From Nitrospirota bacterium (GTDB taxonomy: Bacteria > Nitrospirota > Thermodesulfovibrionia > Thermodesulfovibrionales > JdFR-88), in contig JAJYLE010000004.1 in NCBI GenBank assembly GCA_021788025.1, positions 1-40,477 of the forward strand: a stretch of 40,477 nucleotides of DNA, written 5' to 3'. Positions within the stretch are counted from its first letter, which is position 1. Each line of letters starts with the position of its first letter. The notes beneath the pieces were generated by a model that saw only the letters and a program-made list of their open reading frames with translations, was not told the origin of the DNA and made no database searches. Below, one piece after another: positions 1 to 40,477 of the stretch. Position numbers and translations under genes: made by a program.

Positions 1-527
1 GCATCGGGGAGGACCCGGACCGCCCTGGGCTCAAGGCCACGCCGCAGCGCGTTGCCCGTATGTGCGAGGAGATATTCGGGGGGCTCAAGGCTCCGGAAGA
101 GCCTCTTTTAAAGGCCATAGAGGGTGAGTCCCACTCGGAGATGGTGCTTCTCAAGGACATCCCGTTTTACTCGATGTGCGAACACCATCTTCTGCCTTTT
201 ACCGGCAGGGCGCATATAGCATATATACCAAACGGGCAGATAGCCGGCCTGAGCGAGCTTGCAAAGGCGCTGGAGCACCTGGCCAGGAGGCCGCAGGTGC
301 AGGAGAGGCTTACGGCCCAGCTTGCGGATATGCTGATGGACATACTTAAACCCCGGGGCGCGATGGTAATAATTGATGCCGAACACCTCTGCATGATAAT
401 GAGGGGGATAAAGAAACCCGGCTCCAGGACCATTACGTCGGCGGTGCGCGGCATATTCAGGAGCAAGCAGTCAACACGCGAAGAGATGCTGATGCTTACC
501 AATTACAGGAATAAAGGAGGGTCTTAG
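1..527 (+). CDS. folE: GTP cyclohydrolase I, 5'-truncated by window edge
   Basis: This enzyme converts GTP to 7,8-dihydroneopterin triphosphate, the first step of tetrahydrofolate (and pterin) synthesis. The reading frame is already open at base 3 and encodes IGEDPDR...TPQRVARM, a typical FolE N-terminal stretch. The ATG at base 60 is therefore internal and the gene begins upstream of the window. Family motifs are present: the zinc-ligand region [10 protein letters not shown], then [23 protein letters not shown], and the second cysteine region EAEHLC-like ([11 protein letters not shown]) followed by SAVRGIF. The C-terminus is complete. Its stop lies 5 nt before folD, and the folD ribosome-binding site lies inside the end of folE, so the two are probably translated from one transcript. 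It heads a folate/one-carbon operon. Confidence 0.96.
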
Positions 528-532
528 CAGAT

Positions 533-1399
533 ATGTCCGCCGTGATAATCGATGGGAAGAAAGTGGCCGCCGAGATGCGGGAGAAGCTAGCCAAAGAGAT
601 AGAGGGTCTGAAGGCAAAAGGGATAACCCCCGGCCTTGCCGTTGTCCTGGTGGGCGAGAACCCGGCCTCAAAAAAATACGTGGCATCCAAGGAAAAGACC
701 TGCGGAGAGCTTGGAATAAAGAGCTTGGGGTACAAAATGCCGGAGACCATCTCGCAGGCCGAACTTATTAAATTAATAGATGACCTGAACGCAAACCCGG
801 AGGTGCACGGCATTCTGGTGCAGCTGCCGCTTCCAAAGGGGCTGGATTCCAAGGCGGTGATGAACCGCATATCCCCGGCCAAGGACGTCGACGGCTTCGG
901 CCCGGACGCGCTGGGCAAGCTTGTTCTGGATGAGCCCGGCTTTGTCCCCTGCACGCCGCATGGCGCGATGAAAATGCTTGAGTCCTACGGTATAGACCCG
1001 GCAGGCAAGCACGCGGTAGTGGTGGGCAGAAGCATAATAGTGGGCAAGCCGCTTGCAATGCTTCTTCTGCGAAAAAACGCCACTGTCACCATATGCCATA
1101 GCAGGACCAGGGACCTGAAGGCAGAATGCCTGCGGGCCGATATCCTGTGCGCCGCTGTTGGCAAGGCCAGGATGATAACCGGGGACATGGTTAAGGAAGG
1201 TGCGGCGGTAATAGATATTGGAATAAACGTCACCCCCGAGGGTAAAATAGTCGGAGACGTGGACTTCGATGCGGCCAAGGAGCGGGCGGGCCATATAACC
1301 CCCGTACCGGGCGGCGCCGGTCCGATGACAATAGCCATGCTGATGTACAACACCGTCCTTTCAGCGAAGATGTCGGCCGGGCTTGCGCTGGATTTTTAG
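533..1399 (+). CDS. folD: Bifunctional methylenetetrahydrofolate dehydrogenase/cyclohydrolase
   Basis: FolD interconverts 5,10-methylene-, 5,10-methenyl- and 10-formyl-tetrahydrofolate in the cytoplasm, using NAD(P). At 288 aa it is full length. The substrate-side motif [14 protein letters not shown] carries the catalytic Lys. [11 protein letters not shown], the P-loop-like [14 protein letters not shown] and the C-terminal [14 protein letters not shown] signature are all intact. The start is ATG, with the purine-rich GGAGGG of the folE 3' end 13 nt upstream. It sits between folE and metV/metF, so the operon carries one-carbon units from the formyl/methenyl level towards methyl-THF. This order supports a folate-dependent C1 branch feeding methionine or a Wood-Ljungdahl-like methyl branch. 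The sequence alone does not tell which. Confidence 0.97.
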
Positions 1400-1417
1400 A
1401 CAGGAGGTTTAAGGCGT

Positions 1418-2110
1418 ATGATAATCACAAAGAAAAAGGACAGGAAAAAACTCCTCGAAAGCACGGGCAGATACAACAGGTTCTTCCTGCTTGGATGCTC
1501 CGAGTGCGCCACGCTTTGCGGCACCGGAGGCCAGGAGCAGATAGATGAGTTGAAAAAGGAACTGGAAGAATCCGGCAAGACGGTTACCGGCGGCTTTGTG
1601 GCCAAAACCGGCTGCCAGGCGCTTGGCACCAAGGTGGAACTGAAGCAGTTCAAGGAGGCCCTGGACAATACGGACTGCGTAATCGTCATGTCCTGCGGGG
1701 CCGGCACCCAGAGCGCGGTGGAGATATTCCCGGAGAAGGCCGTCTATCCCTCAAATGACAGCCTGTTCCTTGGAAACATGACAAGGCTACAGATGTTTGA
1801 CGAACGGTGCTCGCTCTGCGGAGAGTGCGTGCTGGACTTGACCGGCGGGGTATGCCCGGTAACGGCCTGCCCGAAAGGGATTTTAAATGGCCCTTGCGGC
1901 GGGACAAAAGATGGCCATTGCGAGATAAGCGCGGAAATACCCTGCGCATGGGTGCGCATATACGACCGCATGAACAAACTTGGCAGGCTTGAGGAGTTCG
2001 GGCAGACCACGCTTGCCGCAAAAGACTGGTCCGCCTCGATAAAGCCCAGAAAACTGAATGTCAGGGAACAAAAAGATAAAAAGTCCGGCGGGGAGGAAAA
2101 GAAAAAGTGA
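1418..2110 (+). CDS. metV: Methylenetetrahydrofolate reductase partner subunit (MetV-like, MTHFR C-terminal zinc/cysteine domain)
   Basis: This 230-aa cysteine-rich protein precedes metF and overlaps it by 4 nt (GTGA). Cysteine cluster one is GCSECATLCGTGG (Cys27, 30, 34). Cluster two begins near residue 131 as CSLCGEC and continues through VCPVTACPKG to GPCGGTKDGHC. This is the layout of the MTHFR_C/MetV family. In acetogens MetV forms a complex with MetF and helps pass electrons to the flavin enzyme. Start: ATG after GACAGGAGGTTTAAGGCGT, a very good Shine-Dalgarno. The C-terminal 30 residues are strongly basic and probably disordered. MetV is known mainly from acetogens, Nitrospirota and related anaerobes. 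The metal content (zinc or iron-sulfur) cannot be read from sequence. Confidence 0.85.
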   Translation: MIITKKKDRKKLLESTGRYNRFFLLGCSECATLCGTGGQEQIDELKKELEESGKTVTGGFVAKTGCQALGTKVELKQFKEALDNTDCVIVMSCGAGTQSAVEIFPEKAVYPSNDSLFLGNMTRLQMFDERCSLCGECVLDLTGGVCPVTACPKGILNGPCGGTKDGHCEISAEIPCAWVRIYDRMNKLGRLEEFGQTTLAAKDWSASIKPRKLNVREQKDKKSGGEEKKK

Positions 2111-2994
2111 GTTCTTCTTTCAGGGAGGCGTTGGAATCCGGCAAGTTCGTTGTAACGGCCGAGGCGGGGCCGCCAAAGGGGACGGACATATCCACGCTGC
2201 TGCACGACCTTGACCTTCTGAAGGGCAGGGTGGACGCCATAAATGTGACGGACAACCAGTCGGCCGTGATGAGGATATGCTCCCTGGCCATCTGCAAGAT
2301 CGTCCTGGACAAGGGGATGGAGCCTATATTGCAGATGACCTGCCGGGACAGAAACCGCATCGGGCTACAGTCGGACCTGCTTGGGGCGGACGTCCTGGGC
2401 ATCAAAAACGTGCTCTGCATGACAGGCGACCACGTGCTGGCAGGCGACCATAAGGGTGCAAAGCCGGTATATGATGTGGAATCGGTTCAGCTTTTAAAGG
2501 TTGTTGACGGCCTGAACAACGGAAAAGACATGTCCGGCAACGAGCTTAAGGGGGCCACACATTTCTTCCAGGGAGCAGTGGTCACCCCGGAGGCCACCCC
2601 TCCGGAGCCTCAGATGCTCAAGTTCCAGAAGAAGGTTGCCGCCGGGGCCAGGTTTTTCCAGACCCAGGCCATTTATGATATAGACAAGTTCAAGGAGTTC
2701 ATGGTCTTCGCCAGGAAGTTCCCGGTAAAGGTGCTTGCAGGGCTTGTAATCTTAAAAAGCGCCGGCATGGCGAATTTCCTGAACGCAAACGTGCCCGGCA
2801 TCCGCGTGCCGCAGGAGCTTATAGACGAGATCAGGGGGGCCGAAAAAGGCAAGGCGCTTGAAACGGGCATGAATATAGCGGCCAGGCACATAAGAAGACT
2901 AAAAGAAGAAAAAATCTGCGACGGGGTGCATATAATGGCCATCGGCATGGAAGACAAGGTGCCGGTCATTATGGAAAAAGCAGGGCTTCTTTAA
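2107..2994 (+). CDS. metF: 5,10-methylenetetrahydrofolate reductase
   Basis: MetF reduces methylene-THF to 5-methyl-THF with a flavin cofactor, supplying methyl groups for methionine synthesis or for a corrinoid methyl branch. The 295-aa TIM-barrel protein begins FVVTAEAGPPKGTD, the family N-terminus with its catalytic Glu. DAINVTDNQSAVMR, LQMTCRDRNRIGLQSDLLGA and NVLCMTGDH follow, all folate/FAD contact motifs. GARFFQTQAIYD and PVKVLAGLVILKS are also typical. The start is GTG inside the metV stop codon (GTGA), implying coupled translation and probably a stoichiometric MetV-MetF complex. A factor-independent terminator follows 23 nt after the stop and ends the operon. Confidence 0.95.
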   Translation: MSSSFREALESGKFVVTAEAGPPKGTDISTLLHDLDLLKGRVDAINVTDNQSAVMRICSLAICKIVLDKGMEPILQMTCRDRNRIGLQSDLLGADVLGIKNVLCMTGDHVLAGDHKGAKPVYDVESVQLLKVVDGLNNGKDMSGNELKGATHFFQGAVVTPEATPPEPQMLKFQKKVAAGARFFQTQAIYDIDKFKEFMVFARKFPVKVLAGLVILKSAGMANFLNANVPGIRVPQELIDEIRGAEKGKALETGMNIAARHIRRLKEEKICDGVHIMAIGMEDKVPVIMEKAGLL

Positions 2995-3017
2995 GCCCAA
3001 CCCGGATTAAACCAGAA

Positions 3018-3053
3018 AGACCTTCCAGGCAAGTGCCCGGAAGGTCTTTTTTT
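3018..3053 (+). terminator. Rho-independent terminator of the folE-folD-metV-metF operon
   Basis: AGACCTTCC (3018-3026) pairs with GGAAGGTCT (3039-3047). The inner GGC/GCC also pairs around an AAGT loop, and a run of seven T follows directly. It lies 23 nt after the metF stop codon. Confidence 0.9.
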
Positions 3054-3115
3054 GTCCTCTTGATGGCAAAATTTGTCAGGAAAGCGGGAAACTGCCTGGA
3101 GAAAAAGACGTCTTT

Positions 3116-3467
3116 TGGTGGAGGCGGCGGGAATTGAACCCGCGTCCGAAAGCACTGTACCCAAACCTCTACATGCTTAGGCCGCTTTTTAAATCTCGGC
3201 CCGCTTAGCGCGAGCGGCCGCGCTCACTGCAGGCCCAGTCTCCTCTTTGGTTTTAGTCCCATGGGTGAAGACTCCCCTTGGGCTTAGCCCGCTAGCTGTC
3301 GCTTCCCCGGACCGCAGGCCCGCCCATGGAAAGCGTGCTGCTTTTAGTTAAGCAGCGAGTGCCAGTTCGTTATTGGCGTTTGTGTTTTCCCTGCCTTTTT
3401 ACGTGGCGGCAGAGACCCACGGCATGCCATCAGGGCCTGGTAACCCCCGTCGAGACCTTTCGCCCCC
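3116..3467 (-). ncRNA. ssrA: Transfer-messenger RNA (tmRNA)
   Basis: tmRNA rescues stalled ribosomes and adds a degradation tag, working with SmpB, whose gene is 41 nt upstream on the same strand. On the minus strand the 5' end reads GGGGGCGAAAGGTCTCGACGG, diagnostic of tmRNA. The 3' end is a tRNA-like T-arm (GGGTTCAATTCCCG) and an acceptor ending CGCCTCC-ACCA. The 5' GGGGGCG pairs with CGCCTCC over 7 bp, with one G-U. CCA is encoded. The tag frame lies near 3345-3387 and ends ...NNELALAA before TAA, the usual ALAA proteolysis signal. The predicted tag is roughly A-ENTNANNELALAA; the resume codon (GAA) is my inference. Length is 352 nt, one-piece form. Confidence 0.96.
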
Positions 3468-3508
3468 TTGCAAGCGGCAAGCAACAGGCACAAAGAGATA
3501 CTTTGCCA

Positions 3509-3958
3509 TTACCTGTTCCTTGCCTTCACCGCCCGTTCAATCTGGCGGCGGGCCTCTTTCTCCTTAATCGTGTCCCGCTTGTCAAAGAACTGCTTGCCTT
3601 TGGCAAGCCCTATCTCTATTTTAACATGAGACCCCTTAAAGTAGAGTTTCAGGGGGATTAACGCATATCCCTTCTGGGCTATTTTGCCCCTGAGTTTTTC
3701 GATCTCTTTGCGGTGCAGAAGGAGCTTCCTGGTCCTCAGGGGATCGTGGTTCATGATATTGCCATGGCTGTACGGGCTTATGTGGCAGTTCAGAAGCCAG
3801 GCCTCAGAGTCCTTTATAAGCACATAGCTGTCCCTGAGATTGGCCTTCCCCTGGCGTATGGACTTTACCTCTGTGCCAACAAGGGAAATACCGGCCTCAT
3901 AAGTTTCCTCGATAAAATAATCATGGAACGCCTTCCTGTTTTCAGCAACCGGACGCAT
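3509..3958 (-). CDS. smpB: SsrA-binding protein SmpB
   Basis: SmpB is a small cytoplasmic RNA-binding protein required for tmRNA to enter stalled ribosomes. The protein is 149 aa with family motifs in order: NRKAFHDYFIEETYEAGISLVGTEVKS split by the RQGKANLRDSYV loop, then ISPYSHGN, HDPLRTRKLLLHRKEI and the basic C-terminal tail KRDTIKEKEARRQIERA. The tail normally becomes helical in the ribosomal mRNA channel. No Shine-Dalgarno is visible. The ATG is preceded at 6 nt by TATCCT, so the message may have almost no leader. ssrA follows 41 nt downstream on the same strand, and joint transcription is likely. Confidence 0.96.
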   Translation of the reverse strand: MRPVAENRKAFHDYFIEETYEAGISLVGTEVKSIRQGKANLRDSYVLIKDSEAWLLNCHISPYSHGNIMNHDPLRTRKLLLHRKEIEKLRGKIAQKGYALIPLKLYFKGSHVKIEIGLAKGKQFFDKRDTIKEKEARRQIERAVKARNR

Positions 3959-4016
3959 TTAACTAGGATACTAGAAACAGGAGGCCGGATACCAGCGCGC
4001 GGCCACGGTTTCCTGC

Positions 4017-4268
4017 CTATTGGCTATTTTTGCCGTTCAGCTTTGTGCGGAAAAGATGTTTCCGGTATTCGTCAATGTAAGGCTGGATCTCGAACATCTT
4101 TTCCTGGGTCCTGCTTTCGTCCGCACCTGCAAGCTCCCTGGCGAAGATCAGAAGCAGGGTCCCAAGTTCAGCAGTAGCGGTGGCAAAATCCGGCGGTATT
4201 TTGCTCTTTAAACAGTTGCTGCCGCGCATCGAGGCAAATTCCATAAGGCACTCAAGCGGTTTATCCAT
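4017..4268 (-). CDS. Small hypothetical protein, 83 aa
   Basis: I do not recognise the family. The protein is predicted helical and soluble: a hydrophobic helix around residues 29-46 (ATATAELGTLLLIFAREL), then a charged segment KMFEIQPYIDEYRKHLF and a basic tail. No signal peptide, metal site or catalytic motif is visible. Translation is supported by a good ribosome-binding site, AAGGGGGAC, 2-9 nt before the ATG. The gene sits 58 nt upstream of smpB on the same strand, so it may be the first gene of a smpB-ssrA transcript. The four-helix-like hydrophobic pattern could suit a small regulatory or structural protein, but no function can be assigned. Confidence 0.65.
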   Translation of the reverse strand: MDKPLECLMEFASMRGSNCLKSKIPPDFATATAELGTLLLIFARELAGADESRTQEKMFEIQPYIDEYRKHLFRTKLNGKNSQ

Positions 4269-4483
4269 AAGTCCCCCTTATTTTTCCCCTGAAAAGGGTC
4301 GAAAGGCCGAATTTATCATTTTCTGCGGCATTTGGCCAGCCTTGTACGGACTGGAAAGCGCCGGTTGTGTCATTTCACATCTTTTCCTGCCGGTTTTCAT
4401 TAAATCAGTTCCCTTTCCCGAATATCAGGAAGCAAACCTCATGCCGGAAACTGGAAAAGCCGGCAATTACGGATATAAGCTTT

Positions 4484-5401
4484 TTACCGTACGCTTACAG
4501 GATCGGAGGGAGGACTTTCTTTTACCGGGCCAAGCGCTGTCACCCGGTAGCGGCCGCTGCGGGAGCCAAGGTCGAGGAAAGACGGTATTGTTCGATTTCC
4601 AACGGGTCTGAATGCGCCATTGGTTTCCTTGTAGACGCGGTATCCCTGCACCCAGGTCTCCGGATTGGGGGCCCAAACCAGCATTACCCCGTTTGAGATT
4701 ACAGCCCCCTGCGGCTGGGCAGCCTTTGAGGGCACGTAATCACCGGGGGTTATTGAAACCGATGCCGCATCACCTTCGCAGGGCACAGGCCCGTTTATAA
4801 ATGAAACAATCTTGTAAGTAACTATCTGGCGGGGCTCAGGCATATCTGTAAAGCAGGTCTCCTGTACCGGAGCAGGTGTCACGAGGGCCGCACCCGCACC
4901 CGGCCCCCCGGTCTGCCTGTAAACCTGGAAGAGTATTTTTTCATTCCCAATGGCCGGCGGGCTTGCCCATTTAATTTGAACCCTGTCTGTTTGTATTGAA
5001 AACCCAAGCCCCTGTGGCGGGCCGGGCGGCACGATAGTCTTAATCCGGATGTAGGCCGGATAGCCGGGCACGTCCACCTTTGAAATTGCCCGTATCCTGT
5101 ATTCGTATTGCTTGCCGGGGTCTATAAGGTCCGCCAGGGAAGTGTGCTTAGGGTCCGCAATTTCGGCAAATGCACCCCCCTCCTGCCTCCGTTCCACCAT
5201 GAAAAATCTGATGTGCTTGCCTGCAAAAGACCAGTGCAATGCCAGTATATCCTTGGCCTGGCTTGCCGAGAGCGCGGTTGGGGCCGGCAAACTAAGGTAA
5301 GGCGCCACGGAGAGCGGCCCTTTTTTGCCGCATCCAAATAAAAGAAAGGCAGCCAGGCTGGCTGCCGCCGCGAATGAGAGAAGAAAGCTTTTCTTTTTCA
5401 A
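4484..5401 (-). CDS. Lipoprotein with LptM-like N-terminus and fibronectin type III-like domains
   Basis: The N-terminus is a classic type II signal peptide with lipobox LFGC (Cys24), followed by CGKKGPL. That heptapeptide matches LptM/YifL-type small lipoproteins (CGxKGPLY), which commonly sit beside argH. Here it is followed by about 270 residues with two or three fibronectin type III-like beta-sandwich repeats: the first near 38-120 (PTALSASQAKDILALHWSF...YEYRIRAISKV), the second from about 130 (PPGPPQGLGFSIQTDRVQIKWASP), the third near 225-300 (WVQGYRVYKE...RYRVTALG). The stop of argH and the start of this gene overlap by 4 nt, so the two are co-translated. It probably faces the periplasm or outer membrane as an adhesion or scaffold protein. 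The link to LptM function is an inference from the motif and the neighbour. Confidence 0.75.
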   Translation of the reverse strand: MKKKSFLLSFAAAASLAAFLLFGCGKKGPLSVAPYLSLPAPTALSASQAKDILALHWSFAGKHIRFFMVERRQEGGAFAEIADPKHTSLADLIDPGKQYEYRIRAISKVDVPGYPAYIRIKTIVPPGPPQGLGFSIQTDRVQIKWASPPAIGNEKILFQVYRQTGGPGAGAALVTPAPVQETCFTDMPEPRQIVTYKIVSFINGPVPCEGDAASVSITPGDYVPSKAAQPQGAVISNGVMLVWAPNPETWVQGYRVYKETNGAFRPVGNRTIPSFLDLGSRSGRYRVTALGPVKESPPSDPVSVR

Positions 5402-6837
5402 CCCTTCTTCCGCGCCGGGCCCTTACGTGCCTGCTGTTCTCCCTTTGCAAGCCTTTTTTCAGTTGCGTCCAGACTTTTGCGGACCAGTTCCGGCGCAGTC
5501 CCGCCAAGGCTTTTTTTGGAGCGCACCGAGGCCTCGGGGCCAAGCACCGCAAAAACATCCTTTTCGAAAGCCGGACTCAACGCCTTAAGATCATCCAGGG
5601 ACAACTCCTCAAGTTCCTTTTCGCCTTGCAGGGCCAGAAGCACCGCCTTGCCCGTAATCTCATGTGCCTGCCTGAAGGGGACGCCTTTTTTTACCAGGTA
5701 TTCGGCAATGTCGGTTGCCGTGGAATAACCTGCCGCCGCGGTCTCCCGCAGCCGCCCGGTCTTGAAAGCAATACCCCGGACCATGGGCGCAAGCACCGTA
5801 AGAACGGATTTAAGCGTGTCCACGGTGTCAAACAGAAGCGGCTTGTCTTCCTGCATGTCCCGGTTGTACGAAAGGGGAAGCCCTTTCATAATCGTGAGCA
5901 TTCCCATAAGGTTTCCGTACACCCTGCCTGTTTTCCCCCTCGCCAGCTCCGCCACGTCCGGGTTCTTTTTCTGCGGCATGATGCTGGAGCCCGTGGTAAA
6001 GGAGTCCGGCAGTTCGATAAAGGAAAATTCCGTTGAAGACCAGAGTACCAGCTCTTCAGAAAACCTGGATATGTGGCTCATAAGTATTGCCGCATTGGAC
6101 AGGAACTCCATTACAAAATCCCTGTCAGACACGGAATCCATGCTGTTTTCAGAGACTTCCTTAAACCCCAGGAGCCGCGCCGTGATCCGCCTGTCTGTGG
6201 GCAGCCCCGTGCCTGCCAGGGCGCAGGCCCCCAGCGGCAGAACGTCCAGTCTCTTAAGGCAGTCCTCCAGCCTGTCCCTGTCCCTTTCAAACATGGCTAT
6301 ATAGGCAAGCAGGTAATGCGAAAGCAGCACCGGCTGCGCCCTTTGCAGGTGCGTATAGCCCGGCATGATTGCGCCGGCATGTCTTTGCGCCTGCGCCAGG
6401 AACTCCTTTTCAAGGCCCCTTACAAGCCCTTGTATTGCCTGTATTTCATCGCGCAGGTAAAGCCGCAGGTCCAGCGCAACCTGGTCATTGCGGCTTCTGG
6501 CCGTATGCAGTTTGGCCCCGGCCTGGCCGGTGCGCTCTGTAAGGGCGTGCTCTATGTTCATGTGCACGTCTTCAAGCTCCTGCCGGAACTTGAACCTGCC
6601 ATCTGCGATATCCTGTGCGATACCGTTTAAGCCCTTTATTATCAGGTCCGCATCCCGCCTGGAAATTATCCCCTGTTTTGCAAGCATGGTGGCATGCGCT
6701 ATGCTGCCTTGTATATCGTATTTCCAGAGCCTCGCGTCAAACGATATGGATTCGGTAAACGCCTCCACCTCGCGCGCAGTGGCCTCGGTAAAACGCCCCG
6801 CCCATGGTTTTTTGCCCTGGTTCTTCTTTATTGGCAT
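5398..6837 (-). CDS. argH: Argininosuccinate lyase
   Basis: ArgH splits argininosuccinate into arginine and fumarate, the last step of arginine synthesis, as a cytoplasmic homotetramer. It opens with the family start KPWAGRFTE. It keeps DVHMNIEHAL, the TARSRNDQVALDLRLYLRDE region, the catalytic His region PGYTHLQRAQPVLLSHYLL, and the fumarase/lyase signature GSSIMPQKKNPD near residues 282-293 with the catalytic Ser. I chose the ATG at 6835-6837. A TTG two codons earlier (6841-6843) is possible and neither has a Shine-Dalgarno. TTAAAAT lies just upstream, so a very short or absent leader is possible. The basic C-terminus (KGEQQARKGPARKKG) extends beyond most homologues. Its end overlaps the lipoprotein gene by 4 nt. 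Confidence 0.95.
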   Translation of the reverse strand: MPIKKNQGKKPWAGRFTEATAREVEAFTESISFDARLWKYDIQGSIAHATMLAKQGIISRRDADLIIKGLNGIAQDIADGRFKFRQELEDVHMNIEHALTERTGQAGAKLHTARSRNDQVALDLRLYLRDEIQAIQGLVRGLEKEFLAQAQRHAGAIMPGYTHLQRAQPVLLSHYLLAYIAMFERDRDRLEDCLKRLDVLPLGACALAGTGLPTDRRITARLLGFKEVSENSMDSVSDRDFVMEFLSNAAILMSHISRFSEELVLWSSTEFSFIELPDSFTTGSSIMPQKKNPDVAELARGKTGRVYGNLMGMLTIMKGLPLSYNRDMQEDKPLLFDTVDTLKSVLTVLAPMVRGIAFKTGRLRETAAAGYSTATDIAEYLVKKGVPFRQAHEITGKAVLLALQGEKELEELSLDDLKALSPAFEKDVFAVLGPEASVRSKKSLGGTAPELVRKSLDATEKRLAKGEQQARKGPARKKG

Positions 6838-6947
6838 AAGCAAAAGGATAAAATTTTAACGGCGCCGCGGTCAAGGAATTTGTTATAGGGTGATTAGCTG
6901 GAAACCGGTAAATCTGTGGACATGCGGCCAAACGGCAAGCATGGAAA

Positions 6948-7535
6948 TCAATTTATAGTCCTGAGGGTCTTCAACTGAGTTTCGGCGGTGCCGGCGGCCT
7001 TCCTTATCTCCGCGTTTGCCGGGTCCATCAGAAGGGCCTTGCGCCACTGCACAATGGCGGCCTGGAGCTTTCCCTGCCTGTAAAGGGCAAGGCCTTCGTT
7101 TTCCAGCCGCGTGGAGCAGCCCTTTATCCGCCTTGCGTCAGCGCCCGGGGCCTCTTTCTGGCCGTCAAGCAGGTAATAAAGCCATCCGGCCGTGGCGCAA
7201 TCCTTTTTCTCATAAAAACGGTCCGCGTCCACCCTGATGTCTTTATATAAGCCGGAGCACCCGGCCCTGAGTGGTTCTTCAGATGGATGGGCCGCCTCGG
7301 CTGCCCTGCAAATTCCAACAGCCCCCGCGTAATCACCCTTTGAAAACGCCAAGCGGGCGCTCTCAACTGTTTGGGCAAAATTGAAAACTGGCTTTTTTAC
7401 CGGCGCTGCCGGGGCGGGTTTAACCTCTTTGTGGGTGCACCCGGCAAAGAAAACAGAAAACAGCAGAAGAGCAAAAAGACTCCCCGCTAAAAATGACCAC
7501 CTCTGGCTGTATTGTGCGCAGCCGGAAAGGAGCAT
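6948..7535 (-). CDS. TPR-containing lipoprotein, function unknown
   Basis: A 195-aa protein with a hydrophobic signal segment (residues 14-32) and a lipobox FFAGC (Cys33), so it should be lipid-anchored. After a Pro/Lys-rich linker (KPAPAAPVKKP) come tetratricopeptide-like helices: ARLAFSKGDYAGAVGICRAAEA near 58-80 and EGLALYRQGKLQAAIVQWRKALLMDPANAEIRKAA near 150-185, the latter a standard TPR. Extra cysteines in the mature part (GICRA, AGCSG, KDCATA, KGCST) could form disulfides in the periplasm. It starts 1 nt after the stop of the HD-GYP gene, so the two form an operon. TPR lipoproteins often scaffold envelope complexes. No specific partner is visible. Confidence 0.8.
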   Translation of the reverse strand: MLLSGCAQYSQRWSFLAGSLFALLLFSVFFAGCTHKEVKPAPAAPVKKPVFNFAQTVESARLAFSKGDYAGAVGICRAAEAAHPSEEPLRAGCSGLYKDIRVDADRFYEKKDCATAGWLYYLLDGQKEAPGADARRIKGCSTRLENEGLALYRQGKLQAAIVQWRKALLMDPANAEIRKAAGTAETQLKTLRTIN

Positions 7536-7536
7536 C

Positions 7537-8859
7537 CTAGATCATACCTTGCAATACGTCCTGAAGCCCATTGTTATAAATTTTAATGAAGATACCGGCT
7601 ATTTCCGGATCAAACTGGGTGCCGGAGCACCGGCTCAGTTCCTCCAGGGCCTCCGCGTGGCTCCTGGGTTTGCGGTATGGCCTTGTAGATGTCATTGCAT
7701 CGAATGAGTCCGCCACCGAGATTATAGACGCAAACAGCGGTATCTGGCCGCCTGAAAGCCCGTCGGGATATCCCTTGCCATTAAACCATTCATGATGGTG
7801 CTTTACGGCCGGGATGTATCTTTCAAGGGACGCGGCCTTCCCAAGTATCTCGGCCCCGTGGTGGGTGTGCATCGCCATCTCCTTGAACTCCGGCTCGTCA
7901 AGCCGCCCAGGTTTCAAAAGCACGTGGTCCGGCGTCTTTATCTTGCCCACATCATGAAACAGGCAGGCCACTTCCAGGTCCTCCAGCTGTTTCCTGCCGA
8001 GCCCCATCGCCTTGCCCAGGGCTTTCGAAAGGGCCGCCACTCTTTCGGAGTGGCCCATCGTGTAAGGGTCCCTTGCGTCTATCGCGGCCGCGATTACCTT
8101 CAGCAGGGAGGCAAAGGCTTCTTCAAGATCGCTGGCGTACTGTCCCAGCTTGTCTTTCTGCTCGGTTATAAGCGAGGACATTTCGTTAAAACTCGCCGTA
8201 AGCTGGCCAAACTCGTCTTTGGAATATATTCTAAGTTTTTTTTGCCTTCCCTCTTTCAGCTCCTTCACGCCCTCGGAGAGTTCCTTTACCGGCGCGGTTA
8301 TGAAAGAGGTTAGCACAAATACGCCAAGCGCGCCCAGAATGAGCGCCGCGGCAAGCCCCTTCAGCACAATGCCCCTTGCAATGTTTCGCGCCCCTCCGAA
8401 AATAGAGCGGTTGACGCCTACTACGGCAAAACCAAGCTGCTTGTTCATAAAGGACACGGGGGTAAGCACTAGCATCTGCCCTTTTGCCCCGCTTAATACC
8501 GCAGCGTTGCGGTCCAGGGACATCAGTTTGCCCGCAGGGGGCAACACCTTGCCCCTTAAGGAAATACGGCTGTGGGCCACCGCTTTCATGTTATTGTCCA
8601 CAACGGCAATGAAGTCCAGGCCGCTATGGGCCTTGCTGATCTTGGACACCAGGTTGTCTACGGCCAGCACATCCTGCGAGGCCAGGCTGTATGCCGCGCT
8701 TGCCGCCACGCTTGCGCCTGCCGATTCGGCATTGCTTATCTCCGCCTGCACAAGATAGCCGCTTACCGCTCTGATTGAAAGCACGGAAAATGCTATCGCA
8801 ATCGCGGCCAGCAGCGTGAATATAACGAGGAAAAATTTGAACCTTATTGTTGCAGTCAT
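7537..8859 (-). CDS. Membrane sensor with HAMP and HD-GYP phosphodiesterase domain
   Basis: The 440-aa protein has TM1 at about 8-30, a periplasmic sensor of about 130 residues, and TM2 near 165-187 (LKGLAAALILGALGVFVL). A HAMP segment follows (TAPVKELSEGVKELKEGR), then a coiled linker and a C-terminal HD-GYP domain from about 245. HD-GYP hallmarks are present: ACLFHDVGKIKTPD (HD near 301) and KHHHEWFNGKGYPDGLSG (HH and GYP near 352-362), followed by ISVADSFDAMTSTRPYR. HD-GYP enzymes hydrolyse cyclic di-GMP, so this is a likely membrane-bound second-messenger phosphodiesterase. The ribosome-binding site AAGGTG is 6 nt before the ATG. It is the first gene of a two-gene operon with the TPR lipoprotein. 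Confidence 0.93.
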   Translation of the reverse strand: MTATIRFKFFLVIFTLLAAIAIAFSVLSIRAVSGYLVQAEISNAESAGASVAASAAYSLASQDVLAVDNLVSKISKAHSGLDFIAVVDNNMKAVAHSRISLRGKVLPPAGKLMSLDRNAAVLSGAKGQMLVLTPVSFMNKQLGFAVVGVNRSIFGGARNIARGIVLKGLAAALILGALGVFVLTSFITAPVKELSEGVKELKEGRQKKLRIYSKDEFGQLTASFNEMSSLITEQKDKLGQYASDLEEAFASLLKVIAAAIDARDPYTMGHSERVAALSKALGKAMGLGRKQLEDLEVACLFHDVGKIKTPDHVLLKPGRLDEPEFKEMAMHTHHGAEILGKAASLERYIPAVKHHHEWFNGKGYPDGLSGGQIPLFASIISVADSFDAMTSTRPYRKPRSHAEALEELSRCSGTQFDPEIAGIFIKIYNNGLQDVLQGMI

Positions 8860-8882
8860 TTAAACACCTTGCGGGACGCAAT

Positions 8883-8888
8883 ATTGTA
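8883..8888 (-). promoter_or_regulatory. -10 box of the HD-GYP gene
   Basis: On the minus strand TGTTACAAT reads as an extended -10 (TG-T-TACAAT), ending 23 nt before the ATG and leaving a short leader that contains the AAGGTG ribosome-binding site. No good -35 is seen at 16-18 nt. Confidence 0.4.
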
Positions 8889-8966
8889 ACACAAATCACT
8901 GGAATGCCGCCGCACTGATTGCAGTGCCGCACTGCAAAACCGCACTGTCTCTGCGCTGGAGCACTG

Positions 8967-8975
8967 TGCTAAAAT
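8967..8975 (+). promoter_or_regulatory. Extended -10 directly upstream of the priA-like gene
   Basis: TGCTAAAAT (TG-C-TAAAAT) ends only 5 nt before the ATG at 8981. No Shine-Dalgarno is visible. If used, transcription would start at or next to the start codon, giving a leaderless mRNA. Confidence 0.4.
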
Positions 8976-8980
8976 CCGTG

Positions 8981-10837
8981 ATGGCCCTGGCGGACTTGGT
9001 ATTCCCCCGCAAACTGAAACCCCTCACCTACCGGATTCCGGCGCACATGGGCCGGCTGAGGCCCGGCACAATCGTAATGGCTGAGCTTGGCAAAACAGTT
9101 CTGAATGCGCTTGTGCTGGATGTTTTTGAAAAGGCAAACGGCGCCGCTTCCGGCCTGAAATTAAAAGAAATCACGGGGCTTGCCGAAACAAAAGCCGCGC
9201 TTTCCCCGGCGATGGTAAAGCTGGTCAAATGGGCTTCCGGCTATTACATGGCTGAAGAGGGGCTGGCGCTGAAAGCCATGTTCGGCGGCGGGCTGTTCGA
9301 AAAGAGGAGTCCGCGCAAAAAAACCGTGCCCGGGCCTGTCCAGATGGCCCCGGAAACTATTGACATTGAAGAACTGGCCCCGGCAGACGGCATCGCCGGA
9401 AACGGTTATAAAACATTTCTTCTGAAAGCTCCGGACACCGCGTTTGAGCGCGCATTTGCCATTCGGGCCTCCAAAGGCCAAAAAGGCGTGGTCCTGCTTT
9501 GCCCGGAGATTACCTTGATACCCGCGATAGAGCCTCTTGCCAGAAACACGTTTGGCGACAGGCTGCGGGTGCTGCACAGCGGCATAAGCCAGGCCGCCAG
9601 AAGCCGGATATTCAGCGAGATCGCCGATGGCGTGGTGGATGCGGTGCTTGGCACGCGGATAGCCGTTTTTTCGCCTTTTGAAAAGGTGTCCATGATAGTG
9701 GTAACGTGCGAAGAGAACATAAACTACAAAAACATGGAATGGCTTAAATACCATGCCAGGGATGTGGCCGTTATGAGGGGATATCTGGAGGGGGCCAGGG
9801 TGCTTCTGTCCTCAATATGCCCCTCTGCGGAATCCTGGGCAAATGCGGCGCGCGGCAAGTACCAGTTGATTGAACCCCCGCCCGCCCAGAAGAAATTCCG
9901 GCTGAAGACCGTGCGCTTCAGGCAGGCGTACGGCAAAAGTGAGGGCTGCGTGAACGGCACGGTGCGCGACGCGCTTTCGAAAAAGGTTTCATCCGGCGGC
10001 CGGGCGCTGGTAATAGGAAGCCACACGGGCCATTCCGTCCCGCTCTGCGAGGACTGCGGCCACATCTCGCGTTGCAGCAACTGCGGCCTGCCGCTTATCT
10101 TCCACAGATCCGGCGGGGGAAATCTCCGGTGTGGCTGCTGCGGGTTTGAAGAGAGCGCAAGGTCCGGCTGCGCCCGCTGCGGAGGGTTAAATATAAAGAT
10201 GCTTGGCGCCGGCGCCGAAAGGCTTGAAGAGGAACTGAAGGCATGCTGGCCTGTAAGGCCTGAAGACGGCGGGAACGGACAGGAAGAAACCAGGCAGGCA
10301 TTTGTAATCGGCGCCAGGCCGGCTGTCCGCAGCAAAAAAGCAGGCGGTAAAACACCGGAGGAAAAATTCGATATCGTCGTTATAGTGAACCCGGAGGGGC
10401 CGCTCTTCAAGCCGGAGTTCCGCGCCAGGGAACGGGCATTCCAGGACATGTGTTATCTTTCAGAAAAAATAGCGCCCGGCGGATCGTTTTTATGGCAGAC
10501 GGCGCAGCCCGGCCTGCTTGGGAATTTAAAAAGGCTGGATTACCGCGAGTTCATGGATGCCGAACTTCAGGAAAGAAACAGCATCGGGCTGCCCCCTTTC
10601 TGGAGGACCGCGCTTATATCATTCAAATCCGCCCCGAAAGCCGAATTCCCGGACATGCCGGATGTCCTGTTTCTGGGCCCGGTCCAAAGGCTTGGAAAGA
10701 AAGGGGCAAAGAGCTTTTCCGTAATCGTACGGGCAAAGGACGCCAAAAGCCTTAAAAAGGCGGTGGCCCAATACCTCGCTCTGATTGGGTTTAAAACCGG
10801 GCGGGAAAAACCCGTTGTGGATATAGACCCGCTGTAA
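8981..10837 (+). CDS. priA: PriA homologue (primosomal protein N') with lost helicase motifs
   Basis: PriA normally reloads DnaB at stalled forks using a 3'-5' helicase. This 618-aa protein aligns along the whole family: an N-terminal 3'-fork-binding domain (LADLVFPRKLKPLTYRIP), GTRIAVFSPF, YHARDVAVMRGYLEGARVLLSS.CPSAESW, the eight-cysteine zinc domain at about 356-400 (CEDCGHISRCSNC...CGCC...CARC), and FRARERAFQ and GLPPFWR near the end. The catalytic motifs are not recognisable. Where GxTGSGKT is expected there is YKTFLLKAPDTAFERA (about 141-156). DEEH is replaced by TCEEN (about 241-245). GTQMIAKGHDFP and QVAGRAGR are replaced by unrelated residues. The frame is intact, so it is not a pseudogene by that test. 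It is probably an ATPase-dead DNA/primosome-binding PriA, as known in Actinobacteria. The start is the ATG at 8981, which matches the family N-terminus better than the ATG at 8924. Confidence 0.88.
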   Translation: MALADLVFPRKLKPLTYRIPAHMGRLRPGTIVMAELGKTVLNALVLDVFEKANGAASGLKLKEITGLAETKAALSPAMVKLVKWASGYYMAEEGLALKAMFGGGLFEKRSPRKKTVPGPVQMAPETIDIEELAPADGIAGNGYKTFLLKAPDTAFERAFAIRASKGQKGVVLLCPEITLIPAIEPLARNTFGDRLRVLHSGISQAARSRIFSEIADGVVDAVLGTRIAVFSPFEKVSMIVVTCEENINYKNMEWLKYHARDVAVMRGYLEGARVLLSSICPSAESWANAARGKYQLIEPPPAQKKFRLKTVRFRQAYGKSEGCVNGTVRDALSKKVSSGGRALVIGSHTGHSVPLCEDCGHISRCSNCGLPLIFHRSGGGNLRCGCCGFEESARSGCARCGGLNIKMLGAGAERLEEELKACWPVRPEDGGNGQEETRQAFVIGARPAVRSKKAGGKTPEEKFDIVVIVNPEGPLFKPEFRARERAFQDMCYLSEKIAPGGSFLWQTAQPGLLGNLKRLDYREFMDAELQERNSIGLPPFWRTALISFKSAPKAEFPDMPDVLFLGPVQRLGKKGAKSFSVIVRAKDAKSLKKAVAQYLALIGFKTGREKPVVDIDPL

Positions 10838-10853
10838 ATCCATTCAAGAATTA

Positions 10854-11807
10854 TTAAACTATAACCGTTTTCCGCAAGGCCAGTATCCTTCGGGCGGCTT
10901 CGATGTCTTTGCCGATGGCTTCCTTAAGGGCCTGCACCGAGGCGAAGGTCTCCTCGCTTCTTAAGCGCTCCACAAAGTAAACGCTGAGCTGGCTTCCAAG
11001 CAGATCTGCCTTGAAATCCATGATATGCACCTCGCAGGCAAGCGCATTGCCCCCGAAGGTAGGGTTTCTGCCGATGTTTAAAACCGCGTCCCGCAGTTTG
11101 CCCTTCACAAGCGCCTTCACAACATAAACCCCTTCCCTTGGTATCAGCTCGTGCGGGGTGCGTATATTGGCCGTGGGGAACCCAAGGAGGCTTGCGCCCC
11201 TTCCGGCCCCCATCTCCACCGTTCCCTCTATCATGTATGCCCGGCCAAGCATCCCGGCCGCCTCTGAAACCCTGCCTCTTTCAAGAAGCGCCCTTATCCG
11301 GCTGCTGCTTACCACCTGGCCTTTTGCCATGGCGTGCCTTACTACATGAAGGCCAAAGCCGTACTTGCGGCCAAGCTTCCTTAAGAGTTTTGTATCGCCT
11401 TTCTTGGCCCTGCCGAAGGTGTAATTGTGGCCGACAATCACATGCACAGGGGATATCTTTTCAACAAGCACACGCCTGACGAAATCCTCCGGCTCCAGCC
11501 TGGCAAACTCCCGGTTAAAGTTTACAAGCAGCAGTTTTTTGATCCCCTGCGCCGCCATAAGCCGCGCCTTCTCTTCAACGGGGGTCAGAAGCCTCAGCGG
11601 GCTTTCCGGGGAAAATACCTTTACCGGATGGGGGTCGAAGGACATCGCCATCGGCGTGCCGCCCAGCTGCCCCGCCTTGCGGGCAACCTCACGCATGATC
11701 TTCTGGTGGCCAATATGCACGCCGTCGAAATTCCCGATGGTAAGCACGGTTTTGGGAAAAGGTTTTTTGAGCGCCGGGAGGCCTTTTATGATGTCAATGC
11801 CGCTCAC
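10854..11807 (-). CDS. ribF: Bifunctional riboflavin kinase/FAD synthetase
   Basis: RibF phosphorylates riboflavin to FMN and adenylates it to FAD. The 317-aa protein has the N-terminal nucleotidyltransferase domain with TIGNFDGVHIGHQKI (HIGH-like motif near residue 30), FDPHPVKVFSP, VDF-like LEPEDFVRRVLVEKISPVHVIVGHNYTFGRAKKGD and SSSRIRALLERG. The C-terminal kinase domain contains GRGASLLGFPTANI and EGVYV. The start is GTG (11805-11807), and ACGGAGGCCGGAC provides a strong GGAGG 7 nt upstream, which decides the start. This start lies inside the end of coaE (14-nt overlap), so the two cofactor genes are translationally linked. Confidence 0.95.
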   Translation of the reverse strand: MSGIDIIKGLPALKKPFPKTVLTIGNFDGVHIGHQKIMREVARKAGQLGGTPMAMSFDPHPVKVFSPESPLRLLTPVEEKARLMAAQGIKKLLLVNFNREFARLEPEDFVRRVLVEKISPVHVIVGHNYTFGRAKKGDTKLLRKLGRKYGFGLHVVRHAMAKGQVVSSSRIRALLERGRVSEAAGMLGRAYMIEGTVEMGAGRGASLLGFPTANIRTPHELIPREGVYVVKALVKGKLRDAVLNIGRNPTFGGNALACEVHIMDFKADLLGSQLSVYFVERLRSEETFASVQALKEAIGKDIEAARRILALRKTVIV

Positions 11808-12387
11808 GTCCGGCCTCCGTCAGCCTGCGGTAAATCCGGTCCACCTGCCAGCGGGCCTGCTTTGCAGAGCCCTGATTGTTTATGACAATCCCGGCCCGCC
11901 TTGCCTTCTCCAGCGCGGGCAACTGGGCCTGAAGCCTCCTGGCCGCCTCCTGCCGCGGGATGCCGTTTTTTTCCAGCCTGGCAAGCGCGGTTTCGTCGTC
12001 GGCGTACACATCCATTGCAACATCGAACCTGGCTTCATACCCGCACTCAAAAAGAAGCGGTATCTCTACAACGGCCAGGTCCCCTTTGCATGCCGCAACG
12101 GTATTTTCAATTCTTTCAAGGACAGGCGGGTGCAGGATGGATTCCAGCCGGCATCTGCTTGCAGGGTCTGAAAACACAAGAGCGGCCAGCTTCTTTTTCT
12201 GAAGCTGCCCTTCCTCAAAGACCGCGCCGCCAAACGCGGAGCGGATCTTTTGCAGTATCATGGGATCGGATAAAAGCTCTCTCACAATATCGTCCGCGCT
12301 AAGACAGCAAGCCCCAAGCTCGGCGAAAAAACCAAGCACGCTGGATTTCCCGCTGCCGTAATTGCCGGTTAATGCCGCCCTGATCAC
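11794..12387 (-). CDS. coaE: Dephospho-CoA kinase
   Basis: CoaE adds the 3'-phosphate to dephospho-CoA, the last step of coenzyme A synthesis. The P-loop is GNYGSGKSS at residues 8-16. LSADDIVRELL (a CoaE Asp motif), FSDPASRCRLESILHPPVL and VVEIPLLFECGYEARFD follow, and R-rich lid residues such as RLEKNGIPRQEAARRLQAQ are present. At 197 aa it is full length. The start is GTG at 12385-12387. There is no Shine-Dalgarno, but a consensus TATAAT lies 8 nt upstream, so the mRNA may start at or next to the GTG. It is divergent from proA and overlaps ribF by 14 nt. Confidence 0.94.
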   Translation of the reverse strand: MIRAALTGNYGSGKSSVLGFFAELGACCLSADDIVRELLSDPMILQKIRSAFGGAVFEEGQLQKKKLAALVFSDPASRCRLESILHPPVLERIENTVAACKGDLAVVEIPLLFECGYEARFDVAMDVYADDETALARLEKNGIPRQEAARRLQAQLPALEKARRAGIVINNQGSAKQARWQVDRIYRRLTEAGRERH

Positions 12388-12395
12388 GAATTCGT

Positions 12396-12401
12396 ATTAT
12401 A
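12396..12401 (-). promoter_or_regulatory. TATAAT -10 box just upstream of coaE
   Basis: On the minus strand GTTATAATACGAATTC-GTG places a perfect TATAAT 8 nt before the start codon. No convincing -35 is seen at 16-18 nt. The arrangement fits a leaderless coaE-ribF transcript. Confidence 0.5.
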
Positions 12402-12430
12402 ACTCAGAAAACGGCGGCGCCCGTAAAATC

Positions 12431-12459
12431 TTGAAAAATGGCCTTTCATCCTATATCTT
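12431..12459 (+). promoter_or_regulatory. Sigma-70-type promoter of proA
   Basis: TTGAAA (12431-12436), a 17-nt spacer and TATCTT (12454-12459). The predicted start is near 12466, leaving a leader of about 24 nt that contains the AGGAGA ribosome-binding site 7 nt before the proA ATG. Confidence 0.5.
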
Positions 12460-12489
12460 AAAATTAGAAACGATTACAGGAGAAATATC

Positions 12490-13746
12490 ATGAATATAAA
12501 GGACTTAGTCAGCCGGAAGGCCATTGAGGCCAAGGCCGGCGCACGGGACCTCCTGAAGGCAAGGCCTGGCGTAAAAAGCGATCTGTTATTGAAAATGGCC
12601 GGCGCCCTGGAGGCCGCCGCGGGCAAACTGATGGCCGAAAACGCAAAGGACGTGGAGGCGGCAAAAAAGAAGATACTCTCCGGCGCGCTTATAGACAGGC
12701 TCACGCTTGATGAAAAACGTGTAAAGGAGATGGCATGCGGGCTGCGGGAGGTGGCGGCCCTGCCAGACCCGGTGGGCGAGATAACAGGCGTCCGCCAAAG
12801 GCCAAACGGGATGTCCGTAGGGCGCATGCGCGTGCCCATCGGCGTTATAGGGATAATCTATGAATCCAGGCCCAACGTTACGGCGGACGCAACGGCGTTA
12901 TGCCTTAAATCGGGCAATGCGGTGCTTCTTCGCGGCGGCTCCGAGGCGATAAACTCCAACCGGGCCATCGTGGAGATACTGCGGGCTGAGGCCAAAAAGG
13001 CCGGCATAAACGAGGGCGCCATAAGTTTTATAGACATACCGGACAGGGAAGCCATACTGGAGATGGTAAAGCTTGAGGGGCTGGTAGACGTGGTTATCCC
13101 GCGCGGCGGCGAAGGGCTTATACGCACCGTTACCGAAAACTCCCGCATACCGGTTTTGAAACATTACAAAGGGGTGTGCCACATATTCGTGGACAGGGAT
13201 GCGGACCTTATCATGGCCGAGGAGCTGTGCATAAATGCCAAGGCGCAGAGGCCGGGAACCTGCAACGCCATGGAGACGATGCTTGTGGACGAGCAGATAG
13301 CCGAGGGTTTCCTGCCAAAAGTTCTGGCGGCCATGGAGAAAAAGGGGGTTGCCATAAAAGGGGACCAGAGGACCCGCGCCATCTACCCCAAGGCCGATGA
13401 GCTTTCAGAGGACGATTATTACAAGGAGTACCTGGACCTGATACTGAACGTGCGCGTGGTGGCGGGCATTGACGAAGCGATGGACCACATAGCCAAATAC
13501 GGCTCCGCCCATTCCGACGCCATCGTAACCATGAATTACGATAAGGCAATGAGATTTTTAAGGGAGGTGGACTCGTCCGCGGTGCTTATAAACGCATCCA
13601 CAAGATTAAACGACGGCGGCCAGTTCGGGCTTGGCGCCGAGATCGGCATCTCCACGGACAAGATACACGCCAGGGGGCCGATGGGGCTTGAGGAGCTTAC
13701 ATGCGCCAAGTTCGTAGTGCTTGGCAGCGGGCAGATAAGGCAGTAG
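12490..13746 (+). CDS. proA: Gamma-glutamyl phosphate reductase
   Basis: ProA reduces gamma-glutamyl phosphate to glutamate semialdehyde with NADPH, the second step of proline synthesis. The 418-aa aldehyde-dehydrogenase-fold protein carries GVIGIIYESRPNVTADA, CLKSGNAVLLRGGSEAINSN split by normal spacing, DVVIPRGGEGLIR and HYKGVCHIFVD. The catalytic Cys258 lies in AQRPGTCNAMETML. The C-terminus NASTRLNDGGQFGLGAEIGIST...RGPMGLEELT is complete. The start is ATG with AGGAGAAATATC immediately upstream. It is monocistronic here, and proB is not adjacent. A bidirectional hairpin follows. Confidence 0.97.
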   Translation: MNIKDLVSRKAIEAKAGARDLLKARPGVKSDLLLKMAGALEAAAGKLMAENAKDVEAAKKKILSGALIDRLTLDEKRVKEMACGLREVAALPDPVGEITGVRQRPNGMSVGRMRVPIGVIGIIYESRPNVTADATALCLKSGNAVLLRGGSEAINSNRAIVEILRAEAKKAGINEGAISFIDIPDREAILEMVKLEGLVDVVIPRGGEGLIRTVTENSRIPVLKHYKGVCHIFVDRDADLIMAEELCINAKAQRPGTCNAMETMLVDEQIAEGFLPKVLAAMEKKGVAIKGDQRTRAIYPKADELSEDDYYKEYLDLILNVRVVAGIDEAMDHIAKYGSAHSDAIVTMNYDKAMRFLREVDSSAVLINASTRLNDGGQFGLGAEIGISTDKIHARGPMGLEELTCAKFVVLGSGQIRQ

Positions 13747-13780
13747 GATTCCGGCCCGCCTTTCCGGCGGCAATTAAATT

Positions 13781-13805
13781 GGCCCCCGTTCAATAAACGG
13801 GGGCC
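13781..13805. terminator. Terminator hairpin between proA and the HI0074-type remnant
   Basis: GGCCCCCGTT (13781-13790) pairs perfectly with AACGGGGGCC (13796-13805) around CAATA. A T-rich tract follows only on the minus-strand side (AATTTAATTG), so as an intrinsic terminator it suits minus-strand transcription better. It may still end proA transcription. Confidence 0.7.
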
Positions 13806-13855
13806 GTTGGATTCCCAGAATATGTGGCTCAGGCGTACCAGGCAGGGGCTTTCAG

Positions 13856-14120
13856 TTACATACACCGCAGCGGCGCGCGACATCCTGTTGTAGCGGACTT
13901 TGCCCCAAAGTATGCTCTTCTGAACGCCGCGCTCTTCCAAAAAATCCTTTAGCGTATTCCATGCCAGTCCGTGGGTGTATTCAAAAACCTGAACCAAACC
14001 CTGCATTTCCAGTTTTGAAAGTCCTCTCTCCTCTGTCAATCGCACCGCTTCAGCCAACTGAACAAAAGCTTTATTGAAATTGTTAAAGCGCTGTATCCAA
14101 CGTATGTCTTTTGCGCTCAT
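13856..14120 (-). pseudogene. Remnant of HI0074-family nucleotidyltransferase substrate-binding protein (HEPN-like)
   Basis: From the ATG at 14118-14120 the frame encodes SAKDIRWIQRFNNFNKAFVQL, then QGLVQVFEYTHGLAWNTLKDFLEERGVQ. This is the typical N-terminal two thirds of HI0074-family proteins, which pair with a small MNT nucleotidyltransferase in toxin-antitoxin-like modules. Near 13915 the expected GSKDATREAF motif appears only in another frame (FGAKSATTGCRAPL) and stops at 13856. The gene is therefore frameshifted and 3'-truncated, and the family's later RN/H region is missing. Reading on in the original frame runs antisense into proA and is not real. No nucleotidyltransferase partner is nearby. 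It looks like a decaying accessory module lying next to repeat copy 1. Confidence 0.7.
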
Positions 14121-14215
14121 TGCATTATCTCTGTGTTCGTCTTCTGGAGCCCTCGATAGTGCGCGGTGTATCAGGTGCATCAGACACCAGCGCGCCGCTC
14201 CGCGCCCCCCCAAAC

Positions 14216-14405
14216 CATGACATGAACTTCATGACATATGTCATATGGACAACGTCATGTTCAGCCGGGTTATGATGGCGGTGCCAGCGCATCAGCGCTG
14301 TAACGCGGGAGTGCGGCAAAAACGATTTCCTTAATGTCCTTTGAAAAAGATGGGGATACAGGAAAGGATTCCGGCATGGATGAAAAACTGAAATCCTTTA
14401 AAATC
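14216..14405. repeat. Dispersed palindromic repeat, copy 1
   Basis: The head at 14216-14259 is CATGAC-N9-ATGACATATGTCAT-N9-GTCATG. It has a perfect 14-bp core palindrome with outer ATGAC/GTCAT half-sites spaced symmetrically 9 nt away on each side. It is followed by CGGGTTATGATGGC (14266-14279). Weaker similarity to copy 2 continues to CTTTAAAATC at 14396-14405, 180 nt from the start (175 in copy 2). The other copies are at 35664 and 40083. The element lies about 95 nt upstream of the HI0074-type remnant. Confidence 0.85.
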
Positions 14406-14681
14406 AAGCGCTTGATTAGATCAAGGAGGTGGAACAGATGGAACAAACGGAACAAAAATTCCGGCCCTAAGTGGCCGGAAGCAAAAGAAAATCCAGAAAT
14501 GGCTGGAACATATAAAAAGAAAGGCGCCGGGCGGCGCAAGTGACGGATAAAGAATCGGGACACTATTCCGGGGTAAAGCCGGCGCACCTCGTGCCGTGGG
14601 CGGCCCTTTTCCCGGCGATTGGGTTAAAATAGAAGCCAAACATCTTAACTCACAAAAACACACAGGGGGGAAGCCTGGAAA
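14282..14681 (+). other. Intergenic region with palindrome, strong Shine-Dalgarno and a 10-codon frame
   Basis: No clear gene is seen here. AATCAAGCGCTTGATT at 14402-14417 is a perfect 16-bp palindrome. Directly after it, AAGGAGGT (14423-14430) is an ideal ribosome-binding site 7 nt before ATG 14438, but that frame holds only ten codons (MEQTEQKFRP, stop at 14468-14470). Its end coincides with a hairpin, TTCCGGCC/GGCCGGAA around CTAAGT, near 14459-14480. A longer overlapping frame (14334-14543, 69 aa, very basic, Trp/Asn/Lys-rich) has no recognisable family. GGTTAAAAT near 14622 may be the -10 of the next gene. Confidence 0.3.
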
Positions 14682-15413
14682 ATGCTTAGCGAGCGCGAAC
14701 TGAAAAGATATAACCGCCAGATGCTCATGGAGGGCTGGGGCGAAGAGACACAGAAGAAGCTAAAATCTTCAACGGTGTTCATAGCCGGGGCCGGGGGGCT
14801 TGGCTCGCCTGTGGCCATCTATCTTGCGGTGGCGGGCGTGGGCAATATCCGGATATGCGACTTCGACTCGCCGGACTGGAGCAACCTGAACCGCCAGATA
14901 CTCCATAATCACGCGCGCATAGGCATAAACAAGGCCATATCCGGCAAGACCACGCTTGAAGAGCTGAACCCGGACATAAACGTTACCGCGTTTGCCGAAA
15001 AAATAACCTGCGATTCCGTGGACCGCCTGGTTGGCAACGCCGATATAATCCTGGATTGCATGGACAACTTCCCCACCAGATACATCCTGAACGACTGCGC
15101 CATGAACAAAGGCATCCCGCTGGTATTTGCAAGCATCTGGGGTATGGAGGGCAGGCTAAGTTTTATACAAGTCCCGGAAACACCCTGCCTCAAATGCATC
15201 TACCCGGAGGCCCCTCCCTCCGAGGTATTCCCCGTGGTTGGGGCCACCCCCGGCACGATGGGCTCTTTACAGGTGATAGAAGCGCTTAAATATCTTGCAG
15301 GCGTGGGCCAGCCCCATAAAGGAAAACTGCTGGTATGGAACGGGTACAAAACGGAGTTCAAGAGCTTCAAGACGTACAGGGACCCGGAATGTCCCGCCTG
15401 CTCCAAAAAATAA
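14682..15413 (+). CDS. MoeB/ThiF/HesA-family E1-like adenylyltransferase
   Basis: E1-like enzymes adenylate the C-terminal glycine of a ubiquitin-fold sulfur carrier (ThiS or MoaD) for thiamine or molybdopterin synthesis. The 243-aa protein has the N-terminal RYNRQMLMEGWGEETQKKL motif and the nucleotide-binding loop GAGGLGSPV (36-44). It also has CDFDSPDWSNLNRQ with the ATP-contact Arg, DCMDNFPTRYILND, and zinc ligands CLKC...CPAC. It is full length. The ribosome-binding site AGGGGGGAAG is 9-10 nt upstream of the ATG. bioA follows 19 nt downstream, so the pair is probably co-transcribed. No thiS, moaD or rhodanese domain is adjacent, so ThiF and MoeB cannot be separated and I give no symbol. 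Confidence 0.88.
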   Translation: MLSERELKRYNRQMLMEGWGEETQKKLKSSTVFIAGAGGLGSPVAIYLAVAGVGNIRICDFDSPDWSNLNRQILHNHARIGINKAISGKTTLEELNPDINVTAFAEKITCDSVDRLVGNADIILDCMDNFPTRYILNDCAMNKGIPLVFASIWGMEGRLSFIQVPETPCLKCIYPEAPPSEVFPVVGATPGTMGSLQVIEALKYLAGVGQPHKGKLLVWNGYKTEFKSFKTYRDPECPACSKK

Positions 15414-15432
15414 ACGCAAGGCCGATGCGCCC

Positions 15433-16806
15433 ATGAACATTGATTCCCGGATAGCCCGCCTGCGCTCCCTGGACCGGGAACATATCTGGCACCCTTTTAC
15501 CCAGATGGCGGACTGGGCAAAATCCGACCCGCTGATAATCACCGGGGCCAGCGGCTGTTTTTTAAAAGACGTGCGCGGAGGATGGTACCTGGATGGCGTA
15601 TCCTCATTGTGGGTAAACATACTTGGCCACAGGCGCAGGGAAATAGACGAGGCCATAAAGGCGCAGCTTGGCAAGGTTGCCCACTCCACCCTTCTTGGAA
15701 TGGCCAATGAGGCATCTTCCGAACTTGCGGGCAAGCTTGCCGCACTTGTCCAGAAGAGTTTCGGCGCAGGCAGGCTCACCAGAATCTTCTTTTCGGATGA
15801 CGGCTCTACATCGGTGGAAGTGGCCCTCAAAATGGCCTTCCAGTATTGGGCGCACAAAGGCGAAAAGCAAAGGACACTATTCATATCGCTTGAAAACGGG
15901 TATCACGGCGACACCCTTGGCTCCGTTAGCGTTGGCGGGGTGGACATATTCCACTCCGCTTTCAAGCCGCTTCTTTTCCGCACTGGAAAAGCGCCTTCGC
16001 CGTATTGCTACAGGTGCCCCCTGGGGCTTTCGCGCCCCGGCTGCGGGCTTGAATGCGCCGCCGCCCTTGAGCGGCTTGTGGAGGCAAACAGGGACACTGT
16101 TGCAGGCGTAGTGCTGGAGCCTATGGTGCAGGCCGCCGGGGGCATGATCTTTTTCCCGGCAGGGTATCTGAAACGGGTTTCGGAAATATGCAACAGGCAC
16201 GGCGTGCCTTTTATAGCCGACGAGGTGGCCACCGGCTTCGGCAGGACCGGCAAGACCTTCGCCTGCGAGCATGAAGGTGTTGTCCCGGACATACTCTGCC
16301 TTTCCAAGGGGCTGACAGGCGGCTATTTACCGCTTGCCGTAACGGTTGCTAACGATAAGATCTATAATGCGTTCCTGGGGGGGTATGAGGAGCTCAAGAC
16401 CTTCTTCCATGGCCACTCATATACCGGAAACCCGCTTGCCTGCGCCGCGGCCAGCGCGGTGCTGGACATCTTCGATAAAGAAGACATCCCGGGCATGGCC
16501 GCCCCGAAGGCCGCAATATTGAAAAACTGGCTTCGCGATATGGAAACCCGGCAATTTGTTGGCGAGGCCAGGGGGCTTGGGCTTATGGCCGGGGTGGAGC
16601 TGGTAGCTGACAAGGAGACTAAAAAGCATTTCCCGTGGGAGCAGCGTGTTGGCTGGAAGGTTGCTCTGAAGGCTCTTGAAAAGGGGCTTTTCATAAGACC
16701 GCTGGGCAATGTGATAGTAATAATGCCGCCACTTTCAGTAAGCCAACCCAATCTGGAACGCATGCTGGAAGTAATTGCCGCAGCGGTTTCAGAATGTGCG
16801 GGATAG
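15433..16806 (+). CDS. bioA: Adenosylmethionine-8-amino-7-oxononanoate aminotransferase
   Basis: BioA moves an amino group from S-adenosylmethionine to KAPA, making DAPA in biotin synthesis. The 457-aa class III PLP aminotransferase begins LDREHIWHPFTQM, the BioA signature start. YLDGVSSLWVNILGHRRREID, STLLGMANEAS and FFSDDGSTSVEVALKMA follow. The PLP region is FIADEVATGFGRTGK and the Schiff-base Lys292 is in CLSKGLTGGYLPLA. HGHSYTGNPLACAAA is also typical. I chose the ATG at 15433 because homology starts there; an upstream in-frame ATG at 15295 lies wholly inside the preceding gene. No other bio genes are in the window. Confidence 0.95.
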   Translation: MNIDSRIARLRSLDREHIWHPFTQMADWAKSDPLIITGASGCFLKDVRGGWYLDGVSSLWVNILGHRRREIDEAIKAQLGKVAHSTLLGMANEASSELAGKLAALVQKSFGAGRLTRIFFSDDGSTSVEVALKMAFQYWAHKGEKQRTLFISLENGYHGDTLGSVSVGGVDIFHSAFKPLLFRTGKAPSPYCYRCPLGLSRPGCGLECAAALERLVEANRDTVAGVVLEPMVQAAGGMIFFPAGYLKRVSEICNRHGVPFIADEVATGFGRTGKTFACEHEGVVPDILCLSKGLTGGYLPLAVTVANDKIYNAFLGGYEELKTFFHGHSYTGNPLACAAASAVLDIFDKEDIPGMAAPKAAILKNWLRDMETRQFVGEARGLGLMAGVELVADKETKKHFPWEQRVGWKVALKALEKGLFIRPLGNVIVIMPPLSVSQPNLERMLEVIAAAVSECAG

Positions 16807-16824
16807 AAGGATTTAAAAAAATCC

Positions 16825-16885
16825 GGGCTTCCGGGCGAAAAACCCGGAAGCCCTCTCCTGCAACGTTCCGGGCGTCCGCCCGGAA
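16825..16885. terminator. Pair of hairpins between bioA and the convergent small gene
   Basis: GGGCTTCCGGG (16825-16835) pairs with CCCGGAAGCCC (16843-16853), an 11-bp stem. On the minus strand it is followed by seven T (16814-16820), so it is a good intrinsic terminator for the minus-strand gene at 16911. A second hairpin, TTCCGGGC/GCCCGGAA around GTCC, lies at 16866-16885. Confidence 0.8.
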
Positions 16886-16910
16886 ACCGGAGAACCCCTC
16901 CCCCGGTCAG

Positions 16911-17171
16911 CTAAAGCATCTTCCGGCCTGAAAAGTCCGTATTTGAATCCGGTGGCTGAGGCCGCGGCTTGTCCGCCGGCTTCAAAATCGCAAGGAGTTC
17001 ATCAGAGCAGGTAAAAGCCCACTTGCCATCCAGCCCGGCCTTCTGCACGGTCCCGATCATTTGCCGCGGATCGCCCTCCTTGCATCCCCAAACGGTTACT
17101 ACATACTGGTTAACGATGTCTCCCCTCCTCTTCCCGGCATAATTATGCGGGTGGCGTTTAATGAAGGGCAA
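16911..17171 (-). CDS. Small hypothetical protein, start codon uncertain
   Basis: I do not recognise this family. From the only standard in-frame start (TTG at 17169-17171) the product is 86 aa. The likely folded part is NQYVVTVWGCKEGDPRQMIGTV...GLDGKWAFTCSDELLAIL, a beta-rich segment with two cysteines, then a proline-rich tail (KPADKPRPQPPDS). A very strong AGGAGG lies inside this frame exactly 6 nt before an ATC codon. That leaves two possibilities: a long form from TTG, or a product of about 63 aa from a non-canonical ATC start. A strong minus-strand terminator follows the stop, which supports this being a real transcribed gene. Confidence 0.55.
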   Translation of the reverse strand: MPFIKRHPHNYAGKRRGDIVNQYVVTVWGCKEGDPRQMIGTVQKAGLDGKWAFTCSDELLAILKPADKPRPQPPDSNTDFSGRKML

Positions 17172-17174
17172 GGT

Positions 17175-17241
17175 AAAATTACCATGCGAGGGGTACCCCG
17201 GCCCTGGACCCGGAATACCGCACCGCTGTAAAGGTAATTTT
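17175..17241. other. Inverted-repeat-bounded structured segment
   Basis: AAAATTACC (17175-17183) is exactly complementary to GGTAATTTT (17233-17241). The 49-nt interior holds GGGGTACCCC and GGCCCTGGACCC-type GC-rich pairings. It lies in the divergent space between the small minus-strand gene and the metallo-hydrolase gene. No known riboswitch consensus fits. It could be a structured leader, a small RNA or a regulator site. Confidence 0.35.
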
Positions 17242-17268
17242 CACTTTTCTTTATGGATAACCAGTGGT

Positions 17269-17274
17269 TACAAT
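17269..17274 (+). promoter_or_regulatory. -10 box directly upstream of the metallo-hydrolase gene
   Basis: GGTTACAAT-TTCAGG-ATG: TACAAT ends 6 nt before the ATG at 17281, and there is no Shine-Dalgarno beyond CAGG. It is compatible with a leaderless mRNA. Confidence 0.35.
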
Positions 17275-17280
17275 TTCAGG

Positions 17281-18081
17281 ATGCCAGGCGTCCAGATAAA
17301 GACAGGCATGAGAATCAGAGCCGTCGGCTGCTCCGGCTCTGAAACACCCGGGCGCAATTTTGCTTCGTACCTGCTGGACGAAAAAATACTTTTTGACGCA
17401 GGCAGCGTCACAAACCTGCTGGATATCGAAGACCAGATGAAGATAGAGGCCGTTTTTATCACCCATACACATCTGGATCATGTAAAATGCATCCCTTTTC
17501 TGGCGGACAATGTATTTCTGAAAGACCCCCAGCACAAGGGTATCGTGGTGGCGGCCCCGGCCGCAATACTTGAAGTCCTGAAGCGGCATATCTTCAACGG
17601 GGTAATATGGCCGGACTTTACTTCCATTCCTTCCCCGGAAGCCCCCATGCTGCAATTTGTGGCGCTTAAAGAGGAAGAGCCCTGTATGGTTAACAATTAT
17701 TCAATAACCCCTTACCGGATCAACCATAACGGCCCCGCGGTAGGCTATCTGGTGGAGGAGCAGGGGACGGGGAAAAGGCTTTTTTATTCCGGAGATACAG
17801 GCCCGGCACAAAAGACATGGAAGATGCTTGGCAGCAAGCCGCTAGATTGCTTTCTGATAGATGTGTCGTTCCCCAATGCAATGGAAAGACAGGCCCTTGC
17901 GTCGGGCCACCTGACGCCATCGCTGCTTAAAAGGGAACTGGAAACGATGCAACATAAGCCCGGAATGGTCTGGGCGATACATTCAAAGCCGTTCTTTCTT
18001 GAAGAGATAGCAAGGGAGCTCGAAGAACTGGGGATCGAAAACCTGGGCCTTCTTGCCCAGGGGCAGCAACTAGAGTTTTAG
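17281..18081 (+). CDS. Metallo-beta-lactamase-fold hydrolase, class II cyclic-nucleotide phosphodiesterase-like
   Basis: A cytoplasmic metallo-hydrolase of about 266 aa. It begins RIRAVGCSGSETPGRNFASYLLDEKILFDAG, followed by the metal motif THTHLDHVK. Further ligands are likely in INHNGPAVGYLV, YSGDTGP, GHLTPSLL and IHSKP. This order matches bacterial proteins annotated as class II 3',5'-cyclic-nucleotide phosphodiesterases, related to yeast Pde1. The substrate is not proven by sequence and could be a cyclic nucleotide or another phosphodiester. The start is 17281 or the in-frame ATG at 17308, which falls just before the homology. A further upstream frame (from 17161) is probably untranslated. 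The stop lies 5 nt from the end of the convergent MerR gene. Confidence 0.85.
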   Translation: MPGVQIKTGMRIRAVGCSGSETPGRNFASYLLDEKILFDAGSVTNLLDIEDQMKIEAVFITHTHLDHVKCIPFLADNVFLKDPQHKGIVVAAPAAILEVLKRHIFNGVIWPDFTSIPSPEAPMLQFVALKEEEPCMVNNYSITPYRINHNGPAVGYLVEEQGTGKRLFYSGDTGPAQKTWKMLGSKPLDCFLIDVSFPNAMERQALASGHLTPSLLKRELETMQHKPGMVWAIHSKPFFLEEIARELEELGIENLGLLAQGQQLEF

Positions 18082-18086
18082 CGTGC

Positions 18087-18533
18087 CTACTTGGTCTTTT
18101 TTTCTTTATGTTTTGCCGATAGGTACACTACGCAGTCTTCGCATATACGGCCTGTGGCCCTGTTGCAGATCATCCGATTCAGTTCCCAGCATGGCTTTGT
18201 CCTGTCTATAAAAGCCGAGCAGGTTGACCTGCGCTCCTCAGAGCAATTTGTAATCTCCCAGCACGGAGCATAATTAAGCAGCCGCTTGATTCCTTCTATG
18301 CTTATCTTTTTTACATGTATCAGGTCCCGGATGCAGGCCAGCCATTTGATGTCGTTTTCAGAATAAAACCGGTTTTTATTGCGGCGATGGGGTTTCAACA
18401 GGCCATGTTTTTCATACAGCCTGAGTGTTTGGTCCGTAGTGCCCACCAGTTCTGCAACTATACCGATAGGATAGAGCGGCATGTCCTGTTTCTGCTTGCC
18501 TTGAAAGGCCTGGCTTGTTTTAGATGTTTTCAT
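18087..18533 (-). CDS. MerR-family regulator with C-terminal two-CW cysteine domain
   Basis: Residues 20-90 form a MerR winged helix: YPIGIVAELVGTTDQTLRLYEKHGLLKPHRRNKNRFYSENDIKWLACIRDL, close to HspR-type MerR proteins. After KISIEGIKRLLNYAP comes a cysteine-rich tail with the pattern CWEITNCSEE...CSAF...PCWELNRMIC...ICEDCVVY. This two-CW arrangement (two Cys-Trp pairs plus further Cys) is known from regulators and chemoreceptors of anaerobes. It probably binds a metal, an iron-sulfur cluster or senses redox. The ATG at 18533 has no Shine-Dalgarno, and the ATG at 18482 directly before the HTH is an alternative. The regulon is unknown; the convergent phosphodiesterase gene is only 5 nt away. 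Confidence 0.85.
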   Translation of the reverse strand: MKTSKTSQAFQGKQKQDMPLYPIGIVAELVGTTDQTLRLYEKHGLLKPHRRNKNRFYSENDIKWLACIRDLIHVKKISIEGIKRLLNYAPCWEITNCSEERRSTCSAFIDRTKPCWELNRMICNRATGRICEDCVVYLSAKHKEKKTK

Positions 18534-18626
18534 AGATAATCTGGTAATTATGGTTAATATTTAAACTTTTTTAGGTTTCAAAAAGCAAGCTGGCCGGGCA
18601 GGATACGGCACAATTCTATTGGATTT

Positions 18627-19292
18627 TTAAAGGGCTTCTCCGTGGGCTTGGCTGTTATCTTTTATTATTTCCTCATAAACAAACCTGGCTATATCGCCCA
18701 CGGTACTGGCCGAAAGACTCCGGCCATCATAGAAAAGGACAGGCTCCTGGTCACGCATCATTTTGGCTATCTCAGAGATGTAAGTGCTATCCCTCAGCCC
18801 TTTCATAATCATGAGGGCGTTGGCCCTCACCTCAGGGTTATGGCTTTTCAGACAGACAAAGGCCAGTTCCCGGTAAGGGAGAACTGAATCGGGCGCATCA
18901 GTGGCTATCCTGGCAAGGGCGCTTAATATGCCGGCAGTAAAAATTGCTTCACCATGAAAAGAAACCAGTATGGGTATCAGGTGGCCGAGTGGGCGCAAAT
19001 GAGCGCGGAGTATCTCGCCTATCAGCTCCGGAGCGCTCCATGGGTTGCCGCCGGATTCATCCCGCATCATCACGAAAAGGCGCTCGATTACGTCATGAGC
19101 CTCCCCATGTTTAAGGCGCGCAGCAAGAAAGCCGGCCGCTTCTATGGCCCTCCTGGATAGCAGGCCGCTTCTGTCATATGAAAACGAGATAAGCTGCCTC
19201 ATAATCTGGTTAGATTTCCCGATGGCGGGAAGGGATTCAAAATTCCCGGCCAGAAGCGCTTTTTTGAGCTTCTCTTTGCTTGCTGAATCCAT
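18627..19292 (-). CDS. DVU0298-family HEAT-repeat protein
   Basis: A 221-aa all-helical protein. It matches what I recall of the DVU0298 family: an N-terminal LKKALLAGNFESLPAI, then NQIMRQLISFSYDRSGLLSRRAIEAAGFLAARL, a conserved MMRDESGGNPWSAPELIGEILR, then a GILSALARIATDAP and HNPEVRANALMIMKGL HEAT-like repeat. The family is common in sulfate reducers and Nitrospirota and has no established function. HEAT repeats normally act as protein-protein scaffolds. TGCTAAAAT lies 8 nt before the ATG on this strand and there is no clear Shine-Dalgarno. The gene diverges from the membrane-protein gene, with only 65 nt between the start codons. Confidence 0.8.
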   Translation of the reverse strand: MDSASKEKLKKALLAGNFESLPAIGKSNQIMRQLISFSYDRSGLLSRRAIEAAGFLAARLKHGEAHDVIERLFVMMRDESGGNPWSAPELIGEILRAHLRPLGHLIPILVSFHGEAIFTAGILSALARIATDAPDSVLPYRELAFVCLKSHNPEVRANALMIMKGLRDSTYISEIAKMMRDQEPVLFYDGRSLSASTVGDIARFVYEEIIKDNSQAHGEAL

Positions 19293-19300
19293 GCCTTTTT

Positions 19301-19351
19301 ATTTTAGCAGAACCCATGCACTTTGCAGCGCCAATGCCAGCCTGTTAAAAT
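19301..19351. promoter_or_regulatory. Back-to-back extended -10 promoters in a 65-nt divergent gap
   Basis: Minus strand: TGCTAAAAT (19301-19309), ending 8 nt before ATG 19292. Plus strand: TGTTAAAAT (19343-19351), ending 6 nt before ATG 19358. Both are TG-n-TAAAAT with no Shine-Dalgarno, and the gap is too small for separate upstream regions, so one bound protein could control both genes. Confidence 0.5.
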
Positions 19352-19357
19352 GAATAG

Positions 19358-20323
19358 ATGCCGGCCGAATTCGGAAATTCCATAAAGCAGGGGTTCAGGG
19401 TAGTCAACCGCAACTGGCAAATTGTGCTAGCGCGTGTGGCGGGTTCCCTGGTCAACTGGCTAGCCTTGTTTATCATAGTAGGCATACCCCTTTTCATTGC
19501 AGTAATGGTAGTAGGCGTGGAACTTGCAACCTCAAGCGCTATGGCCTTCCTGAACGGCCTGAAAGAAGCGTTCATGAGCGGCTATTTCGGTATAGCCCTG
19601 ATGGTGCTCACAAGCGTGCTGCTGTACCTGATGGTTATCGCTCTGGTCTGGGTTTATGTAATGTCTGGCTGCATGGGCATAATTGCTGTATCAGCTGTAA
19701 AAGAGGGACGGAAGGTATTTACAGGCAGGCTTTTCTTCGCTGCGGCCAAGGAGCATTTACGGAGGCTTACAGGCTTTTACGCGCTGCTTGGGTTATTAGT
19801 GATAGCCGCATCCATATTTGCCGGCATCGCCGTAGGCGGGACAATATATATTTCAGATGCACTTAAAGAGAGCAACACGTTTCTTGGCGTGCTCCTGGGC
19901 ATGGTCCTGTATATTTTCATAACGGTATTTGTGGTCGCGTCAGTGCTGGGTGGGCTGTCAATTGGCGCATTCGGAGCGGCCGCAACAGTTCTTGAAAAAA
20001 AGGATGCGTGGGCCTCGCTGAAAACAGCCGTAACCTTTCTATACCGGAACCCGGGTGCCTTTTTCGGCTTCAGCCTGCTCTTTTTCCTGTACGGAATCAT
20101 TACATTCGTGATACTTGCCCCGTTAAACCTGTTTTTCCTGATAGGGGTATTCCTTGCGTTCCCTTACATGATTGTGACGTACGCGGCCGAGTATTATCTT
20201 GGGCTGTGCCTGATAGCTTCAGCCTTTTCGTACTACTTTAAAAAGACAGGGGCTGGTATTTCTGAAGGGATTCAGCAGAAGGATACCCGGGCAGATGCCA
20301 TGCCCGGTCAAACTCCCGGGTAA
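19358..20323 (+). CDS. Polytopic integral membrane protein, unknown function
   Basis: The 321-aa protein has about six hydrophobic helices: near 28-52 (VNWLALFIIVGIPLFIAVMVV), 75-110, 140-162, 172-205, 228-250 and 256-280. Short charged loops such as EGRKVFTGRLFFAAAKEHLRRL and LEKKDAWASLKTAVTFLYRNPG lie between them. The repeated pattern of a loop ending in a helix with Phe/Leu and then a two-helix hairpin resembles glycerophosphodiesterase-membrane-domain or DUF7544-like proteins, but I cannot assign it. The C-terminal 35 residues are hydrophilic. The last 86 nt overlap the 3' end of the convergent LipM-like gene, so both proteins use the same DNA. Confidence 0.75.
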   Translation: MPAEFGNSIKQGFRVVNRNWQIVLARVAGSLVNWLALFIIVGIPLFIAVMVVGVELATSSAMAFLNGLKEAFMSGYFGIALMVLTSVLLYLMVIALVWVYVMSGCMGIIAVSAVKEGRKVFTGRLFFAAAKEHLRRLTGFYALLGLLVIAASIFAGIAVGGTIYISDALKESNTFLGVLLGMVLYIFITVFVVASVLGGLSIGAFGAAATVLEKKDAWASLKTAVTFLYRNPGAFFGFSLLFFLYGIITFVILAPLNLFFLIGVFLAFPYMIVTYAAEYYLGLCLIASAFSYYFKKTGAGISEGIQQKDTRADAMPGQTPG

Positions 20324-21077
20324 GCCCGGCAGATTCCTCCGCCGGAACGCAAATCTCTGCCAATGGCGCATCCAGGACGGTTTCGAACCCTTTTTTCAGG
20401 TTTGTAATGAAACCGTTTTTATCGAATTCCGGGGCAACATCAGTAAGCGAAATCATCTTTTCGGGCTCAAAATCCTCAAACACGCCGGCATTTAATTCCT
20501 GGCCTATGCGCACCGGAATTGAACCTTGCTGCAAAAAACCTTCAGGCCATCTCCTCTGGGCCGACCCTACAATTTTTCTGCCATTTACGGTAAGTTCGGC
20601 ATACGAAACAGACTGAAAACAGTGCGGGCTTCCGGAGCGGCTTGCATCATAAGCCGCCCTCTCCATGCACGAATAAATACCGGACATATCCAGAGCCTTC
20701 ATGATTGCCCGGCTGATAAGCTCGTAACATTGCCGGAGCCCTTTGCCTTTGAATGGCCCATCGTAACGTGAACAGAAACTGTAAGTTATGTCTTCGCCAT
20801 GCAGTATGGCCCGTCCGCCCGTAGGCCTCCTTACAACAGGGATGGCGCGCTGCTGCAGAAATGAAATATTAACCCTGTCCATTTTTTGCTGGAACCGCCC
20901 CAGGGTGAGGGACGTGCGGTCCCATCCGTAAATGCGAAGTGTAGGGGAGAGTTTGCCTTCAATAACAGTCCGGGCCAGGTCTTCATCAAAAGCCATATTG
21001 TACGAAGGGCTGCAATTGCCGGAAAGGATAAGGCCGTAATGGGGCCAGCCGTGGAGCCAAGCGGCATCAGTGCTCAA
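20238..21077 (-). CDS. Lipoate-protein ligase/LipM-type octanoyltransferase family protein
   Basis: Members of this family attach lipoyl or octanoyl groups to lipoyl domains of dehydrogenases and GcvH. The 279-aa protein has NMAFDEDLARTV, TLRIYGWDRTSLTLGRFQQ, VVRRPTGGRAILHGEDITYS (83-100) and, with the candidate acyl-carrying Cys153, CFQSVSYAELTVNGRKIVGSAQRR (invariant Lys168). Cys plus RPTGGRA and a length of about 280 favour LipM, which uses octanoyl-ACP, over LplA, which uses free lipoate. The start is TTG, overlapping the TGA stop of cooT (TTGA), which suggests coupled translation. The 3' end overlaps the convergent membrane-protein gene by 86 nt. Confidence 0.85.
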   Translation of the reverse strand: MSTDAAWLHGWPHYGLILSGNCSPSYNMAFDEDLARTVIEGKLSPTLRIYGWDRTSLTLGRFQQKMDRVNISFLQQRAIPVVRRPTGGRAILHGEDITYSFCSRYDGPFKGKGLRQCYELISRAIMKALDMSGIYSCMERAAYDASRSGSPHCFQSVSYAELTVNGRKIVGSAQRRWPEGFLQQGSIPVRIGQELNAGVFEDFEPEKMISLTDVAPEFDKNGFITNLKKGFETVLDAPLAEICVPAEESAGLTREFDRAWHLPGYPSAESLQKYQPLSF

Positions 21078-21271
21078 TGCTTTGGGGCAGGTTGAAGGAC
21101 TATCTTCCTCTTGATCGCAAGTATTTCCTTTATTGCGCCTTCAAACCACCTCTCCTCCCCGAAGAGGCTCTTTAAATACACCGTGTCCCCTTCGGGCCGG
21201 ATTACGTCAACATTCTCCAAGAAAAGTTCTTCCTTACCTTCTTTCAGCAGATAAGCGTTAAGATCGCACAT
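21074..21271 (-). CDS. cooT: CooT-family nickel-binding protein
   Basis: A 65-aa protein starting MCDLNAYLL with Cys2. CooT dimers bind one Ni(II) through Cys2 and take part in nickel insertion into carbon monoxide dehydrogenase; paralogues also exist outside coo clusters. The rest follows the family pattern (KEELFLENVDVIRPEGDTVYLKSLFGE...IKEILAIKRKIVL). A ribosome-binding site (AAGGGAT) lies 5-8 nt before the ATG. No CODH or hydrogenase gene is in the window, so the client is unknown. It lies 2 nt after the exonuclease stop and overlaps the LipM-like gene by 4 nt, so the three form an operon. Confidence 0.88.
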   Translation of the reverse strand: MCDLNAYLLKEGKEELFLENVDVIRPEGDTVYLKSLFGEERWFEGAIKEILAIKRKIVLQPAPKH

Positions 21272-21273
21272 TT

Positions 21274-21975
21274 TTATCCCTTTTTATCCCACAAGGGCTT
21301 TTCCGGGGCAGGCCTCATATATGTGCTCCAGTAATTGTACAGCCCGGCTGTGGCCCTGAGGTCTCCTGCGCAATATCTGGCAATGTCCAGGTAACGGCCG
21401 GCCTCAAAAAGACTCTTAACCTCGCTGCCGTCCACCGATTCCTTGGGACTTTTTATACCGAAGAAACGGCACCACATATCCAGGCTGAAGCGCCTGCGCA
21501 CGGCGCCAAAAAAGCTGAGCTGGTCCAAAAGATCCAGATGGCAACCGCTATATCTGTTGGGCATCAGATCGCGCGCGGCCTTTATCCCATGAAAAGCGGA
21601 GCGGATCATGATGAACGGACAATCAAAGCACCTCCCGTTGAAAGTGATGAACTGCTCGTAGCTCTTTATTGTTTGCCAGAACCTCTCAAGCACCTCTTTC
21701 TCGGTCCCGGGCTCGTATTTGACCCTGTCTTCCTCAAACGGCTCCAGATTTGCCGACGGGGCCTGAAAATAGACCACTCCTTTCCCGCTTTCCGGGTTCA
21801 GCATGCCTATTGCAACTATCTGGCTTGTAAGGGGGTAAAGCGAGAGGCTGTCCTTGATCTCGGTAAGGTCCTCTTCTGTTTGGGCATACCTGGTTAAATA
21901 CTGGCGTGTGTGCTCGTCCAGAGAATCGAAATTCTCGCCCGCTGTCTCTATATCAAAAATTATCTTCCCCGCCAT
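21274..21975 (-). CDS. Predicted 3'-5' exonuclease, PolB-exo2-like (DEDD)
   Basis: The protein is 233 aa with an RNase H-like fold and exonuclease motifs in order. Exo I is IIFDIETAG (Asp8, Glu10). Exo II is FITFNGRCFDCPFIMIRSA. Exo III is ARYCAGDLRATAGLYNYW. The spacing and the LDLLDQLSFFGAVRRRFSLDMWCRFFGI segment fit the predicted 3'-5' exonuclease related to family B polymerase exonuclease domains (PF10108 type). Its substrate (DNA or RNA) is not known from sequence. It is first in the operon with cooT and the LipM-like gene. The start is ATG. There is no Shine-Dalgarno, and TATAAA lies 5 nt upstream. Confidence 0.82.
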   Translation of the reverse strand: MAGKIIFDIETAGENFDSLDEHTRQYLTRYAQTEEDLTEIKDSLSLYPLTSQIVAIGMLNPESGKGVVYFQAPSANLEPFEEDRVKYEPGTEKEVLERFWQTIKSYEQFITFNGRCFDCPFIMIRSAFHGIKAARDLMPNRYSGCHLDLLDQLSFFGAVRRRFSLDMWCRFFGIKSPKESVDGSEVKSLFEAGRYLDIARYCAGDLRATAGLYNYWSTYMRPAPEKPLWDKKG

Positions 21976-21980
21976 GGTTT

Positions 21981-21986
21981 TTTATA
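21981..21986 (-). promoter_or_regulatory. -10 box of the exonuclease-cooT-lipM operon
   Basis: TTGTATAAA-AAACC-ATG on the minus strand: TATAAA is 5 nt from the start codon with no Shine-Dalgarno, another leaderless-type start. Confidence 0.35.
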
Positions 21987-21993
21987 CAATTAA

Positions 21994-22034
21994 GGGGACA
22001 AGGAACAGGAAAATATTCCCGTTGCCCTGTCCCC
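21994..22034 (-). terminator. Stem-loop after ctpA
   Basis: GGGGACA (21994-22000) pairs with TGTCCCC (22028-22034), with further partial pairing inside. It lies 9 nt after the ctpA stop and just before the next gene's promoter. The trailing sequence is only moderately T-rich, so it is a plausible but weak intrinsic terminator. Confidence 0.5.
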
Positions 22035-22042
22035 AGTCCTTG

Positions 22043-23419
22043 TTATTTTGAAGCAGGCGCTGCAACCGAAGCGCTGGTTGTTTGGGCCGGGCCGTTTTTT
22101 ACGGCAGTGATGCTGCTGAAGATGTCCCACGTCTTAAGCAGATCAACAGCCCTCTGGAGCTGGTTGTCGTCCTTCGCTTTCAAGTCTACCCAGGGCGCCT
22201 CCTGAACATCGTCACCGGTCCCTTTCTGTGAGGGGTTGGCATCAAGGTGGTTTTTAAGGTCCTTTTCCCTGATTACCGGATATTCCTTGATCTTCTTCGC
22301 CTCTGATGGCGGGATAACCAGCTTCACCTCTATATCCGGCAGAATGCCGGTGTTCTGGATAGATATACCCTTTGGCGTATAATACCGCGCCGTAGTCAGC
22401 CGCAACCCTGAGCCGTCACTAAGAGGGATAACCGTCTGGACGGAGCCCTTCCCGAATGTCTTGGTGCCCATGATAACAGCCCTTTTCCAGTCTTTAAGCG
22501 CGCCGGAAACTATTTCAGAGGCGCTGGCGCTCCCCTGGTTCACCAGCACCACCACCGGCATTGTAGTGTACGAAGTATACTGGTTTGAAGTCATATAATC
22601 GGACCTTCCGCCAACCCTGCCTTGCGTGTACACAACCAGCTTTCCCTGCGGCAGAAACTGGCTGGCCACATCAATAGCGCTGGTAAGAAGGCCTCCAGGA
22701 TTGTTCCGGAGATCCAGGATCAGGGAATGCATGCCTTCCTTGCTCATTTTCTTCAGGGCGTTTGCCATGTCCTCAGCCGACTTTTCCTGGAACTGGGTAA
22801 GTTTCAGATACCCTATGCCCTGGTCCTTGTCGATCATCTTGTATTTCACGCTCTTGACCGTTATCTCGCCCCTTAGGATCCTGAAATCCTCGGGCTGCTT
22901 GAAGCCGTTCCTCATTATGGTGATTGTGACAGGCGTACCCTTGGGGCCGCGCATCATTTTTACAGCATCAAATATCTGCATGCCAGCAGTAGGCTGGCCA
23001 TCTATTTTCAGGATCTGGTCGCCGGCCTTGATACCGGCCTTGTAAGCGGGAGTGTCCTCAATTGGAGCTATTACGGTAAGGACGTTGTCCTTTGTCCCGA
23101 TCTGGATGCCCAAGCCCCCGAATTCGCCCCTCGTGTCGATCTGCATTTCCTTATAAACGTCCGGGGGCATGAACCCGGAATGAGGATCCAGGGAGCTTAT
23201 CATGCCGTTTATGGCGCCGTAGATCAGTTGCTTGGAGTCTGGCTTCTCCACATAATTGTTTTCAACCTGCGAAAGCACTTCGGTGAATATTTTTAGGTTC
23301 GAATACTCCTCGTCGGCGCTTACGTTAAGGCGGGTCCACAGGTCAAGTGCAAAAACAGACACCAGCAGGCTGATGAGGAGCACAAGGACCCAGTTTTTGT
23401 TTCTAAATCTCAGGGACAT
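22043..23419 (-). CDS. ctpA: C-terminal processing peptidase (S41 family)
   Basis: A periplasmic, membrane-anchored serine protease that trims C-termini and controls peptidoglycan hydrolases in several bacteria. The 458-aa protein has one N-terminal TM helix (about 10-27, VLVLLISLLVSVFALDL) and the conserved IYGAINGMISSLDPHSGFM. A PDZ domain follows near 85-165 (GGLGIQIGTKDNVLTVIAPIEDTPAYKAGIKAGDQILKIDG, in segments), then LRNNPGGLLTSAIDVA. The catalytic Ser is in NQGSASASEIVSGAL (about residue 300) and the catalytic Lys in TKTFGKGSVQ (about 325). A flexible Ala/Ser-rich tail follows. The location beside an EnvC-like gene and ftsEX fits a role in cell-wall remodelling at division. The gap to the upstream gene is 50 nt. 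Confidence 0.94.
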   Translation of the reverse strand: MSLRFRNKNWVLVLLISLLVSVFALDLWTRLNVSADEEYSNLKIFTEVLSQVENNYVEKPDSKQLIYGAINGMISSLDPHSGFMPPDVYKEMQIDTRGEFGGLGIQIGTKDNVLTVIAPIEDTPAYKAGIKAGDQILKIDGQPTAGMQIFDAVKMMRGPKGTPVTITIMRNGFKQPEDFRILRGEITVKSVKYKMIDKDQGIGYLKLTQFQEKSAEDMANALKKMSKEGMHSLILDLRNNPGGLLTSAIDVASQFLPQGKLVVYTQGRVGGRSDYMTSNQYTSYTTMPVVVLVNQGSASASEIVSGALKDWKRAVIMGTKTFGKGSVQTVIPLSDGSGLRLTTARYYTPKGISIQNTGILPDIEVKLVIPPSEAKKIKEYPVIREKDLKNHLDANPSQKGTGDDVQEAPWVDLKAKDDNQLQRAVDLLKTWDIFSSITAVKNGPAQTTSASVAAPASK

Positions 23420-23469
23420 GCTGAAAACCTCCGGTTCGATTCGGGCCCGGCCTGCTTATGGCTGATGCC

Positions 23470-24624
23470 TCATTTCCTGCCGAGCCACTGGAGCGGATCC
23501 AGGGGTTTGCCCTTGTATCGCACTTCGAAGTACAGGGACGGAGCGCCTACAAGGACAGATTCTGCAACCTTCCCGATCTCCGCATTCTTTTCTATTATAT
23601 CCCCAACTTTCAAAAAAATCTCATTCAGGTTGGCGTAAAGTGTATGATATCCGCCGCCATGGCTGATTATTACCAGCCGGCCGTAACCCTTGAAGTAATC
23701 TGCAAATACCACCTTGCCGTCCTGGACAGAGCGGACAATCGCATCCGGCTCGGTTTTTATATAGATGCCAGTCCTGAACAGCGGGGTTTTAAAAAGCGGG
23801 TCTGATCCCCTGCCGTAACCTAAAGCCACCCGGCCCTGCACAGGCCATTGCAGCCGCCCTTTAAGCCCCCGGAAACCCTTGCCATTATAAGCCCCGCCAG
23901 CCTGCTGTTCGGACCGGCGTATTATTTCCTGCAACTTTGCGCTCTGCTGCTTTAAGTCCCGGATCATACTCAGGTATCCCGCCTTCTTGCTTCTGATCGA
24001 TGCCAGCAGGGCGTTTTTTTCTGATTTCTTTGAATTCAGGTCCGCCTCGGCCTTTGCAGTCCTCTGCTGTGCAGCCACGAACTGCGTTTTTAAAGGTGCC
24101 AGTTGTTTCTGTTTCTGCTGAAGGATGTCCAGCTGATTTTTATAATCCTCAAAGGCGGATTTCTCCACCGCAGCCAGGGTCTCCAGGGCCTTCCACCGTC
24201 TTATGAAATCGCTCATATCTCCGGATTCCAATATCATGGCAATCTCATCAGCCTTGCCTTGCTTCTGCATGCCCTGCAGCCTTTTTTTAAGCCAGGAAGA
24301 GCGCTGCTCGATATTCTGCTGCGCCGTATTAATTGCGGCCTGCGTGGCAATTATCTGGTTATTTATGGCATAAAGTTTGGATTTCTCGGCGTTATAGGTT
24401 TTTTTAAGGCCAACCATGTCCCGGTCAATGCGGTCCATCTCCGCCAGCACAGATTGCTCCTTGCGGGTTGCCCTGTTCAAATTCTTTTCGTGTACTTTTA
24501 TCTGGTTCTGTATGCGGCCCAGTTTTTGCCTTACGTCTTCAGCACCGGCCTGGGTTGGGGCAAACTGAGAAACAATCAGAATTACAAAGATGAAAACGGA
24601 CAGCTTTTTACTGGCGTTACTCAT
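23470..24624 (-). CDS. envC: EnvC-like murein hydrolase activator with degenerate LytM domain
   Basis: EnvC connects the FtsEX complex to septal amidases. This protein has a signal peptide (SVFIFVILIVSQFAPTQAGA) and about 230 residues of coiled coil (RQKLGRIQNQIKVHEKNL...KQLAPLKTQFVAAQQR). It ends in a C-terminal LytM/M23 domain (GRVALGYGRGSDPLF...RLVIISHGGGYHTLYANLNEI...VGDIIEKNAEIGKVAES...YFEVRYKGKPLDPLQWL). Zinc ligands of active M23 enzymes are missing: FRTGIYI replaces FxHxGxD and YANL replaces YAHL. It is therefore likely non-enzymatic, as EnvC is in E. coli. I chose the ATG at 24624, which puts the signal peptide at the N-terminus; a TTG at 24684 would overlap ftsX. Confidence 0.87.
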   Translation of the reverse strand: MSNASKKLSVFIFVILIVSQFAPTQAGAEDVRQKLGRIQNQIKVHEKNLNRATRKEQSVLAEMDRIDRDMVGLKKTYNAEKSKLYAINNQIIATQAAINTAQQNIEQRSSWLKKRLQGMQKQGKADEIAMILESGDMSDFIRRWKALETLAAVEKSAFEDYKNQLDILQQKQKQLAPLKTQFVAAQQRTAKAEADLNSKKSEKNALLASIRSKKAGYLSMIRDLKQQSAKLQEIIRRSEQQAGGAYNGKGFRGLKGRLQWPVQGRVALGYGRGSDPLFKTPLFRTGIYIKTEPDAIVRSVQDGKVVFADYFKGYGRLVIISHGGGYHTLYANLNEIFLKVGDIIEKNAEIGKVAESVLVGAPSLYFEVRYKGKPLDPLQWLGRK

Positions 24625-24664
24625 GAAAGAGTGTTCGCATGTACCACCGTAGCTGGGCACTCCA

Positions 24665-25537
24665 TTAAGGCCTGACTCTGCCAATAGCTATAAGGGCCCC
24701 GGCCATGCCGGCAAGCACCCCTGCCACAGGCAAGCCCGCAACAAGAGCTGGCGGGATGGAAAGATTGGTTAAAAGGGGCAGCGCGCCTCCAACCCCCGAA
24801 AGGAAGACGTCGAAAGCGCCAAAGCAGGCCGCGCCAGCTGCCAATCCGCCCAAAAAGCCCATAACGGCACCCTCCAGCAGAAAAGGCGCCCTTACGAACC
24901 AGCCCGTGGCGCCAAGCAGCTTCAGCGTCTCTATTTCGTCACTTTTCCTGTAAAAAAGTATTTTTATGGTGCTATAACAGATAAATACCGCGCCTGCCAG
25001 AAGGCCTGCAAAAAGCGCCAGGCCCGCTTCGGAAACGGCGTGCACCACCTTCTGTATCGTATCTAAAAAGCCTTTGCCATAGTTGACCGAGTCCACGCCG
25101 CTCATTGTTTTTAAAGACGCTGCCAGGGCCTTAACTGATACGGTCCGTACGTACTCCTTCCGCAGTTTTACGTCGAAGGAAGCCTGCAGGGGGTTGGAAT
25201 CCAGCCCTTCAAGCAGGTAAGAATATTTATTCCCCAGACCTTCTTTAAGATTCGCCAGGGCCTTGTCGCTGGAGATGAAAGCAACCGACTTGACGGGCTT
25301 GTCACTTCTAAGCGCGTTTTGTATCTGGGCGATGTCGGCCGGGGTGGCATCCTGCTTAAGAAAAACGGTAAGCGAAAACCTCTCCGGAAGGGCAGAAGCC
25401 ACCCGGTTGGAGTTTATTACGGCGGCCAGGGCCAATGCTGCCATGAACAATCCCACACCCATACTCAGGCAGCCAAGCAGGTTTATCCATTTTTCCTTCC
25501 ACAAGTCTGAAAGTGCAGTTTTAACGTGATAGGACAT
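24665..25537 (-). CDS. ftsX: Cell division membrane protein FtsX
   Basis: FtsX is the membrane subunit that couples the FtsE ATPase to periplasmic amidase activation. The 290-aa protein has the expected topology: a cytoplasmic N-terminus, TM1 near 18-42, and a periplasmic domain of about 130 residues (SLTVFLKQDATPADIAQIQ...SVAFISSDKALANLKEGLG). Three TM helices follow (about 172-195, 218-245, 260-285) with the FtsX signature RKSDEIETLKLLGATGWFVRAPFLLEGAVMGFLGGLAAG. It starts 9 nt after the ftsE stop, and the EnvC-like gene follows, so the operon encodes a full FtsEX-EnvC switch. Confidence 0.93.
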   Translation of the reverse strand: MSYHVKTALSDLWKEKWINLLGCLSMGVGLFMAALALAAVINSNRVASALPERFSLTVFLKQDATPADIAQIQNALRSDKPVKSVAFISSDKALANLKEGLGNKYSYLLEGLDSNPLQASFDVKLRKEYVRTVSVKALAASLKTMSGVDSVNYGKGFLDTIQKVVHAVSEAGLALFAGLLAGAVFICYSTIKILFYRKSDEIETLKLLGATGWFVRAPFLLEGAVMGFLGGLAAGAACFGAFDVFLSGVGGALPLLTNLSIPPALVAGLPVAGVLAGMAGALIAIGRVRP

Positions 25538-25546
25538 CTTTTGTTT

Positions 25547-26221
25547 TTAAGATTCCTCCTGCCGCACAACTGTACCGGCCGCCGTGCCCGATGCTATCCT
25601 GAACACCTTCCTGCCTGAATTATGGTAAAGGTCCCGGTTATGGGTAGCTATCAAAATGGTTGCTCCGCGGGCGTTTATCTCCTTGAAGCTGCTCATGATA
25701 CCGGCAGCAGTCTCGGGGTCCAGGTTGCCGGTGGGCTCGTCCGCAAGAATCAGCATCGGTTCGGCGGCGATGGCGCGCGCTATTACCACCCTCTGCTGCT
25801 CCCCGCCCGAAAGCGCTTGCGGGAAATTGTCCGATTTATGCCTTAGACCCACCATCTTCAGCGTCTCCATCACGCGGGCCTTTATCTCCCTTTCATCAAG
25901 GCCCCTTATTCTCAGAGCCAGCGCCACGTTCTCAAACACTGTTTTCGTGAGCAGCAGCCTGAAATCCTGGAAAACGATCCCGATAGCGCGCCGCAGCCAT
26001 GGGATATCCGAGTGTTTTATGAAGCATGTATTCTGCCCGTTAATGTATATAGCGCCCGCCTCAGGGGCCAGTGCGTGATAGATAAGCTTCAAAATAGTGG
26101 TCTTGCCGGCGCCTGAAGGCCCGGTAAGGAAGGCAAGCTCGCCTTTTTCAACATGGAAGCTGAGGTCATTAAGTACCATGTTGCCGTCATAGGATTTGGA
26201 GACGGACTCGAATTTGATCAT
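25547..26221 (-). CDS. ftsE: Cell division ATP-binding protein FtsE
   Basis: A 224-aa ABC-type ATPase with all motifs. Walker A is GPSGAGKTT (about 35-43). The Q-loop is in GIVFQDFRLL, typical of FtsE. The signature is LSGGEQQRV, Walker B is LILADEPTGNLD and the H-loop is THN. It begins MIKFESVSKSYDGNMVL. FtsE drives conformational change in FtsX at the septum. The start overlaps the stop of the upstream conserved unknown gene by 4 nt, and a ribosome-binding site (GGCAGGA) is next to the ATG. Confidence 0.94.
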   Translation of the reverse strand: MIKFESVSKSYDGNMVLNDLSFHVEKGELAFLTGPSGAGKTTILKLIYHALAPEAGAIYINGQNTCFIKHSDIPWLRRAIGIVFQDFRLLLTKTVFENVALALRIRGLDEREIKARVMETLKMVGLRHKSDNFPQALSGGEQQRVVIARAIAAEPMLILADEPTGNLDPETAAGIMSSFKEINARGATILIATHNRDLYHNSGRKVFRIASGTAAGTVVRQEES

Positions 26222-26766
26222 TCCTGCCTGTTCCTGAGTATAAAGTCTATCAGCACGTCATCCAGACTGTTTTTTATCTGCCCTTTTGCGCCCGCATGTC
26301 CCTTTGTTTTATGGCCCTCTTCAGGCTTGCTTTTCCCGCCGGTACCGGCCGCCTTACCTGGTTCCAGCGCGGCAGGCGCTGTTGCTTGCGCGGAGCTTGC
26401 CGGGGCAACCGGGTTGCACCGGGCCTGTTGCGCAGTATCGCGGCCTTCTGCCGGTTTTTCTTCAGGCTTGCCGCCTACGGTGCCCGCGGGATCTGCGGGA
26501 CTACCTCCGCCAGATGGGGCAGTATGTTTACCGGCCACTAATTCCTTCATCATGAGCTTGTGCTGCAGGTTCATAAGCTCCAGTATCTTCTGGCTGCAAT
26601 CCGGCCTGCCGATAAACGGCTCATAACTGGTGCGCCTTGAGGCAAGTATCGCCCCCTCATAGTAAAGGAGCGTCAGGATATGGGGGTTGGAAAGCCCGCA
26701 GTCCTCGGTCTGGACGTGGTAGGTCTTGCCCTTGTAAGGGATATTCGTGTTAAACCCAACCTTCAT
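26218..26766 (-). CDS. Conserved hypothetical protein with disordered linker, upstream of ftsE
   Basis: The N-terminal 60 residues (FNTNIPYKGKTYHVQTEDCGL, then PHILTLLYYEGAILASRRTSY) form a compact beta-rich domain. I recall it as a conserved hypothetical in deltaproteobacteria and Nitrospirota, with no known function. A helix follows (SQKILELMNLQHKLMMKELVAGK), then about 80 residues rich in Gly, Pro, Ala, Glu and Lys that are certainly disordered. A short C-terminal amphipathic helix is SLDDVLIDFILRNRQE. It overlaps ftsE by 4 nt and so is probably co-regulated with cell-division genes. The domain-linker-helix layout suggests a tether between two partners. TATAAT is 12 nt before the ATG. Confidence 0.75.
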   Translation of the reverse strand: MKVGFNTNIPYKGKTYHVQTEDCGLSNPHILTLLYYEGAILASRRTSYEPFIGRPDCSQKILELMNLQHKLMMKELVAGKHTAPSGGGSPADPAGTVGGKPEEKPAEGRDTAQQARCNPVAPASSAQATAPAALEPGKAAGTGGKSKPEEGHKTKGHAGAKGQIKNSLDDVLIDFILRNRQE

Positions 26767-26917
26767 CTGCGCAGAATTATTATAAAAACGGCAGAGAAAA
26801 AAGAAAAGGGGAGATATGCTTTACGGGCTCTGTTAAATGAAATTAAACTGCGCAGACATAATCCTGTAACTTTTCTCCGTTAGACTTTTATACTTGAATT
26901 AATATGGAGGGTGACCG
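26767..26917. promoter_or_regulatory. Divergent promoter region with two CTGCGCAG palindromes
   Basis: Minus strand: TATAAT at 26779-26784, 12 nt before ATG 26766. Plus strand: TATACT at 26889-26894, then GGAGGGTGA before ATG 26918. The palindrome CTGCGCAG occurs twice, at 26767-26774 (between the minus -10 and its ATG) and 26848-26855 (upstream of the plus -10). The two are 81 nt apart centre to centre. Confidence 0.4.
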
Positions 26918-28423
26918 ATGAGAAAAAAATTTTTAAGTTTTTCGGCCGTTTTTCTTACCTGGTATTTGCCGGCCTATCCAGTGATGGCGGCTACTGGAAC
27001 CACTACGCCAGTTAAACATATCGTAGTGATATTCCAGGAGAACGAATCATTCGACCGGTATTTCGCAACCTATCCAAAGGCCCTTAACCCGCGCGGGGAG
27101 CCCCCGTTTCACGCTAAAAGTGGCACCCCTTCCGTAAACGGTCTTGGCCACTACCTGCTCTCAAAAAACCCGAATGCCGCAAACCCGTGGCGGCTGGACC
27201 GCGCCAACGCCGCAATCTGTAGCCAGGACCACCGGTACACTTCCGAGCAGATGGCGTATGACCACGGCCTGCTGGATAAGTTCATGGAGGCCACGGCCAA
27301 CCGGAAAAAAGGCTGCGATCCCCGCCAGGTTATGGCGTACTTCGATGGCAACACCGTCACCGCCCTCTGGAATTACGCGCAACATTATGCAATGAGCGAC
27401 AACTCGTTCGATACCATCTTTGGCCCCTCCACCCCTGGGGCGCTGGACTTGGTTTCCGGGCAGACACACGGGGCCAACCCGGAGGATTTCACCTATCGCA
27501 CTGGAGACATAGTAGTTACCGGCGGCACTGTAATAGATGACATCGATCCGGCTTACGACGATTGCTCAAGGGGGCCGGTGATAAGGATGTCCGGCCGGAA
27601 CATCGGAGACCTCCTGAATAAAAAAGGCATCACCTGGGGATGGTTCGAAGGCGGTTTCAGGCCCACCGGACAGATTGCCGGAAAGGCCGTCTGCGGCTCA
27701 AATCATATTGGCAGCAATCGGAAAACCATGGCTGATTATCTGCCGCATCATGAGCCGTTCCAGTATTACAAATCCACGGCCAACCCACATCACCTGCCTC
27801 CGTTATCGGCAAAAACGGTTGGCCGCAAGGACCAGGCCAACCATCAATACGGCCTGGGCGATTTCTGGGCCGCCATTAAAGCCGGAAATCTTCCGGCGGT
27901 CTCGTTCATAAAGGCGCCGGGCTATGAGGACGGCCACCCCGGATATTCAGACCCGCTGGCAGAACAGAAATTCCTGGTGCAAACCATAAACAGGCTGCAA
28001 AAAACGCCCTTTTGGAAAGACATGGCGATAATAATTTCGTATGATGATTCTGACGGCTCTTATGACCATGTGATGCCCCCCATAATCAATAAATCATCCG
28101 GCGCGGCTGACGCCCTGACGGGCCCAGGACAATGCGGCATTCCGGCTGCGGGCGCATATGCGGGGCGCTGCGGGCATGGACCGCGTTTGCCCCTGCTGGT
28201 AATCTCCCCCTTGGCAAAAGTGAATTTCGTGGACCACAGCATTACGGACCAGACTTCCATAATCCGTTTTATCGAAGACAACTGGGGGCTTGGCCGGATA
28301 GGCGGCGGCTCATTTGACGAAAAGGCCGGTTCGCTTGGAAACATGTTCGATTTCAGTAAAAAGCCTTCTCCGGCAAACCGGCGTCTTTTGCTTAACGCAT
28401 TCACCGGAGAGTTGGTTAAATAG
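26918..28423 (+). CDS. Secreted phospholipase C/acid phosphatase-type phosphoesterase
   Basis: The 501-aa protein has a signal peptide (KKFLSFSAVFLTWYLPAYP, cleavage near VMA|A) and a PF04185-type phosphoesterase domain. The family start is HIVVIFQENESFDRYFATYP. MSDNSFDTIFGPSTPGALDL, WGWFEGGF and FIKAPGYEDGHPGYSDPLAEQKFLV follow, then the metal-binding IIISYDDSDGSYDHV. PRLPLLVISPLAKVNFVDHSITDQTSIIRFIEDNW is also typical. The family includes phospholipases C and acid phosphatases; the substrate cannot be fixed. It should be periplasmic or secreted and could release phosphate from organic esters. It is monocistronic with its own promoter and a GGAGG ribosome-binding site 7 nt before the ATG. 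Confidence 0.9.
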   Translation: MRKKFLSFSAVFLTWYLPAYPVMAATGTTTPVKHIVVIFQENESFDRYFATYPKALNPRGEPPFHAKSGTPSVNGLGHYLLSKNPNAANPWRLDRANAAICSQDHRYTSEQMAYDHGLLDKFMEATANRKKGCDPRQVMAYFDGNTVTALWNYAQHYAMSDNSFDTIFGPSTPGALDLVSGQTHGANPEDFTYRTGDIVVTGGTVIDDIDPAYDDCSRGPVIRMSGRNIGDLLNKKGITWGWFEGGFRPTGQIAGKAVCGSNHIGSNRKTMADYLPHHEPFQYYKSTANPHHLPPLSAKTVGRKDQANHQYGLGDFWAAIKAGNLPAVSFIKAPGYEDGHPGYSDPLAEQKFLVQTINRLQKTPFWKDMAIIISYDDSDGSYDHVMPPIINKSSGAADALTGPGQCGIPAAGAYAGRCGHGPRLPLLVISPLAKVNFVDHSITDQTSIIRFIEDNWGLGRIGGGSFDEKAGSLGNMFDFSKKPSPANRRLLLNAFTGELVK

Positions 28424-28446
28424 AGCGTCAATATCATTTCAAGCGC

Positions 28447-28475
28447 AAAAAAAGAGGGGCCGGATTTCCGGCCCC
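28447..28475 (-). terminator. Rho-independent terminator of the porin gene
   Basis: GGGGCCGG (28456-28463) pairs with CCGGCCCC (28468-28475) around ATTT, and a run of seven A on the plus strand (28447-28453) gives a U-tract on the minus transcript. It lies 44 nt past the porin stop and may also slow plus-strand transcription from the phosphoesterase gene. Confidence 0.88.
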
Positions 28476-28518
28476 CAGAGAAAGGGTGGTTAGGAATGTA
28501 CCCTTTGGAAACTGTTTT

Positions 28519-30192
28519 TTAGAAATGTACCTCGAAGGTCAGATAAATGTCCTGTGCCTTCTTGATTACAGGAAACATCTGCATATTGTTAGGTGATGCA
28601 AGCAAATCGCTAATCTTCACAGGCGTGCCGAGCCAGTTGTTAGACCCGGTGTACTGGAAATCGTAATACTGGTAGCCGAGCCTGAAGTAGGCCTTCGCCA
28701 GCTTGTCAATTTTCTTGCCATGCAGTTCCTGAATTATGTAGCCCTCGTAAACGTTGCCCCTTGTGCCAACCTTGGAAGTCCACATGTCATCGCCGGCAGG
28801 CACGAAACCTATCCAGTATTTGGAGCCATAATTGTACTCCGCGCCTATCTTCGTGCCAGTAGGCAGGTCGTAACGTGCGCCAACATAGAAGGCCTCGCCG
28901 GTGTGGTTTTGGCCGTCAAGCATCTGCGGTTCGAAGGCCTGCACTTCCTGCGGCGTTGGATTTACGCCCGCGGCAGCGAAAGCCTGCCCAATAAACGGGG
29001 CAAAGGCCCCTGCCTTGTTGCCATTGGGGTGGGCATCGCTCAACGCAGCAGAGGCAAACAGATTCAAGTTGTCAAGAACCTTGCCCTGCACCACGCCGCC
29101 ATACCAGTATATATTGCCCACGTTCGTGGTCGGGTTCAGCGCCGCGTTGAAATCTATGCCGTTTTGAGAGACAGCGGTAGTCGGCAGCGCGAAATCCGGC
29201 GGCACGTCGAAGATGTCTATGCCCTTGTCCGCAAGCAGCTCAATACTTAGATTATCGGTGCTGTAAGGGACCAGGAACAAGCCCACGAAATTAGTGTCAT
29301 GGAGTTTGCTGAAACCGGAGTCGAACCCCCTGCCAGCGCATATCTTAGCGTAGGCACCTGGGAGGGCGTCTATGTACGGGGCATATCCGATGCTCAATCC
29401 GTCAAAAGCATAATCGATGAGCGGGCTGGGTACGCCAGCCGTGCCGGTCGTCTGTGCGTTTTGCCGTATATTGCCTGGCACGCCGCTGGTAGAAGGCCTT
29501 CTGCCTATCGAGAACCAAAGCGGCTGGCCCGCTATGTTGTACCAGGTTGCGTAGGCGTAATCCACGCCCAGGTAATCGCTGCTTGGCACATGGCCCAAAA
29601 CCCCGTCAAACGTCCCGGCCCTGTCCATAAAGAACAGGTTCTGGTCAAGCGGGTTTTCAGTCTCGCTGCCCCAGATTTTATACATGAGCAGGCGGGCCTT
29701 TACGTTTACGTTATCAAGTGGGGATGCCGTAATGTTCAGGCCAAAGCGATTGGTCAAAAGAGAGTGATTCTTATACTTGGTGGCGGCATCCTCGGTTGGC
29801 CCTACCGTAGGCACGGGCCCTCCATGCATGTACTGATAAACCTGGTCAGCAAACTTGCCGCTTTCCAGAAAATCATAGAAAGCAGGAGCATCTCCGCTCA
29901 GATAATCCAGCCTGGCCCTGTAGTCGCCGCCAATCCTCAGCCAGTTTGGCCAGGTTGCGGTTTTGGTTTTGGTTTCCGTCTCGTTGTCGGCAACGGGAGT
30001 TGCCGCCGGCATGACAATAGGCGCCGCTTCCTTTTGCTCTTTGATCTTCTGGACCTGGCCCTGCAAGGCCTTCAACTGCTGCTGAAGATCGTTGATCTTT
30101 TGCTGGAGATCATCCTCGGTTGTGGCTGCAAGGCCGAGGCCCGGCGGCAGCAGAACAGCAAGGGCAACTAATGCGATTAAAAACTTCCTCAT
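28519..30192 (-). CDS. Outer-membrane beta-barrel porin, DUF3373-like, with N-terminal coiled coil
   Basis: The 557-aa protein has a signal peptide (residues 1-22, cleavage after GLA), a coiled-coil segment (DDLQQKINDLQQQLKALQ, about 26-55) and a long series of amphipathic strands. The final segment DIYLTFEVHF ends in Phe, the BAM recognition signal. LRIGGDYRARLDY, LNITASPLDNVNVKARLLMYKIWG, WFSIGRRPSTSGVPGNI and the YAKICAGRG region match DUF3373-type putative porins of Nitrospirota and Proteobacteria. The coiled coil may reach through the periplasm to peptidoglycan. It has a consensus promoter and a very strong ribosome-binding site (GGAGGAGG), so it is probably an abundant outer-membrane protein. 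Confidence 0.85.
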   Translation of the reverse strand: MRKFLIALVALAVLLPPGLGLAATTEDDLQQKINDLQQQLKALQGQVQKIKEQKEAAPIVMPAATPVADNETETKTKTATWPNWLRIGGDYRARLDYLSGDAPAFYDFLESGKFADQVYQYMHGGPVPTVGPTEDAATKYKNHSLLTNRFGLNITASPLDNVNVKARLLMYKIWGSETENPLDQNLFFMDRAGTFDGVLGHVPSSDYLGVDYAYATWYNIAGQPLWFSIGRRPSTSGVPGNIRQNAQTTGTAGVPSPLIDYAFDGLSIGYAPYIDALPGAYAKICAGRGFDSGFSKLHDTNFVGLFLVPYSTDNLSIELLADKGIDIFDVPPDFALPTTAVSQNGIDFNAALNPTTNVGNIYWYGGVVQGKVLDNLNLFASAALSDAHPNGNKAGAFAPFIGQAFAAAGVNPTPQEVQAFEPQMLDGQNHTGEAFYVGARYDLPTGTKIGAEYNYGSKYWIGFVPAGDDMWTSKVGTRGNVYEGYIIQELHGKKIDKLAKAYFRLGYQYYDFQYTGSNNWLGTPVKISDLLASPNNMQMFPVIKKAQDIYLTFEVHF

Positions 30193-30224
30193 TCCCTACC
30201 TCCTCCTCTGGAAAGTAATGCAAA

Positions 30225-30253
30225 AATATAAGAGTTTCGAAATCAATTGTCAA
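30225..30253 (-). promoter_or_regulatory. Strong sigma-70 promoter of the porin gene
   Basis: On the minus strand TTGACA (30248-30253), a 17-nt spacer and TATATT (30225-30230). The predicted leader is about 27 nt and contains GGAGGAGG 5-6 nt before the ATG. This is the best -35/-10 pair in the window. Confidence 0.8.
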
Positions 30254-30336
30254 TATGAATGTACAGTTTTAGCTTTGTTGTTTTTTAAATAAATAAGTTG
30301 GTTTTTATCTGGAAAACAGGTGATTTTTCATGGAAA

Positions 30337-30357
30337 GGGCGGGTTGAAAACCCGCCC
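30337..30357 (-). terminator. Hairpin after clpB
   Basis: GGGCGGGTT (30337-30345) pairs perfectly with AACCCGCCC (30349-30357), a 9-bp stem with a 3-nt loop. It lies about 60 nt after the clpB stop. On the minus strand only TTT follows, so as an intrinsic terminator it is of medium strength. Confidence 0.6.
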
Positions 30358-30415
30358 CCGCACAGTGAGGTCCCGATGGCCCCGGCCCGGACAAACCAGG
30401 ACAAGGGTTAACCAT

Positions 30416-33196
30416 CTATGAACTTTTCGCCGTTGTTTTGGCCTTTCTTTTTCCTTCCTTTTCTGCCTGTTTGCCGCCATTGCCGGGATTTCCGCCGGGA
30501 AAAACCTCCTGCTCCGATTCCGCCCGGGCTGCCTTCCTTAGCGTTACCTGCCCGTCTTTTAGATCCACTTCAGCCACGTCCCTCTCTTTCAGTTCTCCAG
30601 AAAGAAGTTTTGCGGCAAGCGGGTTCAGTATCTCAGTCTGCATCAGGCGCTTTAAGGGCCTTGCGCCGTAAACCGGGTCGTATCCCAGTTCGGCAAACCA
30701 CCTTCTGGCCTCCTCTGTAAGGACCACGTCTATCCCCTTCTGTGTGAGATACCTCTTCATCTTCCCAAGCTGTATATCAACTATCATTTCCAGCATTTGC
30801 CTGGACAGGGGATTAAACACCAGTATCTCGTCTATCCTGTTTAAAAACTCTGGCTTGAAATGGGCCTTCAGGTCCTCAAGCACGCGCGCCCTTATTTCGG
30901 CCTCTCCGGCCGGGGGCCCCCAGTGCTCCGGCCGCCTTGCGTGCTCCTCAAGCATCTGCTGTATATGCACGCCGCCGACGTTGGAGGTAAGTATAACTAC
31001 CGTGTTCCTGAAGTCCACCGTGCGGCCATGCCCGTCGGTAAGCCTGCCGTCATCAAGCAGTTGCAGAAGCAGGTTGAAGACCTCCGGGTGCGCCTTCTCA
31101 ATCTCATCAAACAGCACCACTGAATAGGGTCTCCTGCGTACCGCCTCTGTAAGCTGCCCGCCTTCTTCATACCCAACATATCCTGGGGGCGCGCCTATGA
31201 GCCTGGCTACCGTGTGACGCTCCTGATACTCAGACATGTCTATCCGGATCATCGCGCTTTCGTCGTCAAACAGAAACTCCGCAAGCGCCCTGGCAAGCTC
31301 CGTCTTGCCCACGCCCGTTGGGCCAAGGAATATGAAGGAGCCTATCGGGCGGTTGGGGTCCTGTATGCCGGCCCGCGCACGGCGCACCGCGTTAGCCACT
31401 GCCGTTACGGCCTCGTCCTGGCCAACAACCCTCAGCTTTAAGCGCTCTTCCATCTTGAGGAGTTTCTGGACCTCGGCCTCAAGCATCCTTGAAACTGGTA
31501 CTCCCGTCCACTTGGAAACCACCTCCGCAACGTCTTCCTCGTCCACTTCCTCCTTCAGCATCTTGCTTGTGGCCTGTATCTCCAGAAGCCTTTTGCTTGC
31601 CTCTTCCAGCTTTTTCTGGAGTTCGATCAGCTTGCCGTATTTCAGTTCCGCAGCCTTGCCAAGGTCCCCTTCGCGCTCGGCCTTTTCGGCCCCGGTCTTT
31701 GCCTGCTCTATCTGCTCCTTGAATTCCCTGATACCGGCTATTACCTGTTTCTCGTTGGTCCACTGGGCCCGAAGCACCGTCTCTTTATCGCGCAGTTCGG
31801 CCATTTCGCGCGATATGGCGGCCAGCTTCTGCTTGCTTCCATCGGCTGAGAATTCCGCCCCGGTTTCCCTCTGTATTGCCTGCCGCTCTATTTCAAGCTG
31901 CCTAAGCTTTCTTTCAATCTCGTCCAGCTCCACCGGCATGCTGTCTATCTCCATGCGGAGCTTGGAGGCCGCCTCGTCTATCAGGTCTATGGCCTTGTCC
32001 GGCAGAAACCTGTCCGTAATGTAACGGTCCGAAAAAACGGCGGCCGCCACCAGGGCGGAATCCTTTATCTTCACACCGTGGTGCACCTCGTACCTTTCCT
32101 TGAGACCGCGGAGTATGGATATGGCGTCCTCCACCGAAGGCTCCTTCACCATCACCGGCTGGAACCTGCGCTCCAGGGCCGCATCCTTTTCTATATACTT
32201 GCGGTACTCGTTTACAGTCGTTGCGCCGATGCAGCGCAGTTCGCCCCTGGCAAGGGCGGGCTTCAGCATATTGGAGGCATCCATCGCACCTTCAGCAGCA
32301 CCCGCACCCACAAGCGTGTGGAGTTCATCAATGAAAAGGATTATGCTTCCTTCAGCCTGTTCAATCTCCTTCAGCACCGCCTTGAGCCTCTCTTCAAACT
32401 CGCCCCTGTATTTGGCGCCCGCAATCAGGGCCCCCATATCCAGGGCTATTACCTTTTTGTTTTTGAGCGTTTCGGGAACGTCCTTCTGCACAACCCTTTG
32501 CGCCAGGCCCTCCACTATGGACGTTTTACCCACGCCAGGGTCGCCGATAAGCACCGGGTTGTTCTTGGTGCGCCTGGAGAGCACCTGGATAACCCGGCGT
32601 ATCTCCTCATCCCTGCCGATAACCGGGTCCAGCTTGCCTTTGCCTGCAAGCTCCGTTAAATCCTTGCCATAGCGCGCTATGGCCTGGTACTTGTCTTCCG
32701 GGTTCTGGTCCGTCACCCTCTGCGCCCCTCTTATCGCCCGCATGGCCGCAAGTATGTTTTCAGGCGTGGCCTGATAGCGGGCAAGTATGTCATGGCTTGG
32801 CCCGGACACGCTTGATACAGCCCATAAAAGATGCTCCACGCTTACAAACTCGTCCGTAAGATGTTCGGCCTCTTTTGCCGCCTTCTCAAAAACCTCCCGC
32901 AGCCGGGCCGACATATAGAACTGCCCTGCCGGTACCGCCCCGGATACCTTTGGGTACCGGTCTATGGCCTTTTCCGTGTCTTTTTTAATGGCGTTTATGG
33001 CAGCGCCAGCGCCCGCCTCCTGGCCGGCCCCGGCATTCAATTGCACAAGAATCTTTGTTGCAACCCCTTCGGAATCGGCAAGAAGGGCAAGCAGCAGGTG
33101 CTCCGGCTGAAGCTCCTGATTGCCTTTTTCAAGCGCCAGCTTCTGGCTTTCCGCTACCGCCTCCTGGGCTTTTATGGTGAATTTATCCAGCCTCAT
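30416..33196 (-). CDS. clpB: ATP-dependent disaggregase ClpB
   Basis: ClpB is a hexameric AAA+ machine that pulls polypeptides out of aggregates together with DnaK-DnaJ. The 926-aa protein has the N-domain (1-150), NBD1 with Walker [10 protein letters not shown] and Walker [15 protein letters not shown], and the middle coiled-coil domain (about 415-540). NBD2 has [22 protein letters not shown], pore motif GYVGYEEGG and sensor GARPLKR. It is about 60 residues longer than E. coli ClpB, due to a Gly/Ala insertion ([13 protein letters not shown]) in the N-domain, an insertion near [14 protein letters not shown], and a Lys-rich tail. The ribosome-binding site is GGAGGT. It is the last gene of the dnaJ-hspR-clpB operon. 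Confidence 0.96.
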
Positions 33197-33216
33197 TTGG
33201 ACCTCCGTTTAAAAAA

Positions 33217-33597
33217 TTAGTCCGCATCTTCGTCTTCAAAAAATATCCTTTTTAACCTCCGCTCAAATTCGGAGAAGTCAAATTCTTCCGGGCCATGATG
33301 GCCTGGGGCCTCATGAAAATCATCCAGCAGGCCGGAGAGCTGCCGATGGACTGAATCAAGCCTGTTTCGCATCCTTAAAATAATCTCCACCCCGGCCTTG
33401 TTCACGCCCATCTCCCTGGTAAGCTGGATGATAAACCCAAGCCTTTCCACATCACGCTCAGAATAAAGCCTCTGCTTCTTGTCGCGTTTGGGGGTTACGA
33501 ACCCTTCGCGCTCGTACAGCCTCAGCGTCTGCGGATGCACGTGGAGCATTCTGGCCACCACGCTTATCATATATAGAGGCTCCTCTTTCCGGTTCAT
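33217..33597 (-). CDS. hspR: HspR-like MerR-family heat-shock repressor
   Basis: The 126-aa protein starts with the winged helix [69 protein letters not shown] (in segments). This is very close to HspR of Actinobacteria, where it represses dnaK and clpB with DnaK as co-repressor. The C-terminus is acidic ([23 protein letters not shown]). It overlaps dnaJ by 4 nt (ATGA) and sits 20 nt before clpB, so it is autoregulated if it binds the operon promoter. The short acidic tail replaces the DnaK-contacting tail of Streptomyces HspR, so the co-repressor is uncertain. Confidence 0.9.
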
Positions 33598-34688
33598 AAC
33601 GCGAGGGCCTTCTTTCTGGGGTTCTCCTTGTATGCCGTTTCAAGCTCCCCAAGCGCTTTTTTTGCCCGCTCGTCCAGTTCCGTGGGGACTGCCACTTGCA
33701 CATCCACAAACAGGTGCCCCTGCCCGCCTTTGGGTGAGACAAACCCCTTGCCCTTCAGCTTGAACCTCTGCCCGCCCTGGGTGGCCGGGGGTATCTTCAT
33801 TATCGCCCTGCCGTCGGGCGTGGGAACTTCTATCCTGGCCCCCTGTATCGCCTCTCCGATGGTGACCGGCACCTTCACATATACGTTATTGCCTTCCCTT
33901 GTGAAAAACGGATGAGGCCTTACATGGACCTTTATAATCAGGTTGCCTGGCGGCCCGCCGTTTGTACCGGAATTGCCCATGCCTTTCAGCTTCAGCGTGG
34001 AACCCTCGTCCACCCCGGCGGGTATCTTTGCCGTTACAGGCTGGCTGGAAATTGTTCTTCCAGCCCCCTGGCACGCCGGACATATCGCCGTCACTTTCTG
34101 CCCGGTGCCGCCACATTCCGGGCATATCTGGTGCGCGCTGAAGAAACCCCGTTTTGTGGCAAGCCGGCCGGTGCCTCCGCAGCGGGGGCATTTTTTCGTT
34201 TCAGCCGCCCCGGAGCCTCCGCACCTCCCGCACGTCTCTTCGCGGGCAAAGTTCATGCTTCGGGCCGTACCTTTATACGCCTCCTCAAAAGAGACTTCCA
34301 CCTCGGTCATCAGGTCCGCGCCCCTCTGTGGTAAATGCGCGCCGCCCCTTTGCGTGCCGCCAGCGCCAAAGAGGTCCGCAAATATATCTCCAAAAGCGAA
34401 CTCACCCCCGGCCTGGCCGTAACCGCCATAACCGGGCTGCCCGCCCTGCCATTCAAACCCGCGGAATGCCTCTTCGCCGCCCCGGTCGTACTCTTCCCTT
34501 TTTTTAGGATCGCTTAGGACTGCGTAGGCCTCATTAATCTCCTTGAATTTCTCTTCGGCCTGCTTGTTGCCGGGGTTTAGGTCCGGGTGGTGCTTGCGCG
34601 CAAGCTTCCTGAAGGCCGTCTTTATCTCGGCCTGGGCCGCCTGCTTGCCTACCCCCAACGTCGCGTAATAATCCTTTACCGCCGCCAT
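33594..34688 (-). CDS. dnaJ: Chaperone DnaJ (type I)
   Basis: DnaJ delivers unfolded clients to DnaK and stimulates its ATPase. The 364-aa protein has a J domain (5-70) with HPD at 34-36, a Gly/Phe linker ([20 protein letters not shown]) and the zinc domain with four CxxCxGxG repeats ([32 protein letters not shown]). A C-terminal client-binding region follows ([39 protein letters not shown]). It is the first gene of the heat-shock operon with hspR and clpB. dnaK and grpE are not in the window, so this may be a second, HspR-controlled dnaJ. The ribosome-binding site AGGAAGGAA lies close to the ATG. Confidence 0.95.
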
Positions 34689-34708
34689 ATCATTTCCTTC
34701 CTATTAGG

Positions 34709-34763
34709 ATTTTAGTATCTTTAGTCGATTCGTGTCAAGTTTTATTATACTTGGAGTCTAAAG
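34709..34763 (-). promoter_or_regulatory. Promoter and candidate HspR operator of dnaJ-hspR-clpB
   Basis: Minus strand: TTGACA (34733-34738), an 18-nt spacer and TAAAAT (34709-34714). An inverted repeat covers the -35: CAAGT (34736-34740) with ACTTG (34749-34753). A further outer pair is CTTTAG (34719-34724) with CTAAAG (34758-34763). The half-sites resemble HAIR (CTTGAGT-N7-ACTCAAG) but are arranged the other way round (minus strand: ACTCcAAG...ACTTGAc), so binding by HspR is an inference. Confidence 0.6.
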
Positions 34764-35180
34764 TATTTTAAAGCACTTCTTCTCAGGAGCCTACCATAGC
34801 AAGGGGCAAGGCACAAGGGAGGGGAATGGGGAATGGAAAGCTTTCCTCGCCTTTCAGCGGCTTGCCTTATATCCGGCGCGGCGTTCCCAAAAATTCTTTG
34901 CAAAATTCGTCTGGCTGCCAGGACAAGATTTAAAAAGGTCTGATGAGCAACGATATATTAAGCAAAAGGCTGCTGGAGGCTAAGCCACGGCAATGGGAAT
35001 CTCTTTTTTCCCTTGACTTTTACTTATCATGGATGCCCCCGGCATGCCAGAGAGTGGCTGTGGCGGAATTCAGGGTGGACCTTTTCTGTGTGGTAAACGA
35101 GCAAGTTTGAGACAGGTAACCAGAACTGAATGTTGCCGGAGGCAATTGGGAGTAATAGCAGTTCGGACGGTATTCTATAG
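34764..35180. other. Intergenic stretch with heptamer repeats and a possible 55-aa ORF
   Basis: Three CAAGG units at exact 7-nt period lie at 34800-34818. A possible short gene runs from ATG 34943 to TGA 35110 (+). It has 55 codons (MSNDILSKRLLEAKPRQWES, then FSLDFYLSWMPP...), with AAAAGG 3-8 nt upstream, and no recognisable family. Its stop lies in TTTGAGACAGGT (35107-35118), a 12-mer also found in the inverted repeat between the two cytochrome genes. No other feature is visible. Confidence 0.3.
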
Positions 35181-35405
35181 CTAGTTAGGCCCTTTTTTTT
35201 CTTGGCCCTTAACCATTGATTCAAGGTTTTGGCGGATTTCCGAAAACCCGGCTTGGTTGATCTCCATAGGGGTCTGGCAGAGCCTGCACTTTGCCTGTTT
35301 ACCCGCCAGTATGTCTTTAAGATTGAATTTGCTTTGTTTCTTGCACTTGGGGCATTGAAGCCAGCACTCCAGTTCAAACTCCGGGCTCTTTTTTATTTTT
35401 TTCAT
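35181..35405 (-). CDS. Small zinc-ribbon protein, 74 aa
   Basis: The sequence LQCPKCKKQSKFNLKDILAGKQAKCRLCQTPMEI shows two CxxC knuckles (Cys18/21 and Cys40/43), a standard zinc ribbon. The flanks are charged and Lys-rich (MKKIKKSPEFELECW, ...MVKGQEKKGPN). The function is unknown; nucleic-acid binding or a regulatory role is typical for such ribbons. A longer frame on the same strand (35027-35377) overlaps it out of register and is not supported. TTAAAAT lies 11 nt before the ATG and there is no Shine-Dalgarno, again a short-leader start. It is isolated in an otherwise gene-poor island. Confidence 0.7.
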   Translation of the reverse strand: MKKIKKSPEFELECWLQCPKCKKQSKFNLKDILAGKQAKCRLCQTPMEINQAGFSEIRQNLESMVKGQEKKGPN

Positions 35406-35663
35406 CTGCTTAGTTTATTTTAACGTTGCGCAATGAATTCCGGGGCCACATTACTTGTCTCCGGATAAGCCTTTTTGCAATCTTTCATCCCGTTGGAAAC
35501 CTGCACTATCATAACAAAATTATCATATGCGGTGTATAGGGCGAAACTTTAGCCTTGTCGGGAGTCATCGATTTTGAAGAGACGAAGGGAAAGTCTTCAG
35601 TTTGTAGAATCGTGATGACTCTCAGATTCAACAAACGGCGGCGGATGCCTTCTTTCCAAAAAT

Positions 35664-35848
35664 CATGACACGAACTTAATGACATATGTCATATGGACTA
35701 TGTCATGGTCCGGCGGGTTATGATGGCACTGGAAGAAGGGGTAAAAAGGATTTCAAAGCAAAAGCGGCGTAAATCAAAAAATCCGCAAAAACAAACAGTT
35801 AGGGATGTTCCAAGGAATTCCACTGTTAAATTCAAACCCTTTAAAATC
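35664..35848. repeat. Dispersed palindromic repeat, copy 2
   Basis: The head at 35664-35707 is CATGAC-N9-ATGACATATGTCAT-N9-GTCATG, with the same spacing as copy 1 and nearly the same N9 sequences (ACGAACTTA; ATGGACTAT). GGGTTATGATGGC follows. Weaker similarity to copy 1 runs to CTTTAAAATC at 35839-35848, 175 nt from the start against 180 in copy 1. Confidence 0.85.
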
Positions 35849-35929
35849 ATGCTGTTACAGGCGGAAAACAGTTTGGAAAAAAGCCGGATGTTTGAACGGT
35901 TGAACAGCAAATTTCTAAAAAAGCCTTAA
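35693..35929 (+). CDS. Possible small basic protein starting inside repeat copy 2
   Basis: The frame starts at the ATG directly after the 14-bp palindrome and encodes 78 aa, beginning MDYVMVRRVMMALEEGVKR and continuing with a Lys/Arg/Gln-rich segment (KQKRRKSKNPQKQ). No family is recognised and there is no Shine-Dalgarno. In copy 1 the equivalent start reads MDNVMFSRVMMAV but soon stops. Near the end of both copies a K-x-K/F-x-FKI peptide is shared, although in copy 1 it is in a different frame block. This could mean a decayed small gene carried by the repeat, or simply an open frame in it. Confidence 0.2.
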   Translation: MDYVMVRRVMMALEEGVKRISKQKRRKSKNPQKQTVRDVPRNSTVKFKPFKIMLLQAENSLEKSRMFERLNSKFLKKP

Positions 35930-36001
35930 AATCAAGAGCTTATGAATTCCAGATTGAACACTAAAAAAAAGGCGCAACGGAGTTGAAAAGGGGCCGTTTC
36001 C

Positions 36002-36031
36002 TTGCTCCTTGAGCCTTGCGCCTTGTATAAT
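36002..36031 (+). promoter_or_regulatory. Promoter of the GT-C-like membrane protein gene
   Basis: A perfect TATAAT (36026-36031) follows the CCTTG repeats. TTGCTC (36002-36007) stands at 18 nt as a weak -35 that lies within the repeats. The leader is about 23 nt with no Shine-Dalgarno before ATG 36061. Confidence 0.5.
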
Positions 36032-36060
36032 TCTGCATTTGGTGCAGCCCCCGGCAAATA

Positions 36061-38352
36061 ATGAATACTGATAAGCCATCCGGATGGAGAGCGGCCCTTG
36101 CCGTCTTTTCCGCCTACTCGCTTTTATCGGTTGCGATGACGTGGCCGGTTGTCCTTCATTTTACAAACTACACCATGGGCGACGGAATGGACGACCAGCA
36201 GTTTCTCTGGAATTACTGGTGGGTAAAGCACGCCATTGTGGACCTGAAAACCAACCCTTTTTTCACCGATTACATGTTCTACCCCCACAGAAACGGTTTG
36301 GCCCTGCATACCCTTTTGTTTCTTAACGGGCTTTTTTCCATTCCCCTTCAATATTTCCTGACGCTTCCAGCCATATACAACCTCTTTGTCCTGCTCTCTT
36401 TTGCCCTTTCCGGGCTGGGGGCATTCCTGCTGGCCAGGCGTTTTGTAAAGGGCTGGAAGGCCGCATTCGCCGCCGGGCTCATATTCGCCTCATACAGGTG
36501 CGTTTACATACGCATCGGATGGGCAAACATCTGCTCGGCCCAGTGGGTGCCATTTTACCTTCTCTTTCTTCTAAAGGCCCTCGATAAAGATTCCGGCAGG
36601 CTGAAATTTTCGATATTCGCAGGCATCTTCCTTGTGTTCAATTTCTTCTCCGATTATTACCACTTCCTTGCGTGCTGTATTTTTACGCTGATAATCCTGG
36701 TGATTTATTGGACCTCTAAGGCGCTGAGGCCGGCGGAACTTGCAAAGAGGTTCCTGCCCGCAGTACTTGTTTGCGTGCCTTTTATCTCTCCGGTAATGTA
36801 CTGGGCGCTCCGCGAAGGCGCGGCGGGGCAGGGCCTTGGCAACATAAGCTGGAAATCAACCGGCATTGCTAAAAACGTGGCCGATATCGCGGGGTTCATT
36901 TCACCCCATCCGGCAAACCCGTTTCTTGGAAGGCTATCATTGTCAAAATACTTCACAGGCGAATGGAACTATTGCTACCTGGGGGCAGCCGCCATAGTTT
37001 TTTCAGTTTACGCATTTTTGCAACACCGGAAAAACAGGGGCAAGATTGCGGACGGCCCTCTGCGCCGCGAAAAACTGGAACTAATGCTCTGGGGCATTTC
37101 AGCCGCGGTCTTCATGATACTGGCGATGGGCCCGTATCCGCACTTCTTTGGGAAGCAGATACCCGTGCCGCTGCCTTTCAAGCTGTTTGAGCTTAGCGGT
37201 TTCCTTTCCGGCCTGAGGGCCCCGGACCGTTTCAGCATCTATGCTGTGCTGGCTGTTGCGATGCTGGCATCCATTGGCATGGAACGGGCGTTTGCAAAAA
37301 AGAAATTTCTTTTTGCGCTGATCATTCCGGTAATACTGGTCGAGTACACAACTGCGCCATATCCTCTTTACAACTGCGCCATACCCCCGGTTTACAATAC
37401 GATAGCGGCGGACAAGGAGGCGCAGTCCATTCTGGAGATACCCGTTTTCCTTCAGTACGGTATCGCCCACTCCGGCTACCCGGCGGACTACGTGCTTTAT
37501 TACCAGACGTTCCACGGGAAAAAACTCTTTAATGGATACCTCTCACGCGTGCCGGATGCAACCATCTATTCATACTTCAATCTGCCAATATACCGGAGCC
37601 TTCTTGAAATCGGGTATCTGGAGTCCAACGGGCAGGCATTGAGGCTGGCGATGGAAACAGACCGCCAGGTTGCGCCCGGTTTCATAAACCTTTTCGGGGT
37701 GGGTTATGTGGTTGTGCACCGGATGCCGTTTGCCCAGACGCGGGCAGCGATGGACGTGGACGCCATGGAGCGGTATTTAAACAATGTGCTGCCCATGAGC
37801 AAGATTTACGACGACGGAGTGCTTGCCGTGTACAAGACACAACTGGCGGAACAGAAGGATGTTATTGTGGAAGCCGCCACTAACGCCTCCGTTTTATATC
37901 TGTATAAAGGCTGGGTTAACGGGCTTTCAGAAGGCGGCTACGGTTACGCCTTGTGTGCCGGAAAAAAATCCGTGCTCCTTGCCAATCTCAGGCAGGCAAC
38001 CGGCTATGAGATGGACCTTGACCTGAGCCCCGCCCCTGGAATCAAGGACAAGCGCGTTGAGGTGGGGATTAACGGCAAAAAGATCGGCAGCCTGCCTCTC
38101 AGGGACGGCTGGAACACTTATAAAATAGACATACCCGCCAATATGCCAAGGCAGGGGCTTAACAGGATTTATTTCAAACCTGCTGAAACGGCCAGGCCGG
38201 CAATGCCGTTTAAAGGGATATGGCCAGCTTTCGCCATAAGCCGGAGCGTGCCAGATTATCCTTTAGACTGGGAGCAGGACAATTCCAAGTTCGGCCGCCC
38301 GGGGATTTCCTTTGCACTCCACCGGTTCGAGATAAAAGAGAACCCCTGGTAG
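36061..38352 (+). CDS. Large polytopic membrane protein, GT-C glycosyltransferase-like
   Basis: A 763-aa protein with 10-12 TM helices in the first 430 residues and a soluble C-terminal domain of about 330 residues. The first extracytoplasmic loop carries acidic motifs typical of GT-C enzymes: YTMGDGMDDQQFLWNYWWVKHA (Asp near 40-44) and PFFTDYMFYPHRNGLALHT. These resemble PMT/ArnT-like or YfhO-type proteins that transfer sugars from polyprenyl phosphate to a lipid or protein acceptor in the periplasm. The C-terminus contains VGYVVVHRMPFAQ and a beta-rich part (VEVGINGKKIGSLPLRDGWNTYKIDIP) like a carbohydrate-binding domain. It is monocistronic. The substrate and acceptor are unknown, and no polysaccharide cluster surrounds it. 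Confidence 0.75.
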   Translation: MNTDKPSGWRAALAVFSAYSLLSVAMTWPVVLHFTNYTMGDGMDDQQFLWNYWWVKHAIVDLKTNPFFTDYMFYPHRNGLALHTLLFLNGLFSIPLQYFLTLPAIYNLFVLLSFALSGLGAFLLARRFVKGWKAAFAAGLIFASYRCVYIRIGWANICSAQWVPFYLLFLLKALDKDSGRLKFSIFAGIFLVFNFFSDYYHFLACCIFTLIILVIYWTSKALRPAELAKRFLPAVLVCVPFISPVMYWALREGAAGQGLGNISWKSTGIAKNVADIAGFISPHPANPFLGRLSLSKYFTGEWNYCYLGAAAIVFSVYAFLQHRKNRGKIADGPLRREKLELMLWGISAAVFMILAMGPYPHFFGKQIPVPLPFKLFELSGFLSGLRAPDRFSIYAVLAVAMLASIGMERAFAKKKFLFALIIPVILVEYTTAPYPLYNCAIPPVYNTIAADKEAQSILEIPVFLQYGIAHSGYPADYVLYYQTFHGKKLFNGYLSRVPDATIYSYFNLPIYRSLLEIGYLESNGQALRLAMETDRQVAPGFINLFGVGYVVVHRMPFAQTRAAMDVDAMERYLNNVLPMSKIYDDGVLAVYKTQLAEQKDVIVEAATNASVLYLYKGWVNGLSEGGYGYALCAGKKSVLLANLRQATGYEMDLDLSPAPGIKDKRVEVGINGKKIGSLPLRDGWNTYKIDIPANMPRQGLNRIYFKPAETARPAMPFKGIWPAFAISRSVPDYPLDWEQDNSKFGRPGISFALHRFEIKENPW

Positions 38353-38535
38353 CCTGGCTTCGAAATTGCTGTTGGCTGCCGGGGGCTGAAATCGCGGCAT
38401 ACTACGCCGTTTAAAGGAAAACCGTCCTCAATGCAGCCCTGCTGCGCCTCCGGGCGATTTCCACTTTTCTCCTTGCCTTCCACGATTTCTTCTTCCTTTC
38501 GCTTCAAAACCAAATTTCGGGATCGGGCCTGAATT

Positions 38536-39012
38536 CTATTCTATGACACTGACCGAAGCCCCGGCGCCGCGGTGCAGGATTTCCATGGTAACGCTGCCGC
38601 GGATGAAATGGCTTGCCTTGTCGTGTTTGCAGTGGCCTAATAATAGTGTGCCATAGCCGCCGCTTCTGGCCTCGTCAAGGATGCGGTCTGCGGCATCCAC
38701 AGTGTCCGAGGCGTCCTTAACCTCTATCTGCTCGCGCCCGATTCCTTTTTTCACAAGCACCTCCAGGGCATTCTTGAAAGCAGGCTCGAATTTTTTGTGC
38801 TGGTCTTTTTTCCATTCCTCGAAAAAGCGCCGCCTCTCTTTTTTCTCATCTTCGTTTAGCATGTGCCCCTCATCCCAGAATACAGCGGGCATGGGCAGCA
38901 CGTGAAGGAGCGTAATCCGGAGGCCGGGCAGCCCGGCGAAATGCTCTGCCGCGTATCTTACAGCTTTCATCGCGCATTCCGAGCCGTCTATGGGAATCAG
39001 CATTTTTTCCAT
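38536..39012 (-). CDS. Universal stress protein family (UspA-like)
   Basis: The 158-aa protein begins with the family start KMLIPIDGSECAMKAVRYAAEHF. ITLLHVLP and DRILDEARSGGYGTLLLGHCKH follow, then the end FIRGSVTMEILHRGAGASVSVIE. The ATP-loop G-2x-G-9x-GS is only partly kept (GHC...IRGS). An extra charged helical insertion (NEDEKKERRRFFEEWKKDQHKKFEP) sits in the middle. Cytoplasmic stress or energy signalling is the usual role. I start at the ATG 39010-39012, where the homology begins, since the longer frame adds an unrelated hydrophobic segment. A TACACT -10-like hexamer lies 10 nt before the ATG. It diverges from the cytochrome genes. Confidence 0.85.
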   Translation of the reverse strand: MEKMLIPIDGSECAMKAVRYAAEHFAGLPGLRITLLHVLPMPAVFWDEGHMLNEDEKKERRRFFEEWKKDQHKKFEPAFKNALEVLVKKGIGREQIEVKDASDTVDAADRILDEARSGGYGTLLLGHCKHDKASHFIRGSVTMEILHRGAGASVSVIE

Positions 39013-39088
39013 TTCTGGCCAAAGTGTATCACGATTATCTGGATTTTGTTGCGGCAGCCATTTTTCTACTGGAATGGCCAAATCTTTT

Positions 39089-39097
39089 TGATATAAT
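39089..39097 (+). promoter_or_regulatory. Extended -10 promoter of the first cytochrome c gene
   Basis: TGATATAAT is a perfect extended -10 (TG-A-TATAAT), 34 nt before ATG 39132. AAGGAG lies 8 nt before the start codon. No good -35 is seen, as often with extended -10 promoters. Confidence 0.6.
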
Positions 39098-39131
39098 CCG
39101 AATAATAGCAGTAACGAAAGGAGAAGCCCGG

Positions 39132-39452
39132 ATGAAAACTGCTTTTGCTGTTGCATTGGCTTTAATGGCCTCAATCACGATTTCGCCTTCGGCGTTTGCC
39201 AAAGGGCCTTCCGGAAAGGCGCTGTTTCAAAAGCATTGCGCAAGCTGCCACGCCAATGGGGGCAATATGGACAACCCCGCATATACGCTCCATAAAAAAG
39301 ACCTCCAGAGGCACGGCGTACAAACGGAAAGCGACATAATCAAGCGCATGAGACATCCCGGCCCCGGAATGCCAGTGTTCAGCAAGAAAAAAATATCATA
39401 TACGCAGGCCAAAGCGATAGCAAAGTACATAATGGAAACCTATAACAAGTAA
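39132..39452 (+). CDS. Monoheme class I cytochrome c, copy 1
   Basis: A 106-aa exported cytochrome with signal peptide 1-23 (cleavage after AFA), heme motif CASCH (Cys36, Cys39, His40) and probable axial Met80 in HPGPGMPVF. The C-terminal helix is AKAIAKYIMETYNK. It is a soluble periplasmic electron carrier of the c6/cbb3-III-like type. I chose the ATG at 39132 because the signal peptide starts there and AAGGAG stands 8 nt ahead. The paralogue 139 nt downstream has the same length and the same residue positions. No terminal oxidase or reductase gene is nearby to name the partner. Confidence 0.92.
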   Translation: MKTAFAVALALMASITISPSAFAKGPSGKALFQKHCASCHANGGNMDNPAYTLHKKDLQRHGVQTESDIIKRMRHPGPGMPVFSKKKISYTQAKAIAKYIMETYNK

Positions 39453-39493
39453 GCCGGAGGGTTGGACCCAGCAAAAAACCCGGCATTTTCCTG

Positions 39494-39547
39494 GAACCTG
39501 TCTCAAAATTGATTCTGAAGCAATAGAGAGCGATTTGAGACAGGTTC
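39494..39547. repeat. Perfect 14-bp inverted repeat between the two cytochrome genes
   Basis: GAACCTGTCTCAAA (39494-39507) and TTTGAGACAGGTTC (39534-39547) are exactly complementary across a 26-nt spacer. TTTGAGACAGGT also occurs at 35107-35118. There is no T-tract, so it is not a typical intrinsic terminator. It could be an mRNA-processing hairpin, an operator or a small mobile-element relic. Confidence 0.7.
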
Positions 39548-39590
39548 TGCGATTTTCCCTCGTAAAAAACCAGTGAAAGGAGAAATCAAG

Positions 39591-39911
39591 ATGAAGACTG
39601 CCTTGTCTCTTGCATTAGCCTTGTTTGCCGCAATCGCATTTTCATCCGCAGCCCTTGCCAAAGGGCCTTCCGGGGCGGCGCTGTTTCAAAAGAACTGCGC
39701 CATGTGCCATTCAAACGGAGGCAACGTGATGAAACCGGGATATTCACTCCACAAAAAAGACATGAAGACGAACGCAGTGAAGTCGGAAGCAGATATCGTA
39801 AAACTTATCAGACACCCCGGCCCGGGGATGCCCGCCTTCAATGAAGACAAGCTGTCTGACGCCGAGGCCAATGCGATAGCAAAATATATAATGAAAACCT
39901 GGAACAAGTAA
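39591..39911 (+). CDS. Monoheme class I cytochrome c, copy 2
   Basis: A 106-aa paralogue of the upstream cytochrome. It has signal peptide 1-23 (cleavage after ALA), heme motif CAMCH (Cys36, Cys39, His40), probable Met80 in HPGPGMPAF, and C-terminal ANAIAKYIMKTWNK. All key residues stand at the same positions as in copy 1. The ribosome-binding site is AAAGGAG 9-10 nt before the ATG. The DNA similarity continues past the stop codon (CCCAGC-AAACCCGGCAT follows both genes), so the duplicated unit included the 3' flank. Sequence differences in the middle suggest either two redox partners or a not very recent duplication. Confidence 0.92.
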   Translation: MKTALSLALALFAAIAFSSAALAKGPSGAALFQKNCAMCHSNGGNVMKPGYSLHKKDMKTNAVKSEADIVKLIRHPGPGMPAFNEDKLSDAEANAIAKYIMKTWNK

Positions 39912-39929
39912 AGCATGTATCTGGGCCCA

Positions 39930-40001
39930 GCGAAACCCGGCATCCCCAGTTCACATTTCCCGTAATTTTTTTAAGCCGGGCTGGAGTCTGACGGGTTTCG
40001 C
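39930..40001 (+). other. Long-range inverted repeat after cytochrome copy 2
   Basis: GCGAAACCCG (39930-39939) is exactly complementary to CGGGTTTCGC (39992-40001), with a GCCGGG/CCCGGC-type pairing possible inside. It may close the 3' end of the cytochrome transcript. No T-tract follows. Confidence 0.4.
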
Positions 40002-40082
40002 CGCCTTCGGCCAGTTAAAACTTTATGTCCCAAAGCAGCCCCCTTTCAGGGATTTAAAGATCATGCAGATAATTTTTCAAAA

Positions 40083-40145
40083 CCTGGCATGAACTTTATG
40101 ACATATGTCACATTAACAATGTCATGCCGCCCGGGTTAATGTTTG
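40083..40145. repeat. Dispersed palindromic repeat, copy 3 (head only)
   Basis: ATGACATATGTCA (40098-40110), a 9-nt spacer ATTAACAAT and GTCATG (40121-40126), then CCGGGTTAATG-like sequence. The left N9 (ATGAACTTT) matches copies 1 and 2. The outer left half-site is degenerate (CCTGGC for CATGAC), and the last base of the core palindrome is C. The downstream similarity seen between copies 1 and 2 is not evident here. Confidence 0.75.
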
Positions 40146-40477
40146 AGTGCGGCCTCACTCCAACCCCCGATGTGACGGTCCAAGAACCCGGCCTGATGCA
40201 CACCGCTCTTTGAAAAGATAGTCGAGACTTTTACACATGCAATTTTTTTGTGTTGCAGAACACAATCCTTATGGCGTAAAAAAGCGGAGGCAAAGGAACA
40301 AAAAAAAGCATAAAAACTCTTTAAAAACCGGGATTTCCCACCTCCGGAGCGAACACGCAAAAAAAGAGCATAAAAACCAGCCGCCTTGCCGCCCGCAATT
40401 TAAGGCTGCAAAAAGGTACAAAGGATTGACAAAGGTACAAAGGTATGCCATATTATCGCATCGGAGATTTAGTCTCC
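40146..40477 (+). promoter_or_regulatory. Gene-free right end with outward promoter in direct repeats
   Basis: No gene is supported here. A hairpin TTGTGTT/AACACAA lies near 40250-40267. AGCATAAAAAC occurs twice exactly 60 nt apart (40307 and 40367). AAAGGTACAAAGG is repeated at 40412-40424 and 40431-40443 (19-nt period). TTGACA (40426-40431) sits between and into these repeats, and TATTAT (40451-40456) is 19 nt downstream. This looks like a regulated promoter for a gene beyond the window. Confidence 0.45.

Follow-up and report, generated by a model that had tools for sequence, protein, structure and literature searches.

A stretch of 40,477 nucleotides from a draft Nitrospirota genome (G000; 2.53 Mb), hereafter the window, contained three copies of a bipartite element, about 50 copies of which are dispersed in that genome. 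Each part had its own architecture: a head, resembling a late-type promoter, and a tail that would be a protein-assembly site. The account in which both belong to one regulon with a domesticated Mu-like capsid module is, in our estimate, about 50% probable; to our knowledge, no such dispersed regulon has been described. At the level of sequence, the analysis established the architecture and number of the elements, their promoter and its sharing with the capsid module, the selection acting on them, and the pattern of co-occurrence; all of it was based on draft MAGs, among them those of the sister species G001 (MAG WY4.bin81) and of G057 (CSMAG_1946), which belongs to another family.

Profile models identified at least 48 heads and at least 45 tails in G000, with the same minimum numbers in G001. 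The core palindrome of the head, ATGACATATGTCAT, had 52 matches with two or fewer mismatches in the G000 genome (16 exact copies), as compared to one for the reversed-pattern control, and ATGACNNNNGTCAT was exact at 39 places among the matches listed; taken together, these counts place the repeat far above chance. A literature search for the palindrome string returned no match. The sequence-only reading, which had proposed a dispersed family from the three copies in the window, was thus borne out by about 50 more in the genome. Its description of copies 1 (14216) and 2 (35664) as CATGAC-N9-ATGACATATGTCAT-N9-GTCATG, with half-sites spaced 14-9-14 nt, was accurate, as were a conserved (C)GGGTTATGATGGC 3′ of the palindrome in both and the intergenic placement of copies in gene-poor surroundings. 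Copy 3 (40083), which had been assigned the same pattern, was a genuine but degenerate family member, with CCTGGC as outer-left half-site, GTCAC at the core end, and TTAATG in the −10 region instead of TTATGATGGC. Elements were 200-850 bp in size and carried one short ORF or none, without an integrase.

The head consensus over 42 copies was AAAACCATGACATGAACTTCATGACATATGTCATATGGACAATGTCATGnTnnGCCGGGTTATGATGGC. It comprised three tandem 14-bp operator units, namely a left half with ATGAC, a perfect dyad, and a right half with GTCAT, which explains the 14-9-14 half-site spacing. The operator stack overlapped a predicted sigma-70 promoter (T(G/T)GACA and TATGAT, separated by a 19-nt spacer), such that, as in Mu late (Mor/C) promoters, a sigma-70 −10 element was accompanied by a dyad, the candidate activator site, at the −35 region. 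Specifically, the copy 1 head (14210-14282; 77.3 bits) had its operator stack at 14216-14259, the central perfect palindrome ATGACATATGTCAT (operator unit 2, the core counted across the genome) at 14231-14244, and its promoter in TGGACA (−35-like, 14246-14251) and TATGAT (−10, 14271-14276), again with a 19-nt spacer. The heads of copy 2 (35658-35730; 74.6 bits), which had an orthologous copy in G001, and copy 3 (40077-40149; 54 bits), with its degenerate outer-left half-site, were likewise on the forward strand. A shorter head variant did not have the middle operator unit. Heads in G039 contained two to four TGAAACATTTCA units and that of G057 read CTGACACGTGTCAT, indicating that the head architecture is kept while the half-site differs between genera. 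Three operator units over a promoter, with half-sites under purifying selection (see below), agree well with the earlier suggestion of a multimeric protein site.

Tails, located 200-450 bp downstream of heads, combined three direct repeats of NNGAAC with an IHF-consensus site and an A-run. A same-strand tail was present within 900 nt downstream in 37 of 43 heads, and in none in the control direction. The repeats started at 0, 9-10, and ~64 nt, near whole helical turns, and the prefix NN was identical in all three repeats of 37 out of 50 tails, against a shuffled mean of 9.6 and a count unreached in 5000 shuffles. In G000 the uniform tails formed two classes, TG (18) and TT (19). The exact IHF consensus was found 14 times in 10 kb of elements versus once in 44.6 kb of flanks, its specified bases were less diverged, and its place was fixed, following the second repeat and preceding the third in TT tails but lying 5′ of all three in TG tails. 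Based on these features, the tail looks like a protein-assembly site, with the helix-turn-helix (HTH) protein of the element and IHF as candidates for binding there. A role as CsrA sponge via GGA repeats was considered and ruled out, as other tail classes read TTGAAC or TCGAAC.

Within the window, the copy 1 tail (14430-14521, forward strand; 55.5 bits) had TGGAAC at 14430 and 14439, CGGAAC at 14448, and TGGAAC at 14504, followed by TATAAAAAG, and was present in the sister genome with a conserved right flank. Its exact IHF consensus, AATCAAGCGCTTG (WATCAANNNNTTR), at 14402-14414 on the forward strand, corresponds to the CTTTAAAATC to which copies 1 and 2 had been thought to remain colinear; that colinearity was present, but the elements extend beyond it, to the tails. 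The copy 2 tail (35892-35970, forward; 44.8 bits) had TTGAAC at 35892, 35900, and 35954 before its A-run, with AATCAAGAGCTTA, an exact match to the IHF consensus, separating the second repeat from the third (35930-35942, forward), while the copy 3 tail (40295-40365, forward; 22.3 bits) was degenerate. Directly after copy 2 was an ORF of 763 aa (36061-38352) without a Pfam or PHROG match.

In two G000 copies, head and tail flanked a gene for an HTH protein; the tail was of the TG type in one and of the TT type in the other, matching the two tail classes of this genome. Few copies carry the gene and most elements do not. Some G039 copies still had both extremities of the HTH gene but not its middle, which makes deletion from an HTH-encoding element the best reading of the copies without the ORF. 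The recognition helix varied with the repeat, VHRI being found with TGGAAC, VHNI mostly with TTGAAC, and VHTI with ATGAAC, a correspondence comprising few independent changes and having exceptions in a few VHNI copies with other repeat prefixes. Between G000 and G001, omega was 0.08 for HTH-b and 0.41 for HTH-a. From what is known of the family, the HTH protein probably binds the tails. Neither its family nor its fold could be matched significantly to a small terminase, a PDB profile search returned short HTH-level matches only, its single-sequence fold was poor (pLDDT 51), and neither the HTH profile in IMG/VR nor the protein in phage records yielded a match.

Both the heads and the distribution of the HTH protein connected the elements to a Mu-like capsid module. 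In G000 (contig C81) a perfect head was followed by an M15 endolysin, a gp26-like protein, a small protein, TerL (PF03237/PF17289), a Mu portal (PF06074), and gp36 (PF07030); this cluster was read to the contig end, and tail genes lie beyond. The same gene order was located behind the G057 version of the head in that genome. Heads were hence common to the elements, the HTH genes, and the capsid module, all of which have the predicted promoter in common. TerL was present in 18 of 101 relatives (omega 0.30 for G000 versus G001), and the HTH protein in nine, all within those 18. Moreover, tails were found in all nine HTH-bearing genomes, each with TerL, versus none of the nine TerL genomes without the HTH protein, these being per-genome counts that ignore kinship.

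The small terminase (TerS) of the G000 module, at 77 aa, did not have an N-terminal HTH. The ORF before TerL was 80-120 aa in most relatives, while that of viral relatives of TerL was 125-213 aa in the cases read and often had an HTH-like start. HTH loss and the presence of elements did not match exactly, as module TerS with an HTH occurred in G002, G008, and G011, which are also element-bearing. Mu-transpos_C (PF09299) was not found in G000, the head and tail models did not match viral relatives of the Mu-like terminase, and the head pattern had no match in IMG/VR.

Mor/C-family genes (PF08765) were present in 10 of 11 head-bearing genomes. In phage Mu, the gene order is C, Plys, lys, and we observed the same order in G018, where only a few bases separate the end of a Mor/C gene from a head that is followed by the endolysin; in G066, a Mor/C gene was near the head. 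Mu C sites either overlap the −35 element or are found upstream of it (PMC4461284). In G000, G001, G003, and G004, Mor was next to a cysteine synthase gene and to a divergently oriented CI repressor that has an S24 domain, and the conservation of this locus indicates vertical inheritance. Mor had a dN of 0 between G000 and G001. Knowledge of the family makes it probable that Mor/C acts at the heads. Another candidate regulator was a LuxR gene that diverges from the capsid module in G000; its homologues were beside only two other modules, and Mor is therefore preferred. Repressor, Mor activator, and heads appear to form one regulon, which is the simplest account.

In the working that we propose, the CI/S24 repressor would hold down the Mor/C-family activator, and upon its release the activator would bind the heads, such that the capsid module and all elements would be switched on together. 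Full-length elements would then produce the small HTH protein, which would bind the GAAC repeats of its own tail class, with IHF bending the DNA, and thereby mark ~50 dispersed places. The HTH protein would also supply the DNA recognition that is missing from the HTH-less small terminase of the module. As this terminase has no HTH, a packaging start is the most economical function for the tails, and their triple-repeat site resembles the start site of DNA packaging in viruses. That tails serve as dispersed, cosB-like packaging-start sites of a GTA-like particle is the role that we consider most likely, although tentatively, at somewhat less than even odds. More tentative again is the fuller scenario, in which packaging by such a particle is directed by ~50 dispersed cosB-like sites and the element HTH proteins, after TerS of the capsid cluster lost its DNA-recognition half. 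HTH loss is a proposed mark of GTA small terminases, and the prevailing view is that GTA particles take up host DNA randomly, discrete packaging start sites not being known (PMC6854486). If the tails are packaging sites, the host would choose which parts of the chromosome leave.

The same tail features could be read as dispersed replication-start or partition sites, in which GAAC iterons, an IHF site, and an A+T-rich run are served by an HTH initiator. Iteron-like direct repeats combined with an IHF site and A-run are in keeping with this, as is co-regulation with the capsid module, which would suit amplification before packaging. However, the repeats number only three and the HTH protein had no initiator-type domain, and we consider this alternative unlikely.

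We also compared the elements of G000 and G001, using this single pair of close species. Since the search for ortholog pairs used the head pattern, conservation of the core half-sites is biased; the GAAC cores, A-run, outer-left ATGAC, and −10 element were not part of that pattern. Changes were seen at 1 of 280 GAAC core sites, 1 of 153 A-run sites, and 4 of 132 outer-left ATGAC sites, and in the −10 element (TA---T; 27 ortholog pairs) the three specified bases had 0 changes in 81 while the middle three had nine in 81. The DNA from head to tail had changed at 373 of 3644 sites (~10%), and that just left of the head at 139 of 1192. The GAAC cores and −10 bases thus bear the signature of strong purifying selection while the head-tail interior drifts, such that ORF-less copies are maintained as two ends, not as one RNA sequence.

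These data, together with position, weigh on the possibility raised earlier of a MITE-like element, according to which the copies would be relics of a mobile HTH element, non-autonomous, formerly spread, and now functionless. ORF-less copies do exist and look like deletion derivatives, including the G039 copies with the HTH gene middle deleted, and copies are dispersed with random orientation to neighboring genes. Nevertheless, no target-site duplication was detected at the elements (mean match 4.89 versus 5.06 when shuffled), 27 matched copies occupied the same places in both sister species, both ends were under purifying selection, and the HTH protein had no recognizable transposase domain. 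Such relics are therefore rather improbable. Empty sites were sought through the species pairs and a flank search for copy 1, in which the element and its right flank were shared with G001, while the left flank was on a different contig.

The interior also bears on a third suggestion, that of a regulated non-coding RNA family whose transcripts would start at the head promoter and carry a boxA-like GCTCTTTGAAAA leader as well as a 5′ hairpin. In its favor, the sigma-70 −10 was conserved, leaders folded better than shuffled sequences (mean z −1.7; 21 of 28 below −1), and GCTCTTTGAAAA had 29 exact occurrences in the G000 genome against 0 for the control and 3.3% divergence between G000 and G001. 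The motif took the form GTCCTTTGAAAA behind the leader hairpin of copy 1 (14336-14347, forward strand) and GCTCTTTGAAAA in copy 3 (40205-40216, forward). Against it, the DNA between head and tail was ~10% diverged, near the level of adjacent intergenic DNA, Rfam returned only a tmRNA in the window and no match for the elements, and the helical-turn spacing and IHF site of the tail are traits of DNA sites. A predicted promoter, a 5′ hairpin, and the motif are present, but an RNA family as the function of the element is improbable. We note that GCTCTTTGAAAA behind its GC-rich leader hairpin is a look-alike of the rrn boxA antitermination signal, in the window (14336-14347, 40205-40216) and at its other exact places in the genome. 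Finally, ordinary operators of a host regulator acting on adjacent genes, a reading that the symmetric operators and apparently functional promoter (conserved −10) would accommodate, are highly improbable and largely refuted by gene orientation and tail linkage, since neighboring genes lie in all four orientations, many of them convergent, and the head precedes its own tail, not a gene.

The regulon account has partial counterparts in several known systems. As in the Mu late promoters (Plys, PI, PP, Pmom), dyads (here candidate activator sites) are upstream of or overlap the −35 element and the spacer is long, and the promoter of endolysin and head genes is immediately preceded by a Mor/C gene in G018 and has one nearby in G066. 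Unlike those promoters, the half-sites here are ATGAC/GTCAT, there are ~50 chromosomal copies, most not driving a virion gene, and in the family of G000 the activator gene is at a separate host locus. With the gene transfer agent RcGTA, the system appears to share a domesticated capsid cluster, ectopic regulatory loci, and purifying selection, and like RcGTA it has a small terminase without an HTH domain (PMC6854486); it differs from RcGTA in having Mu-like capsid genes, dispersed repeat sites, and HTH proteins. The known arrangement closest to the tails is lambda cosB, which has three sites for the small HTH-bearing terminase; two of these flank an IHF site, and the middle R site is inverted (PMC4669245). 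The tails are similar in their triple repeats and IHF consensus, although the binding partner here is putative. Unlike in cosB, all three repeats are direct with a GAAC core, no cosN was identified, there are many chromosomal copies, and in TG-type tails the IHF site is not flanked by repeats but precedes all of them. Minimal phage satellites of the PICI type respond to late promoters, carry a packaging-type gene and site, and depend on the capsid of another element. The predicted late-promoter response, the possible packaging-type gene and site, and the putative reliance on a capsid encoded elsewhere are akin to these, whereas the elements described here have one short ORF or none in 200-850 bp, no integrase, and vertically kept positions.

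Several additional features were observed near heads, elements, and related loci. Two heads (L030 and L038; G000:C147 and C16) preceded long secreted proteins with an ADTVHYGG start, possibly particle adhesins, one of which had the tail-fiber-like motifs FNGRTGAV and DVRAYGA. A second Mu-like locus (L240; G001:C10:1-20000) with two Mor genes and a divergent TerL (64%) is possibly a true prophage. A LuxR-type regulator adjoined the capsid module in three genera (L138 1322-1828, L244, and L250), and a reverse-transcriptase-like gene (L330 769-1593; G001:C53) was close to the CI-Mor locus. Within one element, a gene similar to REP-type tyrosine transposases (MDYRRSLAKGASFFFTVVTENRR...) was accompanied by its own palindromes (L033 1486-2000; G000:C197). 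Indels of 310-350 bp near heads, considered as element modules, proved instead to be a separate repeat inserted in the tail A-run. This dispersed repeat (~310-350 bp; GGCGTTCGCCG...GCGGTGTTCG...) was in or next to the terminal A-run at L104, L119, L120/L001, L107/L014, L013, and L032, in one species only, and may be recently mobile.
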